Below, piece after piece: positions 1-64,000 of a DNA stretch of 64,000 nucleotides. The notes beneath the pieces are model-generated. The model ran no database searches, was not told the origin of the DNA, and saw only the letters and a list, made by a program, of their open reading frames with translations. Both the position numbers and the translations under genes were made by a program. Origin of the DNA: Megasphaera vaginalis (ex Bordigoni et al. 2020) (GTDB lineage: Bacteria > Bacillota > Negativicutes > Veillonellales > Megasphaeraceae); the NCBI RefSeq assembly GCF_900240295.1, contig NZ_OEQB01000006.1:1-64000 (forward strand), in the 5' to 3' direction. Within the stretch, counting starts at the first letter, position 1, and the number at the start of each line of letters is the position of its first letter.

Positions 1-83
1 CGATTGAAGTAGGACTTCGATTCGCTATTCGGGAAGGCGGCCGTACCGTCGGAGCCGGCGTCGTATCGGAAATCGAAGAATAA
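1..83 (+). CDS. tuf: Elongation factor Tu, C-terminal end (partial)
   Basis: The frame starting at base 3 encodes 26 residues ending in a typical EF-Tu C-terminus (RFAIREGGRTVGAGVVSEI..) followed by TAA at 81-83. EF-Tu carries aminoacyl-tRNA to the ribosome as a GTP complex, and this segment belongs to its C-terminal beta-barrel domain. The rest of the gene lies outside the window. A strong terminator follows, so tuf ends its own transcript here and the S10 operon starts afresh. tuf directly upstream of rpsJ is a common arrangement in bacteria. Confidence 0.93.
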   Translation, partial: IEVGLRFAIREGGRTVGAGVVSEIEE

Positions 84-112
84 GCAGGGAAGCAGTGCCA
101 GAATAAGCGAAA

Positions 113-153
113 AGCACTTACGTTGTCAAAAGACAACGTAAGTGCTTTTTTTT
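113..153 (+). terminator. Rho-independent terminator after tuf
   Basis: A perfect 15-bp stem (113-127 with 132-146) closes an AAAA loop and is followed by eight T. It separates tuf from the ribosomal superoperon. Confidence 0.93.
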
Positions 154-245
154 GTCTTACATTCGGCGGCAATTGACGGGGTAAGTACGCGTTTTACTGA
201 TGCAAAAAAAAGCGGGAAAAGGCCTTGTTAAAGGGAAAATAATCC

Positions 246-274
246 TTGCATAACGGCCGGATTTGTAGTAAACT
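246..274 (+). promoter_or_regulatory. Promoter of the S10 ribosomal protein operon
   Basis: TTGCAT (246-251) and TAAACT (269-274) are separated by exactly 17 bases, a sigma-70/A-type arrangement. It lies after the tuf terminator and about 140 bases before rpsJ. The leader that follows contains a hairpin at 377-396 (GTCTATT / AATAGAC, six-base loop) that ends four bases before the rpsJ Shine-Dalgarno sequence. Confidence 0.65.
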
Positions 275-414
275 AATCAAGTACGCAACAGTGGGATAGG
301 TGCGCCTGTCTGCCTGTTCGTATGACAACTATGATATAGGATGTTGCCTGCATGGCAGGGAAACTTCTATGGAGCAGTCTATTCAGTGAAATAGACGTTA
401 GGAGGAATTGAGTA

Positions 415-726
415 ATGGCAAAACAGGAAAGAATCAGAATTCGCCTCAAAGCGTATGATCACAAGACCTTGGATCAGAGCGCGGCGAAAATCGTCGATAC
501 GGCGAAACGGACAGGTGCAATGGTATCCGGTCCGATTCCTTTACCGACGGAAAAAAACATTTTCACGATTCTGCGTTCACCACATGTAAACAAGGATTCT
601 CGTGAACAGTTTGAATTGCGCACGCATAAGCGTTTGATCGACATTTTGGAGGCTTCCAATAAGACGGTCGATGCGCTGATGCGGCTGGATCTTCCGGCAG
701 GCGTGGACATTGAAATCAAATTATAG
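415..726 (+). CDS. rpsJ: 30S ribosomal protein S10
   Basis: This 103-residue protein has the usual S10 length and sequence (N-terminal [21 protein letters not shown]-terminal [11 protein letters not shown]). S10 sits in the head of the 30S subunit and, as NusE, also takes part in antitermination complexes. It is the first gene of the superoperon, has a strong AGGAGGA ribosome-binding site, and is preceded by its own promoter and a structured leader. rplC follows after 14 bases. Confidence 0.98.
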
Positions 727-740
727 GAGGAGGTGCGATT

Positions 741-1379
741 ATGTCTAAAGCTATTTTGGGTAAGAAATTGGGGATGACACAGGTTTTCACAGAAGAAGGC
801 GCTGTCGTTCCCGTAACAGTTGTTGAAGCTTCCCCGAATGTAGTTGTACGCGTTAAGACAGTTGATACAGACGGCTACAATTCCATTCAGCTCGGTTATG
901 GCGAAATAAAAGAAAAACATTTGACCAAACCGGTAAAAGGACAGTTCGACAAAGCAGGTGTAAATCCTGTTAAGTATCTGCGCGAATTCCGTTTGACAGA
1001 TACGCCGGAATATACGGTAGGCCAAACTCTGGCAGCTGATATTTTCGCAAACGGCGATCTCGTCGACGTAATTGGCACCAGTAAAGGAAAGGGTTTTGCT
1101 GGTACGATCAAACGTCACGGTTTTCACCGTGGGCCAATGGGTCACGGCTCCAAGTCTCATCGTGAACCCGGTTCTCTCGGACCCATGACCAGTGGTGGCG
1201 GCGGTAAAGTCATCAAAGGTAAGAAACTTCCTGGACAATTGGGCGGTAATCAGGCAACGATTCTTCATCTGTCTGTCGTCAAAGTTGACATGGACAAAAA
1301 CCTGATTTTGGTCAAAGGCGGCATTCCGGGCCCGAAAGGCAGCCTGGTAATGATTCGTGAAACCGTAAAACCCCAATAG
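741..1379 (+). CDS. rplC: 50S ribosomal protein L3
   Basis: At 212 residues this is a full-length L3, recognised from [16 protein letters not shown] and the glycine-rich loop [22 protein letters not shown] that reaches the peptidyl transferase centre. It binds 23S rRNA early in 50S assembly. It is second in the operon and has a GGAGGAGG-type ribosome-binding site. A 304-codon open frame on the opposite strand (474-1388) is a codon-bias shadow. Confidence 0.98.
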
Positions 1380-1409
1380 TATTGTCAAACAGGAAGGAGG
1401 ATATCAATA

Positions 1410-2033
1410 ATGCCAAAAGTAAATACGTATGATATTACCGGCGCACAGACCGGTGAAATGGAATTAAATGAAAGCGTATTTGGCGTTGCAGTCAATGAAG
1501 CCGTCATGAGACAGGCCGTACTGCGTCAACTTGCCAATGAACGCTTGGGCACACATGCAACTAAAACCAGAGGCTTAGTTCGCGGCGGCGGCAGAAAGCC
1601 TTGGAAACAAAAAGGAACCGGCCGGGCCCGTGTAGGCAGCAGCCGCAGTCCTTTGTGGGTTGGCGGCGGTACCGTTTTCGGTCCTCATCCCCGTTCTTAC
1701 GAACAGAAAATGCCGCGGAAGGCAAGACGTCTTGCCGTTAAGTCCGCTTTGAGCGACAAAGTGAATACGAATGAATTGTTTATCCTTGATGAAATCAATT
1801 TAGCTGCTGCAAAAACCAAAGAAGTTGTAGCCATCGTCAATAACTTTAAGTTTTCCGGAGAAAAAGTTCTCTTTATTACGGACGGCGATGAAGTAATGAC
1901 GCGTTGTGCGCGCAATGTACAGGGAGTTAAAGCGATTTCTGCGGAAGGTATGAACATCTTCGACTTGCTCCACTATACGAAATTATTCGTCACGAAGAGC
2001 GCTGTCGCCAAGATTGAGGAGGTGCTCGCATAA
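1410..2033 (+). CDS. rplD: 50S ribosomal protein L4
   Basis: This 207-residue L4 carries the long tunnel-lining loop typical of the family ([18 protein letters not shown], about residues 62-79). In enterobacteria L4 represses the S10 operon by binding its leader; whether that applies here is unknown. Its TAA stop overlaps the rplW start by one base, so the two are probably translationally coupled. Confidence 0.98.
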
Positions 2034-2314
2034 TGGATATGCATGATCTCTTGTTAAAACCGGTTATTACCGAAAAATCGACAATGATGATGTCAGACGG
2101 TAAATATACCTTTAGAGTGCCGCTCCATGCTAACAAGATCGAGATTCGCAAGGCCGTTGAGAAGATTTTTGACGTAAAAGTTAAAAGTGTAACGACGCTT
2201 CGTATAATGGGAAAATACAAACGCATGGGTAAATTCGTAGGTAAACGCCCGGATTACAAAAAAGCTATTGTTACCCTCAAAGACGGCGAAACAATCGAAT
2301 TCTTTGAAGGCTAA
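2033..2314 (+). CDS. rplW: 50S ribosomal protein L23
   Basis: A 93-residue L23, recognised from [14 protein letters not shown] and the C-terminal [24 protein letters not shown]23 lies at the exit of the nascent peptide tunnel and is the docking point for trigger factor and signal recognition particle. The start ATG overlaps the stop of rplD (TAATG). Confidence 0.98.
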
Positions 2315-2345
2315 GCATAACGGATAAAAAGGAGGAGGCACTATA

Positions 2346-3173
2346 ATGGCCATAAAATCATTTAAACCGTATTCTGCCGGCCGTCGTTTCATGACTGTTT
2401 CGACATTTGATGAAATCACGACGTCCAAGCCGGAAAAATCCTTGCTTTCAAAAGTTACCAGCAAGGGCGGCCGTAACAACAGCGGCAGAATGACGGTTCG
2501 TCATCAGGGCGGCGGTCATAAACGCCGTTACCGGTTAATTGATTTCAAACGCACGAAGGATAATATTCCAGCAAAAGTAGCTACTATCGAATATGATCCG
2601 AATCGTTCCGCCAATATTGCATTGCTTTTCTATGCAGATGGCGAAAAGAGATATATTATTGCTCCGAACGGGTTGAAGGTTGGCGATACTGTTGTCAGCG
2701 GTCCCGAATCGGATATTAAGATCGGCAATGCGTTGCCTTTGGGGAATATTCCTCTCGGTACGCAGGTCCACAATATTGAACTGAAAATCGGCAAAGGTGC
2801 ACAGCTCGTTCGCTCCGCCGGTTCTTCCGCACAGCTTGTGGCTAAAGAAGGAAATTACGCGCTGCTCCGTCTTCCTTCCGGCGAATTACGTCAGATTCAT
2901 GTAAACTGCCGTGCTACCATCGGCATTGTCAGCAATACGGATTATGAAAATCTGACAATCGGTAAAGCCGGTCGCTCCCGTTGGCTCGGCATTCGTCCCG
3001 GCAACCGCGGCGTTGTTATGAATCCCTGTGATCATCCTCATGGCGGTGGTGAAGGCAAGTCCCCTGTCGGTCGTAAACGTCCGGTTACACCTTGGGGCAA
3101 GCCTGCATACGGCGTGAAGACGCGCGATGCTAAAAAAGCTTCCAGCAAGTTTATTGTGAAGAGACGTAAATAA
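2346..3173 (+). CDS. rplB: 50S ribosomal protein L2
   Basis: A 275-residue L2 with the universal C-terminal signature [19 protein letters not shown], including the histidine implicated in peptidyl transferase function. L2 bridges the ribosomal subunits and binds 23S rRNA domain IV. It has a GGAGGAGG ribosome-binding site after a 31-base gap from rplW. Confidence 0.98.
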
Positions 3174-3196
3174 GTTCGGAGAAAGGAGATAGTTAA

Positions 3197-3472
3197 GTGT
3201 CTAGATCCGTTAAAAAGGGCCCATTCGTGGCAGCGCATTTGTTAAAGAAAATCGATGCGATGAATGAAGCAAATGAAAAGAAAGTTGTTAAAACTTGGTC
3301 TCGGTCTTCGATGATACTGCCGAGTTTTGTAGGCCATACCATTGCCGTTCATGACGGACGCAAGCATGTGCCTGTATATATTACGGAAGATATGGTAGGC
3401 CATAAGCTTGGTGAATTCGCACCGACGCGTACCTTTAAAGGCCACGCCAAAGCCGAAAAAGTAACAGGATAA
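3197..3472 (+). CDS. rpsS: 30S ribosomal protein S19
   Basis: A 91-residue S19 ([18 protein letters not shown].. to [14 protein letters not shown]), which forms the 30S head with S13. Translation starts at a GTG (3197) 7 bases after AAAGGAG. No ATG in frame gives a full N-terminus, so the GTG start is well supported. Confidence 0.98.
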
Positions 3473-3487
3473 GGGAGGTAAATATTG

Positions 3488-3823
3488 ATGGAAACAAGAG
3501 CTATTACTAAGCATATCCGCATAGCCCCCCGTAAAATCCGAATCGTTGCTAATTTAATTCGGGGTAAAAAAGTCGGCGAAGCCTTTGCTATTTTAAAATT
3601 TACGCCGAAAGTGGGATCGCGAGTCGTTGCCAAAACCCTTCGTTCGGCAGTAGCCAATGCGGAACATAATTTTGATATGAACGTTGACAGCTTGTACATC
3701 TCGGAAATCTTTGTCGATCAGGATTCGACGATGAAACGTATTCATCCGCGCAGCCGCGGACAGGCTTTCAAAATTTTGAAAAAATCCAGTCATGTGACTG
3801 TCGTAGTAAAAGAAAGAGCATAA
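3488..3823 (+). CDS. rplV: 50S ribosomal protein L22
   Basis: A 111-residue L22 whose extended beta-hairpin lines the peptide exit tunnel. I prefer ATG 3488 ([16 protein letters not shown]) over the TTG three bases upstream: the spacing from GGAGG is 9 bases and the N-terminus matches family members. It is followed closely by rpsC. Confidence 0.97.
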
Positions 3824-3836
3824 GGAGGGAAACGTA

Positions 3837-4508
3837 GTGGGTCAAAAAGTTAATGCCCATGGATTCCGAGTTGGCGTTGTCAAACCTTGGGATGCTAAAT
3901 GGTATGCTGAAAAAGATTATGCAGCACTCTTGAATGAAGACGTACGGATCCGTGAATTCTTGAAGAAACAGTTGTTCATTGCAGGCGTTTCTCGTATCGA
4001 AATCGAACGTTCTGCGAAACGCATCAAATTAGTTATTCATACGGCCAAGCCGGGCATGGTTATCGGTCGCGGCGGCGCCGGCATCGAAGATATCAAAAAA
4101 GCCCTTAAAGCGTTTACGGATAAAAATGTTGATGTAAATATCGCTGAAATCAAGCAGGCTGAATTGGATGCCACCTTGGTGGCTGAAAACATTGCCGGAC
4201 AGCTCGAACGCCGTATCGGCTTCCGCCGTGCCATGAAACAGAGTATCGGTCGCACGATGCGCATGGGCGCCAAGGGCGTTAAAATCATGTGCTCCGGTCG
4301 TCTGGGCGGCGCCGAAATCGCTCGTTCCGAAAGCGTTCGCGACGGTTCCATTCCTTTGCATACGATTCGTGCCGATATTGATTACGGTGTGGCGACAGCG
4401 CATACGACTTATGGCTGCATCGGCATTAAATGTTGGGTTTACAAAGGGGAAATCTTGCCGGAAGCTAAAAAAGCTCCGCAGAATAAACGCGAAGGGAGTG
4501 ATCGCTGA
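3837..4508 (+). CDS. rpsC: 30S ribosomal protein S3
   Basis: A 223-residue S3 with an N-terminal KH RNA-binding domain ([16 protein letters not shown], about residues 65-80) and the conserved C-terminal domain. It lines the mRNA entry channel. The start codon is GTG, and the stop overlaps the rplP ATG (TGATG), indicating coupled translation. Confidence 0.98.
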
Positions 4509-4945
4509 TGTTAATTCCAAAACGAGTAAAGCATCGTAAACAGTTCCGCGGCCGCATGAAGGGTAAAGCGCAGCGCGGCAATAAAGTTGCTCACGGCGAG
4601 TATGGTTTGGTTGCTTTGGAACCGGCTTGGATTACCAATCGGCAGATCGAAGCATCCCGTATTGCCATGACGCGTTATATCAAACGTGGCGGTAAAGTTT
4701 GGATTAAAATTTTCCCGGATAAGCCGATTACGGCAAAACCGGCGGAAACTCGTATGGGTTCCGGTAAGGGCTCTCCCGAATACTGGGTAGCCGTTGTCAA
4801 ACCGGGCCGTATACTTTTTGAAATGGGCGGCGTGAGTCCGGAAATCGCGCGCGAAGCTATGCGTCTTGCCGGTCATAAGCTGCCGATCAAAACGAAGTTT
4901 GTCATAAAAGGTCAGGAATTAGGTGGTGAACAAAATGAAGGTTAA
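4508..4945 (+). CDS. rplP: 50S ribosomal protein L16
   Basis: A 145-residue L16 with the N-terminal [15 protein letters not shown] and the [11 protein letters not shown] signature near the tRNA-binding region. It is needed late in 50S assembly near the central protuberance. Its last 11 bases overlap rpmC. Confidence 0.98.
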
Positions 4946-5135
4946 AGAAATCCGCGCCCTCAGTGCTGCCGAAATGGATGAAAAGGTAGTCAGTCTTAAA
5001 GAAGAATTGTTTAACCTCCGTTTTCAGCATGCAACCGGCCAATTGGAAAATCCGAAGCGCATTGGCGAAGTCAAAAAGACCATTGCCCGCATCAAGACGG
5101 TGCAGCGTGAAGCAGAACTGAAAGCGCAAGCGTAA
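4935..5135 (+). CDS. rpmC: 50S ribosomal protein L29
   Basis: A 66-residue L29 ([18 protein letters not shown]..), a two-helix protein near the tunnel exit. I choose ATG 4935, because GTG codons at 4923 and 4926 would lie on top of the AGGTGG ribosome-binding site. The gene starts inside the end of rplP. Confidence 0.96.
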
Positions 5136-5175
5136 GTATATAATTGGGAATCTGAAAAGGAGGTTGTACGCACAG

Positions 5176-5430
5176 ATGGAAAGAAATGAACGGAAAATTC
5201 GTTTAGGTAAAGTTGTCAGCGATAAAATGGACAAGACCGTTGTTGTTGCTGTCGAATATAAAGAGCAGCATGATCTGTACAAGAAGCCGATGATCACAAC
5301 TGTCAAATTCAAAGCGCATGATGAAAACAACGAATGCCATGTCGGCGATATCGTACGTATTGAAGAAACGCGTCCCTTATCCAGACAGAAACACTGGAGA
5401 GTCGTAACAGTCGTAGAAAAAGCTCAGTAA
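5176..5430 (+). CDS. rpsQ: 30S ribosomal protein S17
   Basis: An 84-residue S17 ([24 protein letters not shown]), a primary 16S rRNA binder. ATG 5176 gives the normal family length and lies 12 bases after AAGGAGG. An in-frame TTG at 5164 directly abuts the ribosome-binding site and is unlikely. Confidence 0.97.
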
Positions 5431-5454
5431 GCTTATATTTTAGGAGGTTAAACC

Positions 5455-5823
5455 ATGATTCAGCAAGAAACTATGTTGAATGTTGCCGATAACACCGGTG
5501 CCAAAAAGATTTTGTGCATCCAGGTCATGGGTGGCTCATATCGTAAATATGGCAATATTGGCGATATCATCACTGCGTCTGTTAAAGATGCAACACCCGG
5601 CGGCGTTGTCAAGAAGGGCGACGTCATCAAGGCCGTTATCGTTCGTTCTAAAAAAGGATTACGCCGTCCTGATGGTTCTTACATTCGTTTTGACGAAAAT
5701 GCAGCCGTCGTAATCAATGCAGATAAGAGTCCTAAGGGCACTCGTATTTTTGGGCCCGTTGCCAGAGAGCTGCGTGAAAAAGATTTCATGAAGATCATCT
5801 CCTTGGCTCCGGAAGTATTATAA
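5455..5823 (+). CDS. rplN: 50S ribosomal protein L14
   Basis: A 122-residue L14 ([20 protein letters not shown]) of standard length. L14 forms part of the intersubunit face, contacts L19, and is the docking site of the silencing factor RsfS. The ribosome-binding site is AGGAGG. Confidence 0.98.
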
Positions 5824-5842
5824 GCAGGGGAGGTGTTCTATA

Positions 5843-6160
5843 ATGGATAAAATGCATGTTAAAACAGGCGATACGGTTATGATCATCGCCGGTAAAGATA
5901 AGGGCAAGAAAGGTAAGATCATTGCGGCATATCCGAAGAAAGACCGCGTAGTCGTAGAAGGTCTCAACCAGGTCAAACGCCATACAAAACCGACACAGAA
6001 CAATCCTCAAGGCGGCATCATTACGAAGGAAGCGCCTATTCATGTTTCCAATGTAATGCTCGTCGATCCCGAAAGCGGCAAACCGACCCGTGTGAAAATG
6101 GTTCAGCAAGCCGACGGTACAAAAGTTCGCACTGCCGTAAAGAGCGGCAAAGCTATCTGA
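5843..6160 (+). CDS. rplX: 50S ribosomal protein L24
   Basis: A 105-residue L24 containing a KOW motif ([19 protein letters not shown], about residues 7-25). It nucleates 50S assembly on 23S rRNA domain I. It lies between rplN and rplE as in the standard spc operon. Confidence 0.98.
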
Positions 6161-6181
6161 TAAGAAGGGAGGGCCTTGAGA

Positions 6182-6724
6182 GTGTCCAGATTAAAAGACA
6201 AATACCTTTCCGAAGTAGTGAAAGGATTACAGGAAAAATACAATTATAAAAACGTCATGCAGATTCCGAAAGTCACGAAAGTCGTCATCAATATGGCTGT
6301 CGGCGAAGCCGTTACGAATGCCAAGGCTTTGGATGCTGCTGTCAATGACATGACCATCATTTCCGGTCAGAAACCGATCATTACGAAAGCCAAGAAGTCC
6401 ATTGCCGCATTTAAGATTCGTGAAGGCATGAATCTCGGCTGCAAAGTTACGCTTCGCGGTGAACGCATGTATGAATTTCTCGATAAGCTGATGAACCTGG
6501 CATTGCCTCGCGTGCGTGACTTCCACGGCATCAGCGCTACCGGTTTTGACGGCCGCGGCAACTATACGCTCGGTTTGAAGGAACAGCTGATTTTCCCGGA
6601 AATCGAATATGATAAAGTTGATAAAGCGCGCGGCATGGATATTACCATTGTTACGACTGCTGTCAGCGACGAAGAAGGCCGCGACATGCTGACCATGATG
6701 GGCATGCCTTTCGAAAAGCAATAA
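6182..6724 (+). CDS. rplE: 50S ribosomal protein L5
   Basis: A 180-residue L5, the 5S rRNA-binding protein of the central protuberance (signatures [21 protein letters not shown] and [10 protein letters not shown]). The start is GTG 6182, eight bases after GGGAGGG. An upstream TTG at 6176 would leave only two bases of spacing, and the resulting length fits the family less well. Confidence 0.97.
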
Positions 6725-6739
6725 GGAGGAAATACATAG

Positions 6740-7009
6740 ATGGCAAAGAAGTCAATGCTTGAACGTGAAAAGAAACGTGAAAAAATGGTTGCCAAATACG
6801 CTGCACTCCGGGCTGAATTAAAGGCGAAGGGTGACTATGAAGCTCTTTCCCAGTTACCTGCCAATGCTTCACCGGTGCGTCTGCATAACCGCTGCAAAGT
6901 AACGGGCCGTCCGCACGGGTATATGCGGAAATTCGGTATCAGCCGTATTACGTTCCGTGATTTGGCCTACAAGGGGCAGATTCCCGGCGTTCGCAAAGCT
7001 AGTTGGTAA
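6740..7009 (+). CDS. rpsN: 30S ribosomal protein S14, long zinc-independent type
   Basis: This 89-residue S14 ends in the family signature [24 protein letters not shown]. It is the long form without zinc ligands: only one Cys remains ([12 protein letters not shown]) where the short Firmicute form has two CxxC pairs. In many Firmicutes the main operon carries the short zinc form and the long form is a zinc-starvation paralogue. Here the zinc-free form is the operon copy, as in proteobacteria. Confidence 0.97.
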
Positions 7010-7036
7010 CTCATTAACGAAGGGAGGTTTTAAATT

Positions 7037-7429
7037 ATGTCAATGTCCGATCCGATTGCGGATATGCTTACCCGCATCCGTAACGCCAATTCGGCATATC
7101 ACGAAAAAGTGGAAATGCCTGCTTCGACGATGAAAGCCGCTGTGCTGAACATCTTGAAAGAAGAAGGGTTTGTTAAAAATTACGAAGCCGTAAACGAAGG
7201 AAAAACGTTGAAGGTCACGTTAAAATATGGTTCTAACAAAGAAAAAGTCATTACCGGCATTAAAAGAATATCGAAACCGGGGCTGCGTGTGTACGCTAAA
7301 ACGGAAGAGCTTCCCCGCGTTCTCGGCGGCTTAGGTATTGCCGTTATCTCTACATCCCAAGGTGTTATGACAGATAAACGTGCTCGTAAATTAGGTCTGG
7401 GCGGAGAAGTTATCGCTTACGTCTGGTAA
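7037..7429 (+). CDS. rpsH: 30S ribosomal protein S8
   Basis: A 130-residue S8 ([15 protein letters not shown].., C-terminal GGEVIAYVW). It binds 16S rRNA helix 21 and in E. coli represses the spc operon. The ATG at 7037 lies nine bases after GGGAGG. Confidence 0.98.
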
Positions 7430-7447
7430 TTATTTGGAGGTGTCAAT

Positions 7448-7990
7448 ATGTCTCGTATAGGTAGAATGCCTATTGATATCCCGGCAGGCGTAAACGTAAA
7501 CCTCGACGGCACAACGATTACCGTCAAAGGTCCTAAGGGTGAACTTACCCGTACGCTCCACCAGGATATGAAGGTTACAATTCAGGACAACGTCATTACG
7601 ATCGAACGTCCGTCCGAAGATAAAGAACATCGTGCATTGCATGGCTTGACCCGCGCGCTTGTTGCCAACATGGTTACCGGTGTTACGGAAGGTTTCAAAA
7701 AGGAATTGGAAATTGTCGGTGTCGGGTACAGAGCGCAGATGAAAGGAAAGAAACTCGCGTTGACGCTCGGTTTCTCCCATCCTTTGGAACTTGACGCTCC
7801 CGAAGGTATTTCCGTAGAATGCCCCAGTGCTACGCAGATCATAGTATCTGGCGCCAATAAAGAACATGTCGGCGAATTTGCCGCTAAAATCCGCGGCTAT
7901 CGCCTCCCTGAACCGTATAAAGGAAAAGGGATTCGCTATGCAGGTGAACATGTACGTCGTAAGGCCGGCAAGGCTGGCACGAAGAAATAA
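7448..7990 (+). CDS. rplF: 50S ribosomal protein L6
   Basis: A 180-residue L6 made of two homologous domains, with the C-terminal signature [22 protein letters not shown]. It lies near the factor-binding region of the 50S subunit. It has a TTGGAGGTG ribosome-binding site and standard spc order. Confidence 0.98.
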
Positions 7991-8021
7991 TCCCATTTAG
8001 TCCACGAAAGGAGTGAATTCC

Positions 8022-8384
8022 TTGAAATCCAGTAAAAATGCGATTCGCGTTAAACGCCATTGGCGTATACGCAAACATATAACAGGGACTGCCGAACGTC
8101 CGCGTTTGAATGTATTCCGCAGCCTTTCCAATATGTACGCTCAGGTCATTGATGATGTAAATGGCGTTACGTTAGTATCAGCCAGCACGCTTGACAAAGA
8201 AATTAAAGGGCAGACTGACGTCCGCGGCAATGCGGATGCGGCCAAATTGGTCGGTACGCTGGTTGCCAAACGCGCTATGGAAAAAGGCATTACCACCGTT
8301 GTCTTTGACCGCGGCGGTTACGTATATCACGGCCGTGTTGCTGCACTCGCCGAAGCTGCTCGTGAAGCAGGCTTACAATTCTAA
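8022..8384 (+). CDS. rplR: 50S ribosomal protein L18
   Basis: A 120-residue L18, a 5S rRNA binder (signatures [18 protein letters not shown] and [12 protein letters not shown]). I choose TTG 8022, nine bases after GAAAGGAG, giving [13 protein letters not shown]. The alternative GTG at 8013 lies at the ribosome-binding site itself. Confidence 0.96.
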
Positions 8385-8402
8385 TCAAGGAGGAAATAAC
8401 AC

Positions 8403-8903
8403 ATGGCAAAAGTTGACCATGCAGGTCTCGAATTACAAGAAAATGTCGTATTCATTAACCGTGTTGCTAAGGTAGTTAAAGGCGGCCGCCGTTTTTCCTT
8501 CAGTGCATTGGTTGTTGTCGGTGATGGCAACGGCAGAGTGGGTGCCGGTTTGGGCAAAGCCGGGGAAGTTCCCGAAGCTATTCGCAAAGGCGTTGAAGAT
8601 GCCAAGAAAAACATGGTAACCGTTTCTTTGAAAAACGGTACAATTCCTTATCAAATCACCGGCGTTTTCGGTGCCGGCAAGGTTCTCTTGAAACCGGCTG
8701 CCGAAGGTACCGGCGTTATTGCCGGCGGTCCGGTCCGTTCCGTCCTGGAATTGGTCGGCGTTCGTAACATTCTCACTAAATCCCTCGGCTCTTCCAATCC
8801 GAACAATATGGTTCAGGCAACCATTTCCGGCTTGCGTCAATTGAAAGACGTTCGTACAGTTGCCGAACTCCGCGGGAAGACTGTAGAAGAAATTTACGGT
8901 TAA
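8403..8903 (+). CDS. rpsE: 30S ribosomal protein S5
   Basis: A 166-residue S5 with the double-stranded-RNA-binding fold ([20 protein letters not shown]) and the S5 C-terminal domain. It contributes to decoding fidelity and mRNA entry. It is the classic site of spectinomycin-resistance changes. The ribosome-binding site is AAGGAGG. Confidence 0.98.
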
Positions 8904-8920
8904 TAAGGAGGATATACGAC

Positions 8921-9100
8921 ATGTCGCAAGTAAAAGTTACACTCGTAAGAAGCTTGGCCGGTCGACCCGCTGATCAGCGTGCGACGGTTGTGGCTCTCGG
9001 TCTGCATAAGACCAATTCTCAAGTCGTTAAAGAAGCGACGCCGCAGATCAAAGGCATGCTTCACAAGATAGAGCACTTGATCAAAGTAGAAGAAATCTAA
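8921..9100 (+). CDS. rpmD: 50S ribosomal protein L30
   Basis: A 59-residue L30 read directly from the sequence: [20 protein letters not shown].., ending HLIKVEEI. It has the expected length and position between rpsE and rplO and a strong AAGGAGG site. It is one of the few ribosomal proteins absent from some lineages, but it is intact here. Confidence 0.97.
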
Positions 9101-9118
9101 AAAAGGAGGTGCAATGAA

Positions 9119-9559
9119 TTGAAACTTCATGAAATGAGCGTAGTTCCAGGTTCCAAGAAAACTCGCACCCGTGTTGGCCGCGGTATCGGCTCGGGAAACG
9201 GTAAGACTGCCGGTAAAGGCATGAAAGGTCAAAATTCCCGCAGTGGCGGCGGTACGCGTCCCGGTTTTGAAGGGGGACAGATGCCGTTATACCGCTTGCT
9301 TCCCAAGCGCGGTTTTAAAAATGTCTGGGCTAAAGAATATGCAGAAGTCAATGTTTCTACACTGAATCGTTTTGAAGATGGTGCAACTGTCGATCCGGTA
9401 GCGTTAGTAGAAGCGGGTATTTTAAAGAATGTCCGTGACGGCGTTCGCATTTTGGGCAACGGCGATCTTGAAAAGAAACTGACTGTCCAAGCTCAGGGCT
9501 TTACCAAAACGGCCCAGGAAAAAATTGAAGCAGCCGGTGGTAAAGTTGAGGTGATCTAA
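9119..9559 (+). CDS. rplO: 50S ribosomal protein L15
   Basis: A 146-residue L15 ([21 protein letters not shown], Gly-rich [14 protein letters not shown]). The start is TTG 9119, nine bases after AAAGGAGGT. A nearby ATG (9114) is out of frame and stops after two codons. It sits just upstream of secY as usual. Confidence 0.97.
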
Positions 9560-9560
9560 G

Positions 9561-11487
<1,927 letters not shown>

Positions 11488-11488
11488 A

Positions 11489-12238
11489 ATGATCATACTG
11501 AAATCGAAACGGGAAATCGAATACATCAGGGAAGCCGGACGGATTACGGCGGACGCGCTGGTCTTAATGAGACAGCTCGCCAAGCCGGGCGTCACGACGG
11601 CGGAACTTGATCAGCGCTGTGAAGAATATATTCGCAGCCGCGGTGCTTTTCCGAGTTGCAAGGGCTACTACGGGTACCCGGCAACGATTTGTGCCAGTGT
11701 AAACGAAGAAGTCGTACACGGCATTCCCGGTCGGCGCAAGTTGAGAGATGGCGACATCATCAGCGTTGACTTGGTAGTAAATAAAGACGGCTATCACGGT
11801 GATTCGACGGTAACGATTCCTGTCGGTCGTGTCAAACCTGCCGTCCTGCAGTTGCTGAAGGTGACGGAAGAATGCCTCTATAAGGGCATTCAGCAGGCTG
11901 TTGCCGGTAATCATATTGGAGATATCGGTCATGCCGTGCAGTCCTATGCCGAATCCTTCGGATATGGAGTCGTTCGTGACTATGTCGGGCACGGTATCGG
12001 AACGGACATGCACGAAGAACCGGAGGTGCCGAATTACGGAACTGCAGATCACGGCGAATTATTGGAAAACGGCATGGTCCTGGCAATTGAACCGATGATT
12101 AATATGGGCACGGAAAAAGTTCGTCAGCTGAAAAACGGGTGGACCGTCGTTACGCAGGACAAGCAGTGGGCCGCTCATTTTGAGCATACCATTGCGATTA
12201 CGGAAAACGGTCCGGAAATCCTGACATTACCGTCGTAA
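11489..12238 (+). CDS. map: Methionine aminopeptidase, type I
   Basis: A 249-residue enzyme that removes the initiator methionine from nascent proteins. Metal ligands are visible: two Asp (SVDLVV and GDSTVTI), His (VGHGIGTDMHEEP), Glu (AIEPM) and a C-terminal Glu. I start at ATG 11489, two bases after the adk stop; the open frame extends further upstream inside adk but has no family similarity there. The ribosome-binding site is weak, suggesting coupling to adk. Confidence 0.96.
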   Translation: MIILKSKREIEYIREAGRITADALVLMRQLAKPGVTTAELDQRCEEYIRSRGAFPSCKGYYGYPATICASVNEEVVHGIPGRRKLRDGDIISVDLVVNKDGYHGDSTVTIPVGRVKPAVLQLLKVTEECLYKGIQQAVAGNHIGDIGHAVQSYAESFGYGVVRDYVGHGIGTDMHEEPEVPNYGTADHGELLENGMVLAIEPMINMGTEKVRQLKNGWTVVTQDKQWAAHFEHTIAITENGPEILTLPS

Positions 12239-12516
12239 TGGAACGGGATCAGATACGGGCAGGTACTGTCGTACAGAGCCTGGCCGGAAAAGATAAAGGT
12301 GTCCTGTATGTTGTTGTCGACAGACTGACTTATCCGTATGTGCAAATTGCTGACGGTCGAAAGTACAAATTGGATAGGCCGAAAAAAAAGAACTGCCGGC
12401 ATCTGAGGATTTTGGGAGCTGTTGAAACAGTTCCTGCCAATTACAGCGACGAATGGATACGGGCCGCCGTCAAGCGGACTGCTGTGGAATTGACCAGGGA
12501 GGTATTACATGTCTAA
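12238..12516 (+). CDS. KOW-domain RNA-binding protein (L14e/L24-like)
   Basis: A 92-residue protein with a KOW-type motif ([21 protein letters not shown], about residues 8-28). Proteins of this kind are found between map and infA in many Firmicutes and are presumed to bind rRNA, but no function is established. The start overlaps the map stop (TAATG), and the last 8 bases overlap infA, so it is tightly embedded in the operon. Confidence 0.85.
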
Positions 12517-12727
12517 AGAAGATGTCATTGAAGTTGAAGGCATCGTCGTTGAAGCCTTACCGAACGCCATGTTCAAAGTTAAGTTGGAAAACGACCATAT
12601 TATTTTGGCACACGTTTCCGGAAAAATGCGGATGAACTTTATTCGTATCCTGCCGGGCGATCGCGTCACTATGGAACTGACGCCGTATGATCTGAGCCGT
12701 GGCCGTATTACATACCGCTTCAAGTAA
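12509..12727 (+). CDS. infA: Translation initiation factor IF-1
   Basis: A 72-residue S1/OB-fold protein ([22 protein letters not shown]..) that blocks the A site during initiation. Length and sequence are standard. It has a GGGAGG site located inside the end of the KOW gene. Confidence 0.98.
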
Positions 12728-12748
12728 GAATTACGCAGGAGGTTAACT

Positions 12749-12862
12749 ATGAAGGTAAAACCGTCAGTAAAGAAAATTTGCGAAAAATGCAAGATTATTA
12801 AACGCAAAGGCCGTGTAATGGTTATTTGCGAAAATCCGAAACATAAACAGAAACAAGGTTAA
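12749..12862 (+). CDS. rpmJ: 50S ribosomal protein L36
   Basis: A 37-residue protein read from the sequence ([20 protein letters not shown].. [10 protein letters not shown]). It is the zinc-binding form, with CxxC, a third Cys and a His (CEKC..C..H). It has an AGGAGG site 6 bases before ATG 12749. Zinc-ligand L36 contrasts with the zinc-free S14 in the same operon. Confidence 0.97.
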
Positions 12863-12885
12863 TAAACAAGGAGGTGGATGAATAG

Positions 12886-13254
12886 ATGGCACGTATAGCC
12901 GGTGTGGATTTACCACGTGATAAACGAGTTGAAGTGGGTTTAACGTATATCTTCGGGATCGGTCTTTCTTCTTCCCAGGAGATTCTTAAGAAAACAGGGA
13001 TCAGCCCTGATACCCGCGTTCGTGATTTAACGGAAGAGGAAGTACAGAAGATTCGCGAAACGATCGGATCTGACTATAAAGTAGAAGGCGATCTCCGACG
13101 TGAAGGCGCTCTTAATATCAAACGCCTGATCGAAGTTAATTCGTATCGCGGCAAGCGGCATCGTTCCGGTCTTCCTGTTCGCGGCCAGCGCACAAAGACC
13201 AACGCTCGTACTCGCAAGGGCCCGAGAAAAGCAATTGCCGGTCATAAGAAATAA
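12886..13254 (+). CDS. rpsM: 30S ribosomal protein S13
   Basis: A 122-residue S13 ([23 protein letters not shown]-terminal [21 protein letters not shown]). It lies at the top of the 30S head and contacts L5 and P-site tRNA through its basic tail. It opens the alpha-operon segment with an AAGGAGGTG site. Confidence 0.98.
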
Positions 13255-13282
13255 TACTTTTTGAGTAAGGAGGGAAACGATT

Positions 13283-13675
13283 TTGGCTAAAACTAATGTA
13301 AGAAGCAACAAAAGAAAAGAAAAGAAACATGTAGAATCGGGCTCAGCTCATATTCGTTCTACTTTCAATAACACGATCGTTACGATCAGTGATACTCGCG
13401 GCAATACACTGTCCTGGGCCAGCGCCGGTGAAATGGGCTTCCGCGGTTCCCGCAAGAGCACTCCTTTTGCAGCACAGATGGCTGCTGAAACGGCTGCCAA
13501 GGCTGCGATGGAATATGGGCTGCGTCAAGTGGAAGTATTTGTTAAAGGACCTGGATCCGGACGTGAAGCGGCGATTCGTGCACTGCAGGCTGCAGGTCTT
13601 GAAGTAAATGCAATCAAAGATGTTACTCCTATTCCGCATAATGGTTGCCGTCCGCCCAAGCGCAGACGCGTCTGA
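13283..13675 (+). CDS. rpsK: 30S ribosomal protein S11
   Basis: A 130-residue S11 of the platform ([20 protein letters not shown]-terminal [16 protein letters not shown]). The start is TTG 13283 after AAGGAGGG. rpsD, which often follows rpsK in Clostridia, is absent: rpoA comes next after a 52-base gap. Confidence 0.98.
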
Positions 13676-13727
13676 TCTTGAGGACTTACCAACTTGGTTT
13701 TGATTCTGGAATGGGAGGATTTTCCAA

Positions 13728-14705
13728 ATGAGTAACGATAACAATTTTAAAGTCAAATCCGTTGAAATTAAAGATGACGGCTGCTATGGAAAATTCGTAT
13801 GCGAACCTCTCGACAGAGGTTACGGAATCACTTTGGGGAATAGCTTGCGGCGTGTACTTTTATCGTCACTGGAAGGTGTAGCCATTACGTCGATCAAGAT
13901 CGATGGTGTCCTTCATGAGTTTTCGACGATAACCGGCGTACGTGAAGACGTTTCGGAAATAATTCTGAATCTAAAACAAGTCCGGATGAGATTTACGCGT
14001 GACGACATTCAGGAAGCGGATATCACCGTTGATATTTCAGGTGAATCCGAATTTACGGCCGCTTGCCTCAACGTTAACTCAGACATAGAAATTTTAAACC
14101 CCGATCTTCATATTGCGACGCTGGATGCGGACGCGCATATTCATATGCAGTGCCACATTGAAAGCGGCAAAGGGTATGTTCCTTCAACAAAGAACAAGAA
14201 GGATACCGATTCCATCGGTGTTATTCCTATTGACTCGATTTTCTCTCCGATTTTGCGGGCCAATTATGAAGTAAACGATGTTCGGGTAGGCAACGAAATG
14301 GATTATGATTCGTTGGTTTTGGAACTGCAGACCGACGGAAGCATTAAAGCGCATGATGCCGTTGCTTCCGCTGCCGTGCTGATGATGCAGTATCTCGATT
14401 GTTTCAAAGGTATTGCAACGGATAGCCGTGTCGATGCTATCAATCAGAAATTTGTCAATCCTGACGGGGAAGAGCCGGAAGAAACGGACGGCCCTGATAT
14501 TATTGAAGAAAAAATCGACATTTTGCAACTTTCCGTTCGCGCGTCCAATTGCCTGAAACGTGCCAATATTTACACGATCGGCAACTTGATCGGCCACACG
14601 GAAGGGGATCTTGCCAAGATTCGCAATCTCGGCAAAAAATCGGTAGATGAGATTATTGAAAAGTTGAAAGACTATGAATTGGATTTGCGGTCCGGTGACG
14701 AATAG
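13728..14705 (+). CDS. rpoA: RNA polymerase subunit alpha
   Basis: A 325-residue alpha subunit. The N-terminal domain (residues about 1-230) dimerises and nucleates RNA polymerase assembly (YGITLGNSLRRVLLSSLEG). An acidic linker (EEPEETDGPDIIEEK) leads to a C-terminal domain with helix-hairpin-helix motifs (LSVRASNCLKRANIYTIGNL) that binds UP elements and activators. Length is close to the family norm. Confidence 0.98.
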   Translation: MSNDNNFKVKSVEIKDDGCYGKFVCEPLDRGYGITLGNSLRRVLLSSLEGVAITSIKIDGVLHEFSTITGVREDVSEIILNLKQVRMRFTRDDIQEADITVDISGESEFTAACLNVNSDIEILNPDLHIATLDADAHIHMQCHIESGKGYVPSTKNKKDTDSIGVIPIDSIFSPILRANYEVNDVRVGNEMDYDSLVLELQTDGSIKAHDAVASAAVLMMQYLDCFKGIATDSRVDAINQKFVNPDGEEPEETDGPDIIEEKIDILQLSVRASNCLKRANIYTIGNLIGHTEGDLAKIRNLGKKSVDEIIEKLKDYELDLRSGDE

Positions 14706-14722
14706 ATCGAGGAGGATGAACG

Positions 14723-15061
14723 ATGGCTTATAGAAAGTTAGGACGTGACAGCTCTGCACGTAGAGCATTACTGCGCAGCATTGTTACCTCTTTATTCCAG
14801 CATGAACGTATTGAGACGACGGAAGCCAAAGCGAAAGAACTGCGCAAAATCGCCGATAAAATGCTTACTCTTGCGAAACGCGGTGATTTGCATGCTCGTC
14901 GTCAAGTTATGGCGTACATGATGAATGAAGATGTAGTAAAAAAATTATTTGATGAAGTTGCACCGAAATATCAAGATCGCCAAGGCGGTTATACACGCAT
15001 CATTAAGACCGGCGTGCGTCAAGGTGATGCAGCTCCCATGGTTATTATCGAATTGGTTTGA
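14723..15061 (+). CDS. rplQ: 50S ribosomal protein L17
   Basis: A 112-residue L17 of the short bacterial form ([20 protein letters not shown]), located near the tunnel exit. It closes the ribosomal superoperon. A hairpin with a short T run lies in the next 80 bases. Confidence 0.98.
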
Positions 15062-15105
15062 CGCATTGATTCAGTCGGCTTCAAGGTCGCGGCTGAATGG
15101 GCCGA

Positions 15106-15138
15106 AGGCACTGCAGCGTAACTGTTGCAGTGCCTTTT
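15106..15138 (+). terminator. Weak terminator or attenuator after rplQ
   Basis: A perfect 10-bp stem AGGCACTGCA / TGCAGTGCCT with a ten-base loop is followed by only four T. Some readthrough into the next gene is likely, because that gene has no obvious promoter of its own. Confidence 0.55.
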
Positions 15139-15162
15139 GCATATGTGAGGAGGCTTAGAGAA

Positions 15163-15612
15163 ATGGGTAAAAAAACGGTACTGGCAATTAACTTTTCCGA
15201 TCAGCGGTATAGTTTGCTTAGCAGTGTTTGCCTTCTGCATCGGGCGGCGCTCAAGCGCGTTCATGAAGAAGATAAGGAAAAACGAGTCGGCGATATTCTG
15301 GGCTTATCTGAAGAAGAGATTCAAGCCATTGCGGCGCTGGGACAGGAAACGGACGAAGGCGAAGACGCTGCTATTGATGAAGGAGGCAATCTGCGAGAAC
15401 CTGTCAAAGAAGAAGCGATTATCCTTTGTCACTTCGAAAACGGTGAAGCAAGGGACTTTCTGGATGCCATTAAAACGAGTCCGGTAAAGTATATTCCGTT
15501 GAAAGCCATGTTGACGCCAAACAATATCATTTGGCCTATCCGCATCGTATTACATGAATTGTATGGCGAGTATGAATACTTCAGAAATTTCCGAAACAGC
15601 CGAAAGAAATAA
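15163..15612 (+). CDS. DUF3783-type protein
   Basis: A 149-residue protein of unknown function. The C-terminal half (VKYIPLKAMLTPNNIIWPIRIVLHELYGE) matches my recollection of the DUF3783 family, which has a conserved LKAxLTPxN motif. The N-terminal part has an Asp/Glu-rich stretch (about residues 65-95). I start at ATG 15163 after GAGGAGG; the open frame extends 22 codons upstream across the rplQ terminator hairpin, which is not plausible as coding. It probably depends on readthrough from rplQ. The Nudix gene follows after 14 bases. Confidence 0.7.
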   Translation: MGKKTVLAINFSDQRYSLLSSVCLLHRAALKRVHEEDKEKRVGDILGLSEEEIQAIAALGQETDEGEDAAIDEGGNLREPVKEEAIILCHFENGEARDFLDAIKTSPVKYIPLKAMLTPNNIIWPIRIVLHELYGEYEYFRNFRNSRKK

Positions 15613-15626
15613 CAGGAGAAACATGC

Positions 15627-16112
15627 ATGAGACCTACGACGCTGTGTTTTCCCATCGACAGCAGAAACCACATCCTTTTAGGACGAAAGAAACGCGGCTT
15701 CGGCGCCGGTAAATGGAACGGCTTTGGCGGCAAGCTGGAACGTGGCGAGACTTTTCGGGCCTGTGCTGTTCGTGAATGCAAAGAAGAAGCTGGACTTCTG
15801 ATCAAAGAAACGGAGCTGCAGCCTGTGGCTTTCTTGGATTTTCGTTTCAGCGCCGAACCGAGTTTGGATCATATCGGGTATGTCTATTTTGCTTCCCTTT
15901 ATACGGGAACGCCGCGCGCGTCAGAGGAAATGGAGCCGCAGTGGTTCAGCTATGACCGGATCCCTTTCGAGTCCATGTGGGCCGGAGACCGGATATGGCT
16001 GCCGCGGCTTTTACAGGGAGAAAAACTGTCAGGATCCATACTGTTTGACCGGGATAATGAACATGTTGCTGAAATGAAATTGAAGACCGTTGAGACTGTC
16101 ATTGAAATATAG
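15627..16112 (+). CDS. Nudix hydrolase, MTH1/8-oxo-dGTPase-like
   Basis: A 161-residue Nudix protein. The Nudix box G-x5-E-x7-REUxEExGU is complete (G35 to L57, with R49, E50, E53, E54). The preceding GFGAGKWNGFGGKL resembles the purine-nucleotide-binding region of MTH1-type 8-oxo-dGTPases rather than classic MutT. It would hydrolyse oxidised nucleoside triphosphates and keep them out of DNA. It probably shares a transcript with the DUF3783 gene and ends at a bidirectional terminator. The substrate is inferred from motif resemblance only. Confidence 0.85.
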   Translation: MRPTTLCFPIDSRNHILLGRKKRGFGAGKWNGFGGKLERGETFRACAVRECKEEAGLLIKETELQPVAFLDFRFSAEPSLDHIGYVYFASLYTGTPRASEEMEPQWFSYDRIPFESMWAGDRIWLPRLLQGEKLSGSILFDRDNEHVAEMKLKTVETVIEI

Positions 16113-16114
16113 AA

Positions 16115-16166
16115 AAAACAGCCGAAAGGCAACCTGCGGGAGGACAGGCTGCCTTTCGGCTGTTTT
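16115..16166. terminator. Bidirectional terminator between Nudix and aldehyde dehydrogenase genes
   Basis: A perfect 17-bp inverted repeat (16115-16131 with 16150-16166) encloses a loop that contains a further CCTG/CAGG pairing. T runs are present on both strands, which suits the convergent genes on either side. Confidence 0.9.
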
Positions 16167-16230
16167 GTTTTTATCAGATTAGCTGTGAGCATTTTGTGCT
16201 GACAGGTAAAGAGGATTTGCGTGATAACGC

Positions 16231-17712
16231 TCAACTTTCATAGAGACCGGTAGGGTTTTCTGAAAGATTGATGTAAATATTTTTTGCTTGCGTATAATGC
16301 TGCAAGATCAGCTTGTCCGTTTCACGGCCGATCCCGGATTGCTTGTAACCGCCGAACGGAGCGCCTGCAGGAATGGCATTATACGTGTTAATCCACATGC
16401 GACCGGTTTCAATAGCACGGGCTACGCGGATAGCGCGGTTGATGTCGCGTGTCCACACGGCGCCGCCCAAGCCGTATTCGCTGTCATTTGCCATAGCGAT
16501 AACGTCGTCTTCCGTCTTGAACTTGAGAATGCAGACGACAGGCCCGAATATTTCTTCACGGGCAATGCGCATATCATTCGTTACGTCGGCGAAAATCGTA
16601 GGACGAACGAAATTGCCTTTGTCGAGGCCGTTTTCCATGATCTTTTCACCGCCGCAGACGAGGCGGGCGCCTTCTTTTTTGCCGATTTCAACGTACTCCA
16701 GAATCTTATCGACTTGCTGTTTGTAAATTTGAGAACCCATTTGTACGCCCGGTTCCCAAGGCAAGCCGACTTTGACACGATTGAAACGTGCTGCCAATTC
16801 GTCAACGAAGCGATCATAAATATCTTCCTGAACGAAGATTCGAGAGCCGGCGCAGCAGACCTGCCCCTGGTTGAAGAGAATACCGAGTTGAGCGCCGTCC
16901 ATCGCCATATCCCATTTGCAATCATTGAAGAAGATATTGGCCGACTTGCCGCCCAGTTCCAAGGTAGCAGGGATCAGTTTTTCCATGGCCGCTTTATAGA
17001 CTCCGCGGCCGACTTCCGTCGAGCCGGTAAAGGCCAGCTTCTGTAAGCCCGGATGGTCGAGAAGATATTGACCGGATCCGGACCCGCTGCCGGTAATCAC
17101 ATTAATGACGCCAGGAGGCAGAATGCCTTCAATCAGGCGGATTAATTCAAGAACGCTGAGGGACGTATGACTTGAAGGCTTCAACACCGTCGTACAACCT
17201 GAAGCCAAAACAGGCGCCAATTTCCAGGCGGCCATGAGGAAAGGGAAGTTCCAGGGAACGACCTGGCCGACAACGCCGATCGGCTCGCGGAGAACAATGG
17301 TCATGGTGTTTTCATTGAGCATCATGGCCCGTCCTTCTTCCGTCCGTAAAGCGCCGGCAAAATAACGGAAATGATCGGCACTTAACGGAATATCGGCATT
17401 TTGCGTTTCGCGGAGCGGTTTGCCGTTGTCCAAGGTTTCGACCATTGCCAAATGTTCGGCATTGGCATCAATGATATCGGCGATCTTGAGCAGATAATTC
17501 TGCCGTTCAATGGTCGACGTCTTACGCCAGGTTTTCAATGCTTCGTGCGCAGCCTTAACCGCTTTATCAACATCTTCTTTGGTCGCTTCGGCACAGGTCG
17601 CCAGCACTTCACCGTTAGACGGATTATATGCCGTAAAGGTTTTGCCGCTGCTGGACGGCACCCACTTGCCGTCGATATAGAGATTATATACATCATTTAC
17701 ATACTGCTTCAC
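16231..17712 (-). CDS. NAD(P)-dependent aldehyde dehydrogenase
   Basis: A 493-residue member of the aldehyde dehydrogenase superfamily that oxidises an aldehyde to a carboxylic acid. Visible motifs are PWNFPFLMAAWKLAPVLASG (cofactor domain), FTGSTEVG, LELGGKSANI with the general-base Glu, NQGQVCCAGSR with the catalytic Cys, and EEIFGPVV near the C-terminus. I start at GTG 17712, eight bases after GGAAGG; GTG 17721 would overlap the ribosome-binding site. It follows the peroxidase gene after 36 bases and may be the last gene of a stress operon. The physiological aldehyde cannot be told from sequence. Confidence 0.92.
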   Translation of the reverse strand: MKQYVNDVYNLYIDGKWVPSSSGKTFTAYNPSNGEVLATCAEATKEDVDKAVKAAHEALKTWRKTSTIERQNYLLKIADIIDANAEHLAMVETLDNGKPLRETQNADIPLSADHFRYFAGALRTEEGRAMMLNENTMTIVLREPIGVVGQVVPWNFPFLMAAWKLAPVLASGCTTVLKPSSHTSLSVLELIRLIEGILPPGVINVITGSGSGSGQYLLDHPGLQKLAFTGSTEVGRGVYKAAMEKLIPATLELGGKSANIFFNDCKWDMAMDGAQLGILFNQGQVCCAGSRIFVQEDIYDRFVDELAARFNRVKVGLPWEPGVQMGSQIYKQQVDKILEYVEIGKKEGARLVCGGEKIMENGLDKGNFVRPTIFADVTNDMRIAREEIFGPVVCILKFKTEDDVIAMANDSEYGLGGAVWTRDINRAIRVARAIETGRMWINTYNAIPAGAPFGGYKQSGIGRETDKLILQHYTQAKNIYINLSENPTGLYES

Positions 17713-17748
17713 AGAGATCACCTTCCTTTTTACATGAAATGCGTAAAA

Positions 17749-18297
17749 TCAAAGCGCTGCCTTAATATCGTTTTCCAACTCTTCCGGCGTCACGCTTGAT
17801 TCAAATCGTGTAACGACGGTACCGTCACGGCTGACGAGGAATTTCGTGAAGTTCCATTTAACGCCGTTGCCTTCCAGATTTTCCGGATAATGTTCAGCGA
17901 CGACAGATTTGATCAACTGACCGGATTCCTTTTGAAGTTCATATCCCTTGAAGGGGGCGGCATCGCTCAAATATGTATAGAGCGGATCGGCGTTTTTACC
18001 GCGAACATCTATTTTTGCAAAGAGCGGGAACGTGACACCGAAGTTAACCTTGCAGAAGGATTGGATTTCATCGCCGCTGCCAGGTTCTTGAGCCAAGAAC
18101 TGATTTGACGGGAAACCGAGGATAACGAAGCCCTGATCCTGATACTTTTTGTATAAAGCTTCCAGTCCTTCGTACTGCGGGGTAAAACCGCATTTGCTTG
18201 CGGTGTTGACGATTAAGACGACCTTACCCTTGTAATCGCTGAGTGAAACTTCCTGTCCTTGAATAGTTTTTACTTTGAAATCGTAAATCGTTGCCAT
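17749..18297 (-). CDS. Glutathione-peroxidase-family thiol peroxidase
   Basis: A 182-residue peroxidase of the GPx/BsaA family. The catalytic residues are Cys36 (NTASKCGFTPQ), Gln66 (GFPSNQF) and Trp in KWNFTKF. It uses Cys, not selenocysteine; bacterial enzymes of this type usually take electrons from thioredoxin. It has an excellent AGGAGGG site. It lies between a nitroreductase and an aldehyde dehydrogenase on the minus strand, which suggests an oxidative or electrophile stress function. Confidence 0.94.
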   Translation of the reverse strand: MATIYDFKVKTIQGQEVSLSDYKGKVVLIVNTASKCGFTPQYEGLEALYKKYQDQGFVILGFPSNQFLAQEPGSGDEIQSFCKVNFGVTFPLFAKIDVRGKNADPLYTYLSDAAPFKGYELQKESGQLIKSVVAEHYPENLEGNGVKWNFTKFLVSRDGTVVTRFESSVTPEELENDIKAAL

Positions 18298-18324
18298 TGG
18301 TATACCCTCCTGAATTTTACAAAC

Positions 18325-18924
18325 TTATTTATCGAATACGAGAACTCGTTCATCGATCGGATCTTTGGCGATCGGATCGGGGACGGCTGTAGGATTGCCG
18401 AAAGGCATCTGCGCGATTAATTGCCATTCGGCGGGAACCTGAAATTCGTTCTTAACGGCACCGTCAATCAGCGGATTATAATGCTGCATATTGACGCCTA
18501 ATCCCAAGTCGGTGAGCGCCGACCAGACGCCGAACTGCATCATGCCGTTTGCCTGCTGAGCCCAGACGGGAAAATTGTCGGCGTAAAGGGGAAATTGTTC
18601 CTGCATCGATTTTACAACGGCAGTATTATCAAAATAAAGGATTGTACCGTAAGCGGCGGCGAAGGAATTGATTTTTGCTTCTGTCGTGCCGAAATTTTCG
18701 GCCGGTACGATGGCCCGTAACGTATCCATGGCAATCTGCCAGATTTTGTCGTGCTTTTTGCCGAAAGCCACGATGACTTTACCGGACTGCATATTGAAGG
18801 CAGATGGAACTTCATGAATAACATCTTGAACTGTTTTTATAATTGCACTTTGGGCAATCGTCACATTTTTATCTAAAGCATAGTTTGTACGGCGTTTTGC
18901 AAACGCATCAATAAGAGTTGACAT
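18325..18924 (-). CDS. Nitroreductase family protein (Frm2-like)
   Basis: A 199-residue FMN-binding nitroreductase-fold protein. The N-terminal FAKRRTNYAL and the segment FNMQSGKVIVAFGKKHDKIWQI, with QFGVWSALTDLGLGVNMQHYN, resemble the hydroxamate/Frm2-like subgroup. Such enzymes reduce nitro or quinone compounds with NAD(P)H. I choose ATG 18924, eight bases after GGAGG; an upstream GTG overlaps the site. It is first in the minus-strand set behind a good promoter. Confidence 0.9.
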   Translation of the reverse strand: MSTLIDAFAKRRTNYALDKNVTIAQSAIIKTVQDVIHEVPSAFNMQSGKVIVAFGKKHDKIWQIAMDTLRAIVPAENFGTTEAKINSFAAAYGTILYFDNTAVVKSMQEQFPLYADNFPVWAQQANGMMQFGVWSALTDLGLGVNMQHYNPLIDGAVKNEFQVPAEWQLIAQMPFGNPTAVPDPIAKDPIDERVLVFDK

Positions 18925-18978
18925 AGTACTCGCCTCCACAGGGAGAAAAAAATTATTAATTAACTTTTGTTATTTGTT

Positions 18979-19007
18979 ATTATAGAACATTATCATTAAT
19001 AAATCAA
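18979..19007 (-). promoter_or_regulatory. Promoter of the nitroreductase / peroxidase / aldehyde dehydrogenase genes
   Basis: On the minus strand TTGATT (19007-19002) and TATAAT (18984-18979) are separated by 17 bases, a near-consensus promoter. The AT-rich spacer contains TGATAAT and lies next to TTATTAATGATAATG, resembling half of a Fur/PerR-type operator. The second half is poorly conserved, so regulation is only a suggestion. Confidence 0.7.
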
Positions 19008-19236
19008 TACCTATTTACTCTTAATTAGCAATTAATTTACACGGCAAAGAAAAACTTACATATTAAAAAAAACGATTAGTTTCTTTTAAATTTATCAATA
19101 GCACTTTATTTATAACAGAAATAACGAAATAGACAGATAAGGTGGCGGAAAGCGGATGAAACGAAGCAGTTACGGTATAATAAGCGTTGCAACTCTTTCT
19201 ATATGGAGATGACGTTGATATACAGGAATATAAATA

Positions 19237-19266
19237 TTGACCCTTAAGATATTTTATGATTATAAT
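19237..19266 (+). promoter_or_regulatory. Promoter of a small transcription unit
   Basis: TTGACC (19237-19242) and a perfect TATAAT (19261-19266) are separated by 18 bases. The predicted transcript would start near 19273 and end at the hairpin at 19545-19587, about 315 nucleotides. Confidence 0.65.
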
Positions 19267-19335
19267 CACTTATAAGTAAGGAGATAATTTGATAAATTAA
19301 TAATTATTGAAATATAATAAAGGAGGTGAAAATGG

Positions 19336-19521
19336 ATGGGAATATTAAGAAATCTTGCCAAATTATCCATACAAGTATGGCGCCGTATTGACGGTATTGC
19401 CTCTACGGAATATATTTGGCATATTTTTATGCGTACTTTTCTTCGGCATGTGCTGGTTTATTTTGACCAATTGGCAGAAAAGAAAATGGACGAATTAATG
19501 CGTATGGTCTGTTCAAGCTGA
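19336..19521 (+). CDS. Small hypothetical protein, 61 residues
   Basis: I do not recognise this protein. It begins MGILRNLAKLSIQVWRRIDG and ends DELMRMVCSS. It is basic and contains a partly hydrophobic stretch (TEYIWHIFMRTFLRHVLVYF) that could form an amphipathic helix. Support comes from context: a near-consensus promoter at 19237, a very strong AAAGGAGGTGA site nine bases before ATG 19336, and a terminator hairpin after the stop. An overlapping ATG at 19332 gives only a 19-residue frame. The unit could instead make a structured RNA. Confidence 0.5.
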   Translation: MGILRNLAKLSIQVWRRIDGIASTEYIWHIFMRTFLRHVLVYFDQLAEKKMDELMRMVCSS

Positions 19522-19951
19522 TTGAAAGAGTTATGGAAGTGTTGCGCCCCATCAGTCGTTGATGATTCATCAAGGACTGATGGGGCGTTTCGTTAACATA
19601 CGAATATGACTGAAGAAAAATTGGCTATACTGACAGGTATTCCCAGGCATAAAGGATTGCCGTCAGGGGAAATCGTAAAAATGCTGCATGAAGCGGTGCG
19701 TTTAGTCATGAAGAAGGATATTGTCTGGGCGTATTCTGCATGGAACAGGTGTATATTTTCCAGTTTGTATGATGACACATATAAAAAAGAAAACGGATGG
19801 GAATAGCCGTAAAGGGTTCATTATATGTAATAAAAATACAGGGACAAAAACTATCTGTTTTGTTGTATATGCAATATACTTTGGCAGACGCGTGTAGTAT
19901 AGTATGCATAAAGAATCTTGATAGTATTACTTGTTGTTAGGGGGTAGTCGT
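19522..19951. other. Intergenic region before the flavodiiron gene
   Basis: Apart from the terminator at 19545-19590, this stretch contains a 66-codon frame (19606-19806) with no ribosome-binding site that I do not accept as a gene. It also contains a perfect palindrome GTATAT-GCA-ATATAC (19865-19879) and a poor promoter candidate (TTGGCA 19881, TATGCA 19903, spacing 16) upstream of the flavodiiron protein. Confidence 0.5.
19545..19590 (+). terminator. Terminator of the small transcription unit
   Basis: A 13-bp perfect stem (19545-19557 with 19575-19587) has an inner TTGAT/ATCAA pairing that makes it nearly continuous. The T run is short (GTTTCGTT). Confidence 0.65.
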
Positions 19952-21145
19952 ATGGCAAAGAAGGTTACAGAAAAAGTTACTTGGGTCGGAAAGATTGATT
20001 GGGAGCTTGCTCGGTTTCATGGGGATGAGTATTCGACGGATAAGGGCTCGTCATATAATTCATACCTGATTCGCGATCAGAAAACCGTTTTGATGGATAC
20101 GGTTTGGAAACCGTTCGACAAAGAGTTTGTTGAAAATTTGAAAGCGGAAATAGACTTGAATGACATCGATTATATTGTCATGAACCACAGTGAAAGCGAT
20201 CACAGCGGCGCCTTGCCGTTACTGATGAAAGAAATCCCCCATACGCCGATTTACTGCACGGCGAAGGGTGAAGCAATCATTCGCGGTCATTATCATCAGG
20301 ATTGGAATTTTGTCAATGTCAAGACCGGCGATACGCTGGATCTCGGGGAAAGCCGCCTGGTTTTCATCGAAGCGACGATGCTCCATTGGCCTGATACGAT
20401 GTTTACGTATATGACCGGTGAAAATATTCTTTTCAGTAATGACGGATTCGGGCAGCATTATGCCAGTGAGTTGTTGTTCAATGACAAGGTTGATCAGGCG
20501 GAATTGTACCGTGAGGCAATGAAGTATTATGCGAATATTTTGAACCTGTACAGTCCGATGGTAACGAAGAAGATCAAGGAAATTTTGGATATGAATGTGC
20601 CCGTGTCTATGATCTGTCCGAGCCACGGCGTCATTTGGCGGGATAATCCGCTGCAGATCGTTGAGGCGTATCAGCAGTGGGCGGCGGCGTACCAGGAAAA
20701 TCAAGTCACGATCATTTACGATACGATGTGGAATTCGACGCGCCGCATGGCGGAATGTATTGGCGAAGGTATTCGTGAAATTGATCCGTCGATTACGGTT
20801 AAGTTGTTTAATTCGGCCAAAGAAGATAAAAACGATATTTGTACGGAAGTATTCAAATCGAAGGCCGTTCTTGTCGGTTCGCCGACGATCAATTACGGGT
20901 TCCTGTTTTCCATTGGCGGCATCATTGAAATGATGAAGGGCCTTAAATTCAAGAACAAGAAGGCGGCGGCTTTCGGCAGCTACGGTTGGAGCGGTGATGC
21001 GCCGAAGCAAATTACTGAGCTGTTGAAGGGCAGCGGTTTTGCCGTTGTGCAGGAACCGTTGCGGTGCATGTGGGTGCCTGATGATAAGGCAAAGGACTTG
21101 TGCCGGCAGTTTGGCAGGGATTTTGCCGCTTCTATATCGGATTGA
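19952..21145 (+). CDS. Flavodiiron protein (A-type flavoprotein, FprA/NorV-like)
   Basis: A 397-residue enzyme that reduces O2 to water and/or NO to N2O. The N-terminal metallo-beta-lactamase-like domain carries the diiron ligands H79-x-E81-x-D83, H145, D164 and H225. The C-terminal flavodoxin domain binds FMN (YDTMWNSTRRMA and GSPTINYG). No rubredoxin domain is fused, so a separate electron donor is needed. I start at ATG 19952 after AGGGGG; the seven upstream codons have no support. It is monocistronic, ending at a strong terminator. It fits an anaerobe that must scavenge oxygen. Confidence 0.95.
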   Translation: MAKKVTEKVTWVGKIDWELARFHGDEYSTDKGSSYNSYLIRDQKTVLMDTVWKPFDKEFVENLKAEIDLNDIDYIVMNHSESDHSGALPLLMKEIPHTPIYCTAKGEAIIRGHYHQDWNFVNVKTGDTLDLGESRLVFIEATMLHWPDTMFTYMTGENILFSNDGFGQHYASELLFNDKVDQAELYREAMKYYANILNLYSPMVTKKIKEILDMNVPVSMICPSHGVIWRDNPLQIVEAYQQWAAAYQENQVTIIYDTMWNSTRRMAECIGEGIREIDPSITVKLFNSAKEDKNDICTEVFKSKAVLVGSPTINYGFLFSIGGIIEMMKGLKFKNKKAAAFGSYGWSGDAPKQITELLKGSGFAVVQEPLRCMWVPDDKAKDLCRQFGRDFAASISD

Positions 21146-21250
21146 ATCATGGCGAAGGCGGGTTTCGGGCATGGAGCCCGCCTTGCGGCGATTAGCGGAA
21201 ATGATTTAGCTTGTAATGAGACGTGTCGTCCAGGTCTCTAAAGGCGCAAC

Positions 21251-21287
21251 AAAAAAAGATCTCAGATTTTCCTGAGATCTTTTTTTT
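21251..21287. terminator. Bidirectional terminator between flavodiiron gene and tRNA-Ser
   Basis: Stem AGATCTCAG / CTGAGATCT (21257-21265 with 21272-21280) has a six-base loop, seven A before it and eight T after it. It can stop transcription from both strands, ending the flavodiiron mRNA and the minus-strand tRNA transcript. Confidence 0.92.
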
Positions 21288-21291
21288 CGTT

Positions 21292-21382
21292 TGGCGGAGT
21301 GGGAGAGATTCGAACTCTCGCAAGCCTTACGACCCCTAACGATTTAGCAAACCGTCCTCTTCAGCCTCTTGAGTACCACTCC
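21292..21382 (-). tRNA. tRNA-Ser (anticodon GCU)
   Basis: The minus strand folds as a class II tRNA of 91 bases including an encoded CCA. The acceptor stem is GGAGTGG with CCACTCC, the anticodon loop reads TTTGCTAAA (anticodon GCU), a long variable arm follows, and the T loop is GTTCGAATC. It decodes AGC and AGU serine codons. Confidence 0.96.
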
Positions 21383-21443
21383 ATATCGGTGCTGACTTTA
21401 ATAGTTTACACTGGAATAGGAGGTGTTGTCAAGAGAGAAGGGC

Positions 21444-21749
21444 TTACTTTTCGTTGTCCAATATTTCGTTAATGACGGCTACCTTGCGCTCCATCATATT
21501 TGTGTAGCCGGGACGAATATCGGCTTTCAGCATGACTTCTGTCCGGATCCCCTGTTCGGCCAGGGAGAAGGTGGCTTTTTTGACGACGGCCATGACATCG
21601 TCCCATTCGCCTTCGATTTCGGTGAACATGGCATTGGTACGGTTCGGGAGTCCTGATTCGCGAATGATTTTTACGATCTGAGAAACGTAAGGCGCATATT
21701 CGTCGCCCGTACCGCAGGGTGCAATGCAAACAGCAATAAGTGTGTTCAT
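21444..21749 (-). CDS. MTH1187/YkoF-type thiamine-binding protein
   Basis: A 101-residue protein of the small DUF77/thiamine-binding family (MNTLIAVCIAPCGTGDEYAPY; RTNAMFTEIEGEWDDVMAVVKKA). Family members form a ferredoxin-like fold that binds thiamine or its pyrimidine part. I choose ATG 21749, seven bases after GGAGG; ATG 21755 is only one base away from it. It follows thiM directly, with its ribosome-binding site inside the thiM end, which supports a role in thiamine salvage. Confidence 0.85.
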   Translation of the reverse strand: MNTLIAVCIAPCGTGDEYAPYVSQIVKIIRESGLPNRTNAMFTEIEGEWDDVMAVVKKATFSLAEQGIRTEVMLKADIRPGYTNMMERKVAVINEILDNEK

Positions 21750-21751
21750 AA

Positions 21752-22588
21752 TCATACCTCCTCGAGTGTAAACTGCGTTAAACTGATATCTTTAGGCGAT
21801 GCGTTGTATAAGGCATCGAGAAAAGCAAGTTGAAAAGATCCTGTTCCGGCGGCGTGCCGTTCCGCTTCTCTGCCGGCGAAATTATATGCGGCTGTGCCGC
21901 AAAGGGCGGCGATAAATGGTGAAGCGACGGCGCTGTAAACGGCTATGACGCCGCCGAGAGAGCAGCCGCAGCCGGTAATGGATTCCATGAGGGAGGAACC
22001 GCCGTAAGAGCAGACCGCTTGCCGGCCGTCCGTGATCAGATCGACAGTGCCGGAAACGGCGACGGCGCCGCCTGTAAAGCGGGCCAGTGAAATTGCTGCC
22101 AATCGGGCGGCCTGGACCGTATCCGTCGAGTCCACACCGTGTACGTTTGACGTTTCCGTGCCGCCCGAAAGATTCCATAGGCCTGCGAGGGCAATGATTT
22201 CGGAAGCGTTGCCGCGAATTACGGCTGGCGGATAGTTTTTCAACAGCGACAGAAGCTCCGTGCGCAACGAGCCGATGCCGATGGCAACGGGATCCAGGAC
22301 CCACGGCTTGTGCAGTGCGTGCAGCTTTTGCGCCGCCAGCGGCACGGTTTCCCGGTAGATCGGCAGCAATGTACCGACGTTGATATAAAACGAGGCTCCT
22401 GCCTCGGCCAGCGCCTCTGCTTCATCGGGCAGATAGATCATCGCCGCCGTACCGCCTGCGGCAAGTTGGGCATTGGCGACGAAGTTGACGGTTACCGTGT
22501 TGGTAATGGATGGCGCCAACGGCTTCAAGGCTCGGACTTTTTCGACGGCGGCGGCAATTTCCTGCCGCATAGTTTCCATTGTATACAT
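21752..22588 (-). CDS. thiM: Hydroxyethylthiazole kinase
   Basis: A 278-residue ThiM, which phosphorylates 4-methyl-5-(2-hydroxyethyl)thiazole to salvage the thiazole half of thiamine. Motifs include ITNTVTVNFVANAQLAAGG, LDPVAIG, RGNASEI and the C-terminal anion-hole region ITGCGCSLGG. The enzyme normally has Cys in this last motif, and it is present. I start at ATG 22588, nine bases after GGGAG; two further ATGs lie nearby. No TPP riboswitch is visible in the short leader. Confidence 0.93.
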   Translation of the reverse strand: MYTMETMRQEIAAAVEKVRALKPLAPSITNTVTVNFVANAQLAAGGTAAMIYLPDEAEALAEAGASFYINVGTLLPIYRETVPLAAQKLHALHKPWVLDPVAIGIGSLRTELLSLLKNYPPAVIRGNASEIIALAGLWNLSGGTETSNVHGVDSTDTVQAARLAAISLARFTGGAVAVSGTVDLITDGRQAVCSYGGSSLMESITGCGCSLGGVIAVYSAVASPFIAALCGTAAYNFAGREAERHAAGTGSFQLAFLDALYNASPKDISLTQFTLEEV

Positions 22589-22619
22589 ATCGTTCATCTC
22601 CCTTGGAATGGATACTTTT

Positions 22620-22648
22620 ATTATAATCACATCTGCAGCAGGGGGCAA
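22620..22648 (-). promoter_or_regulatory. Promoter of thiM and the thiamine-binding gene
   Basis: On the minus strand TTGCCC (22648-22643) and TATAAT (22625-22620) are 17 bases apart. Transcription would begin about 25 bases before the thiM start, too close to leave room for a riboswitch. Confidence 0.65.
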
Positions 22649-22766
22649 TGGAGATATGAAGATGATGGTTTCGGAAACCGCCCCTCAGATCGGCTATTGA
22701 TTCATCTGTCATCGTATGAAATAATATATTATGTAATTATTAAAAAGTACAGATAGGGGAGAAGAC

Positions 22767-23591
22767 GTGAAGAAACAGAAGAAAATCGCCGTCGTCAATG
22801 ACGTGACGGGATTCGGCCGTTGTGCCGCCGCCGTCCAGCTTCCGTTGATTTCGGCAATGAAGGTGCAGGCCTGTATCTTTCCTACGGCAATCCTGTCGGT
22901 GCATACAGGGTTTCCTGCTTATTATATTGATGATTACGCAGAGCGGATGCCGCGGTATTTGGACAGCTGGCAGGAGAACGGACTTGTTTTCGACGGTATC
23001 CTGACCGGATTTTTGGGGTCAGTTGGTCAAGTGGATATTGTCAAAGAGTGTTTGCTTCGCGTTGGCAGAGAGGACAGCTGTATCGTTGTCGATCCGGTCA
23101 TGGGCGATAACGGCAGCGTCTACGCTTCCTACACTGACGCCTTGTGTCGCGCCATGAAGTCGCTGCTGCCATATGCGACGATCGTTACGCCGAATTTGAC
23201 GGAAGCCTGCCGTTTGGCGGAGCGTCCATATGTTGATGAAGAGCGTATTTCCGACAAGGAATTGATCGAATTGGCGGAAACATTGGCCGCGTCGGGGCCG
23301 TCGGGCGTCGCCATTACGGGGCTGCACAGAAAAAACTGCATGCGAACCTTGGTGTATGAACGGGAAAAAGGCGCCTCTTTTTTGGAAACGGAAAAGGTCG
23401 GCGGGGCGCGTTCCGGAACGGGCGATGTCTTTTCCGCCATTGTCGCCGCCGGCGTTGTGCAGGGGATGCCGCTGGACGATGCCGTAATGAAGGCGATGTC
23501 GTTTATTTGCCGCGTATTGCGCCATACTTTGGACGTACAGGAACCGGAAATGTACGGGTTGGTCTTTGAAGAGTTTTTAACGGAGTTATGA
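22767..23591 (+). CDS. Pyridoxamine/pyridoxal kinase or HMP kinase (ribokinase superfamily)
   Basis: A 274-residue ribokinase-fold vitamin kinase. The N-terminus (VNDVTGFGRCAAAVQLPLISAMKVQACIFPTA) and DPVMGDNG are typical of PdxY/PdxK-type pyridoxamine kinases; GARSGTGDVFSAIVAAG holds the catalytic Asp and anion hole. The same fold includes hydroxymethylpyrimidine kinase (ThiD), and the divergent thiM makes that substrate possible. The start is GTG 22767 after GGGGAG. A radical SAM gene follows after 16 bases. Confidence 0.85.
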   Translation: MKKQKKIAVVNDVTGFGRCAAAVQLPLISAMKVQACIFPTAILSVHTGFPAYYIDDYAERMPRYLDSWQENGLVFDGILTGFLGSVGQVDIVKECLLRVGREDSCIVVDPVMGDNGSVYASYTDALCRAMKSLLPYATIVTPNLTEACRLAERPYVDEERISDKELIELAETLAASGPSGVAITGLHRKNCMRTLVYEREKGASFLETEKVGGARSGTGDVFSAIVAAGVVQGMPLDDAVMKAMSFICRVLRHTLDVQEPEMYGLVFEEFLTEL

Positions 23592-23607
23592 TGAGGAGGT
23601 ATTTTTG

Positions 23608-24267
23608 ATGATCATTTATATGGCCGAGCAGGGGCGCTATCTCAGTCCGGCGGAAAGTTTGCGACATGATGCGACGCGAATGCGCAGCTTATATGTCAAC
23701 TTGACGAATCGGTGCCCTTGCAGCTGTACTTTTTGTCTGCGAACGATGAAAGACATGCGCGACGATATGACCTTGTGGCTCCAACAGGAGCCGTCGGTAG
23801 AAGAAGTGAAGGAGGCCTTGGACGGGGCGCCTTGGCCGGTTATTAACGAAGTCGTGTTTTGCGGGTTCGGAGAACCGACGGAACGCTTGGAAACGGTCGT
23901 AATGCTCCTGCGCCATATCCGGGAAGCCTATCCTGCTGTCAAGACGAGGATCAATACGAACGGCTTATCCGATTTGCTTTACGGGCGCAATACGGCGAAG
24001 GATTTTGCCGGAGGTCTCCTTGATACGATTTCCATCAGCCTGAATGAATACAGTGCGGAACGATATCTGGCCGTGACCCGCAGCCGCTTCGGACTGGACT
24101 CTTATGACGCGATGTTGACGTTTGCCGAGCATTGCAAAGCCTATATTCCCCAGGTCGTCATGACCGTTGTCGATCAGGTGGAGTCACCGGCAGCAATCGA
24201 GAAGTGTCGTCAAATTTGTTCTCAGCGAGGCTTGACGTTGCGCGTGCGGCGCTATGAGGGAAATTGA
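23608..24267 (+). CDS. Radical SAM protein, TatD-associated type
   Basis: A 219-residue radical S-adenosylmethionine protein. The iron-sulfur cluster motif is C36-x3-C40-x2-C43 (NRCPCSCTFCL), followed by GFGEPTERLE, the usual SAM-binding GGE-like region, and TRINTNG. It resembles the short radical SAM proteins often encoded next to or fused with TatD nucleases; no TatD gene is in this window and the reaction is unknown. I choose ATG 23608, eight bases after GGAGG. It forms an operon with the vitamin kinase. Confidence 0.82.
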   Translation: MIIYMAEQGRYLSPAESLRHDATRMRSLYVNLTNRCPCSCTFCLRTMKDMRDDMTLWLQQEPSVEEVKEALDGAPWPVINEVVFCGFGEPTERLETVVMLLRHIREAYPAVKTRINTNGLSDLLYGRNTAKDFAGGLLDTISISLNEYSAERYLAVTRSRFGLDSYDAMLTFAEHCKAYIPQVVMTVVDQVESPAAIEKCRQICSQRGLTLRVRRYEGN

Positions 24268-24341
24268 CAGCTGACAGTACTGTGTTCCTAGACCGGAATG
24301 TGACGCTCAACACGGCAATGCGGCGGCATAAGCCGTTCCTG

Positions 24342-24370
24342 TTGATTTTTACTATATGTTTTTATATAAT
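24342..24370 (+). promoter_or_regulatory. Promoter of the two envelope-protein genes
   Basis: TTGATT (24342-24347) and a perfect TATAAT (24365-24370) are separated by 17 bases, 67 bases before the ATG at 24438. Confidence 0.75.
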
Positions 24371-24437
24371 GAAAGATAACGATTGAGCTATTTTGTATAA
24401 ACAGTATCAGTTACAGTTTCCGGTGGAGGAATGCGAT

Positions 24438-25592
24438 ATGTGGAATAGAAGAATAGCATGTGTCATGGCTGTTATTGCCCTGTGTGGGACGGTAGCCGCC
24501 GGTGCGGCCGATTATTCGATTCTGGAAAAGGCGGAAAAGGTGGAAACAACGGTATACGGTTCTGCGCAAAGCGGCGCTCTGAATGACCGGATCGCCTCTT
24601 TGGATAAAGAACTCCGCGGCGGTACGGACAGCAGCAGTGCACAGGCGCGAACGGATGCGATATATAAGGAGGTCTACGGTAATTCGGGCGCCGATTTGTC
24701 GATGTTGGCCGCCGTCAATATGATGCAGTGGAAATATGCCGGGAAAGTGACCGATGAACCTTTGCTGGTGCGTGTGTCGGCCATGGAACAGGGACTCAAC
24801 GGCGCTGCCGGTACGGGCCCGCTGCGCAGCCGCATCGCCTCGCTTCGGACGGCCTTGCTGGGGAACAAAAAATACACTTCGCAGCGCGTCACGATCCCGG
24901 CGGGGACTCTCGTCAAGATCCGAAATCTGGATGCCATTGATTCTGCCGTGGCGGCTGAAGGGGAGGTCGTTCATTTTTCCGTTTCAGAAGATGTTATGGT
25001 AGGCGATGTTGTTGTCATTCCGCGCGGCATGGATACGAACGGGACGATAACGAAGGCCCGCAAGGCCGGGCGGTTCGGCCGGGACGGGAAAATCGAGATT
25101 TCTTATGATTCCGTGCGCGGTGCTGACGGTTCGCCGATTCCGTTGGTTGTCGGCGAAAAGACGAAGGAAGAATACAAACGTACGGCCGGCGCTGTCGGCG
25201 CTTCGGCTGCCGGCGCCATCGTGTTGGGACCTGTTGGTCTTGTCGGCGGATTGTTTGTCAAGGGCAATAATGTGGAGATTCCGGCAGGTACGGAAATGTA
25301 TGTGGAAACGAAGGCCGAAACGGAAGTCGTCGGCTTTAAGGAGGGCGGTGCTGCCGATGATATGTACTCGGCAGATCTTGCCGCGAGCGGTGTCTCGACA
25401 ACGAAGAACGGCGCCGTTCCGGTGACGGGAGCTGAACCGGCACCGGCCGACAACGGTTTTGAAAAGCTGCACCGCGATATCGCCGCCGATACATCTGCTT
25501 CGTCCGGAGATGTGGTTCCCGTCAACTTGGAAACGACGGAAGGTCCTGTCGATGCCGGTACGGTTGTGAAGATTACGCCGACCGGTAACTAG
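24438..25592 (+). CDS. Exported envelope protein of unknown function
   Basis: A 384-residue protein with a clear signal peptide (MWNRRIACVMAVIALCGTVAAGAADYS). I do not recognise a named family. The N-terminal half contains two related segments (ALNDRIASLDKELRG about residue 47-61 and LRSRIASLRTALLG about 124-137). A beta-rich region follows (IPAGTLVKIRNLDAIDSAVA.., VVVIPRGMDTNGTI), then a glycine-rich hydrophobic stretch (GAVGASAAGAIVLGPVGLVGGL) and an acidic, low-complexity tail. ATG 24438 is eight bases after GGAGG. The stop abuts the LptD-like gene, so the two probably act together in the cell envelope. Confidence 0.7.
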   Translation: MWNRRIACVMAVIALCGTVAAGAADYSILEKAEKVETTVYGSAQSGALNDRIASLDKELRGGTDSSSAQARTDAIYKEVYGNSGADLSMLAAVNMMQWKYAGKVTDEPLLVRVSAMEQGLNGAAGTGPLRSRIASLRTALLGNKKYTSQRVTIPAGTLVKIRNLDAIDSAVAAEGEVVHFSVSEDVMVGDVVVIPRGMDTNGTITKARKAGRFGRDGKIEISYDSVRGADGSPIPLVVGEKTKEEYKRTAGAVGASAAGAIVLGPVGLVGGLFVKGNNVEIPAGTEMYVETKAETEVVGFKEGGAADDMYSADLAASGVSTTKNGAVPVTGAEPAPADNGFEKLHRDIAADTSASSGDVVPVNLETTEGPVDAGTVVKITPTGN

Positions 25593-25610
25593 ATGATCAG
25601 GTGGCAGAGA

Positions 25611-27149
25611 ATGAATAAGAAACTGACGCTTTCCGTCATGGCATTGCTGGTGCAGATGAGCGTAACAACCGTTGCGGCGGCAGATGCCGTTTCCTTGAAG
25701 GAACGTATCGAACAACCGAATAGTCGATCGACGGCGGCAGTGTCCGTGACCGATGGCATGAGCGTTATTCCCGTGGATCTGGATCGGGCGGCGCGGGATT
25801 CGGATCCGTCCCTGCCGCAGCCGCCGGTAAAGCTGACGGCAGATTCCTTGTCGGTCCGTGCTTCGGATCACCGTGTACAGGGCCGCGGCAATGTCGATGT
25901 TTACCAAGGTGTCGATGAGCTTCATACGGGCTATGTCGAAGGAAATTCGCAGTCGCAGCAGTATCACGCTCCCGGTGAAGTTCTCTACATCAGCGGCGGA
26001 CAAGTTGTAAACGGTAAAGACATGGTTTATGACGGCGCGAAGAAGAGCGCTTCCATGGCTACAGTGAACGGATATGTGCAGGGGGGCGACGTTCCGTTGT
26101 ATATTCGCGGCACCAGCGCCCAGTTGGATAACGGTGTCGTGTATATTCGCCGGGGCCTGATCACGACGCCTCACGCAGTAGCCGAAACGCCGGATTACTA
26201 CTTGACGGGCGATGATATTCGCATTTATCCGGGGGACAGATTTACATCGGAAAATACGAAATTATGGTTTAAACATGTCTGTATTTTGACCTATGGTCAT
26301 TACGAAGGCAATCTGACGCCTGAAGGCAATAAGCGCAGTTGGCTGTTTTCCTTGTTGCCGCAGCCGACATATAACAGTGATGACGGTCTCGGACTGCGAG
26401 GGGCCACGATCTTTCCGTTGAATCAAAACGGCGGCTTATCGCTGGATGTGGCGTATCAGCTGCATTTCAGCGGCGGATTCAAGCCGCAGGTCTTGCTGCA
26501 CCAGCGGACGCATTACGGTGATTTCACCTTCGGATACAGCAAAGAAGAAAGTACGGACAATACCGATCACATTTGGGCTGTCAGGTGGCCTGAATTGCGG
26601 TATTATTTGCCGCGCCTCTATTTTGGCGGCTCCGGCATATATCTTGACGGCAGTGCCGCTTGGGGGCGCTGGTCCGAAGACGGGCGCAGAACGGGTTTGC
26701 ATAAAGGCTATAGAGGGGAAATTTCCCATGCGCCGATAGCAATATGGAATGGCGCCGATGTACGTTTTTTTGCCGGGTATCGCCGCGACCTGTATGATGC
26801 GTATACGGCAGAACGGAGTGATTCCTATTGGGGGACCGTTTTGCATCAACGCCTTACCGATCGCCTGTGGACGACGTTGTGGTACAGAAAGCATAATATC
26901 AGCGGCTATACGCCGTATCGTTTTGATACGATCGACAAACCGCGGCAAAAAGGCATTTCTCTCGGATACGTGTTGACGCCGCGCGATACGTTTATCTTTT
27001 CCTTGGGAAAAGATCTGGACAACGGCGACATTTCCGAACGCAATTACACATGGGTGCGTGATCTGCATTCTTTTGTTGCAACGGTGACGTATAAACAAAT
27101 AGAAAAACAATGGGATGTTGCCGTTATCGCCAAGGATTTCGACTTATAA
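25611..27149 (+). CDS. LptD/OstA-like outer-membrane protein
   Basis: A 512-residue exported protein (signal peptide MNKKLTLSVMALLVQMSVTTVAAADA). Residues about 75-200 form an OstA/LptA-like beta-jellyroll repeat (LTADSLSVRASDHRVQGRGNV.., YISGGQVVNGKDMVYDG), and the C-terminal part has many alternating aromatic beta strands typical of an outer-membrane barrel. LptD inserts lipopolysaccharide into the outer leaflet. This protein is much shorter than the ~780-residue proteobacterial LptD, so it may be a compact Negativicute form or a paralogue. ATG 25593 is an alternative start. It ends at a strong terminator. Confidence 0.75.
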   Translation: MNKKLTLSVMALLVQMSVTTVAAADAVSLKERIEQPNSRSTAAVSVTDGMSVIPVDLDRAARDSDPSLPQPPVKLTADSLSVRASDHRVQGRGNVDVYQGVDELHTGYVEGNSQSQQYHAPGEVLYISGGQVVNGKDMVYDGAKKSASMATVNGYVQGGDVPLYIRGTSAQLDNGVVYIRRGLITTPHAVAETPDYYLTGDDIRIYPGDRFTSENTKLWFKHVCILTYGHYEGNLTPEGNKRSWLFSLLPQPTYNSDDGLGLRGATIFPLNQNGGLSLDVAYQLHFSGGFKPQVLLHQRTHYGDFTFGYSKEESTDNTDHIWAVRWPELRYYLPRLYFGGSGIYLDGSAAWGRWSEDGRRTGLHKGYRGEISHAPIAIWNGADVRFFAGYRRDLYDAYTAERSDSYWGTVLHQRLTDRLWTTLWYRKHNISGYTPYRFDTIDKPRQKGISLGYVLTPRDTFIFSLGKDLDNGDISERNYTWVRDLHSFVATVTYKQIEKQWDVAVIAKDFDL

Positions 27150-27152
27150 ATC

Positions 27153-27187
27153 AAGACTGTCATTCTGCAGAGAATGACAGTCTTTTT
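27153..27187 (+). terminator. Terminator after the LptD-like gene
   Basis: A perfect 14-bp stem (27153-27166 with 27171-27184) with a GCAG loop is followed by a T run. Confidence 0.93.
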
Positions 27188-27209
27188 ACTCCTTTTTTAC
27201 ACGAACGTG

Positions 27210-27238
27210 TTCATGTACGGCCCTTTTGCTAGTATAAT
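27210..27238 (+). promoter_or_regulatory. Probable promoter of phoP-phoR
   Basis: A perfect TATAAT (27233-27238) lies 17 bases after a weak TTCATG. The -35 region overlaps an inverted repeat GAAC-GT-GTTC, which suggests control by an activator or repressor. Confidence 0.45.
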
Positions 27239-27284
27239 ATAAAGAAATATAGGCTTAAGCATTGATGGTATAGGATGTGATCTG

Positions 27285-27968
27285 ATGGCATTGATTTACT
27301 GCGTAGAAGACGATGAAAGTATTCGTGAGCTGATTGCGTACGCCCTAAAGGCACAAGGGTTCGAAGCGGTGGCTTTCGGCGACGGGAAAGACTTTTGGGA
27401 AGGGCTCAAGCGGGAGATTCCGGATCTGCTGCTTCTGGATATTATGCTGCCCGGTGAAAGCGGTATCGAAATTTTGGAAAAACTGCGCAATAATGGTGAT
27501 TATAAGCATATTCCCGTTATTATGCTGACGGCTAAGACGAGTGAGTACGATGTGGTCAAGGGGTTGGATAAGGGAGCTGACGATTATGTCTGTAAGCCCT
27601 TTGGCATTATCGAACTGATTTCCCGGATTCGGGCCGTATTGCGGCGGCGTCCGGGAGAGAATTTGAATAACGCCGTATATTCGTATGGACCCATTGTTTT
27701 AAATACGGACAAGCATGAAGTACGTGTTGACGGGGAACTTTGCCGTCTGACGGCGAAGGAATTCGAGTTACTGCGATACTTGCTGGTCAATATCGATATC
27801 GTCCTCAAACGGGATCAGATTATGGAAGCCGTTTGGGGCTTTACCTATGCCGGAGAAAGCCGTACCATCGATATGCATGTCAAGAGCCTGCGCCATAAGC
27901 TGGGCAACGGCGGCTCCGTCATCAGGACGGTACGCGGCGTAGGCTATGTCGTAGGTGGTCATTCGTGA
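27285..27968 (+). CDS. phoP: Response regulator, OmpR/PhoB family (PhoP)
   Basis: A 227-residue response regulator. The receiver domain has the acidic pocket ED9-D10 and phospho-acceptor D52 (LLLDIMLPG), with conserved Thr and Lys (MLTAKTS, VCKPFG). The C-terminal winged helix (residues ~130-225) ends in SRTIDMHVKSLRHKLG..IRTVRGVGYVV, typical of PhoB/PhoP. It overlaps the sensor kinase gene by four bases and lies upstream of pstSCAB-phoU, which strongly suggests phosphate-starvation control. Confidence 0.93.
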   Translation: MALIYCVEDDESIRELIAYALKAQGFEAVAFGDGKDFWEGLKREIPDLLLLDIMLPGESGIEILEKLRNNGDYKHIPVIMLTAKTSEYDVVKGLDKGADDYVCKPFGIIELISRIRAVLRRRPGENLNNAVYSYGPIVLNTDKHEVRVDGELCRLTAKEFELLRYLLVNIDIVLKRDQIMEAVWGFTYAGESRTIDMHVKSLRHKLGNGGSVIRTVRGVGYVVGGHS

Positions 27969-29710
27969 AACGGCGCGTATACTTCAGCCTTCTTCTGATG
28001 GGGATTCTCTGCATCTTTTTAACGGCTGCCGGCTACAGTTGGGTTTTCTGGCAGTCGACGGAAGAGCAGTCGGCAGAAGAACTGCGCAGCGCCATCGCCT
28101 GTGTTTCCGTCGGCTTGAAAGAAGCGCCTGATAAAGACGCTTACTTGGCTCACGTCGTTTCCCAAGCGCGGGGGAACTTGCGTATTACGTGGATCGATAA
28201 GAGCGGCGATATTCTTTATGAATCCGACTATGACAAGGGAAAAATGGAAAACCACATGGCGCGGCCTGAGGTAAAGGAGGCTATTGCGACCGGCTCCGGC
28301 ATGGCGATCCGCGATTCACAGACCTTATCCAAGGCATTGTATTACACGGCCCTGCGTCTGGACGATCAGTCCGTCCTGCGCGTCAGCACGGAGCGGAATA
28401 CGCTGTACAGTCATCTGTTTGCCAGCCTGCCCATCTTGATTACCCTTATCGGACTGACCGTTCTGGCTTGTGTCATCATTTCGCATCGGTTGACGGAATC
28501 TCTCCTGGAGCCGTTGCGGCGGACTGCCAGAATCATCGAGCGGATCAATCTTTCGTCTCGGGAAGCGCAGGACGGCACCGCGGCTATGCCGACATCGGAA
28601 CAGCTTCTTATCGAATATGACGAGATTCAGCCGCTGATTCACAAGATCGTTGAGCAGGGAAGGCAGATAAACGCCGATGTCCGGAGTTTGGAGCAACAGA
28701 AAAACACGGTCCGGCTGATGATGGAGAATCTTACGGAAGCCGTCGTGCTGACAGATAAAGACGCCAATATTCTCGGCATCAACGGTGTTGCCAAGCAGTT
28801 TCTGAATGTTAAGCAGCATCTGGATGTCTGCGGTTTGCCGTTGCCTAAAATCTTTCCCGAAGTGCCGTGGCAGCAGCTTTTGCACGAAAGGCTTCCCGAT
28901 GACGGGATACGCCGCAAATTTTTGCGTCAAAGCCGCCAATATGAACTCATCATCCAGCGCGTGTATGATGACGGCGAATTTTACGGCGTAATTTTTATCG
29001 TCATTGACGTTACGGAGCGGGAACGGCGGGAACAGCTGCGCCGGGAGTTCACGTCCAACGTAACTCATGAATTGAAGACGCCGCTGACTTCGATAAGCGG
29101 TTTTGCCGAAGTGTTATCAGCCGGTTTGTATCAAAGCGATGCCGATGTTCACCGGTTTGGGCGCCGGATCCATGAAGAGGCGCAACGGCTTTTGGGCATG
29201 ATTCAGGAAGTTATTCATCTTTCGCATATTGAAGAAGGAAGAAAAAGGAAGGAACCGGAAAAAGTCGTTCTTAAGGAATTGGCGGAAGATATTATCAATT
29301 TCATTTCACCGCTGATTTCCGATAAGCAGGTGACTGTACACTGTCAGATGGAAGCGGCGATGATCTGGGGAGATAAAGCGTTATTGCGTGAGCTTTTGAT
29401 GAATCTCATCGACAATGCCGTCAAGTACAACCGCCGCGGCGGCCATGTGTACATCAACATCGCCGCAATCGGCGGCAAGGTTCTCCTCACTGTGCGCGAT
29501 ACGGGGATCGGTATTCCCGAGGATAAGCAGCAGCAGGTCTTTGAACGATTTTACCGTGTTGACGACAGCCGTTCGCAGAAAATCGGCGGCAGCGGTTTGG
29601 GATTGGCGATCGTCAAGCACATTGCCGAACAGCATCAGGGCCAAATACGGCTGCAGAGCAGAGAGGCCGAGGGGACGGAGATCAGCATCCTTTTCCCGGC
29701 GGCAAGATAA
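27965..29710 (+). CDS. phoR: Phosphate-regulon sensor histidine kinase PhoR
   Basis: A 581-residue membrane sensor kinase starting at GTG. Order of domains: TM1 (about 7-27), an extracytoplasmic sensor domain, TM2 (about 155-177), a HAMP linker, a PAS domain (about 245-350), a HisKA domain with FTSNVTHELKTPLTS carrying the phosphorylated His, and a HATPase domain with N (LIDNAVKYN), G1 (DTGIGI) and G2 (GGSGLGLAIV) boxes. It forms a pair with the response regulator and is likely modulated by PhoU and the Pst transporter. Confidence 0.93.
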   Translation: MKRRVYFSLLLMGILCIFLTAAGYSWVFWQSTEEQSAEELRSAIACVSVGLKEAPDKDAYLAHVVSQARGNLRITWIDKSGDILYESDYDKGKMENHMARPEVKEAIATGSGMAIRDSQTLSKALYYTALRLDDQSVLRVSTERNTLYSHLFASLPILITLIGLTVLACVIISHRLTESLLEPLRRTARIIERINLSSREAQDGTAAMPTSEQLLIEYDEIQPLIHKIVEQGRQINADVRSLEQQKNTVRLMMENLTEAVVLTDKDANILGINGVAKQFLNVKQHLDVCGLPLPKIFPEVPWQQLLHERLPDDGIRRKFLRQSRQYELIIQRVYDDGEFYGVIFIVIDVTERERREQLRREFTSNVTHELKTPLTSISGFAEVLSAGLYQSDADVHRFGRRIHEEAQRLLGMIQEVIHLSHIEEGRKRKEPEKVVLKELAEDIINFISPLISDKQVTVHCQMEAAMIWGDKALLRELLMNLIDNAVKYNRRGGHVYINIAAIGGKVLLTVRDTGIGIPEDKQQQVFERFYRVDDSRSQKIGGSGLGLAIVKHIAEQHQGQIRLQSREAEGTEISILFPAAR

Positions 29711-29729
29711 TAATCGTATATACAGTAGC

Positions 29730-29758
29730 GTGGCTCCCTTGTCGGGGAGCCACTTTTT
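29730..29758 (+). terminator. Terminator after phoR
   Basis: Stem GTGGCTCCC / GGGAGCCAC (29730-29738 with 29745-29753) is followed by five T. It separates the two-component genes from the pst operon. Confidence 0.88.
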
Positions 29759-29808
29759 ACAAAACTTTACATAGCGTATATGGAAACCTTACAGGTCCTT
29801 GATACCAT
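29755..29808 (+). promoter_or_regulatory. Pho-box-like repeats and promoter region of pstS
   Basis: Direct repeats TTTACA (29756-29761), TTTACA (29766-29771) and CTTACA (29788-29793) are spaced by about 10 and 22 bases, i.e. on one face of the helix. This resembles the TT(A/C)ACA repeats bound by Gram-positive PhoP. A weak -10 candidate TACCAT lies at 29803-29808. PhoP from the adjacent genes is the obvious candidate regulator. Confidence 0.5.
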
Positions 29809-29861
29809 AGGGATGTAGCAAAGAGACATGCAGTCAGCATACTTAAAGGAGAGGATTTATA

Positions 29862-30749
29862 ATGAAATTGAAAAAATTGGTGCTCGTCGCTTTGGCAGCA
29901 ATGATGGTTCTGGGCGCAGCCGGCTGTGGCAGTCAGGGCGGCGATGACAAGGGCAAGAAAGCGCAAGCCGTTTCCGGCAGCATTACGGGCTCCGGTTCAT
30001 CGGCGCTGCTTCCTTTGGTCAAAGATGCCGCGGAAAAATTCAAAGCTGAAAATCCCGATGTATCAATCAGTCTGAATGCCGGCGGCTCCGGCACGGGCTT
30101 GAAACAGGTTGCCGACGGATCCGTTGATATGGGCAACTCCGATGTTCCGGCAGAAACCAAGTTATCGGCGGAACAGGCGGGCAAGTTGGAAGACCATAAG
30201 ATCTGTGTCATGACGGTGGCCACAATCGTTCATCCCGACATTGCAACGGTTGTAAAATCGTTGACGCAACAGCAGCTGCAGGATATCTTCACGGCAAAGA
30301 TCACGAACTGGAAAGACGTCGGCGGTCCGGATCAGGCTATCGTGCTCGTTACACGGCCCAAGACTTCCGGTACCCGCGCGCTCTATCAGAAATATGCCTT
30401 GAACGGACAGGAAGAAAGCAGCAACAAGACGTTGGAAACGGATAACTCCGGCATCCTCGTTCAAAGCGTTGCGCAAAATCCCGGTTCCATCGGCTATGTA
30501 GCTCTTCCGTACGTAGTGAACGACAAGAGCGTCGGCACCATCGCCATTGACGGTGTAGAACCTACTTTGGCCAATACGTACAGCGGCAAATACGCCGTAT
30601 GGGGCTATGAACACGTATACACGAACAAACAGCCGAAAGATGCCGTAAAAGCCTTCATCGACTACATGCTATCCGATAAATACGGTCAGCGGATTGAAGA
30701 ACTCGGTTACGGTGTCAGCAGCAAGATGCAGACTAAAGACGTTCATTAA
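29862..30749 (+). CDS. pstS: Phosphate ABC transporter, substrate-binding lipoprotein
   Basis: A 295-residue PstS. The signal peptide ends in a lipobox with Cys22 (VLGAAGC), so the protein is lipid-anchored. Phosphate-binding loops are visible: GSGSSALLPL, NAGGSGTGLKQV, GNSDVP and RPKTSGTRALYQKY. It captures phosphate for PstCA-PstB. A strong GGAGAGG-type site precedes it, and Pho-box-like repeats lie about 70 to 105 bases upstream. Confidence 0.96.
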   Translation: MKLKKLVLVALAAMMVLGAAGCGSQGGDDKGKKAQAVSGSITGSGSSALLPLVKDAAEKFKAENPDVSISLNAGGSGTGLKQVADGSVDMGNSDVPAETKLSAEQAGKLEDHKICVMTVATIVHPDIATVVKSLTQQQLQDIFTAKITNWKDVGGPDQAIVLVTRPKTSGTRALYQKYALNGQEESSNKTLETDNSGILVQSVAQNPGSIGYVALPYVVNDKSVGTIAIDGVEPTLANTYSGKYAVWGYEHVYTNKQPKDAVKAFIDYMLSDKYGQRIEELGYGVSSKMQTKDVH

Positions 30750-30760
30750 GGAGGAAGTTC

Positions 30761-31681
30761 ATGTCAACGCTCGATTTAGCTGCTTCACGAGCTAAAAGGC
30801 ATGAAACCATTGCCCGCACACTGATATCAGTGTGCGGCATTGCTTCTGCCTTTGTACCTTTTTTTATCGGCGCCTTTCTGTTTTGGAAGGGCAGCGATAC
30901 GTTCCTCGTGTTTCAGCATGGATTAACGGAATTTCTCTTTTCCGGGCAATGGGCTCCGAGTGATACTGCCGAAGGCGGCGGGATGATCGGTGCCGGCATG
31001 TTCTTGGCCGGGTCCCTGGTTACCTGTTTGCTGGCTTTGTTGATTTCGCTGCCGATCAGCATGGCGACTTCGATCTTCATGACGGAGATCGCCGAACCGA
31101 GGACACGCCGGCTTATACAACCGGCAGTGGAACTATTTACGGGAATTCCGTCAGTCGTATACGGCTGGATCGGCTTGACTGTATTGGTACCGTTTTTGCG
31201 GAAACTGTTCCCGATGCCTTTCGGCTTTTCCGTATTGGCTGCCGGCTGCGTGTTGGCAGTCATGATCTTTCCGACGATTACGACGATGGCCGCCGACGCG
31301 ATGACGGCCGTACCGAATGCATGGCGTGAAGCGTCCTACGGACTGGGCGCGACGCGTTGGGAAACGATACGCAATATCGTCCTGCCGGCGGCCAGTGGCG
31401 GCATTTTTACGGGCATTATTTTAGGTTTGGCGAGAGCTTTGGGAGAAGCTTTGGCTGTAGCGATGGTTATTGGCCAGATGAAAGTTTTCCCGACGTCCCT
31501 CTTCCTGCCGGCCAGCACCTTGACGACGGCCATTGCTTCCGATATGGGCGGAGCGATGGAAGGCGGCGAATACAGTGCTGCCCTTTGGACAATGGCGCTT
31601 CTGCTCTTCATTTTATCGTTCGTGTTTATTTATCTCATTCACAGAATTCACAGTGCATCCGAATTGAAAGGACGGTCATAA
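30761..31681 (+). CDS. pstC: Phosphate ABC transporter permease PstC
   Basis: A 306-residue inner-membrane permease with about six transmembrane helices. The cytoplasmic EAA loop that contacts PstB is visible (EASYGLGATRWETIRNIVLPAASGGI). It pairs with PstA in the phosphate uptake complex. It follows pstS after 11 bases. Confidence 0.95.
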   Translation: MSTLDLAASRAKRHETIARTLISVCGIASAFVPFFIGAFLFWKGSDTFLVFQHGLTEFLFSGQWAPSDTAEGGGMIGAGMFLAGSLVTCLLALLISLPISMATSIFMTEIAEPRTRRLIQPAVELFTGIPSVVYGWIGLTVLVPFLRKLFPMPFGFSVLAAGCVLAVMIFPTITTMAADAMTAVPNAWREASYGLGATRWETIRNIVLPAASGGIFTGIILGLARALGEALAVAMVIGQMKVFPTSLFLPASTLTTAIASDMGGAMEGGEYSAALWTMALLLFILSFVFIYLIHRIHSASELKGRS

Positions 31682-31685
31682 AGCG

Positions 31686-32561
31686 ATGAATTTGGCTCAT
31701 AAAAAACGGGTCGATAAAATAATGACCTTGCTTCTCTTCGGCGGTGCGGCTTTCTCCGTCATCCTCCTCATTGCCTTTGTCGGCTTTGTCATCGGTCAGG
31801 GTTTCGGCGGCATGAAGCTGTCTATGCTGTCATTCTCCGGCAGCGGCTTGGGCAATATGTTCTTTAATACCATATATTTGGTGTTCCTGGCCCTCATCGG
31901 CAGCGCCATAACGGGAATTCCTGCCGGTATCTTTTTGGCCGAATATGCCGGTCACGGAAAGATTACCGAGTGGGTTCGCATGGCTGTTGAAACGTTGGCT
32001 TCCTTGCCGTCTATCGTTGTCGGGCTGTTCGGGTACTTGGCATTCATCGTTTTGACCGGATCGCAGTGGAATTTGTTTGCCGGCGCCATGGCCGTTTCCA
32101 TTCTGACCCTGCCTTTGGTCACATCCGTTACGGAAGATGCATTGCGCAATTTGCCGGACAGTTATCGGCAAGGCAGTCTCGGTCTCGGCGCGTCTCATTG
32201 GCAGACTATTTGGCGCGTGCTCTTGCCGGCGTGTTTTCCGCGGATCATGACCGGTCTTATTATGGCGGCTGGACGAGGGTTCGGTGAAGCGGCGGCGTTG
32301 ATGTTTACAGCCGGCATGTCGACGGATATCAACTGGAACAACTGGGACATCATGTCACGGACGTGTCCGCTTAACCCCTTTCGACCGGGCGAAACGCTGG
32401 CACTTCATATTTGGTCGCTGCGTACGGAAGCGCTGCATCCCGACGCCGTTCAATTAGCAGGCGCTTCTTCCGCCATTTTGATGATACTGGTCGTATCTTT
32501 CAGCTTGGCGGCCCGCTATCTCAGTTGGCGGATTGACAGAAAATTAGGAGGAAATAAATGA
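31686..32561 (+). CDS. pstA: Phosphate ABC transporter permease PstA
   Basis: A 291-residue permease, with about six membrane helices and an EAA loop ([26 protein letters not shown]). It forms the channel with PstC. The gene begins four bases after pstC and ends overlapping the pstB start (ATGA). Confidence 0.95.
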
Positions 32562-33412
32562 TGACGGATTTGACGACGACACTGGGCGGTGCAGGGACGA
32601 CGATCTCGGCCGGCAAATATACCGCTGCCGACATCGGTGATATGGCGGCGGAGAAATCGCAGGAATACACGTTTGATGTCAGCGGGCTCGACTTGTTCTA
32701 CGACAAGACGCAGGCCTTGAAAAACGTTAATATGAAAATCAAGCAGCATGAGATCACGGCGCTGATCGGGCCTTCAGGGTGCGGTAAATCCACCTTTCTG
32801 AAGACGCTGAACAGAATGAATGACCTGATTGAATGCTGCCACGTTACGGGAAAAATTCTCTTTGAAGGAAAAGATATTTTCAGCGAAATGGATGCGCTGG
32901 CCTTGCGCTATCGGGTCGGGATGGTTTTTCAGCAGCCGACGCCGTTTCCGAAAAGCGTTTTTGAAAATGTCGCTTACGGGCCGCGTGTCCAAGGTATTAC
33001 CAACAAAAAGGAATTGGCGCAGATCGTTGAAGAAAGTCTGAAGCAGGCCGTTATTTGGGATGAAATGAAGGACCGCCTTCACGAAAGCGCACTGGGCCTT
33101 TCCGGCGGTCAGCAGCAGCGGCTTTGCATCGCCCGCACCTTGGCGGCGCGGCCGTCCGTTATCCTCATGGATGAACCGACATCGGCCTTGGACCCGATTT
33201 CCACGCAGAAGATCGAAGATTTGGCGCTTGAATTAAAGCAAAAATACACGATCGTCATCGTGACGCACAGCATGCAGCAGGCAAAGCGTATTTCCGATAA
33301 AACCGGCTTTTTCCTCTTAGGAGAACTGGTTGAATTTTCGAATACTGTCGACATGTTTACGCAGCCGTCGAATGAGAAGACGGAAGCCTATATTACGGGC
33401 CGGTTCGGATGA
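32558..33412 (+). CDS. pstB: Phosphate ABC transporter ATP-binding protein PstB
   Basis: A 284-residue ATPase that powers phosphate import. Walker A is GPSGCGKST, the signature is LSGGQQQRL and Walker B is [14 protein letters not shown]; the C-terminal [21 protein letters not shown] is typical of PstB. The N-terminus is about 40 residues longer than the core domain and low in complexity; an internal start cannot be excluded. Confidence 0.96.
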
Positions 33413-33425
33413 TGGAGGCAACGGA

Positions 33426-34073
33426 ATGTTAGAAGTATATGAACTGAAAATAAAAGAGCTTGAAGAAAAAATCAATCAGCTCAGCGCGGCCATTGAAACG
33501 GCCGTCGATAAAACCTGGGAAGGGATCGAGTCGATGGATGAAAAGATCGCCGACGAAGTATACCGCGGCGATGATCTGATCGATTCCTTGGTGCGGGACT
33601 GCATGAAAGAGGACATGACTATCAGTCTGATGCAGAGTCCTGTCGCCGCCGATTGGCGCAAATTAATGGCAACTTTTAAAATCCTCTCCGATTTGGAACG
33701 TATTGCCGATCATTGCGCCGATATCAGTCATTACGTCCTTCATTTGAAACGGTTTCCCCCGGTACCGCAGCCGCCGTCACAACTGAAAGAGATGTATGAC
33801 GTCATGCGGGCCATGGTGCGTGAATCAATTGCGATGTATAAAGGCGAAGGGCAGGAACGGGCCGAGTTGATGAAGGATCGCGATGACATGGTGGATACCG
33901 CTTTCAGCAACAGTGTCGAAGAAATTTCCCGTTACTTGACGGAAACACCGGATTATGCGCATCAATATGTGGATTACCTGTCTATTATCAAGTATATTGA
34001 ACGGATGGCGGATCATGCCAATAATATTGCCGAATGGGTTATTTACCGGGAACGCAATGAGATTCTGGCGTAA
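33426..34073 (+). CDS. phoU: Phosphate-signalling protein PhoU
   Basis: A 215-residue all-helical PhoU with two three-helix repeats. Metal-site motifs are visible in each half (LERIADHCADIS and IERMADHANNIAEWV). PhoU links Pst transport state to PhoR. The coding frame is open further upstream inside pstB, but ATG 33426, seven bases after GGAGG, gives the proper N-terminus. Confidence 0.95.
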   Translation: MLEVYELKIKELEEKINQLSAAIETAVDKTWEGIESMDEKIADEVYRGDDLIDSLVRDCMKEDMTISLMQSPVAADWRKLMATFKILSDLERIADHCADISHYVLHLKRFPPVPQPPSQLKEMYDVMRAMVRESIAMYKGEGQERAELMKDRDDMVDTAFSNSVEEISRYLTETPDYAHQYVDYLSIIKYIERMADHANNIAEWVIYRERNEILA

Positions 34074-34140
34074 GTTTTGATCAGGGAGTGCGAAAATAGC
34101 TCCTTTTGTACGGTTGCCGTGCGCGTTTGGGTGTATGAAA

Positions 34141-34204
34141 CGGAATATTAATAAAAAAAAGACAGATATCAGTCGATATCTGTCTTTTTTTTATTAATAT
34201 TCCG
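34141..34204. terminator. Bidirectional terminator built on a 30-bp perfect inverted repeat
   Basis: CGGAATATTAAT, eight A and GACAGATATC (34141-34170) are repeated exactly in inverse orientation at 34175-34204, around an AGTC loop. Both strands have eight-base T runs. The right arm includes the stop codon and last codons of yitT on the minus strand. It serves the convergent phoU and yitT genes. Confidence 0.9.
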
Positions 34205-35129
34205 GAGGCATTGATTTCTTTGTACGCGGCAGGGAGAGTGATTCACCGGGAGATTCGTGATATTTCACAGGCGGTGCGGTAAAGCCTTTGCCGACGACTT
34301 CACTGGCATCGCTGATGATGATGAATGCCTGCGGATCTATCTTATTTACCAGCTCTTTGACCTTGGAAACCTCTGTCAACTTGATAACGGCGTAGATAAT
34401 TTCCTTTTCCTGCATCGTGTAAGCGCCTTTGCCGGCCAAGTACGTAGCGCCGTGGCCGATGTAACGCATGAGGATTTTGGCAATCGTTTCGGATTGATTG
34501 GAAATGATCAGCACCGATTTGCGTTGCTGCAACCCGACGACGACTTTATTGGTTATGTACGTGGAAATAAAGGTGGCGGAGAAGGTGAGCACTGCGAGTT
34601 CCAAGGAGAACATGTAGGCTGCAAACAGCAGGATGACCGTATTTAAAGCCATTACGGCATTGCCCATTTCCAGCGAATAGAATTTTTTGATAATGGCGCC
34701 GAGAACATCCAATCCGCCTGTGTTGCCGTTATACTTGTAGATGATTCCCATGGCGATCCCGTTTAGGATACCGCCGGCGATGGCGGCAATGATCGGCTCC
34801 TGTATCAACTGCGTTTGGCTCGTGAAGGACATGGCGTCGATCATGGCAGAGTAAATAAAGGTGCCGATAATACTTAACAAGGTATAGCTGCGCCCCATGT
34901 ATTTATAACAGCCGATCATGATGGGGACGTTGATCAGCAGGTTGCTGATGCCGATGGGAAATCCCAGGGCGTAATACAGCATGATTGCCACGCCGCTGAT
35001 GCCGCTGCTGAGCAGGTGGTGAGGTAAAAAGAACGCATTGATACTGATTGCGGACAGGAGACTGCCGACAGTGGTTGCGACGTAGGGAATCGCCGCGGCT
35101 TTCCAGGAAAACGGTTCGGAATTACTCAT
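34194..35129 (-). CDS. YitT family membrane protein
   Basis: A 311-residue protein with five to six N-terminal membrane helices of the YitT/DUF161 type (GISGVAIMLYYALGFPIG; YNGNTGGLDVLGAI) and a C-terminal cytoplasmic DUF2179 domain (about residues 205-285, GHGATYLAGKGAYTMQEKEIIYAVI). Function is not established; members are often proposed to be transporters. The last residues overlap the terminator. The ribosome-binding site is AAGGCGG. Confidence 0.88.
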   Translation of the reverse strand: MSNSEPFSWKAAAIPYVATTVGSLLSAISINAFFLPHHLLSSGISGVAIMLYYALGFPIGISNLLINVPIMIGCYKYMGRSYTLLSIIGTFIYSAMIDAMSFTSQTQLIQEPIIAAIAGGILNGIAMGIIYKYNGNTGGLDVLGAIIKKFYSLEMGNAVMALNTVILLFAAYMFSLELAVLTFSATFISTYITNKVVVGLQQRKSVLIISNQSETIAKILMRYIGHGATYLAGKGAYTMQEKEIIYAVIKLTEVSKVKELVNKIDPQAFIIISDASEVVGKGFTAPPVKYHESPGESLSLPRTKKSMPPEY

Positions 35130-35162
35130 GATGTTACCGCCTTTTCTGCCAATTACAAATGA

Positions 35163-35191
35163 TTGAAAATAGTGTAAAATGTAGCTATAAT
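35163..35191 (+). promoter_or_regulatory. Promoter of ispE
   Basis: TTGAAA (35163-35168) and a perfect TATAAT (35186-35191) are 17 bases apart. A leader of about 115 bases follows, with a small GGATT/AATCC hairpin. Confidence 0.75.
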
Positions 35192-35313
35192 GAAAAAGTA
35201 TGTACTGTGAAAAGGATTATTGAAAATCCGAAAGATCGTCGCCTGCTTATTATTATAGCATGAACCCTTATGACATAGAAAGCACTGCGGCGGCAATGAG
35301 ATGGGAGATAACG

Positions 35314-36186
35314 ATGATTGAAGAAACAGGCTGCGGCAAGATCAACCTGGCCTTGGCCATTACGGGGCGACGACCTGACGGGTATCATGAAATCGATACG
35401 GTGTTCCAATCGATTGCGCTTCATGATACGATACGCTTAACGGAAGCCGAACGGTTCACGCTCACCTGTTCGGATAAAATGCTTCCTTGCAATGAAGAAA
35501 ATTTGGCTTATCGCGCTTATCAAGCCCTGCTGCCTTACCGCTCGGGCGACCGGGGGGTTCATATCCACATTGAAAAGCGGCTTCCCGTTGCCGCAGGGCT
35601 GGCCGGAGGAAGTGCGGATTGCGCCGCCGTCCTGCGTGGATTGAACAGGCTTTGGGAGCTGGGGCTTTCGTCGGACGCGTTGGCTCGTATCGGCGCCGGT
35701 CTCGGTGCTGATGTTCCTTTTTGTGTTTACGGCGGCACGATGCATGGCCGCGGCATTGGGGAACGATTGGAGGCGTTGCCGCCGCTGCCGCCTTGGCAGG
35801 TCCTGCTCGTTCATCCCCGCTTGGAGGTGCACACGAATCAGGCCTATGCCCTTTACGATAAAAGAGACGATATTCGGGAGATTAGCGTCGAAGCGGTTGT
35901 TGCTGCTGTGCGGCAGCGAAATTTCCGAAATCTCCTGGCGGCAATAAACAATACCTTTGAGGACCTTGTCGTGCCGCAGCACGCGGTTCTTATCGAATTG
36001 AAGAGGATACTGAAGGCGGCCGGTTTCGCCGCCTTATTGTCGGGAAGCGGGCCGACCTTTTTTGCCTTATTATCGCCTGAGCATCAACATGAAAATATGC
36101 AGGAGCGCTTTGGAACGCTTTGCGGCGATGCCGATATATTTTTGACCACCTTAGCTAAAGGAGACGGAACTTCATATGAAGAGTAA
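35314..36186 (+). CDS. ispE: 4-(cytidine 5'-diphospho)-2-C-methyl-D-erythritol kinase
   Basis: A 290-residue GHMP kinase of the MEP isoprenoid pathway, phosphorylating CDP-ME on the 2-hydroxyl. Motifs are the N-terminal GKINLALAITGRRPDGYHE with the active-site Lys, the ATP loop PVAAGLAGGSADCAAVL, GADVPFC with the catalytic Asp, and LSGSGPTFFAL. I choose ATG 35314 after GGGAG; the 18 upstream codons have no family similarity. It overlaps the following regulator gene by 11 bases. Confidence 0.95.
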   Translation: MIEETGCGKINLALAITGRRPDGYHEIDTVFQSIALHDTIRLTEAERFTLTCSDKMLPCNEENLAYRAYQALLPYRSGDRGVHIHIEKRLPVAAGLAGGSADCAAVLRGLNRLWELGLSSDALARIGAGLGADVPFCVYGGTMHGRGIGERLEALPPLPPWQVLLVHPRLEVHTNQAYALYDKRDDIREISVEAVVAAVRQRNFRNLLAAINNTFEDLVVPQHAVLIELKRILKAAGFAALLSGSGPTFFALLSPEHQHENMQERFGTLCGDADIFLTTLAKGDGTSYEE

Positions 36187-36904
36187 TGTGAGACATCGGA
36201 CCTTGGAACCCATTAAACTGGATGCCTATAAGCCGTTGCGTGAAGTTGTCAGCCAGGCGTTGCGGCAGGCGATTAAAGACGGGGTTCTGTTGCCCGGCGA
36301 ACGATTGATGGAGATTCAGTTGGCAGAAGAATTGGGCGTCAGCCGGACGCCGATACGCGAAGCCATACGGATACTCGAACAGGAAGGCTTTATTGTCATG
36401 GTACCGCGGCGCGGTACCTATGTCGCCGATATTTCCTTAAAAGATATTGCGCAAGTTTTCGAAATTCGCAGCGCTCTGGAAGAGTTGGCGGCAGGATTGG
36501 CGGCAGAACGGATCACGCCTGATGAATTGGAACAGTTGGAACGGATTCTGGTAGAGATTAATGAATTCATTGCCCACGATGAATTTGACAAGATCGTCGA
36601 TGCCGATATTCGTTTTCACGAGATACTTTATCAGGCCAGCCGCAATGACCGGCTAGTTGATATCCTGCATAATTTGCGGGAACAAATGCTGCGTTTCCGT
36701 TCCATTTCCATGCACTATCCGGGGCGGTTGGCCGCAACCTGGGAAGAGCATCGCCGCCTGGTTGAATTCATTGCCGACAAAAACAGCTCCATGGCCCGAA
36801 AAGTGGCTAAGAAACACATGGAAAATTCGGAAAAAACATTATTGAAGGGGATCAGCAAAGACGAGGCATCAGCCCGTATTGTTCATGAATTATTTCCGCA
36901 TTGA
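36176..36904 (+). CDS. GntR-family transcriptional regulator, FadR/FCD type
   Basis: A 242-residue regulator with an N-terminal winged helix (residues ~15-85; AEELGVSRTPIREAIRILEQEGF) and a C-terminal FCD ligand domain whose metal-type residues are visible (DADIRFHEILYQASRN; EEHRRLVEFI; KKHMENSE). FCD regulators commonly sense small carboxylates such as lactate. It is encoded upstream of LarA and a lactate-type dehydrogenase, and regulation of those genes is a reasonable inference. Coupling to ispE is probably incidental. Confidence 0.9.
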   Translation: MKSNVRHRTLEPIKLDAYKPLREVVSQALRQAIKDGVLLPGERLMEIQLAEELGVSRTPIREAIRILEQEGFIVMVPRRGTYVADISLKDIAQVFEIRSALEELAAGLAAERITPDELEQLERILVEINEFIAHDEFDKIVDADIRFHEILYQASRNDRLVDILHNLREQMLRFRSISMHYPGRLAATWEEHRRLVEFIADKNSSMARKVAKKHMENSEKTLLKGISKDEASARIVHELFPH

Positions 36905-36921
36905 GGGGGAAGGGGTCTGCT

Positions 36922-37074
36922 ATGTTGACACAAATTTTTTCGTTATTTCACAAAAAAACGGAAACGATGGATGAATTTGAAGAATTTCTTTTTGTACTGG
37001 CAACGATTTTATTCGGCCTGCTCTTTGTTCGCGTTTTAGTCGCGCTGATTATGGGGCGCTGGAATTTATTTTAA
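36922..37074 (+). CDS. Small single-pass membrane protein, 50 residues
   Basis: I do not recognise this protein. It begins MLTQIFSLFHKKTETMDEFE and has one hydrophobic helix (about residues 22-43: FLFVLATILFGLLFVRVLVALI), ending GRWNLF. It is preceded by a GGGGGAAGGGG run 6 bases before the ATG, lies 17 bases after the GntR gene and 15 bases before larA, and has normal coding composition. Its position suggests a small subunit or accessory factor of the cluster. Confidence 0.7.
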   Translation: MLTQIFSLFHKKTETMDEFEEFLFVLATILFGLLFVRVLVALIMGRWNLF

Positions 37075-37089
37075 GGAGTCGATCGGTTT

Positions 37090-38385
37090 ATGAAGACATA
37101 TGCTTTGCCTTGCGGTAAAGAGACAGAAACGGTTTCATTAGATGAAACACATGTTCTCTATGACCTGCACGGCCGTAAGACGGCGGCCGTGACAGATGAA
37201 ACGGCCGCTATCCGGCAGGCGTTGCGAGCGCCTGTCGGCAGTGCGCCGCTGCGTGAATTGGTGCGTCCAGGAGAGACAGTCGCCATCGTCGTCAGTGATA
37301 TTACCCGCTTGGTTCATACGGCGCAGATGCTGCCGGTCATTGTAGACGAATTAAACGCTGCCGGCGTAGCTGACCGCGATATTACCGTTGTCATTGCGCA
37401 AGGGACGCACAGGGCGCATACACCTGAAGAGGATGTGATCGTTTGCGGCGAAGAAATGGTCCGCCGGCTGCGTATTGTGCAGCATGACTGTTTCCATAAA
37501 GAAAACCAGTCCTACGTCGGCAAGACGAGTTGCGGCAATGACGTGTACTTCGACCGCGCCGTCGTCGCTGCCGACAAGGTTATTTTGACCGGCGCCGTGT
37601 CTTTCCATCCTATGGCCGGTTTCGGCGGCGGCCGCAAAGCCTTGTTGCCGGGGGTGGCCGGCTATGATACGATCATGTATAACCATTCGCTGGCCTTGAC
37701 GGAAACTGTCGGCGGCGGCTGCAATCCGGCCTGCGAGACGAGTCTGTTGACCTGCAATCCGCTTCATCAGGATATGTATGAAGCGGCAGCTCTTCTGGAA
37801 CCGACATTTCTGGTCAATACCGTGTTCACTGCAGACGGCGACCTTTACGAAGTGGTTGGCGGTCATTGGCATGAAGCCTGGAAAAAAGGCTGCGACGATT
37901 TGTTGGCTATTTCCAGCGTGCCGATTACGCAGCAGGCGGATATCATCATCGGCTCCGCCGGCGGCTATCCGAAAGACATGAACCTCTATCAGAGCATGAA
38001 AGCGCATATGAATGCTGTTTTTGCGGCAAAACCGGGCGGAATTATGATCTTTACGCTCGACTGTCCCGATATTAAAGAACCGGCTATTTTTACCGATTGG
38101 TTTTTCCGCAGCGATATGGATGCTTTTGAGCGGGATTTGCGTGCCGACTTCACGATTCCCGCCTTTGTCGCTTTCAAGAGCCGCGGTATTATCAATTCGA
38201 TGAAGCGTGTATACGTCGTCACGCGACCTGAAAACCATGACATTATCCGGCAGAGCGGGCAGATTCCGGCGCATTCATTGCAGGAAGCCTGGGAAGATGC
38301 CGTCAAAGAGATCGGCAAAACCGATTATACTGTGACGATTATGGGTCATGCCGCGGCTACTTTCCCGGTTTTGACCGAAACCTGA
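37090..38385 (+). CDS. larA: LarA-type nickel-pincer enzyme (lactate racemase family)
   Basis: A 431-residue DUF2088/LarA protein. The residues that hold the nickel-pincer nucleotide in Lactobacillus plantarum LarA (H108, H174, K184, H200) appear here as H107 (GTHRAHT), H173 and K183 (SFHPMAGFGGGRKALLPG) and H199 (IMYNHS), all shifted by one. LarA racemises L- and D-lactate; family members also act on other 2-hydroxyacids. LarB, LarC and LarE, which build the cofactor, are not in the window. The adjacent D-lactate-type dehydrogenase supports lactate use. Confidence 0.88.
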   Translation: MKTYALPCGKETETVSLDETHVLYDLHGRKTAAVTDETAAIRQALRAPVGSAPLRELVRPGETVAIVVSDITRLVHTAQMLPVIVDELNAAGVADRDITVVIAQGTHRAHTPEEDVIVCGEEMVRRLRIVQHDCFHKENQSYVGKTSCGNDVYFDRAVVAADKVILTGAVSFHPMAGFGGGRKALLPGVAGYDTIMYNHSLALTETVGGGCNPACETSLLTCNPLHQDMYEAAALLEPTFLVNTVFTADGDLYEVVGGHWHEAWKKGCDDLLAISSVPITQQADIIIGSAGGYPKDMNLYQSMKAHMNAVFAAKPGGIMIFTLDCPDIKEPAIFTDWFFRSDMDAFERDLRADFTIPAFVAFKSRGIINSMKRVYVVTRPENHDIIRQSGQIPAHSLQEAWEDAVKEIGKTDYTVTIMGHAAATFPVLTET

Positions 38386-38402
38386 GCAGGCAATACGAAA
38401 AA

Positions 38403-38440
38403 AAGCAAGCTGATTCTTGACGGGCAGTTTGCTTTTTTTT
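38403..38440 (+). terminator. Terminator after larA
   Basis: Stem AAGCAAGCTG with CAGTTTGCTT (one G-U pair) is followed by a run of eight T. Confidence 0.85.
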
Positions 38441-38477
38441 CGATTTCTAAGAAATACATAAAAAAGTAAAAATAGAC

Positions 38478-38506
38478 AAGACAAAACCGCAAACGTGTAC
38501 TATAAT
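38478..38506 (+). promoter_or_regulatory. Promoter of the FAD-linked dehydrogenase gene
   Basis: AAGACA (38478-38483) and a perfect TATAAT (38501-38506) are 17 bases apart. Just downstream, CGATATTCCC and GGGAATTATCG (38513-38544) form an imperfect inverted repeat that could be an operator or leader hairpin. Confidence 0.6.
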
Positions 38507-38585
38507 AAATGACGATATTCCCGTTGCGAAGAAGGGAATTATCGTTGCAAGTCTTGTTGTCTTACTCGTAAGGAGATGGAGAGCG

Positions 38586-39986
38586 ATGAAACAATATCAG
38601 CCCGTAACAGAAGAGGTTATTCAGGCTTTGCGCCGTATTGTCGGTGAAAAATATGTCAAAACGGACGCCGCCGTGTTGGATGTATACAAATCGGATGAGA
38701 GTTTGGCGCCGTCTTTCTGGCGGACGCCGGAAGTCGTCGTGTTGCCTGCCAATACGCAGGAAGTCGCCGCCGTCATGAAAGTAGCCAATGCCTTTGCTGT
38801 TCCCGTGACGCCGCGCAGTGCCGGTACGAGTGTCAGCTGCGGCGCCGTTCCGGCATACGGGGGAATCGTTCTTCTCATGGAGCGGATGAATCGGATTCTT
38901 GAAGTCAATGAAGAAGGGATGTACATGGTTGTCGAGGCCGGTGTACGGACGATTGACATCCAGAATTTGGCCCGCTCCAAGCAGCTCATGTACGCCGGCG
39001 ATCCCTGCAGCTCCGACAGTTGTCTGATCGGCGGTAACTTGGCCACGAATGCCGGCGGCAATAAGGCGGTTCGTTACGGGACGACGCGGCATCAGGTGTA
39101 TGCCATCGAAGTGGTGTTACCGAACGGTAAAATTGCCAATTTGGGAGCGCCGCTGAAGAAGTGTTCCACCGGTTTTTGTCTCGATCAGCTGATTATCGGC
39201 TCGGAAGGAACGCTGGGAATCATTACGAAAGCGACGCTGAAACTTGTGCCGCTCAGTCCGTATAAGTTGGATGTTCTCGCCGTGTTTACCGATCTTGCCA
39301 AGGCGACGGCGCTGGTGCCGCAGCTTGTCAAGGCGGGATTGAATCCTACATCCGTCGAATTTATGGACAATAATTTTGTCCGCAGTGCCAGCGATTACAG
39401 TGAATTGCGGCTGCCGCACTACGAAGACGGTTTTTACGATATCATTTCAATTGAAACCTTCAATGAGACGGAATTGGATGAAAAAATGGAAAAGCTGGCG
39501 GCTATTTGTGAACAATGCGGCGCTACCGATATCGTTGAAGCTGATGACCGCGTCTGGAAGGTTCGTCGGAATTGTCTGGAAAGTACGCGCGTATTTTCCA
39601 AAGTTGCGACTTCGGAAGACCTGGTTGTCCCTGTTACAAAGATTGCCGATTGCATACAACATTTGGTGGAAGAGAGCAAAAACTATGATTTCCGCGTTTT
39701 TTGTCTGGCCCATGCCGGAGACGGCAATCTGCATTTTCAGATTTTGCAATGCGATTTGAGCGATGACGAGTGGAAAAGGCAAGTTGAAGCTTTCCGTGCC
39801 GTTGCGTATCCGTATGTTTATCAATTGGGAGGACGCCTTTCGGGCGAGCACGGTATCGGTCTGAAACGGCTGGAATATATGGAACGGTATACGGATCCGG
39901 TAGAATTGGACGTGATGAGAACGATCAAAACGGCGCTGGATCCGCAGTGGATTTTGAATCCCGGCAAAGTTATGGGACCGCAATAG
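38586..39986 (+). CDS. FAD-linked 2-hydroxyacid dehydrogenase, GlcD / D-lactate dehydrogenase type
   Basis: A 466-residue flavoprotein of the vanillyl-alcohol-oxidase fold. The N-terminal FAD domain shows VTPRSAGTSVSCGAVP and GGNLATNAGGNKAVRYGTTR; the C-terminal cap ends in GEHGIGLKRLEYM and the metal/substrate histidines (AHAGDGNLHF). Such enzymes oxidise D-lactate or glycolate and, in related anaerobes, pass electrons to EtfAB. No GlcF or Etf gene is adjacent. Placement after LarA suggests use of D-lactate produced by racemisation. Confidence 0.9.
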   Translation: MKQYQPVTEEVIQALRRIVGEKYVKTDAAVLDVYKSDESLAPSFWRTPEVVVLPANTQEVAAVMKVANAFAVPVTPRSAGTSVSCGAVPAYGGIVLLMERMNRILEVNEEGMYMVVEAGVRTIDIQNLARSKQLMYAGDPCSSDSCLIGGNLATNAGGNKAVRYGTTRHQVYAIEVVLPNGKIANLGAPLKKCSTGFCLDQLIIGSEGTLGIITKATLKLVPLSPYKLDVLAVFTDLAKATALVPQLVKAGLNPTSVEFMDNNFVRSASDYSELRLPHYEDGFYDIISIETFNETELDEKMEKLAAICEQCGATDIVEADDRVWKVRRNCLESTRVFSKVATSEDLVVPVTKIADCIQHLVEESKNYDFRVFCLAHAGDGNLHFQILQCDLSDDEWKRQVEAFRAVAYPYVYQLGGRLSGEHGIGLKRLEYMERYTDPVELDVMRTIKTALDPQWILNPGKVMGPQ

Positions 39987-40304
39987 GGCATCAGAAAAGA
40001 GTGATTCTGTGCGAATCACTCTTCTTTTTTTGATTTTCAGGAAAGTATTGACCGCTCGTTGACTGAAAACCGGTCAAATGCGTCAACGTATGGCATGCGG
40101 CTAGTCTTTTATTCAAGTTTGATATCGGCTAATATGTACGTATCGAATCGAGATAGATGAACACCGTTTCCGATAATTGCGCTCGAGGCGTATCGTCTGT
40201 AGTATTTTACGAGACTTTGTGAAAAAAATCATTTTCTTTATCAGGCGAAATATTGTTCGGAGCGAAGTTTACTAATCTCAAAATAAAAAAAGGAGAGTAA
40301 GCAT
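39987..40304. other. Intergenic region before the GntP permease
   Basis: This 318-base gap holds the dehydrogenase terminator at its start. It then contains two interleaved inverted repeats built from TTGAC: TTGACCG (40048-40054) with CGGTCAA (40071-40077), and GTTGAC (40058-40063) with GTCAAC (40082-40087). I see no clear sigma-A promoter and no small gene in the rest. Confidence 0.6.
39998..40031 (+). terminator. Terminator after the FAD-linked dehydrogenase
   Basis: A perfect 10-bp stem AGAGTGATTC / GAATCACTCT with a five-base loop is followed by a T-rich tail. Confidence 0.9.
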
Positions 40305-41702
40305 ATGGAGATTATTGCAATTGTTCTTAGTTTGTTTTTATTGGTAACCTTTGCCTACCGCGGTTTTTCCGTCATCCTCTTTGCCCCGGTATTTGCACTG
40401 TTTGCTGCCGGTGTTTCCAATTTGCCGATTTTGCCCGGTTACACCGAATTGTTTATGGCTAAAGCCGTAACCTATATCAAATCGTTTTTCCCGGTCTTTC
40501 TGTTAGGCGCCGTATTTGGTAAGGTAATGGAAGAGACGGGGATGGCTCGCAGCATTGCCACCAAAACGATTCAGGTTATCGGTCGTGACAAAGCCGTATT
40601 TGCCGTTGTTTTTGCCTGTATGATTCTTTGCTACGGCGGCATTTCCATGTTCGTCTGTGCCTTTGCCGTTTATCCTTTCGCCGCGGCGTTGTTCAAGGAA
40701 GCGGATATTCCTAAACGGCTGATTCCGGCCTGCTTTATTGCCGGCGTCTTTACGGCAACGATGGACTGCTATCCCGGCTCGCCGCAGATTCAAAATATTA
40801 TTCCGACGATTTACTTGGGAACGACGACGTTCTCGGCGCCTATTCTCGGTATTATCTGCGGTACGCTGCTTGTCGCTTCAAGCCTGGCGTATATTGAATG
40901 GCGCCGTAAGGCCGCTGAGAAGGCCGGCGAAGGGTATGGCGTGCATACGCTTAATGAAACGGTAATCGATCCGGAGACTTCTTTGCCTCCCTTCGCGTTA
41001 TCCATTATTCCGCCGATCGTTGTTTTGGCCTTGAACTTCTATTTCTCCATGGTTTTTGCGTGGGATGAAAGCTTGTTGGCTCCTTTCCGGGCCATGAATC
41101 TGCCTTTGCTGGCCAAGAGCACGCACAACGTCGTTGCGATCTGGGCCCTCGTTATCGGTCTTTTGGTCGCCATTATTGTGGCCTGCGTTACGGGACGTAA
41201 GTTCATGTCCAAGAACACGAGCGTTAAAGCCGCTCTTAATGCCGGCGCGCTGGGTTCGCTGCTGGCGATTATGAATACGGCATCAGAAGTCGGTTACGGA
41301 AATGTCATTTCCTCTTTGCCGGGCTTCATTCATGTTGCTGATGCGCTTCTCGGTGTCGGCGCCAGTATGCCTCTTTTCAACGCCGCGTTGATGGTCAATA
41401 TTCTTGCCGGTATTACCGGTTCCGCATCGGGCGGTTTGAGTATTGCTCTTGATCTGTTCGGCCAGCATTTTCTGGAAACGACGGCGGCACAGGGGATTCC
41501 GGCGGAAGTACTTCATCGTATCGTCGCCATGGCTTCCGGCGGTATGGACAGTTTGCCTCATAACGGCGCCGTCATTACGACGTTGGCCATTTGTGGCTTG
41601 ACACATCGCGAGTCCTATAAGGATATGTTTGCAATTACGGTTTTAAAAGTAATCTTCGCATTTTTTGCAGTTTTCCTCTATATGGCAACCGGTATTGCCT
41701 GA
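40305..41702 (+). CDS. GntP-family permease
   Basis: A 465-residue transporter with about twelve membrane helices, of the GntP/gluconate:H+ symporter type (FKEADIPKRLIPACFIAGVFTATMDCYPGSPQIQN; SGGMDSLPHNGAVITTLAICG). Family members carry gluconate, 3-hydroxybutyrate and other hydroxycarboxylates. Its position after LarA and the dehydrogenase suggests uptake of lactate or a related 2-hydroxyacid, which is an inference. The ribosome-binding site is AAAGGAGAG. It ends at a perfect 19-bp hairpin. Confidence 0.88.
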   Translation: MEIIAIVLSLFLLVTFAYRGFSVILFAPVFALFAAGVSNLPILPGYTELFMAKAVTYIKSFFPVFLLGAVFGKVMEETGMARSIATKTIQVIGRDKAVFAVVFACMILCYGGISMFVCAFAVYPFAAALFKEADIPKRLIPACFIAGVFTATMDCYPGSPQIQNIIPTIYLGTTTFSAPILGIICGTLLVASSLAYIEWRRKAAEKAGEGYGVHTLNETVIDPETSLPPFALSIIPPIVVLALNFYFSMVFAWDESLLAPFRAMNLPLLAKSTHNVVAIWALVIGLLVAIIVACVTGRKFMSKNTSVKAALNAGALGSLLAIMNTASEVGYGNVISSLPGFIHVADALLGVGASMPLFNAALMVNILAGITGSASGGLSIALDLFGQHFLETTAAQGIPAEVLHRIVAMASGGMDSLPHNGAVITTLAICGLTHRESYKDMFAITVLKVIFAFFAVFLYMATGIA

Positions 41703-41708
41703 GTAATA

Positions 41709-41753
41709 TACAAAGAACCCGGAATCCGCTCGGATTCCGGGTTCTTTGTATTG
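41709..41753 (+). terminator. Terminator after the GntP permease
   Basis: A perfect 19-bp inverted repeat (41709-41727 with 41732-41750) with a GCTC loop is followed by TTGTT. Confidence 0.85.
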
Positions 41754-41791
41754 TTAGAAAGAAAAACGAAAAAAAGAACGTGAAAAATATC

Positions 41792-42256
41792 TCATATATC
41801 GTTTAACGTTTTTTTCATAAAGATAACACCTTCCAGCGGATTATCATAATATGGAGACATTTCGCTGAACCCTAAGGCGCGATATAAATGAATTGCCGCC
41901 GGCATGGTGTGTAAAGTGTCCAATACCATTTCCGAATAGCCGTCCCCTTGAGCGAGGTGAATGATTTCGACTGCCAATTTTTTTCCGATCTGCTCTTTGC
42001 GATATGCCGGTTTGACGTAAAGGCGCTTCATTTCGCAGCGATGCGTGCTGTGTCCCGTATAAGACACGGTGCCGAGCGGTGCGCCGGTGTCGTCGATTGC
42101 CAGGAGCATGCGCCCTTTAGGCGGCAGATATTTTGCCAGCGTCCGCAGTTCCTCTGCAAGGTCTTGAAAGGTCAGATCCAGATGCAATCCTTCCGTGTAC
42201 TCCATAATCAGTTCCTTTACGTCCTGCTGTCGGGATGAGCCGTCAATAATTTTCAT
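41792..42256 (-). CDS. GNAT-family N-acetyltransferase
   Basis: A 154-residue acetyltransferase. The acetyl-CoA motif is MKRLYVKPAYRKEQIGKKLAVEIIHLA (Q/RxxGxG/A variant QIGKK) and the C-terminal YRALGFSEMSPYY is typical of the family. The substrate is unknown. Three successive ATGs follow GGAGG; the third (42256, spacing eight) is the most likely start. The gene begins right after the tmRNA terminator. Confidence 0.85.
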   Translation of the reverse strand: MKIIDGSSRQQDVKELIMEYTEGLHLDLTFQDLAEELRTLAKYLPPKGRMLLAIDDTGAPLGTVSYTGHSTHRCEMKRLYVKPAYRKEQIGKKLAVEIIHLAQGDGYSEMVLDTLHTMPAAIHLYRALGFSEMSPYYDNPLEGVIFMKKTLNDI

Positions 42257-42274
42257 CATCATTGCCTCCTTTGT

Positions 42275-42318
42275 AAAAAAAAACAAGGCATGTGACGGAA
42301 TGTCGATGCCTTGTTTTT
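42275..42318 (-). terminator. Terminator of tmRNA
   Basis: On the minus strand AACAAGGCAT and ATGCCTTGTT pair (42315-42306 with 42291-42282) and are followed by nine T. The T run lies just before the ribosome-binding site of the GNAT gene. Confidence 0.88.
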
Positions 42319-42346
42319 CTTATACGGTCTGACCGTATCGTGTTTA

Positions 42347-42694
42347 TGGTGGAGATGAGGAGAGTCGAACTCCTGTCCGTACATGCCGCCCCACGAATTT
42401 CTCCGAGCGCAGACCTTGTTTGGTATGTCTGACAGCGGTCGTACAAGGACAAACTGGACTGTCATAGCCTGTGAATTTCCCGAATCGGCAGCCAGGCGAT
42501 GCCGATTGGTATCCCGCTAAGTGACGTCAGCTAACTGCCCGCAGGATCAGCGGCTAGTGACGTAGTTGCCCTTAGGCAGCTAATGCAAAGTTTTCTTTTG
42601 CGTTTAATTTAAACGGTTCACCGATTTTCGGGCAGATGAAACCCCGGCTCGCTATTCGTGATACAACCATATACGTCGAAACCTTTACATCCCC
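42347..42694 (-). ncRNA. ssrA: tmRNA
   Basis: The 348-base minus-strand RNA begins GGGGATGTAAAGGTTTCGAC and ends GGAGTTCGACTCTCCTCATCTCCACCA-like, so the tRNA-Ala-type acceptor stem GGGGATG / CATCTCC and encoded CCA are present. The tag reading frame (42604-42572) encodes NAKENFALAA followed by TAA. tmRNA rescues stalled ribosomes and tags the incomplete protein for proteolysis. A perfect palindrome (42322-42338) lies just after the 3' end and may assist processing. Confidence 0.96.
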
Positions 42695-42723
42695 ATGAAA
42701 AAGGGATACATCGGTACAAAATC

Positions 42724-42753
42724 AGTATAGCATAACGGACGGTGCAGCTGCAA
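42724..42753 (-). promoter_or_regulatory. Promoter of tmRNA
   Basis: On the minus strand TTGCAG (42753-42748) and TATACT (42729-42724) are 18 bases apart, about 30 bases before the mature 5' end. The -35 lies exactly in the loop of a 15-bp perfect inverted repeat (42733-42747 with 42756-42770), which itself may end the upstream small gene. Confidence 0.65.
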
Positions 42754-42776
42754 TACTGCACCGTCCGTTATTGTAT

Positions 42777-42938
42777 TTATTTTGCAGATTCGCTTTGTTT
42801 GCCCTGTTTCAAGTCACGTAATTTTCCCTGCTCTTCAGGCGGTAAGGCAAGACCGCAGCAGCCGCCTGATGTGGAATTTACAAAACCGCTGCATACCTTC
42901 TTCAAGGCGTTGTGAACTTCTTTGGCTTTATCCAGCAT
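42777..42938 (-). CDS. Small Cys-containing hypothetical protein, 53 residues
   Basis: I do not recognise this protein. It reads MLDKAKEVHNALKKVCSGFV, then a SGGCCG turn near residues 24-29, and ends in a charged tail (LPPEEQGKLRDLKQGKQSESAK). The single and paired cysteines could bind metal or form disulfides. Support: ATG 42938 is preceded by AGGGGG, codon use is normal, and a hairpin follows the stop. It lies between the HAD phosphatase gene and tmRNA. Confidence 0.65.
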   Translation of the reverse strand: MLDKAKEVHNALKKVCSGFVNSTSGGCCGLALPPEEQGKLRDLKQGKQSESAK

Positions 42939-43027
42939 AATGTTACCCCCCTCTTTCTTCTTGCAGAGAGCATAACCGACTCTCTGACTATAGTATACGG
43001 GAAATCAGGAAAGAAAGATAATTCTTT

Positions 43028-43852
43028 TTACGTATGATTAAGTACAAAACGGGTAATTGCTTCCGCGACGGCTCCTTCGTTATTGGTTGCCGCCGTCACG
43101 ACGTCACAGTCTTCGCGGATTGCTTCATGGAGGTTGGCGACACCGACGCCCAATCCGGCGGCGCGGAGCATGGCGGCGTCATTGATATTATCGCCGATGG
43201 CCAGCGTTTCCGCATACGGAACATGGAGAAGATCAGCCAGTTTATAGAGCGCGGCGGCTTTGGTAACGCCTTCATTGGCGAACTCCAGATAACGGTTACT
43301 GGAAAAGCTGACACAGACGGAACGCAGAAGGGGTTGCAGTTCTTTTTGCAGGTTTTGCAAGTAAGTCATGTCGGGATGCATGTAAATCAATTTTACAATA
43401 TCCTGTCCGGCCAGAAAATCCAGGCTTCTTTCCGTTGTTTCCGTAAAGGCCATGCGGCCGTTTAAAAAGTGGATTTCAGCGGCACTGGGCCGATAGATAT
43501 AGACAGTATCCGCCGTATACGCATGCAGGCAAAGACCGTATGCTATCCCTTTTTCATAGAGAGCCGCCGCCGTTGTAAACGGCAGAGGATTCCAATATAG
43601 ACGCCTGTTGCTTTTGTTTTCCGTAATGCAGCCGCCGTTGAACGAAATGACATATTCTTTTTCCTGCTGCCAAAGTCCCGTGCTTTTCAGGACGCCTTCT
43701 AACGATGCATAGCCCCGTCCTGTGGCCGGAACGAATTTGACGCCGGCACGGCGGGCTGCGGCAATGGCTTCGATGTTGCGCCGGCAAATGGTGGCGTCGC
43801 TGGACAACAAGGTTTCATCCATGTCGCAAGCGATAATTTGATAAGCGGTCAT
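43028..43852 (-). CDS. Cof-type HAD-IIB phosphatase
   Basis: A 274-residue haloacid-dehalogenase phosphatase. Motif I is DMDETLL (nucleophile and acid Asp at residues 10 and 12), motif II lies in VPATGR, motif III Lys is in GVTKAAAL, and motif IV is IGDNINDAAML. The large C2B cap is characteristic of sugar-phosphate phosphatases such as Cof/YbiV. The substrate is unknown. The ribosome-binding site is AAGGAG. Confidence 0.92.
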   Translation of the reverse strand: MTAYQIIACDMDETLLSSDATICRRNIEAIAAARRAGVKFVPATGRGYASLEGVLKSTGLWQQEKEYVISFNGGCITENKSNRRLYWNPLPFTTAAALYEKGIAYGLCLHAYTADTVYIYRPSAAEIHFLNGRMAFTETTERSLDFLAGQDIVKLIYMHPDMTYLQNLQKELQPLLRSVCVSFSSNRYLEFANEGVTKAAALYKLADLLHVPYAETLAIGDNINDAAMLRAAGLGVGVANLHEAIREDCDVVTAATNNEGAVAEAITRFVLNHT

Positions 43853-44000
43853 GATTTGCTCCTTTTTGGTTAGTTATTGTTAAGTCTAGCATGAAACGAT
43901 ACGGCCGTAAAGAAAGTCGTCGCTAACTCCATATGGATTTACAGGGGCCCTTTGGCGTATAATGAAAAGCAGAAGGTTATGCGGAGAGAGGGAACAACAT

Positions 44001-44990
44001 ATGAAACGAATAGTCGATGATGCGAGGTTGATCTTTAAGTGCTGCACCCTGTATTATGAAGATCGCCTGGGGCAGCAGGAAATTTGTCGCTTACTGGGCG
44101 TCTCCCGGCCTACGGTATCGCGGATGCTGAAGCTTGGCCGAGAGCGGGGAATCGTCAAGATCGAAGTTATCAACCCCGCTGCTGTGGAATACGGTGATCT
44201 TGAGCGACAGTTGGAGAAAACATTCTGCCTGCAAGAAGCCATTGTCGTCGGCAACAGCCGTCTGGAAGCGGCCGGCGATCATATCAGCCGCGCCGTAGGA
44301 AGCGCTGTTCTCACCTATTTGAATCGCATTTTGGAAGACGGGCAGTACATCGGTGTGACGATGGGGAGGTCGCTGCAGAATGTCGTAACGTCGCCGTATA
44401 ACGGCGGCAATCCCATTCATTGTACCTTTGTGCCGATCATCGGCGGCGTCGGCGAAAACCAGCTGGAAATGCATTCCAATTATCTGGTCACTAAATTCGC
44501 CGAATTGTACGGTGCTTCGTGTTTACAGTTTTTTTCGCCGGCCCTCTTTTCCGACAAAACGGTTCTGGAAGGATTTAAACGGGAACAATCGATACGCAGC
44601 ATCTTTGCCGTTTTTGATCGTCTGGATGTTGTCCTCGTCGGGATCGGTGTGCCGAGCAGCACCTATTCCACCGTCTTTTACATGGACTATGTCGCGCAGG
44701 ATATGTTGGAAGCGTTTTCGGCGCAAGGTGCCGTCGGTGATATTTGCTTGCAGTACTATGACGCTGTCGGCGGCACGGCGGCTTTTCGGCCGTATAATGA
44801 ACGGGTGGCGGGAATGGAACTGGCGGCGTTGAAAAAAGTGCCGCGCCGCATCGGGATCGTGGCCGGCACGCAGAAAGCCGGCGCCGTTCTCGGGGCTGTT
44901 CGCGGCGGGTATGTTAACACGTTGATTACCGACGCGGCTTGCGCTGAAGCGATTTTACAGGCGGCGGCGAACTGTCGTCGCGAAGCATGA
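44001..44990 (+). CDS. SorC/DeoR-type sugar-binding transcriptional regulator
   Basis: A 329-residue regulator with an N-terminal helix-turn-helix (residues ~20-55; GQQEICRLLGVSRPTVSRML) and a C-terminal sugar-phosphate-binding domain of the SorC family (VGVTMGRSLQ-like ITMGRSLQNVV, FVPIIGGVGENQLEMHSN). SorC proteins respond to phosphorylated sugars or polyols. It is the first gene of the polyol PTS cluster and overlaps nothing, with ATG 44001 chosen over an upstream start. The PTS IIA gene begins 17 bases after it, so it probably autoregulates the set. Confidence 0.9.
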   Translation: MKRIVDDARLIFKCCTLYYEDRLGQQEICRLLGVSRPTVSRMLKLGRERGIVKIEVINPAAVEYGDLERQLEKTFCLQEAIVVGNSRLEAAGDHISRAVGSAVLTYLNRILEDGQYIGVTMGRSLQNVVTSPYNGGNPIHCTFVPIIGGVGENQLEMHSNYLVTKFAELYGASCLQFFSPALFSDKTVLEGFKREQSIRSIFAVFDRLDVVLVGIGVPSSTYSTVFYMDYVAQDMLEAFSAQGAVGDICLQYYDAVGGTAAFRPYNERVAGMELAALKKVPRRIGIVAGTQKAGAVLGAVRGGYVNTLITDAACAEAILQAAANCRREA

Positions 44991-45007
44991 CAAGAAAGGA
45001 TTTTTAT

Positions 45008-45379
45008 ATGAAATATTATACTGAAATCACGACTATCGGCACGGAAGCCTGGGATCTCTTCACCGATCAGGACACGCGTTCGCTGATTCTTTTCGGCGCT
45101 TCGGCTCCGACTGAATTGGCGGAGATCTCCGTTTTGCACCGGCCGGCCGGACTTTTCGCTCCCATTGCTGTCGGCGATACGGCCGTTATCGGTGATAAAG
45201 CCTTCTCCGTTACGGCCGTCGGCAGTGAGGCCATGCATACGCTGCAGGAGTTGGGGCATTGTACGCTCTGCTTTAAAGGCGGCAAGGTGCCGGAGCGGCC
45301 GGGCTGTATTATGTTGGAAGGCGATGAACGATTGCTCCGAGCCGATTTGGCGGCGGGAAAAACGATCGAATTTTATTGA
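45008..45379 (+). CDS. PTS glucitol/sorbitol-type IIA component
   Basis: A 123-residue IIA of the Gut family (SrlB type). Family sequence is visible in ILFGASAPTELAEISVLH, whose His is the likely phosphorylation site, and in VGSEAMHTLQELGHCTLCF. It takes phosphate from HPr and passes it to IIB. The partner IIC and IIB genes lie 5.5 kb downstream at 50921-52436, with metabolic genes in between. The ribosome-binding site is AGAAAGGA. Confidence 0.9.
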   Translation: MKYYTEITTIGTEAWDLFTDQDTRSLILFGASAPTELAEISVLHRPAGLFAPIAVGDTAVIGDKAFSVTAVGSEAMHTLQELGHCTLCFKGGKVPERPGCIMLEGDERLLRADLAAGKTIEFY

Positions 45380-45442
45380 CCTGTCGCCGCTTGGCGATTT
45401 ACGGAGAAGATTTGCAGAATCGGGAAGGAGAACGTATTTATT

Positions 45443-46771
45443 GTGCTGAATATGGATATAAAACTGCTGCGCCGGGAAGAGAGCGGTCAAATTATCAGGA
45501 CCGGCATTGTCGGCGCCGGTCAGATGGGGCGCGGCATGGTTTCGCAGATGACCTTGATGAAAGGGATCAGACCGTCGCTGGTCGCCGATCACAGCTTGGA
45601 GAAAATCATCGGCGCCTTTCATCTTGCCGGCATTGATGACGGCGATATTGCCGTTGCCGGCACCGTAGCGGAAGCCAACCGCTACTTGGAACAAGGTCGT
45701 TATGTTGCCGTTGAAGACAGCGAAATTGTTTCTCAAGCTGACGGCATCGACTGCGTCGTCGATGTTACCGGTGTACCTGAAGCGGGTGTAAAGATCGCCG
45801 TTGATTCCATGAACAACGGCAAACATGTCGTTATGATGGATGTTGAAACGGACGTTGTTGTCGGCCCGTATTTGAAACGCCTCGGTGATTGCAACGGTGT
45901 TATTTACACCGGGTCCGCCGGCGATGAGCCGGGAGCGGTCATGGAATTATACAGTTTTGCCCGCGCGATGGGGATGGAAGTCAAGGTCATAGGCAAGGGC
46001 AAAAACAATGTGATTGATTATGAATGCAATCCCGACACGGTTCGTGCGGAGGCGACGCAGCGCAAAATGAGTCCCCGTATGCTCTGTTCTTTCAAGGACG
46101 GGACGAAGACGATGGTGGAAATGACGGCCATGTCCAATGCGACAGGGCTGGTGCCCGATGTTATCGGCGGTCACGGACCGCAGGCGTCGGCTGCGAATTG
46201 CTGCGCCGATTTGAATCGGCTCTTCAGGCTGAAAAAAGACGGCGGTATTTTAAACCGCCACGGTGTCGTCGAATATGTCAACGGTATCGCGCCGGGCGTT
46301 TTTGTAACGGTGTCAACGGCAAATCAAGAGATCGCCTTTGAACTGGATTATTTGAAAGTAGGTCCCGGTCCGCTCTGGACCTTTTATCGGCCGTATCATC
46401 TCTGCAATTTGGAAACGCCCCTGACCGTGGCTAAGGCGGTTATTGACGGCGAAGCGACACTCGTTCCGATGGACGGGCCCGTCAGTGAAGTCGTTACTGT
46501 GGCCAAGAAAGATCTGCGTGTCGGCGAACATCTTGACGGCATCGGCGGCTGGACAACGTACGGGTCGATCGCGACGGCGGCGGAAACGTACCGCAGCGGC
46601 TATGTCCTTTACGGCCTGGTCAACAAGAACGCAGTCGTTACGCGACCGGTCAAAAAGGGGACGCTGCTGACCATGGATATGGTTCGGCTTGACAGGACAA
46701 CGCAGCTTTATCAAACGCGCCTGGCTCAAGATCGTTTTTACGGCAAGGGGACGCTTTTACGGCAGGAGTAA
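45443..46771 (+). CDS. SAF-domain homoserine-dehydrogenase-like oxidoreductase (DRL-type)
   Basis: A 442-residue NAD(P)-dependent enzyme. The Rossmann motif is G24-A-G-Q-M-G29; a central domain (TGSAGDEPGAVMELYSFARAMG..GKGKNNVIDYECNP) follows, then a C-terminal SAF domain (about residues 345-430). To my knowledge this architecture (COG4091) includes the Brucella DXP-reductoisomerase-like enzyme DRL and D-apionate oxidoisomerase, which couple redox to carbon-skeleton rearrangement. Between a polyol PTS IIA and a split transketolase, it probably oxidises the imported polyol phosphate. The start is GTG 45443 after AAGGAG; ATG 45452 is an alternative. Confidence 0.8.
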   Translation: MLNMDIKLLRREESGQIIRTGIVGAGQMGRGMVSQMTLMKGIRPSLVADHSLEKIIGAFHLAGIDDGDIAVAGTVAEANRYLEQGRYVAVEDSEIVSQADGIDCVVDVTGVPEAGVKIAVDSMNNGKHVVMMDVETDVVVGPYLKRLGDCNGVIYTGSAGDEPGAVMELYSFARAMGMEVKVIGKGKNNVIDYECNPDTVRAEATQRKMSPRMLCSFKDGTKTMVEMTAMSNATGLVPDVIGGHGPQASAANCCADLNRLFRLKKDGGILNRHGVVEYVNGIAPGVFVTVSTANQEIAFELDYLKVGPGPLWTFYRPYHLCNLETPLTVAKAVIDGEATLVPMDGPVSEVVTVAKKDLRVGEHLDGIGGWTTYGSIATAAETYRSGYVLYGLVNKNAVVTRPVKKGTLLTMDMVRLDRTTQLYQTRLAQDRFYGKGTLLRQE

Positions 46772-46882
46772 GGTAGGATGGTAGAAGCGCTTTACTCGTT
46801 GCCGAATTTGTATTATCCTGTAGATGGACTGCTATACAGAGGCAAGGTATAGCCATTTTACATAAAAGAGGGAGAGACTACA

Positions 46883-47701
46883 ATGATCAATGAACAACTG
46901 GCGCAGCATGCCGCACACGTACGCACAAACGTTGTCAAGATGCTGACCGAAGCAAAATCAGGGCATCCCGGCGGATCCCTTTCCATCGTCGATATACTGC
47001 AAGTATTATATTTTGAAACGATGCATATCGATCCGAAAAATCCGAAAATGGCTGATCGCGATCGTTTTGTCCTTTCCAAAGGGCATAGCGCTCCCGGTCT
47101 CTATGCGACTTTGGTTGAACGAGGCTTTTTCCCGGAAGACGAATTATGGAAGCTCCGCAAGTGTAACGCCATGCTTCAAGGGCACCCCGATATGAAGCAT
47201 ACGCCCGGCGTCGATATGTCGACAGGTTCTCTCGGCCAAGGGTTGTCCGCGGCCAACGGCATGGCACTGGCTGCGAAATTGGATAAAGCGGACTGGCGCG
47301 TTTATGCTATCTGCGGTGACGGTGAGATCCAGGAAGGGCAGATCTGGGAAGCGGCCATGTCGTCGGCTCATTATCAGCTGGATAACCTTACCGTTTTCAT
47401 TGACCACAACAAGCTGCAGATCGACGGCGCTAATGAAGACGTCATGTCGGTCATGCCGATAGCTGAAAAATTCCGCGCCTTCGGTTGGCATGTGCTGGAA
47501 ATTTCCGGTCATGATTTTGACGCTATTCGTAGCGCTCTCGCCTTGGCAAAAAATACGAAAGGTCGCCCGACAGCCATTGTTGCCGAAACGGTGAAGGGCA
47601 AAGGCGTGTCGTTCATGGAAAATGAAGTAGGCTGGCACGGTAAAGCTCCGAACGGGGAACAATGTGCGCAGGCGGTTAAGGAATTGGGAGGCGAAGCATA
47701 A
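46883..47701 (+). CDS. Transketolase, N-terminal subunit
   Basis: A 272-residue N-terminal half of transketolase, binding thiamine diphosphate ([14 protein letters not shown] and FIDHNKLQ form the GDG..N motif; [14 protein letters not shown] near the start). Split transketolases are common in Firmicutes and archaea. The stop overlaps the ATG of the C-terminal subunit, ensuring equal synthesis. An inverted repeat GCTATAC/GTATAGC lies 30-52 bases upstream. Confidence 0.94.
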
Positions 47702-48621
47702 TGGGGACAGCTACACGTGCGGCATATGGCAAGATGCTGAAAACGGAACTCTATAAAAATCCGGACGTTGTCGTCCTGGATGCCGATCTCGGCAATGCAA
47801 CGAGATCGATCAGCTTTAAGGAAGTCGCGCCGGAACGGTATTTCGATATGGGAATTTCCGAACAGGATATGATGGGGACGGCTGCCGGACTGGCCGCTGC
47901 AGGCAAGATTCCGGTGGCCAGCACGTTTGCCATCTTCGCGGCAGGGCGTGCATTTGAGCAGATTCGCAATTCCATCTGCTATCCGAAGCTCAACGTCAAG
48001 ATCTGCGCTACCCATGCGGGACTTACTGTCGGCGAAGACGGCGGGACGCATCAGGCGGTGGAAGATATTTCTCTGATGCGCAGCTTGCCGAATATGACTG
48101 TCATCAATCCTGCCGATGCCAAAGAAGCGGAAGAAGCCGTTAAAGCGATTGTCGCGTATGACGGCCCTGTTTACGTCCGTCTCGGCAGAGCGGAAGTGGA
48201 AGATATTCATGGCGCCGACTATACCTTCCGCTGGGGTAAAGGGGAGATCCTGCGTGACGGTGACGACGCCGTCGTTTTCGCTACGGGCATCATGGTCGGT
48301 AAGGCTTTAGCGGCGGCAGATGCATTGGCTGCCGAAGGAATGCAGATTCGTGTCGTCAATATTCATACGATCAAGCCGATCGACGCCGAATTAGTTATCG
48401 CCTCGGCGCGGAAAACGGGGAAAGTGGTTACTGCTGAAGAACACAGCGTTATCGGCGGCCTCGGTTCTGCCGTCGCCGAAGTACTGGCCAGATACGCGCC
48501 GACAAAACAGGCTTTCGTGGGTATTCAAGATACGTTCGGTGAATCCGGTTCGCCGAAGGACTTGTTGGAAAAATACAGTCTTACGGCCGATGAGATCGTC
48601 AAAGCCATAAAAAGTTTATAA
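47701..48621 (+). CDS. Transketolase, C-terminal subunit
   Basis: A 306-residue C-terminal half: the pyrimidine-binding domain with the catalytic Glu (DMGISEQDMMGTAAGLA) and the C-terminal regulatory domain (VVTAEEHSVIGGLGSAVAEVL). With the preceding subunit it moves two-carbon ketol units between ketose and aldose phosphates. In this cluster xylulose 5-phosphate is the most likely donor. It ends at a 14-bp hairpin. Confidence 0.94.
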   Translation: MGTATRAAYGKMLKTELYKNPDVVVLDADLGNATRSISFKEVAPERYFDMGISEQDMMGTAAGLAAAGKIPVASTFAIFAAGRAFEQIRNSICYPKLNVKICATHAGLTVGEDGGTHQAVEDISLMRSLPNMTVINPADAKEAEEAVKAIVAYDGPVYVRLGRAEVEDIHGADYTFRWGKGEILRDGDDAVVFATGIMVGKALAAADALAAEGMQIRVVNIHTIKPIDAELVIASARKTGKVVTAEEHSVIGGLGSAVAEVLARYAPTKQAFVGIQDTFGESGSPKDLLEKYSLTADEIVKAIKSL

Positions 48622-48640
48622 TTGTCCGGGAAAATTGGGG

Positions 48641-48672
48641 AAGACCTCTGCCGCTTTGCGGCAGAGGTCTTT
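48641..48672 (+). terminator. Terminator after the split transketolase
   Basis: A perfect 14-bp stem (48641-48654 with 48658-48671) has a TTT loop and a short T tail. Confidence 0.75.
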
Positions 48673-48698
48673 GGTGTCCAGTGGAAGTAAGGTATACT
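48671..48698 (+). promoter_or_regulatory. Possible promoter of the phosphohexomutase gene
   Basis: TTGGTG (48671-48676) and TATACT (48693-48698) are 16 bases apart, directly after the terminator. Confidence 0.4.
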
Positions 48699-48732
48699 AA
48701 AAGCAACTTGAACCGGTGTTAGGAGGCGGAAA

Positions 48733-50244
48733 ATGGAAAAAAAAGTTGATCTGATGAGTTTACAGAACGGTAGTGATGTGCGCGGCATTGCCGTCGCCGG
48801 CGTTACCGGCGAAGACGTAAATTTGACGGCTGATGCAGTCAACCGGATAGCCGCCGGTTTTGCAGCTTTTTTGGCAGCAAAAACGGGTAAAGCCGGCAGT
48901 GCGTTAAAGATCGCCGTCGGTCATGACTCGCGCGTTTCGGCGGCAACGATGAAACACGGCGTTTTGAGCGGGCTGGCGGCACAGGGTGTACAGCCTTTTG
49001 ATTGCGGCTTGGCGTCGACGCCGGCCATGTTCATGTCCATCGTGTTTGCTGAGACGGCAATGGATGGTGCCGTTATGATTACGGCAAGTCATTTGCCCTT
49101 TAACCGTAACGGGCTGAAATTTTTTACCGCTGACGGCGGCCTGGAAAAAGACGAGATTACAGAAGTTCTGCGCCGGGCTTCGGACTTGTCGGCAGGCGTT
49201 GCAGATACGTCGTCTGTGCCGCAGTTGGCGATTCTCGATCTATATGCCGCGCACCTGCGCCGGCTGATCAGCGGCGCACTTGGTCTCGATGAAGCGGCGG
49301 AACCGCTTGCCGGCATGCACGTCGTTGTCGATGCTGGTAATGGCGCCGGCGGCTTTTTTGCGACAGCTGTTTTGGCTCCTCTCGGCGCCGATATTGCCGG
49401 CAGTCAGTTTCTTGATCCGGACGGAACTTTTCCCAATCATGTTCCCAATCCTGAAAATAAGGAGGCCATGGCATCCGTCAGTCGTGCCGTTCGTGAGGCG
49501 CAAGGCGATTTGGGCCTTATTTTTGATACGGACGTCGACCGCATGAGCGCTGTCCTGTCGGACGGCAGAGAAATAAACCGCAATGCGTTGATTGCCATGA
49601 TGGCGGCCATTTTAGCGCCTCTTTATCCGGGCAGTACGATCGTTACCGATTCCGTTACGTCCGATGAGTTGACTGTGTTCCTGGAAACTCATTTGGGGTT
49701 GAAGCACCATCGGTATATGCGCGGTTATAAGAATGTGATCAATGAATGCCGGCGGTTGAACGGGCAGGGGATCGTCTCGCCGCTGGCGATTGAAACTTCT
49801 GGCCATGGCGCATTGCGTGAAAACTATTATCTCGACGACGGCGCTTATTTGGCCGTCAAACTCTTGGTGGCGGCGACGCAGGCCAAACGTGCCGGGAGTT
49901 CTCTGGATGAAATCATTGCGGCGCTAAAGGAGCCGGCAGAGTCTGCCGAATACAGATTACGGATTACGACAAGGGAAGGGGTGCAGGCTTACGGACAGGA
50001 AGTCTTGCGGATTTTTGCCGCCAGAGCGACAGCTGCAGGTATTACGTTGGCCGAACCGTCTTATGAAGGCGTGCGCCTCGTTTTTCCCAAGGGCTGGGCG
50101 TTGCTGCGCATGTCTCTGCACGATCCCAATATGCCTTTGAATGTGGAAAGTAAAGAACGCGGCGACTGTGCATTAATACGCCGCCAGCTGAGGCCTCTGC
50201 TCACCGGTTTGGCCGGTCTGGATACGGAGGTCTTGCAGGAATAA
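48733..50244 (+). CDS. Phosphohexomutase (phosphomannomutase/phosphoglucomutase family)
   Basis: A 503-residue alpha-D-phosphohexomutase. The phosphoserine loop is TASHLPFNRNG, the Mg loop is DTDVDRM, the sugar-specificity loop is ETSGHGALRENY and the phosphate-binding loop is ESKERGD. These enzymes interconvert 1- and 6-phosphates of glucose or mannose. TASHLP departs slightly from the usual TASHNP. It has its own promoter and terminator-flanked position between the transketolase and gutM, so its link to polyol use is uncertain; it could serve cell-surface sugar synthesis. Confidence 0.9.
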   Translation: MEKKVDLMSLQNGSDVRGIAVAGVTGEDVNLTADAVNRIAAGFAAFLAAKTGKAGSALKIAVGHDSRVSAATMKHGVLSGLAAQGVQPFDCGLASTPAMFMSIVFAETAMDGAVMITASHLPFNRNGLKFFTADGGLEKDEITEVLRRASDLSAGVADTSSVPQLAILDLYAAHLRRLISGALGLDEAAEPLAGMHVVVDAGNGAGGFFATAVLAPLGADIAGSQFLDPDGTFPNHVPNPENKEAMASVSRAVREAQGDLGLIFDTDVDRMSAVLSDGREINRNALIAMMAAILAPLYPGSTIVTDSVTSDELTVFLETHLGLKHHRYMRGYKNVINECRRLNGQGIVSPLAIETSGHGALRENYYLDDGAYLAVKLLVAATQAKRAGSSLDEIIAALKEPAESAEYRLRITTREGVQAYGQEVLRIFAARATAAGITLAEPSYEGVRLVFPKGWALLRMSLHDPNMPLNVESKERGDCALIRRQLRPLLTGLAGLDTEVLQE

Positions 50245-50323
50245 CGATTAATTCCATAGAGTTATTAATCATCGATTGTTGATGCTAAAATATCAATATT
50301 TACGTTTGTTCTATATAAAAATA

Positions 50324-50352
50324 TTGAAAAAATAATGATATCGTGGTACGCT
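50324..50352 (+). promoter_or_regulatory. Possible promoter of the gutM-IIC-IIB operon
   Basis: TTGAAA (50324-50329) and TACGCT (50347-50352) are 17 bases apart in an AT-rich region; the -10 is poor, as expected for an activator-dependent promoter. Confidence 0.35.
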
Positions 50353-50353
50353 A

Positions 50354-50481
50354 TGTCAGGGTAATGACAGGAATATGGATGCAGACTGTTTCCATATGTT
50401 ATCGTCTCTGACGTTAATTGAACCTGAAAATACATTACTTGTATTTTCAGGTTTTATTTTTTTGCTGGAAAGGACGGTATC
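50354..50481 (+). promoter_or_regulatory. Structured leader with attenuator before gutM
   Basis: The leader contains an outer pairing GTCAG/CTGAC, an inner ATATGGA/TCCATAT hairpin (about 50374-50399) and then a strong terminator ending 19 bases before the gutM ATG. No sigma promoter lies between that terminator and gutM. The arrangement implies transcription attenuation, by an RNA-binding antiterminator or a riboswitch-like element. I do not recognise a known riboswitch class. Confidence 0.5.
50421..50463 (+). terminator. Strong terminator upstream of gutM
   Basis: A perfect 13-bp stem AACCTGAAAATAC / GTATTTTCAGGTT (50421-50433 with 50441-50453) is followed by TTATTTTTTT. The gutM ribosome-binding site follows within six bases. 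Confidence 0.92.
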
Positions 50482-50871
50482 ATGTCGCTGGAATTATTTT
50501 TTATTATTCTTTTTGCCTTGATGATCATGCAGGTGATCGGAACTCATTTTCAGATAAAAGCGTATCGAAGGGCAATTCATCGCCTTCATAAAAAGGGGCA
50601 TATCGGAATTGGCGGTAAACGTTCCCGCTTCGGGCCCGGTCAAATCGTAATCATAGCCTGCGACGGCCGTGGCGCCATTACGGGCGGAGAAATGATGAGC
50701 GGTATGACCGTTTTCAGCCGTTTCCAGGAGATCCCCGATATTTCAGGCAAATCAATTTATGAAATGGAACGACGTTATTCGGCGGCAGGTCGAAGAGCGC
50801 GTCACCTTTACGCCGGACACCTGCAAGCGGTGCAGGCCTTGGTCAGTAGACTGGAGACAGGCGGACAGTAA
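50482..50871 (+). CDS. gutM: GutM-family glucitol operon activator
   Basis: A 129-residue GutM-like protein. It has an N-terminal membrane helix (LELFFIILFALMIMQVIG) and the family core KGHIGIGGKRSRFGPGQIVII and MSGMTVFSRFQEIPDISGKS. In E. coli GutM activates the glucitol (srl) operon. It precedes the IIC and IIB genes, as expected for a glucitol-type PTS. Its expression may be controlled by the attenuator directly upstream. Confidence 0.88.
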   Translation: MSLELFFIILFALMIMQVIGTHFQIKAYRRAIHRLHKKGHIGIGGKRSRFGPGQIVIIACDGRGAITGGEMMSGMTVFSRFQEIPDISGKSIYEMERRYSAAGRRARHLYAGHLQAVQALVSRLETGGQ

Positions 50872-50920
50872 GGGGCGAAGGATGATACTCATAACGAGAA
50901 GAGAGTGAAGGTGGACTACA

Positions 50921-51448
50921 ATGGAAATTATTGCTTCCTGTGCCAATGGCTTCATGGACTTATTCAAAGCCGGCGCAGTTACGTTTACCGGCTTTGTCAC
51001 GGCCATTATTCCGCTGATTATCGTTTTAATGACGGCAGTCAATTCCGTTATCAAACTGATTGGCGAAGACCGTTTTTTTTCGTTCGCCCAAAGAGCGACG
51101 CGGTACCGGATCACGAGATACACTGTCGTTCCCGTGTTGTCGATTATTTTTCTGGGCAGCCCTATGTGCTTTTCTTTCGGGCGATTTGTGGAGGAAAAAT
51201 ATAAACCGGCTTTTTATGACGCGGCAGTCAGCTTCGTTCATCCTGTGACGGGGATCTTTCCTCATGCCAACGGCAGTGAACTCTTCGTCTATATGGGGAT
51301 TGCCGCAGGGATCCAAACCTTGGGGTTCCAACTCGGTGAACTGGCTGTTCGGTATTTTTTAGTCGGTATCGTCGTCATTTTGCTGCGCGGTATCGTTACG
51401 GAGCAGATTTATGCGTATATGTGCCGTAAAACCGGCCGCAAGGTATAG
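50921..51448 (+). CDS. PTS glucitol/sorbitol-type IIC component
   Basis: A 175-residue membrane component (SrlA type), with membrane helices and the conserved FLGSPMCFSFGRFVEEKYKP and FPHANGSELFVYMGIA segments. It forms the polyol channel with the C-terminal part of the next protein. The ribosome-binding site is GAAGGTGG, and the IIB/C gene starts 10 bases after the stop. Confidence 0.92.
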   Translation: MEIIASCANGFMDLFKAGAVTFTGFVTAIIPLIIVLMTAVNSVIKLIGEDRFFSFAQRATRYRITRYTVVPVLSIIFLGSPMCFSFGRFVEEKYKPAFYDAAVSFVHPVTGIFPHANGSELFVYMGIAAGIQTLGFQLGELAVRYFLVGIVVILLRGIVTEQIYAYMCRKTGRKV

Positions 51449-51458
51449 GAGGAACGTA

Positions 51459-52436
51459 ATGTATTGTACAGCAGTTGTCAGAAACGGCGCAGGCGGTTGG
51501 GGCGGACCGCTGACCATCACGCCGACGGAACACAAGCATAAGATTGTCAGCATCACCGGCGGCGGTATTCACCCGTTGGCCGCGGAGCTGGCCGAATTGA
51601 CCGGATGTGAAGCTGTTGACGGATTTACGACAGGCGTTCCTGACGGAGAAATTTTAGCCGTCGTCATCGATTGCGGCGGCACAGCCCGCTGCGGCGTGTA
51701 CCCGAAAAAAAATATCCTTACGATCAATACGGTTCCGGTAGGAAAGATCGGGCCGTTGGCACGTTTTATTACGGCAGATCTGTATGTATCGGGCGTGACT
51801 TCAGACTGTATTTCCCGTCAGGCCGATGCGGCGCAGGCGGCGCCTATCCGTGCTCGGGAGGGGCGGGCGATAAGCGGCGAAGCGATTGGCGCCGCTCAAA
51901 CGGCGCAGAAGCGCAATATCGTTACGCGCATCGGCATTTCGATTGGCCGAATCGTCAATATCTTTTATGCCGCCGGCAGGGAAAGCATTGACATTACCAT
52001 CAAAAGCATCTTGCCGTTCATGGCTTTTGTCAGCATGATTTTGGGCATTATCAGCGCTTCCGGCATCGGCGGCATCATTGCCAATACCATCTCGCCTGTA
52101 GCCGGTACGCTGCCGGGAATGCTTGTCATTTCGTTTATCTGCGCGATTCCGTTCGTTTCGCCTATTCTCGGACCGGGTGCCGTTATCGCCCAAGTAGTCG
52201 GCACGCTTTTGGGGGCGGAGATCGGCTTGGGGCATATTCCGCCACAATATGCGCTGCCGGCGTTGTTTGCGATCAACGCGCAGGTCGGCGCCGATTTCGT
52301 GCCGGTCGGTCTCAGCTTGGGGGAGGCTGAGCCGGAAACGATCGAGCTGGGCGTGCCTGCCGTTTTGTATTCCCGCGTCATTACGGGGCCGCTGGCCGTC
52401 TTGATCGCTTATGCAGCCAGCATCGGTTTGTATTGA
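51459..52436 (+). CDS. PTS glucitol/sorbitol-type IIB (IIBC2) component
   Basis: A 325-residue SrlE-type protein. The N-terminal IIB domain (residues ~1-120) contains the phosphorylated Cys in VVIDCGGTARCGVYPKK; the C-terminal half (about 170-325) is a membrane domain (ILPFMAFVSMILGIISASGIGGI..VSPILGPGAVIAQ). A low-conservation linker joins them. Start ATG 51459 follows AGGAGG. It phosphorylates the polyol during import, so the cytoplasmic product is a polyol phosphate. Confidence 0.92.
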   Translation: MYCTAVVRNGAGGWGGPLTITPTEHKHKIVSITGGGIHPLAAELAELTGCEAVDGFTTGVPDGEILAVVIDCGGTARCGVYPKKNILTINTVPVGKIGPLARFITADLYVSGVTSDCISRQADAAQAAPIRAREGRAISGEAIGAAQTAQKRNIVTRIGISIGRIVNIFYAAGRESIDITIKSILPFMAFVSMILGIISASGIGGIIANTISPVAGTLPGMLVISFICAIPFVSPILGPGAVIAQVVGTLLGAEIGLGHIPPQYALPALFAINAQVGADFVPVGLSLGEAEPETIELGVPAVLYSRVITGPLAVLIAYAASIGLY

Positions 52437-52448
52437 GTGCAACTGTTG

Positions 52449-52483
52449 AACGCTCTGCCCGTCAAAGGCAGAGCGTTTTTTTT
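52449..52483 (+). terminator. Terminator after the PTS operon
   Basis: Stem AACGCTCTGCC / GGCAGAGCGTT (52449-52459 with 52467-52477) is followed by eight T. Confidence 0.93.
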
Positions 52484-52525
52484 CGTTTCTTTCCAGATGG
52501 TTGATGACGCATTGCGTTTTTGGCC

Positions 52526-52553
52526 TTGACTATTTGTCTTTTTATTGTATGAT
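52526..52553 (+). promoter_or_regulatory. Promoter of htpG
   Basis: TTGACT (52526-52531) and TATGAT (52548-52553) are 16 bases apart, directly upstream of the CIRCE operator. Confidence 0.75.
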
Positions 52554-52566
52554 AGATACGTAGATG

Positions 52567-52593
52567 TTGGCACTCTGCGGTATAGAGTGCTAA
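52567..52593 (+). promoter_or_regulatory. CIRCE element (HrcA operator) of htpG
   Basis: TTGGCACTC-N9-GAGTGCTAA differs from the consensus TTAGCACTC-N9-GAGTGCTAA at one position. It lies just downstream of the -10, so the HrcA repressor would block transcription until heat shock. Confidence 0.92.
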
Positions 52594-52615
52594 TTCAAGA
52601 AAAGGAGCTGGTATT

Positions 52616-54571
52616 ATGGCAAAAGAAACGTATGAGTTTCAAGCGGAAACGAAACAACTGTTGGATCTTATGATCCATTCCATTTATACGAATCACGAGA
52701 TTTTTCTGCGGGAATTGATTTCCAATGCTTCCGATGCGATTGATAAGCTGCATTATCAATCACTGACGAACGGCGAACTGCTGGAAGGCGATACGGATTT
52801 CGTCATTCATTTGACACCTGATGCGGAGCAGAAGACGTTGACCTTGTCCGACAACGGGATCGGTATGGACCGTGAAGAATTGATTGCCAATTTAGGTACG
52901 ATCGCGCAATCGGGGACGAAGGCCTTTCTGGAACAGCTGCGCCAGGCTAAGGACAAGGATGAACATGTTTCCGATAAGGAGCTGATCGGCCAATTCGGCG
53001 TCGGCTTCTACTCGGCCTTTATGGTGGCCCGGTCCGTTGCCGTCGTTACGCGGAAAGCCGGCCAATCGCAGGCGTACCGTTGGGAATCGAGCGGTGACGG
53101 CGCCTATACGTTGGAAGAATGCGAAAAAGAAAAACACGGCACCGAAATCATCGTGACCTTGCAGGATGCTTTTTGCGCTGCCGGCAGCGATGAAAACTAT
53201 ACGGATACGTATACGTTGCAGCGTCTGGTCAAAAAGTATTCGGATTACATCCGTTATCCGATTACGATGAATTTCGTCATTGAAGAAGTTCCGAAAGATG
53301 CCGAAGGCAAACCGGTGGAAGGGGCTGCGGCGGAAAAACGAAACGAGTTGCGGACATTGAATTCGATGCAGCCTTTGTGGACCCGCAGCAAATCGGACAT
53401 CAAGCCGGAAGAGTATAAGGACTTTTTCCAACACCAATTCTACGAATGGGATGAACCGATGGAGATTTTCCATACGAAGGCGGAAGGCGCCGTCGAATAT
53501 ACGTCGCTTCTCTTCATTCCCGGCAGTGCTCCGTTCAATCTGTATTACAGTGATTATGAACCGGGCATCCAGCTGTATTCCCGACACGTATTCATTATGG
53601 ACAAATGTAAGGACCTGTTGCCAGACTATCTCCGGTTTGTAAAGGGGCTCGTCGATTCGCCGGATCTGTCTTTGAATATTTCCCGTGAATTATTGCAGCA
53701 GAGCCGCGAATTAAAACTTATCGGCAGAAATCTGGAAAAGAATATTCTCAAGACGTTGACGAGAAAAATGGATAAGGAACGCGAAAGCTATGAAAAGTTC
53801 TGGGCCGAATACGGAAAATCGTTGAAAATAGGTATTTACAGCGGCATGATGAGCGGCGAGAACAAGGTGGATAAGTTAAAGGATCTGCTTCTGTTCATGT
53901 CGTCTAAAGACGGCAAGCTTTGCTCCTTAAAGGAATATACGGCGCGCATGAAAGACGGTCAGGAAAAGATCTATTATGCGACAGGCAAGGATAAGGCGGC
54001 CATCGACGGGTTGCCGCAAATGGAATTGCTTCGCGAACGGGATCTGGAAGTGTTGTACATGCTTGACCCTGTCGACGAATTTGCCGTTGAAGCCGTTGGC
54101 GAATATGCAGGAAAGAAATTTCATTCTATCAGCCGCGGCGATCTGGATTTGGAAGACGAGGCGTTCAAGGCGGAAAAGAAGAAAAATGAAGATATGGCCA
54201 AGTCGAATGAAGCTCTTCTCAGCGATATGAAGTCGGTTTTGGACGGCAAGGTCGTCGACGTCCGTCTCTCGAACCGCCTGAAGACCGGCGCCGTTTGCCT
54301 TGTAGCTGATGCGGCAGGTCCCTCCATCGCAATGGAGCAGGCTTTTGCCGCTGCCGATAATCCGATGCTTAAGGCACGGCGGATTTTAGAAATCAATCCG
54401 CACCATGATCTTTTCAGCCGCTTGCAGCATTTGCATGAAGGCGGTAAAGATACCGACGGTTTCCGCGATTACTGTGGTCTCCTTTACGATCAGGCCCTGC
54501 TCCTGGAAGGGATCATGCCCGATGATCCCGTTGCCTTCGCCAACAAGGTGGCGGCCATGATGGCTAAATAA
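52616..54571 (+). CDS. htpG: Chaperone protein HtpG (Hsp90)
   Basis: A 651-residue Hsp90. The N-terminal ATP-binding domain shows ELISNASDAIDKL, LSDNGIGMD, and GQFGVGFYSAFMV; the middle domain includes NISRELLQQSRELKLI, and a C-terminal dimerisation domain follows. It lacks the charged linker of eukaryotic Hsp90, as expected. Control by a CIRCE operator suggests HrcA regulation, unlike B. subtilis, in which htpG is outside the HrcA regulon. It ends at a bidirectional terminator. Confidence 0.97.
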   Translation: MAKETYEFQAETKQLLDLMIHSIYTNHEIFLRELISNASDAIDKLHYQSLTNGELLEGDTDFVIHLTPDAEQKTLTLSDNGIGMDREELIANLGTIAQSGTKAFLEQLRQAKDKDEHVSDKELIGQFGVGFYSAFMVARSVAVVTRKAGQSQAYRWESSGDGAYTLEECEKEKHGTEIIVTLQDAFCAAGSDENYTDTYTLQRLVKKYSDYIRYPITMNFVIEEVPKDAEGKPVEGAAAEKRNELRTLNSMQPLWTRSKSDIKPEEYKDFFQHQFYEWDEPMEIFHTKAEGAVEYTSLLFIPGSAPFNLYYSDYEPGIQLYSRHVFIMDKCKDLLPDYLRFVKGLVDSPDLSLNISRELLQQSRELKLIGRNLEKNILKTLTRKMDKERESYEKFWAEYGKSLKIGIYSGMMSGENKVDKLKDLLLFMSSKDGKLCSLKEYTARMKDGQEKIYYATGKDKAAIDGLPQMELLRERDLEVLYMLDPVDEFAVEAVGEYAGKKFHSISRGDLDLEDEAFKAEKKKNEDMAKSNEALLSDMKSVLDGKVVDVRLSNRLKTGAVCLVADAAGPSIAMEQAFAAADNPMLKARRILEINPHHDLFSRLQHLHEGGKDTDGFRDYCGLLYDQALLLEGIMPDDPVAFANKVAAMMAK

Positions 54572-54601
54572 TAAACGCGCACCCTCTTTTCTATAACATA
54601 G

Positions 54602-54650
54602 AAAAATCCCCGACAGAAATACGGTAGCAGTATTTCTGTCGGGGATTTTT
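54602..54650. terminator. Bidirectional terminator between htpG and the glycosyltransferase gene
   Basis: A perfect 21-bp inverted repeat (54602-54622 with 54630-54650) bears five A at the left end and five T at the right end, serving convergent genes. Confidence 0.92.
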
Positions 54651-54682
54651 GGCAAACAGTTGAATGTAGTAGTATGACAGTT

Positions 54683-56149
54683 CTATTTCTTTTGTAAAAT
54701 CGTATACTTATTTACTGTTTCCTCGGACGTGTCGCCCGGTCCTGCCGTCGTTATTCCCCATTGTTGCAGGAATAAGGCCGGTGTTATCGGCTTTTGCGCC
54801 TCTCTGACAAGGGTGCTGCCCGGCGTTGTCGTTGCTCCTTCAATAGCTATCATGGGCATGACGTTTTTTGCATTCCAACTCAGCCCGTGTGGTTTCAGCT
54901 TTTCGAGGTCCGCGGCCGGTGCCGTTGCATAAATTTTTTTGTCGCTGTAAAAGACGGCTGATGTCCGATAAAAGCCGTCAAAGCAGATCGGCCCGGCCGT
55001 TGTGTCCATGACGCGCAGTTGCGCGCCGATTTCTTTGCCCGATTGGCGCAGCATGATCGTCGGAGCGAACAGTAAGGTCAAGGCGATGTAGATTGCAAAG
55101 CAGGAGGCGCCGACCGCCTTGACCGGCACGGCGGCATCTTTCCAGAGGACGGCGGACAAGATGGCGAAGGAGAACAGGGCCGGAAAAGTATACGTAGAAT
55201 ATTTGGTGGCGACTAATTCGAAAAAGATCAATATGACTGCCATATAGATTAGGAGCAGTCGGGTAATATCGGCGGCTTTCCGGAACTGCAGGTCATGGCG
55301 TTTCCATTTTTTATATAACGAAACGGGCAGAATAAAGCTCCACGGCAAAAACCCGACGGCATAAACGATCAGGTAAAAGTACCACTTATTTTGTCCGGGA
55401 TGCTCCGAGACGGTCGCCCTGAGGACGTTGTGCACACCCAGGAAGTTTATCAGAAAATCGGCGCCGTGCAGGCAATACATCGTGCCGTACCAGAGACCGG
55501 TGAGGCTGAAAAAGAGCATCATGCCCGAAAAGAAATGAAGGCGCATGAATTCGTGCAGGTCCTTTTTGAGAAAGAGGAAGACCAAGGCGGCGAAGCCGGG
55601 CAGAAAAAGGCCGATCGGGCCCTTGGTCAAGGTCGCCAAGGCGGCGAACAGATAACAGCCGTAGTAGTAACGGGAGTTTTCCTTATAGCCCAAGTAAAAA
55701 AAGGCGATGGCGGCACTCGTGAAGAGGAAAAGAGAGGCGTCTGTAATGACGGCTTTGGAAAGCAGAAAAAATTCCGTACTCGTGCCCAAGATAACGGCGG
55801 CCCGCCAAGCGGTCTTTGCGTCGTAGGCGCGATTGGCGAACCAATATGTGAACAGAAGGGAAAGCGTTCCCATGACGGCTGAAGGAAAACGGGCGGCGAA
55901 TTCATTGAAGCCGAAGAGCTTGAAGGACAATGCCAACTCCCAGTAGTAAAAAATCGGTTTATCATACCAGTAACGACCAAAAATTTGTGGAGAAATCCAA
56001 TCGCCTGACTGGACCATTTCTTTTGCCGTTAAGGCGTAATTCGATTCTGACGTGTCGGTGACAGCTAGCAGATTGTTGCCCAGCAGATACAAAAAAAGAG
56101 CGAAAAAGAGCAAAACGAGATAAGGATGTTCTTGTCGTAAACGCTTCAT
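54683..56149 (-). CDS. ArnT-like glycosyltransferase, GT39/GT83 family
   Basis: A 488-residue integral membrane glycosyltransferase with about a dozen helices. The N-terminal first periplasmic loop carries an acidic motif (NNLLAVTDTSESNYALTAKEM) and is followed by GRYWYDKPIFYYWE, as in ArnT/PMT-type enzymes that use polyprenyl-phosphate sugars. ArnT adds aminoarabinose to lipid A. The C-terminal ~130 residues form a soluble domain. I start at ATG 56149, six bases after GAAGG. Substrate and acceptor are inferred from the family. Confidence 0.82.
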   Translation of the reverse strand: MKRLRQEHPYLVLLFFALFLYLLGNNLLAVTDTSESNYALTAKEMVQSGDWISPQIFGRYWYDKPIFYYWELALSFKLFGFNEFAARFPSAVMGTLSLLFTYWFANRAYDAKTAWRAAVILGTSTEFFLLSKAVITDASLFLFTSAAIAFFYLGYKENSRYYYGCYLFAALATLTKGPIGLFLPGFAALVFLFLKKDLHEFMRLHFFSGMMLFFSLTGLWYGTMYCLHGADFLINFLGVHNVLRATVSEHPGQNKWYFYLIVYAVGFLPWSFILPVSLYKKWKRHDLQFRKAADITRLLLIYMAVILIFFELVATKYSTYTFPALFSFAILSAVLWKDAAVPVKAVGASCFAIYIALTLLFAPTIMLRQSGKEIGAQLRVMDTTAGPICFDGFYRTSAVFYSDKKIYATAPAADLEKLKPHGLSWNAKNVMPMIAIEGATTTPGSTLVREAQKPITPALFLQQWGITTAGPGDTSEETVNKYTILQKK

Positions 56150-56284
56150 GGGAAACCTTCTTTCACTGCGTGATGTAATGAGCATACCTGGCCTCATTAA
56201 AGAAAGGTGTACGAAAAGTTAAATAAACTTTAAACTATCTTTCCGCAGCCGGACAGATTCGCGCATACGCCGAAAAGGAGGAGG

Positions 56285-56313
56285 TGTACATATGTTCGCT
56301 CTTATGGTATGAT
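56285..56313 (+). promoter_or_regulatory. uvrB promoter with LexA-like SOS box
   Basis: A -35-like TGTACA (56285-56290) and TATGAT (56308-56313) are 17 bases apart. The site TGTACATATGTTCG (56285-56298) reads CGAACATATGTACA on the other strand and matches the Gram-positive LexA box CGAAC-RNRY-GTTCG in its left half, its centre and two of five right-half bases. It overlaps the -35, as expected for repression. Confidence 0.6.
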
Positions 56314-56361
56314 ACAGGTACATTTCATTGATAATTATTATTTTTTATAGCAGGGGTAAAA

Positions 56362-58515
56362 ATGGATGTAGCAGGGCATAATAAAGATTACGACGACAGC
56401 CGCCGTTTTCGCGTCGTCGCGCCGTATGAGGCGATGGGAGACCAGCCGGAAGCCGTCCGGTCGCTGGCCCGGGGCGTGGCAACCGGGCAATGGGCGCAGG
56501 TCTTGCTCGGCGCTACAGGTACGGGGAAGACGTTTACGATGGCCAAGGTTATTGAAGCTGTTCAGAAGCCGACGCTGGTCATTGCGCATAACAAAACGCT
56601 GGCGGCGCAGCTTTGCAGTGAATTCAAAGCTTTCTTTCCCGACAACGAGGTCGGATATTTTGTCAGCTATTATGACTACTATCAGCCGGAGGCGTATATT
56701 GCCACGACGGATACCTATATTGAAAAAGATGCGTCCATTAATGATGAGATTGATAAGCTGCGCCATTCGGCAACAATGAGCCTCTTTGAACGGCGCGACG
56801 TCATTATCGTCGCTTCCGTTTCCTGCATCTATGGCTTAGGTGACCCGGAAGATTACAGTGATCTCGTCGTGTCGCTTCGCCTGGGACAGGAAAAGGGACA
56901 AGCAGAGATTCTTCGTAAGCTCGTCGATATTCAATACACGCGGAATGACATGGAACTGCGCCGCGGCACGTTTCGCGTTCACGGCGACACGATCGAGATT
57001 TTTCCGGCCGCGTTTGACAGTTCCGTCATTCGCGTCGAAATGTTCGGCGATGAAATCGACAGGCTGACGGAAGTCGACGTGCTGACCGGAGAGGTGTTGG
57101 CGGAACGCAAGCACGTCGCCATTTATCCGGCCAGTCATTATGTGACGACAAAGGAAAAGATGGAGAGGGCCATCGGCACGATCAGCCGTGAATTGGAAGA
57201 GCAGCTGAAACTGCTGAAAGAGGCCGGCCGTCTGCTGGAAGCGCAGCGGCTGGAACAGCGGACGCGGTACGATATGGAAATGATGGAAGAAATGGGATAT
57301 TGTTCGGGAATCGAAAATTATTCACGCCATTTGTCGGGCCGTCAGGCCGGAGAAGCGCCTTATACGTTGCTCGATTACTTTCCCGACGATTTCCTGATCA
57401 TGATTGACGAATCGCATGTGACGCTGCCGCAGTTGCGGGCTATGTACGCCGGTGACCGTTCCCGCAAGACGTCGTTGATTGAATACGGATTTCGCCTGCC
57501 GTCGGCTCTCGATAACAGGCCGCTGAATTTCGATGAATTTGTCGAACGGATCAATCAGATTATCTATGTCAGCGCCACGCCCGGCGACTACGAAATGGAC
57601 GTGCAGACGAATTTGGCGCAGCAGATTATCCGACCTACGGGGCTGTTGGATCCCTTGGTGGAAGTGCGACCGATTGCCGGCCAGATGGATGATTTACTCG
57701 GCGAGATACGCCGGCGGATGGAACGCCATGAACGGGTCCTGGTAACGACGCTGACCAAAAAGATGGCAGAAGATTTGACCGATTATTTAAAGGAAATGGG
57801 AATTCTCGTCCGCTATCTTCATTCCGATATTGCGACGATTGAACGGGCCGAGATCATCCGCGATCTGCGCGCCGGTGTTTTCGATGTTCTCGTCGGCATC
57901 AATTTACTGCGTGAAGGGCTCGATATGCCGGAAGTTTCTCTCGTCGCCATTCTCGATGCCGATAAAGAAGGTTTTTTGCGTTCCGACACGTCGCTGATTC
58001 AGACGATGGGGCGCGCCGCGCGTAATGCCAACGGTCAGGTTATTATGTACGCCGACGTCGTTACGGGATCGATGGCGCGTGCCATGGAAGAGACGCAGCG
58101 GCGGCGTGAAGTGCAGGCGGCGTATAACGAAGCGCACGGCATTACGCCGCAGTCTATTCGCAAAGACGTCGTTGATCTGATCGAACTGACAAAGGTAGCG
58201 GAAGACAGAAGCGCCTATGAAGGGGAAGGCGAGGGATTGACGAAAGAGGCGCTCCATAAAGTTATCCATACCTTGACGGAACAGATGAAGCAGGCTTCGA
58301 AAACTCTGGAATTTGAAAAGGCCGCGCAGCTGCGCGACCGCTTGGGAGAACTGCGACAACAGCTTTCGGCGCTGGCTTGTGACGATACGCTGCCGAAGGA
58401 ATTGCAAGGTGAAGATATGCCGCAGGCGAAGTTTGTCCGTAAAGTACGCCGTCCCGACCGCAGGCGCCTGAAGACGACTGCCGATAAAGGCGGAAAAGGG
58501 AGTAGACAACAGTGA
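56362..58515 (+). CDS. uvrB: Excinuclease ABC subunit B
   Basis: A 717-residue UvrB. The Walker A motif is [10 protein letters not shown] (about residues 48-57), the damage-verifying beta-hairpin carries [10 protein letters not shown], the helicase DEAD-like box is [10 protein letters not shown], motif VI is QTMGRAARN and a UVR domain is near the C-terminus. It is longer than typical UvrB (~660-670) by a basic tail rich in Arg and Lys. The stop overlaps the uvrA start (TGATG). Confidence 0.97.
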
Positions 58516-61379
58516 TGCCAACTGATAAATATATTGAGATAAAAGGCGCCAGACAGCATAATTTAAAAAACATAGATGTCAAATTGCCGCGCGATAGTTT
58601 TGTCGTTTTTACGGGATTGTCGGGATCGGGAAAATCGTCGCTGGCTTTCGATACGATTTACGCCGAAGGGCAGCGACGCTACGTCGAATCCCTTTCCGCC
58701 TATGCCAGGCAGTTTTTGGGGCAAATGGATAAACCTGACGTCGATTATATTGAAGGGTTGTCGCCGGCGATTTCCATTGACCAGAAGACGACGAGTCGCA
58801 ATCCCCGTTCGACAGTCGGCACGGTGACGGAGATTTACGACTACTTGCGGCTTCTTTACGCCCGTGCCGGTGAAGCCTTTTGTCCGCACTGCGGCAAGCC
58901 GATCCGGCAGCAGTCGATTGAGCAGATGGCCGATGCCGTCCTGGCGCTCGGCGACGGAGAGAAGGTCATGATTATGGCGCCCGTTGTAGATGGCCGCAAG
59001 GGGACGCACCAGAAGGTGCTGTCCCGGCTGGTCAAAGACGGCTATGTCCGTGTCCGCGTTGACGGCGCCATGTATCTGCTTTCCGACGACATTCCGATGG
59101 AAAAGAACAAGAAGCATACGATAGAAGTCGTCGTGGACCGTCTGGTCGTCAAAGAACAAATCGTATCGCGCCTTACGGACTCTCTGGAGACGGCGGCCAG
59201 GTTGGGCGACGGTATTGTGCGCGTCTATCGGTTGGAAACGCAGGAGGTACTGACGTACAGTCAGCATTTTGCCTGCCCTGACTGCCATATCAGCCTGCCC
59301 GAAATCGAGCCGCACCTTTTTTCTTTCAACAGTCCCTTCGGCGCCTGCCCCGCCTGTTCCGGCATCGGCAGCACGAGAGAAATCGACGAATCCCTTGTCA
59401 TTCCTGACCGGAACAAGACTTTTGCAGAGGGGGCCGTGGCGGCGTTGAGCAGTAACCCCAACGCCTGGTTCATGAGGCAGCTCGGCGGCCTGCTGAAGCC
59501 GCAGGGATTCGGTCTGGACAATTCCTTTTCCGATTTACCCGGTGCGTTGCAGGAAAAGGTCCTTTGGGGTTCTGACGATCCCTGCGTATTTGAATATGAA
59601 AACATGCGCGGTGAAGTGAAAACATTTACGACGCCCTTTGAAGGTGTCATGCCGATGATCAGACGGCGTTACCGGGAGGCGTCCTCCGATATGATGCGTG
59701 ATCAATTCGAGCAGTTCATGACGGTGAAGCCCTGTTCGGTCTGCCACGGCGCCCGGCTTAAACCGGAAGCGCTGGCTATCAAGATCGGCGGTATCAATAT
59801 TCAGCAACTGACGGACATGACTGTCCGTGAAATGATCGCATTTTTTGAGACGGTACAGCTGACGGAAAGACAACAACTCATTGCCAAGCAGGTTTTAAAG
59901 GAGATCAGGGGGCGTCTGCAATTTCTGCAAACTGTCGGTTTGGAGTACTTGACGCTGTCCCGGACGGCAGGTACCTTGTCCGGCGGGGAAGCGCAGCGTA
60001 TACGGCTGGCCACACAAATCGGTTCAGGTCTCGTCGGCGTTCTGTACATTCTCGATGAACCGTCAATCGGTCTGCACCAGCGGGATAATGAAAAACTGCT
60101 TCAGGCCTTGCGGCATCTGCGCGATATCGGCAATACGCTGATTGTCGTCGAACATGATGAAGATACGATGCGCGCTGCCGACTATATTTTGGATATCGGT
60201 CCCGCAGCCGGTGAACATGGCGGTCAGATCGTTGCTCAAGGTACGGCTGACGACATCATGGCCTGCCGGGAGTCCCTGACAGGCCAGTATCTTTCCGGCG
60301 CGAAATATGTGCCGCTGCCGCAGCGGCGTTGTCCCGGCAACGGGATGACAATCGATATTATCGGCGCCGCAGAGCATAACCTGAAAAATATTGACGTTTC
60401 TTTTCCTCTCGGTACGCTGACTGTCGTTACGGGCGTTTCCGGTTCGGGGAAATCGACCCTTGTCAATGAAATCCTGTACAAGGGCATGGCGGAGGCCGTC
60501 TACGGGACGCCTCACCGTCCCGGCAAGTTCAAATCCTTGCAGGGAACGGAACATATTGACAAACTCATTAATATCGATCAGTCGCCGATCGGCAGGACGC
60601 CTCGGTCGAATCCGGCCACGTATACGGGTGTCTTCGATTTTATTCGCCAACTTTACAGTCAGACGGCAGAAGCCAAGATCAGGGGATACAAGGCCGGCCG
60701 TTTCAGTTTTAATATCAAAGGCGGCCGCTGTGAAGCCTGTCACGGCGACGGCATTATTCGCATAGAAATGAATTTTTTGCCTGATGTTTATGTGCCTTGC
60801 GAAGTTTGCCGCGGCGCGCGCTACAACAGGGAAACGCTGGAAGTGAAATACAAGGGGAAAACGATTGCCGACGTGTTGAATATGACCGTTGATGACGCTT
60901 GCGAGTTTTTCGCCAATTTGCCACGTATCCTGAACAAGTTGCAGACCTTGCAGGAAGTGGGGCTCGGCTATATTCGGTTAGGTCAGCCTGCGACGACGTT
61001 GTCAGGCGGCGAGGCGCAGCGTGTCAAGTTGGCGACGGAGCTGTCGAAACGGAGTACGGGACGGACGCTCTATATTCTTGACGAACCGACAACGGGGCTG
61101 CACGCGGCGGATATCCACCGGCTGATGACGGTACTCCGGCTGCTTGTTGACGGCGGCGACACGGTCGTCGTTATTGAGCATAACCTTGATGTCATTAAAA
61201 CGGCCGATTATATTATCGACTTGGGGCCTGAAGGCGGCGACGGCGGCGGTACGGTCGTGGCCGTCGGTACGCCTGAACAGATCTGCCAGGCGGCGGCATC
61301 GTATACGGGAAAGTTTCTGCAACCCGTCCTGGAGCGGACGCGACGGTTGATGACCGAAGAGGCGCGCCATGGCGTTTAG
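58515..61379 (+). CDS. uvrA: Excinuclease ABC subunit A
   Basis: A 954-residue UvrA, the damage sensor of nucleotide excision repair. Two ABC ATPase modules have Walker [11 protein letters not shown] and [10 protein letters not shown] and two LSGGEAQR signatures. Zinc modules are CPDC..CPAC and CEAC..CEVC. Start ATG 58515 overlaps the uvrB stop; GTG 58512 is an alternative. It ends inside the beginning of uvrC (11-base overlap). Confidence 0.97.
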
Positions 61380-63198
61380 TGAAGGCGTACTGGAAAAGGT
61401 ACGGAATTTGACGACCGAACCCGGCGTTTACCTGTGGAAAGACGGACGGGGACGTATCCTGTACGTCGGTAAAGCGATCAATTTGCGCAACCGCGTCAAG
61501 AGCTATGTTCGCAACGATACCAACAGGGCCGTGAAGGTTGCGGCCATGCTCAGCCACGCCGTCGATTTGGAAACGATCGTCGTGGCGAACGAGATGGAGG
61601 CGCTGATTCTCGAGAATACGCTGATCAAAAAGCACCACCCCCGCTATAATATCATGCTGCGCGACGACAAGACCTATCCATATATCAAGGTGACGCTGCA
61701 AGAAGATTTTCCCCGCATGTTCATGACGCGCCGCGTCATGCGCGACGGCGCTCGGTATTTCGGACCTTACGCCGATGCCGGCGCCGTCCATCGCGTCTTG
61801 AAGGCGATGCAGGCGGCGCTTCGCCTCCGGACCTGCCGTTCCATGCGCGTGCAGCGGCCGTGTTTGCAATATCATTTGGGGCACTGCGATGCGCCTTGCG
61901 TCGGGTATATTTCCAAAGAAGCTTATCGCAAGCTTGCCCTGCGGGCTGTGGACGCGTTGGAAGGACGCAGTACGGAACTGCTGCTGCAGTTGCAGCGGCA
62001 AATGGAAGAGGCCGCCGAAAAAATGGAATTTGAGAAAGCCGCCATGTATCGCGATCAGGCGACGGCATTGAAGGTTATTCAATCCCAGCAGGATATCGTC
62101 ACGCAAGGCGGGGATACGGATGTTATCGGGTTTGCCCGCTCGGCGGGACAGACTTGTGTGCAGATTTATACGATACGTGGCGGCAAGCTCATGGGACGGG
62201 AAACGTTCAGTCTGGAAAACAGCCTGGATGAAACCGACGCCGCATTGACGGAAGCGATTTTGGACCAGTACTATGTTGCCGGCGTTTTTGTACCGAAGGA
62301 AATCATCGTTCCCGCCGTCCGGGAACAGGCGGCTTACGAACATCGGCTGACCGGACAAAAGGGGCAGCATGTCACACTCGTCGTGCCGCAGCGGGGCATG
62401 AAGCGAAGATTACTGGAAATGGCGGAGAACAATGCCGCTGTGCTGATGGAACAGCGGCGGCTTCAGTGGCAACACGACCTCGATAAGACGAGCGGCGCCG
62501 TTGAAGCGTTGGCTCGCGCTCTTGATCTGCCGCAACTGCCGGAACGGATGGAGTGTTTTGATATTTCGCATATTCAGGGCAGCGAGACGGTGGCTTCCAT
62601 GGTCGTCTTTGAAGGCGGCAGGCCGGCCAAAAGTGAATATCGCCGTTTTAAGCTGAAAACGGTGCAGGGAAAACCGGACGACTTCGCCGCTATGGCGGAG
62701 ATCATGGCACGGCGTTACAGCGAAACGGATTGGCCCGAACCGGATCTGATCGTCATTGACGGCGGCAAGGGACAGCTGCATGCGGCCTTGCCGGTCATCC
62801 GCGGCGCCGGTGCGGCGGCGCCTGTCATCAGTTTGGCCAAGCGGATTGAAGAGGTCTTTGTTGAAGGCCGTTCCGATGCGATTATCTTTGATCACCACAC
62901 ACCGGAATTGCAGTTGCTTCAAGCTATCCGGGATGAAGCGCATCGTTTCGCCATTACCTATCACCGCAAACTGCGCGGCAAACGGAATCTCGTTTCCGTC
63001 CTGGATCACGTCGCCGGCATAGGGCCGAAACGGCGCAAGGCATTGTGGCAGGCTTTTGGGAGTCTTGACGAAATGAAAGCCGCTTCGCTCGAAGAATTGG
63101 CTGCCGTAGACGGCATGAATCGGCTTGCAGCGGAAAATGTGTATTACTTTTTTCGCCTCGGTACCGATGAGAAACGAAAAGCGACAAATCAAAAGTAA
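61369..63198 (+). CDS. uvrC: Excinuclease ABC subunit C
   Basis: A 609-residue UvrC. The N-terminal GIY-YIG nuclease domain ([21 protein letters not shown]) makes the 3' incision, a UVR domain (about residues 200-235) binds UvrB, the RNase H-like domain ([21 protein letters not shown]) makes the 5' incision, and a helix-hairpin-helix ([16 protein letters not shown]) is at the C-terminus. Length is normal. The complete uvrBAC repair set forms one operon. Confidence 0.97.
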
Positions 63199-63281
63199 CG
63201 TTTGTCAAGGTAATGATAAATAAGGTATAATTAAAAAGTATAGCTAAATCTATTCCATAAACGGGGAAAGGAGGGATTTAC

Positions 63282-64000
63282 ATGTCTGGTTCAGTCCAAA
63301 CGACATTAGCTGATTCCGTTGCTTATGACGGCATCGGTCTTCATGCGGCGGCGGACGTGCATATGGTGCTGCGTCCTGCGGCGGCGGATACGGGCATTTG
63401 TTTCGTCCGTACCGACCTGCCCGGCAAGCCGTCTGTACCGGCACGGCTTGCCTGTGTAACGAACACGATGCGGGCGACGACCCTGGAACGGGGAGCGGCG
63501 AAGGTGTTTACAGTGGAACATCTCCTGTCGGCCTTGCAGGGATTGGGAATTGATAACTGCATCGTGGAAATGGATTCCGCCGAGCCGCCGGTCGGCGATG
63601 GCAGCAGCCGGGATTTCGTTGAGCTCATTCGACGGGCGGGCATTGCCTCCCTGACGGAGCCAAAACGGTACGCCGTCGTACGGCAGCAGCATATCATCCA
63701 GGAAGAGGACAAATTTGTCGCCGTTATTCCGTATGACGGATTTCGGATTACCTTTACATCTATCAATCCGCATCCCTTGCTGGGGCTCCAGTTTTTTGAC
63801 GCAGAAGTCACGGAAGAATCCTATATCAGGGAAATCGCCTTTGCCCGTACGATCGCATTCACGCAGGAATTGGAAATGCTCCGGAAAATGGGGCTCGGCA
63901 AAGGCGGCACAATTGAGAACGTCGTTGTGTACGATGCGACGACATGTCTCTCCCGCGTGCGCAGCGGCGATGAACTCGTGCGACATAAAGTATTGGATGT
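63282..64000 (+). CDS. lpxC: UDP-3-O-acyl-N-acetylglucosamine deacetylase (partial, 3' end missing)
   Basis: 239 codons of LpxC before the window ends. LpxC is the first committed enzyme of lipid A synthesis, a zinc amidase. The metal-binding motif is visible (VEHLLSALQG with H80, E79) and the second site lies at the edge (RHKVLD). ATG 63282 follows AAGGAGGG. The presence of lpxC marks the organism as a lipopolysaccharide-producing diderm. It starts 83 bases after uvrC. Confidence 0.96.
   Translation, partial: MSGSVQTTLADSVAYDGIGLHAAADVHMVLRPAAADTGICFVRTDLPGKPSVPARLACVTNTMRATTLERGAAKVFTVEHLLSALQGLGIDNCIVEMDSAEPPVGDGSSRDFVELIRRAGIASLTEPKRYAVVRQQHIIQEEDKFVAVIPYDGFRITFTSINPHPLLGLQFFDAEVTEESYIREIAFARTIAFTQELEMLRKMGLGKGGTIENVVVYDATTCLSRVRSGDELVRHKVLD

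Follow-up and report, generated by a model that had tools for sequence, protein, structure and literature searches.

Among described systems, the dra-nupC-pdp operator of the Bacillus subtilis DeoR protein (SorC family) resembles the region ahead of gutM in the window (the whole stretch of 64,000 nucleotides of Megasphaera vaginalis DNA that was analysed) in its palindromic left half (a candidate only in the window), its right half of the TTTACATATGTTC type, a sigma-70 promoter nearby and a SorC-family regulator encoded in the vicinity (PMC11229326). The two differ in operator position (-60 to -21 for DeoR (PMC11229326), against about -79 to -47 for the predicted operator of the window) and in the leader terminator that follows the operator-promoter in the window. 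The regulator of the window has its closest solved relative in the SorC sorbitol operon regulator PDB 2w48 (residues 19-332, E 1.1e-46), although 2w48 belongs to a sorbitol operon, whereas the target operon and ligand of the window regulator are predicted only. In the gut operons of Lactobacillus and Pediococcus, gutM likewise accompanies PTS genes (gutCBA), but the excerpted account of these operons gives a PRD-type activator, GutR, as their regulator instead of a SorC-type protein, and describes no leader terminator of the kind present in the window (PMC5723342). Leader antitermination of the BglG/LicT type (Rfam RF03530) resembles the window in involving a PTS operon whose leader contains a terminator. 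Nevertheless, the window leader scores far under the covariance threshold (a weak bglG-cis-reg match of 20.3 bits against a gathering score of 80) and the genome is devoid of a CAT_RBD antiterminator protein; BglG/LicT antitermination was rejected on both counts. A search of the literature found no paper on attenuation in gutM leaders or on Megasphaera leaders.

The best explanation of the present locus is that gutM-IIC-IIB probably forms a separate unit, with a SorC-controlled promoter and a leader terminator that damps its expression. The features concerned are collected in Table 1.

Table 1. Features of the gutM locus and the evidence by which each was assigned
Feature	Position	Strand	Basis
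SorC-family transcription regulator	43962..44990	+	Pfam Sugar-bind, E 2.6e-59
Candidate left half-operator, TTGAT...ATCAA	50279..50296	+	By-eye comparison with the left palindrome ATTGAACAAAATTTCAATTACCAATTTACATATGTTCAA of B. subtilis DeoR (PMC11229326)
Operator half-site TTTACGTTTGTTC, same type as the DeoR right half TTTACATATGTTC	50299..50311	+	Ahead of gutM in 16 species
Sigma-70 promoter: TTGAAA, 17 nt, TACGCT	50324..50352	+	In 16 species, the -35, the -10 and their spacing are conserved with respect to the operator
5' part of the leader with two hairpins (50373-50397, 50398-50418)	50358..50418	+	Stepwise folding
Leader intrinsic terminator with T tract	50420..50463	+	Hairpin and T tract; terminator at the same place in Colibacter massiliensis (L021) and Anaeroglobus geminatus (L030)
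gutM	50482..50871	+	Pfam GutM, E 1.8e-26
PTS glucitol/sorbitol IIC	50921..51448	+	Pfam EII-GUT, E 7.3e-73
PTS glucitol/sorbitol IIB(C)	51459..52436	+	Pfam EIIBC-GUT N and C

Gene neighbourhood and regulator

The genes at 43962-52436 encode the SorC regulator, PTS IIA-gut, a DRL-type (DXR-like) oxidoreductase, a split transketolase, a phosphomannomutase-like (PMM) enzyme, GutM, IIC and IIB. None of the nine proteins scanned was seen to be a sorbitol-6-phosphate dehydrogenase, which makes the set look less like a plain sorbitol pathway than like one for an unusual, perhaps branched, polyol. The PMM gene, with its stop at 50244, lies upstream of the gutM ATG at 50482, and its stop codon is directly followed by an inverted repeat (GATTAAT ... 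ATTAATC, 50246-50270) without a T tract, which is possibly a further binding site. A tmRNA gene is also found in the window, on the minus strand at 42347-42694 (Rfam match at gathering score).

As in SorC/DeoR-type regulated promoters, a SorC-family regulator is encoded together with its putative target operon. A close orthologue of this regulator (48-56% identity) occurs in exactly the six genomes of the genus that bear gutM (6/6), while genus genomes without gutM hold at most distant SorC paralogues (26-30% identity). The product of the 43962 gene is the likely ligand sensor, responsive to a sugar phosphate.

The gene upstream of gutM varies among relatives. In Colibacter massiliensis, M. 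micronuciformis (L029) and Anaeroglobus geminatus, gutM-IIC-IIB stands behind a dehydrogenase-like gene, with the operator-promoter as in the window, and the SorC-IIA-transketolase genes are located elsewhere; M. massiliensis (L027) has the SorC gene immediately upstream; and in strain Marseille-P2974 (L013), the PMM-like gene leads straight into gutM, without promoter or terminator. The conserved operator-promoter behind a different upstream gene in the first three species argues for independent transcription of gutM-IIC-IIB, and the variety of upstream contexts suggests that the window presents a join of two units, in which gutM has retained its own promoter.

The conserved promoter and putative operator

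Comparison of the gutM upstream regions among related genomes revealed a conserved block of TTTAC-N5-TTC, about 12 nt, TTG(A/T)AA, 16-18 nt and TANNNT, the window copy of which covers 50299-50352. Sixteen distinct species of Negativicutes (Megasphaera, Anaeroglobus, Colibacter, Selenomonas, Centipeda, Mitsuokella and other relatives) carry the operator-promoter ahead of gutM, and the strict form of this pattern matches once in the 2.2-Mb genome, with no match for the reversed-pattern control and none in 100 shuffles of the window. The promoter (-35 at 50324-50329 and -10 at 50347-50352, with TG one base upstream of the -10) falls within the very interval that the sequence-only reading had assigned to an attenuator-type leader (50324-50481), upstream of the terminator. 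The -10 of the window (TACGCT) is weak, and the predicted transcription start should lie near 50358-50361.

The putative operator would have two halves: the right half, of DeoR-like type, is conserved in the 16 species, and the left half was recognised by eye only. The half-site of M. massiliensis is TTTACATATGTTC, which is contained in the right half-operator of B. subtilis DeoR and forms an inverted repeat in M. massiliensis. The operator arms ahead of gutM in this species (GAACATATGTAAA ... TTTACATATGTTC, L076:2563-2611) are perfectly mirrored and would serve well as a site for probing the SorC regulator. The position of the putative operator in the window fits an activator as well as a repressor. 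The sugar signal is better explained by the SorC-family regulator and the putative operator at the promoter than by the leader RNA.

The leader terminator and its occurrence among relatives

The terminator ahead of gutM, already recognised in the sequence-only reading, is a hairpin of 15 pairs (GAACCTGAAAATACA-TTACT-TGTATTTTCAGGTTT, 50420-50454; -18.7 kcal/mol) followed by TATTTTTTT, and its T tract ends at 50463, 18 bases 5' of the gutM ATG rather than the 19 given earlier. The accompanying claim that no promoter lies between the terminator and gutM was borne out, as the interval from the terminator to the ATG contains no sigma-70-like site; the best candidate -10 by eye (TATCAT, 50478-50483) is without a -35, and transcription from such a -10 would begin within gutM. 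That gutM-IIC-IIB must be read through the terminator was likewise right, the promoter being placed upstream of it. An intrinsic terminator between promoter and first gene is the arrangement of a transcription attenuator, and the proposed attenuator-type order (promoter, leader of about 100 nt, terminator, gutM) is supported by the same order and spacing in two relatives.

These relatives are Colibacter massiliensis and Anaeroglobus geminatus, which together with the window species make up the only three of the 16 species with a terminator between promoter and gutM, all within one GTDB genus; the other 13 have the gutM promoter and lack a leader terminator. Counted from the ATG, the -35 is positioned at -158 (window), -165 (Colibacter) and -160 (Anaeroglobus), and the terminator hairpin ends at about -27, -34 and -35, respectively. 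The leaders of M. micronuciformis and M. massiliensis are short, at about 55 nt, and contain no terminator.

It is rather unlikely that the terminator chiefly ends the upstream SorC-IIA-DRL-transketolase-PMM transcript and is found in the gutM leader only incidentally. Such a role would agree with the finding that there is no other terminator-like site between the PMM stop and the gutM promoter, but the terminator lies about 175 nt past PMM and downstream of the gutM promoter, and the leader terminators of Colibacter and Anaeroglobus are in the same position and follow an unrelated upstream gene. In Colibacter, a second hairpin with a T tract was seen by eye directly 3' of that upstream gene; thus, the leader terminator is not simply the terminator of the gene before it.

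A five-way alignment showed conservation reaching the -10 and little beyond, and the leaders are not alignable. In leader-to-leader alignment, only the terminators of Colibacter and Anaeroglobus appeared related (p 0.012); the match between the window and Colibacter leaders (p 0.004) is out of register and possibly due to chance. A DNA search for the leader in the family and class returned only the leader itself, along with short matches that were terminator-like or rich in A+T. A small RNA (about 105 nt) produced from the promoter-terminator pair and acting elsewhere would suit a structured stretch flanked by these two elements, but conservation outside the window genome is lacking and the proposal is exceedingly unlikely.

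Leader folding and antitermination

The stretch 50330-50481 folds at -49.3 kcal/mol, compared with -29.9 +/- 3.9 in dinucleotide shuffles (z = -5.0, 0/200). Of the upstream hairpins put forward in the sequence-only reading as competitors of the terminator, both inverted repeats are present (ATATGGA at 50373-50379 with TCCATAT at 50391-50397, and GTCAG at 50355-50359 with CTGAC at 50408-50412). Since the -10 ends at 50352, most of the GTCAG arm precedes the predicted start, and the GTCAG/CTGAC hairpin is probably not fully within the transcript. In stepwise folding from 50358, the best fold before the 3' arm of the terminator is made is a three-way junction (-19.9 kcal/mol, a stability reached by 3.4% of leader shuffles), closed by GGTAATG/CATTACT (50360-50366 with 50433-50439) and CAGG/CCTG (50368-50371 with 50423-50426); 50360-50366 and 50368-50371, which could base-pair with the 5' arm and the loop of the terminator, form a candidate antiterminator. 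The junction is replaced by the terminator once the latter is complete.

In Colibacter and Anaeroglobus, TCCGG stands 17 nt before the CCGGA of the terminator 5' arm (L021:2915-2941 and L030:2915-2941), at an equal distance to the gutM start in both species, and the two motifs are possibly a shared antiterminator. The junction and the TCCGG/CCGGA pairing are a weak hint of antitermination and do not amount to evidence for it.

Ligand-controlled antitermination, in which the junction closed by the antiterminator (50360-50371 with 50423-50439) binds a polyol phosphate or another metabolite as a new riboswitch, would draw on this folding order and on the scarcity of equally stable junctions, found in 2.5-3.4% of leader shuffles (p about 0.03). 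However, the energy of the antiterminator duplex alone is not unusual, being reached in 23% of shuffles (p 0.23 for the window, p 0.45 for Colibacter and a borderline p 0.05 for Anaeroglobus); neither the junction nor its sequence was found in any relative, and no stability comparable to that of the window junction was seen in the Colibacter or Anaeroglobus leaders. Rfam, searched at gathering and permissive thresholds, gave no leader family at gathering score, so that the leader matches no known riboswitch or cis-acting RNA; moreover, 13 of 16 relatives manage without a leader terminator, and a SorC sensor is already at hand. Such a riboswitch is very unlikely, and the earlier suggestion of a new riboswitch or antitermination element is not supported, given the unconserved leader sequence, the same-promoter relatives without a leader terminator and the want of a matching RNA family. 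It is highly improbable, too, that 50358-50454 is an orphan riboswitch, in which a three-way junction with the antiterminator as its closing stem acts as sensor for the polyol phosphate brought in or for a metabolite further down the pathway; if true, it would constitute a second, RNA-level sensor added to a SorC-controlled operon.

Leader-peptide attenuation, where translation of a short ORF (50364-50411, MTGIWMQTVSICYRL, or 50379-50411) alters leader folding, could build on an ATG that is in frame at 50379 and preceded by AGGA at a distance of about 7 nt, and on the end of the ORF just before the terminator. It is nevertheless distinctly unlikely, as the ORF has no regulatory run of one codon, the Colibacter and Anaeroglobus leaders show by eye no comparable ORF with a ribosome site, and peptide attenuation responds to amino acids or translation, not to a polyol.

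ANTAR RNA targets are paired hairpins with hexaloops bearing A at position 1 and G at position 4. The genome encodes a single ANTAR-domain protein (G000:C3:320297-320455), but hairpins with such loops are absent from all three leaders, and the protein occurs in 15 of 15 genus genomes, with gutM present or not. ANTAR antitermination was rejected, its protein being encoded and its RNA signature missing; protein-dependent antitermination, of either the BglG/LicT or the ANTAR type, is most improbable.

An ordinary promoter plus attenuator, occurring in a few species of one genus and with a terminator that may be modulated, is the most economical reading. On the basis of the sequence elements, their conservation and spacing and the co-occurrence of the regulator, transcription of gutM-IIC-IIB would start from the promoter at 50324-50352, and the SorC-family regulator encoded at 43962 would bind the DeoR-like operator at about 50279-50311 and respond to the polyol once imported and phosphorylated. 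The terminator, about 60 nt into the leader, would halt part of the transcripts, both those from the gutM promoter and those from the upstream SorC-IIA-...-PMM set, and only the remainder would read gutM-IIC-IIB. The terminator would act mainly as a damping attenuator, holding the uninduced level low. Given such a strong-looking hairpin and T tract, constitutive termination alone might nearly silence the operon, which argues for some regulated read-through; any modulation may come about through a transient duplex between 50360-50371 and the terminator 5' arm, or through effects of ribosomes or RNA polymerase, rather than through a dedicated metabolite aptamer.

Through the analysis, a family of polyol PTS operons in Negativicutes gains a promoter together with a likely operator and regulator, and leader terminators are seen to follow one conserved promoter in some species and to be missing in others.
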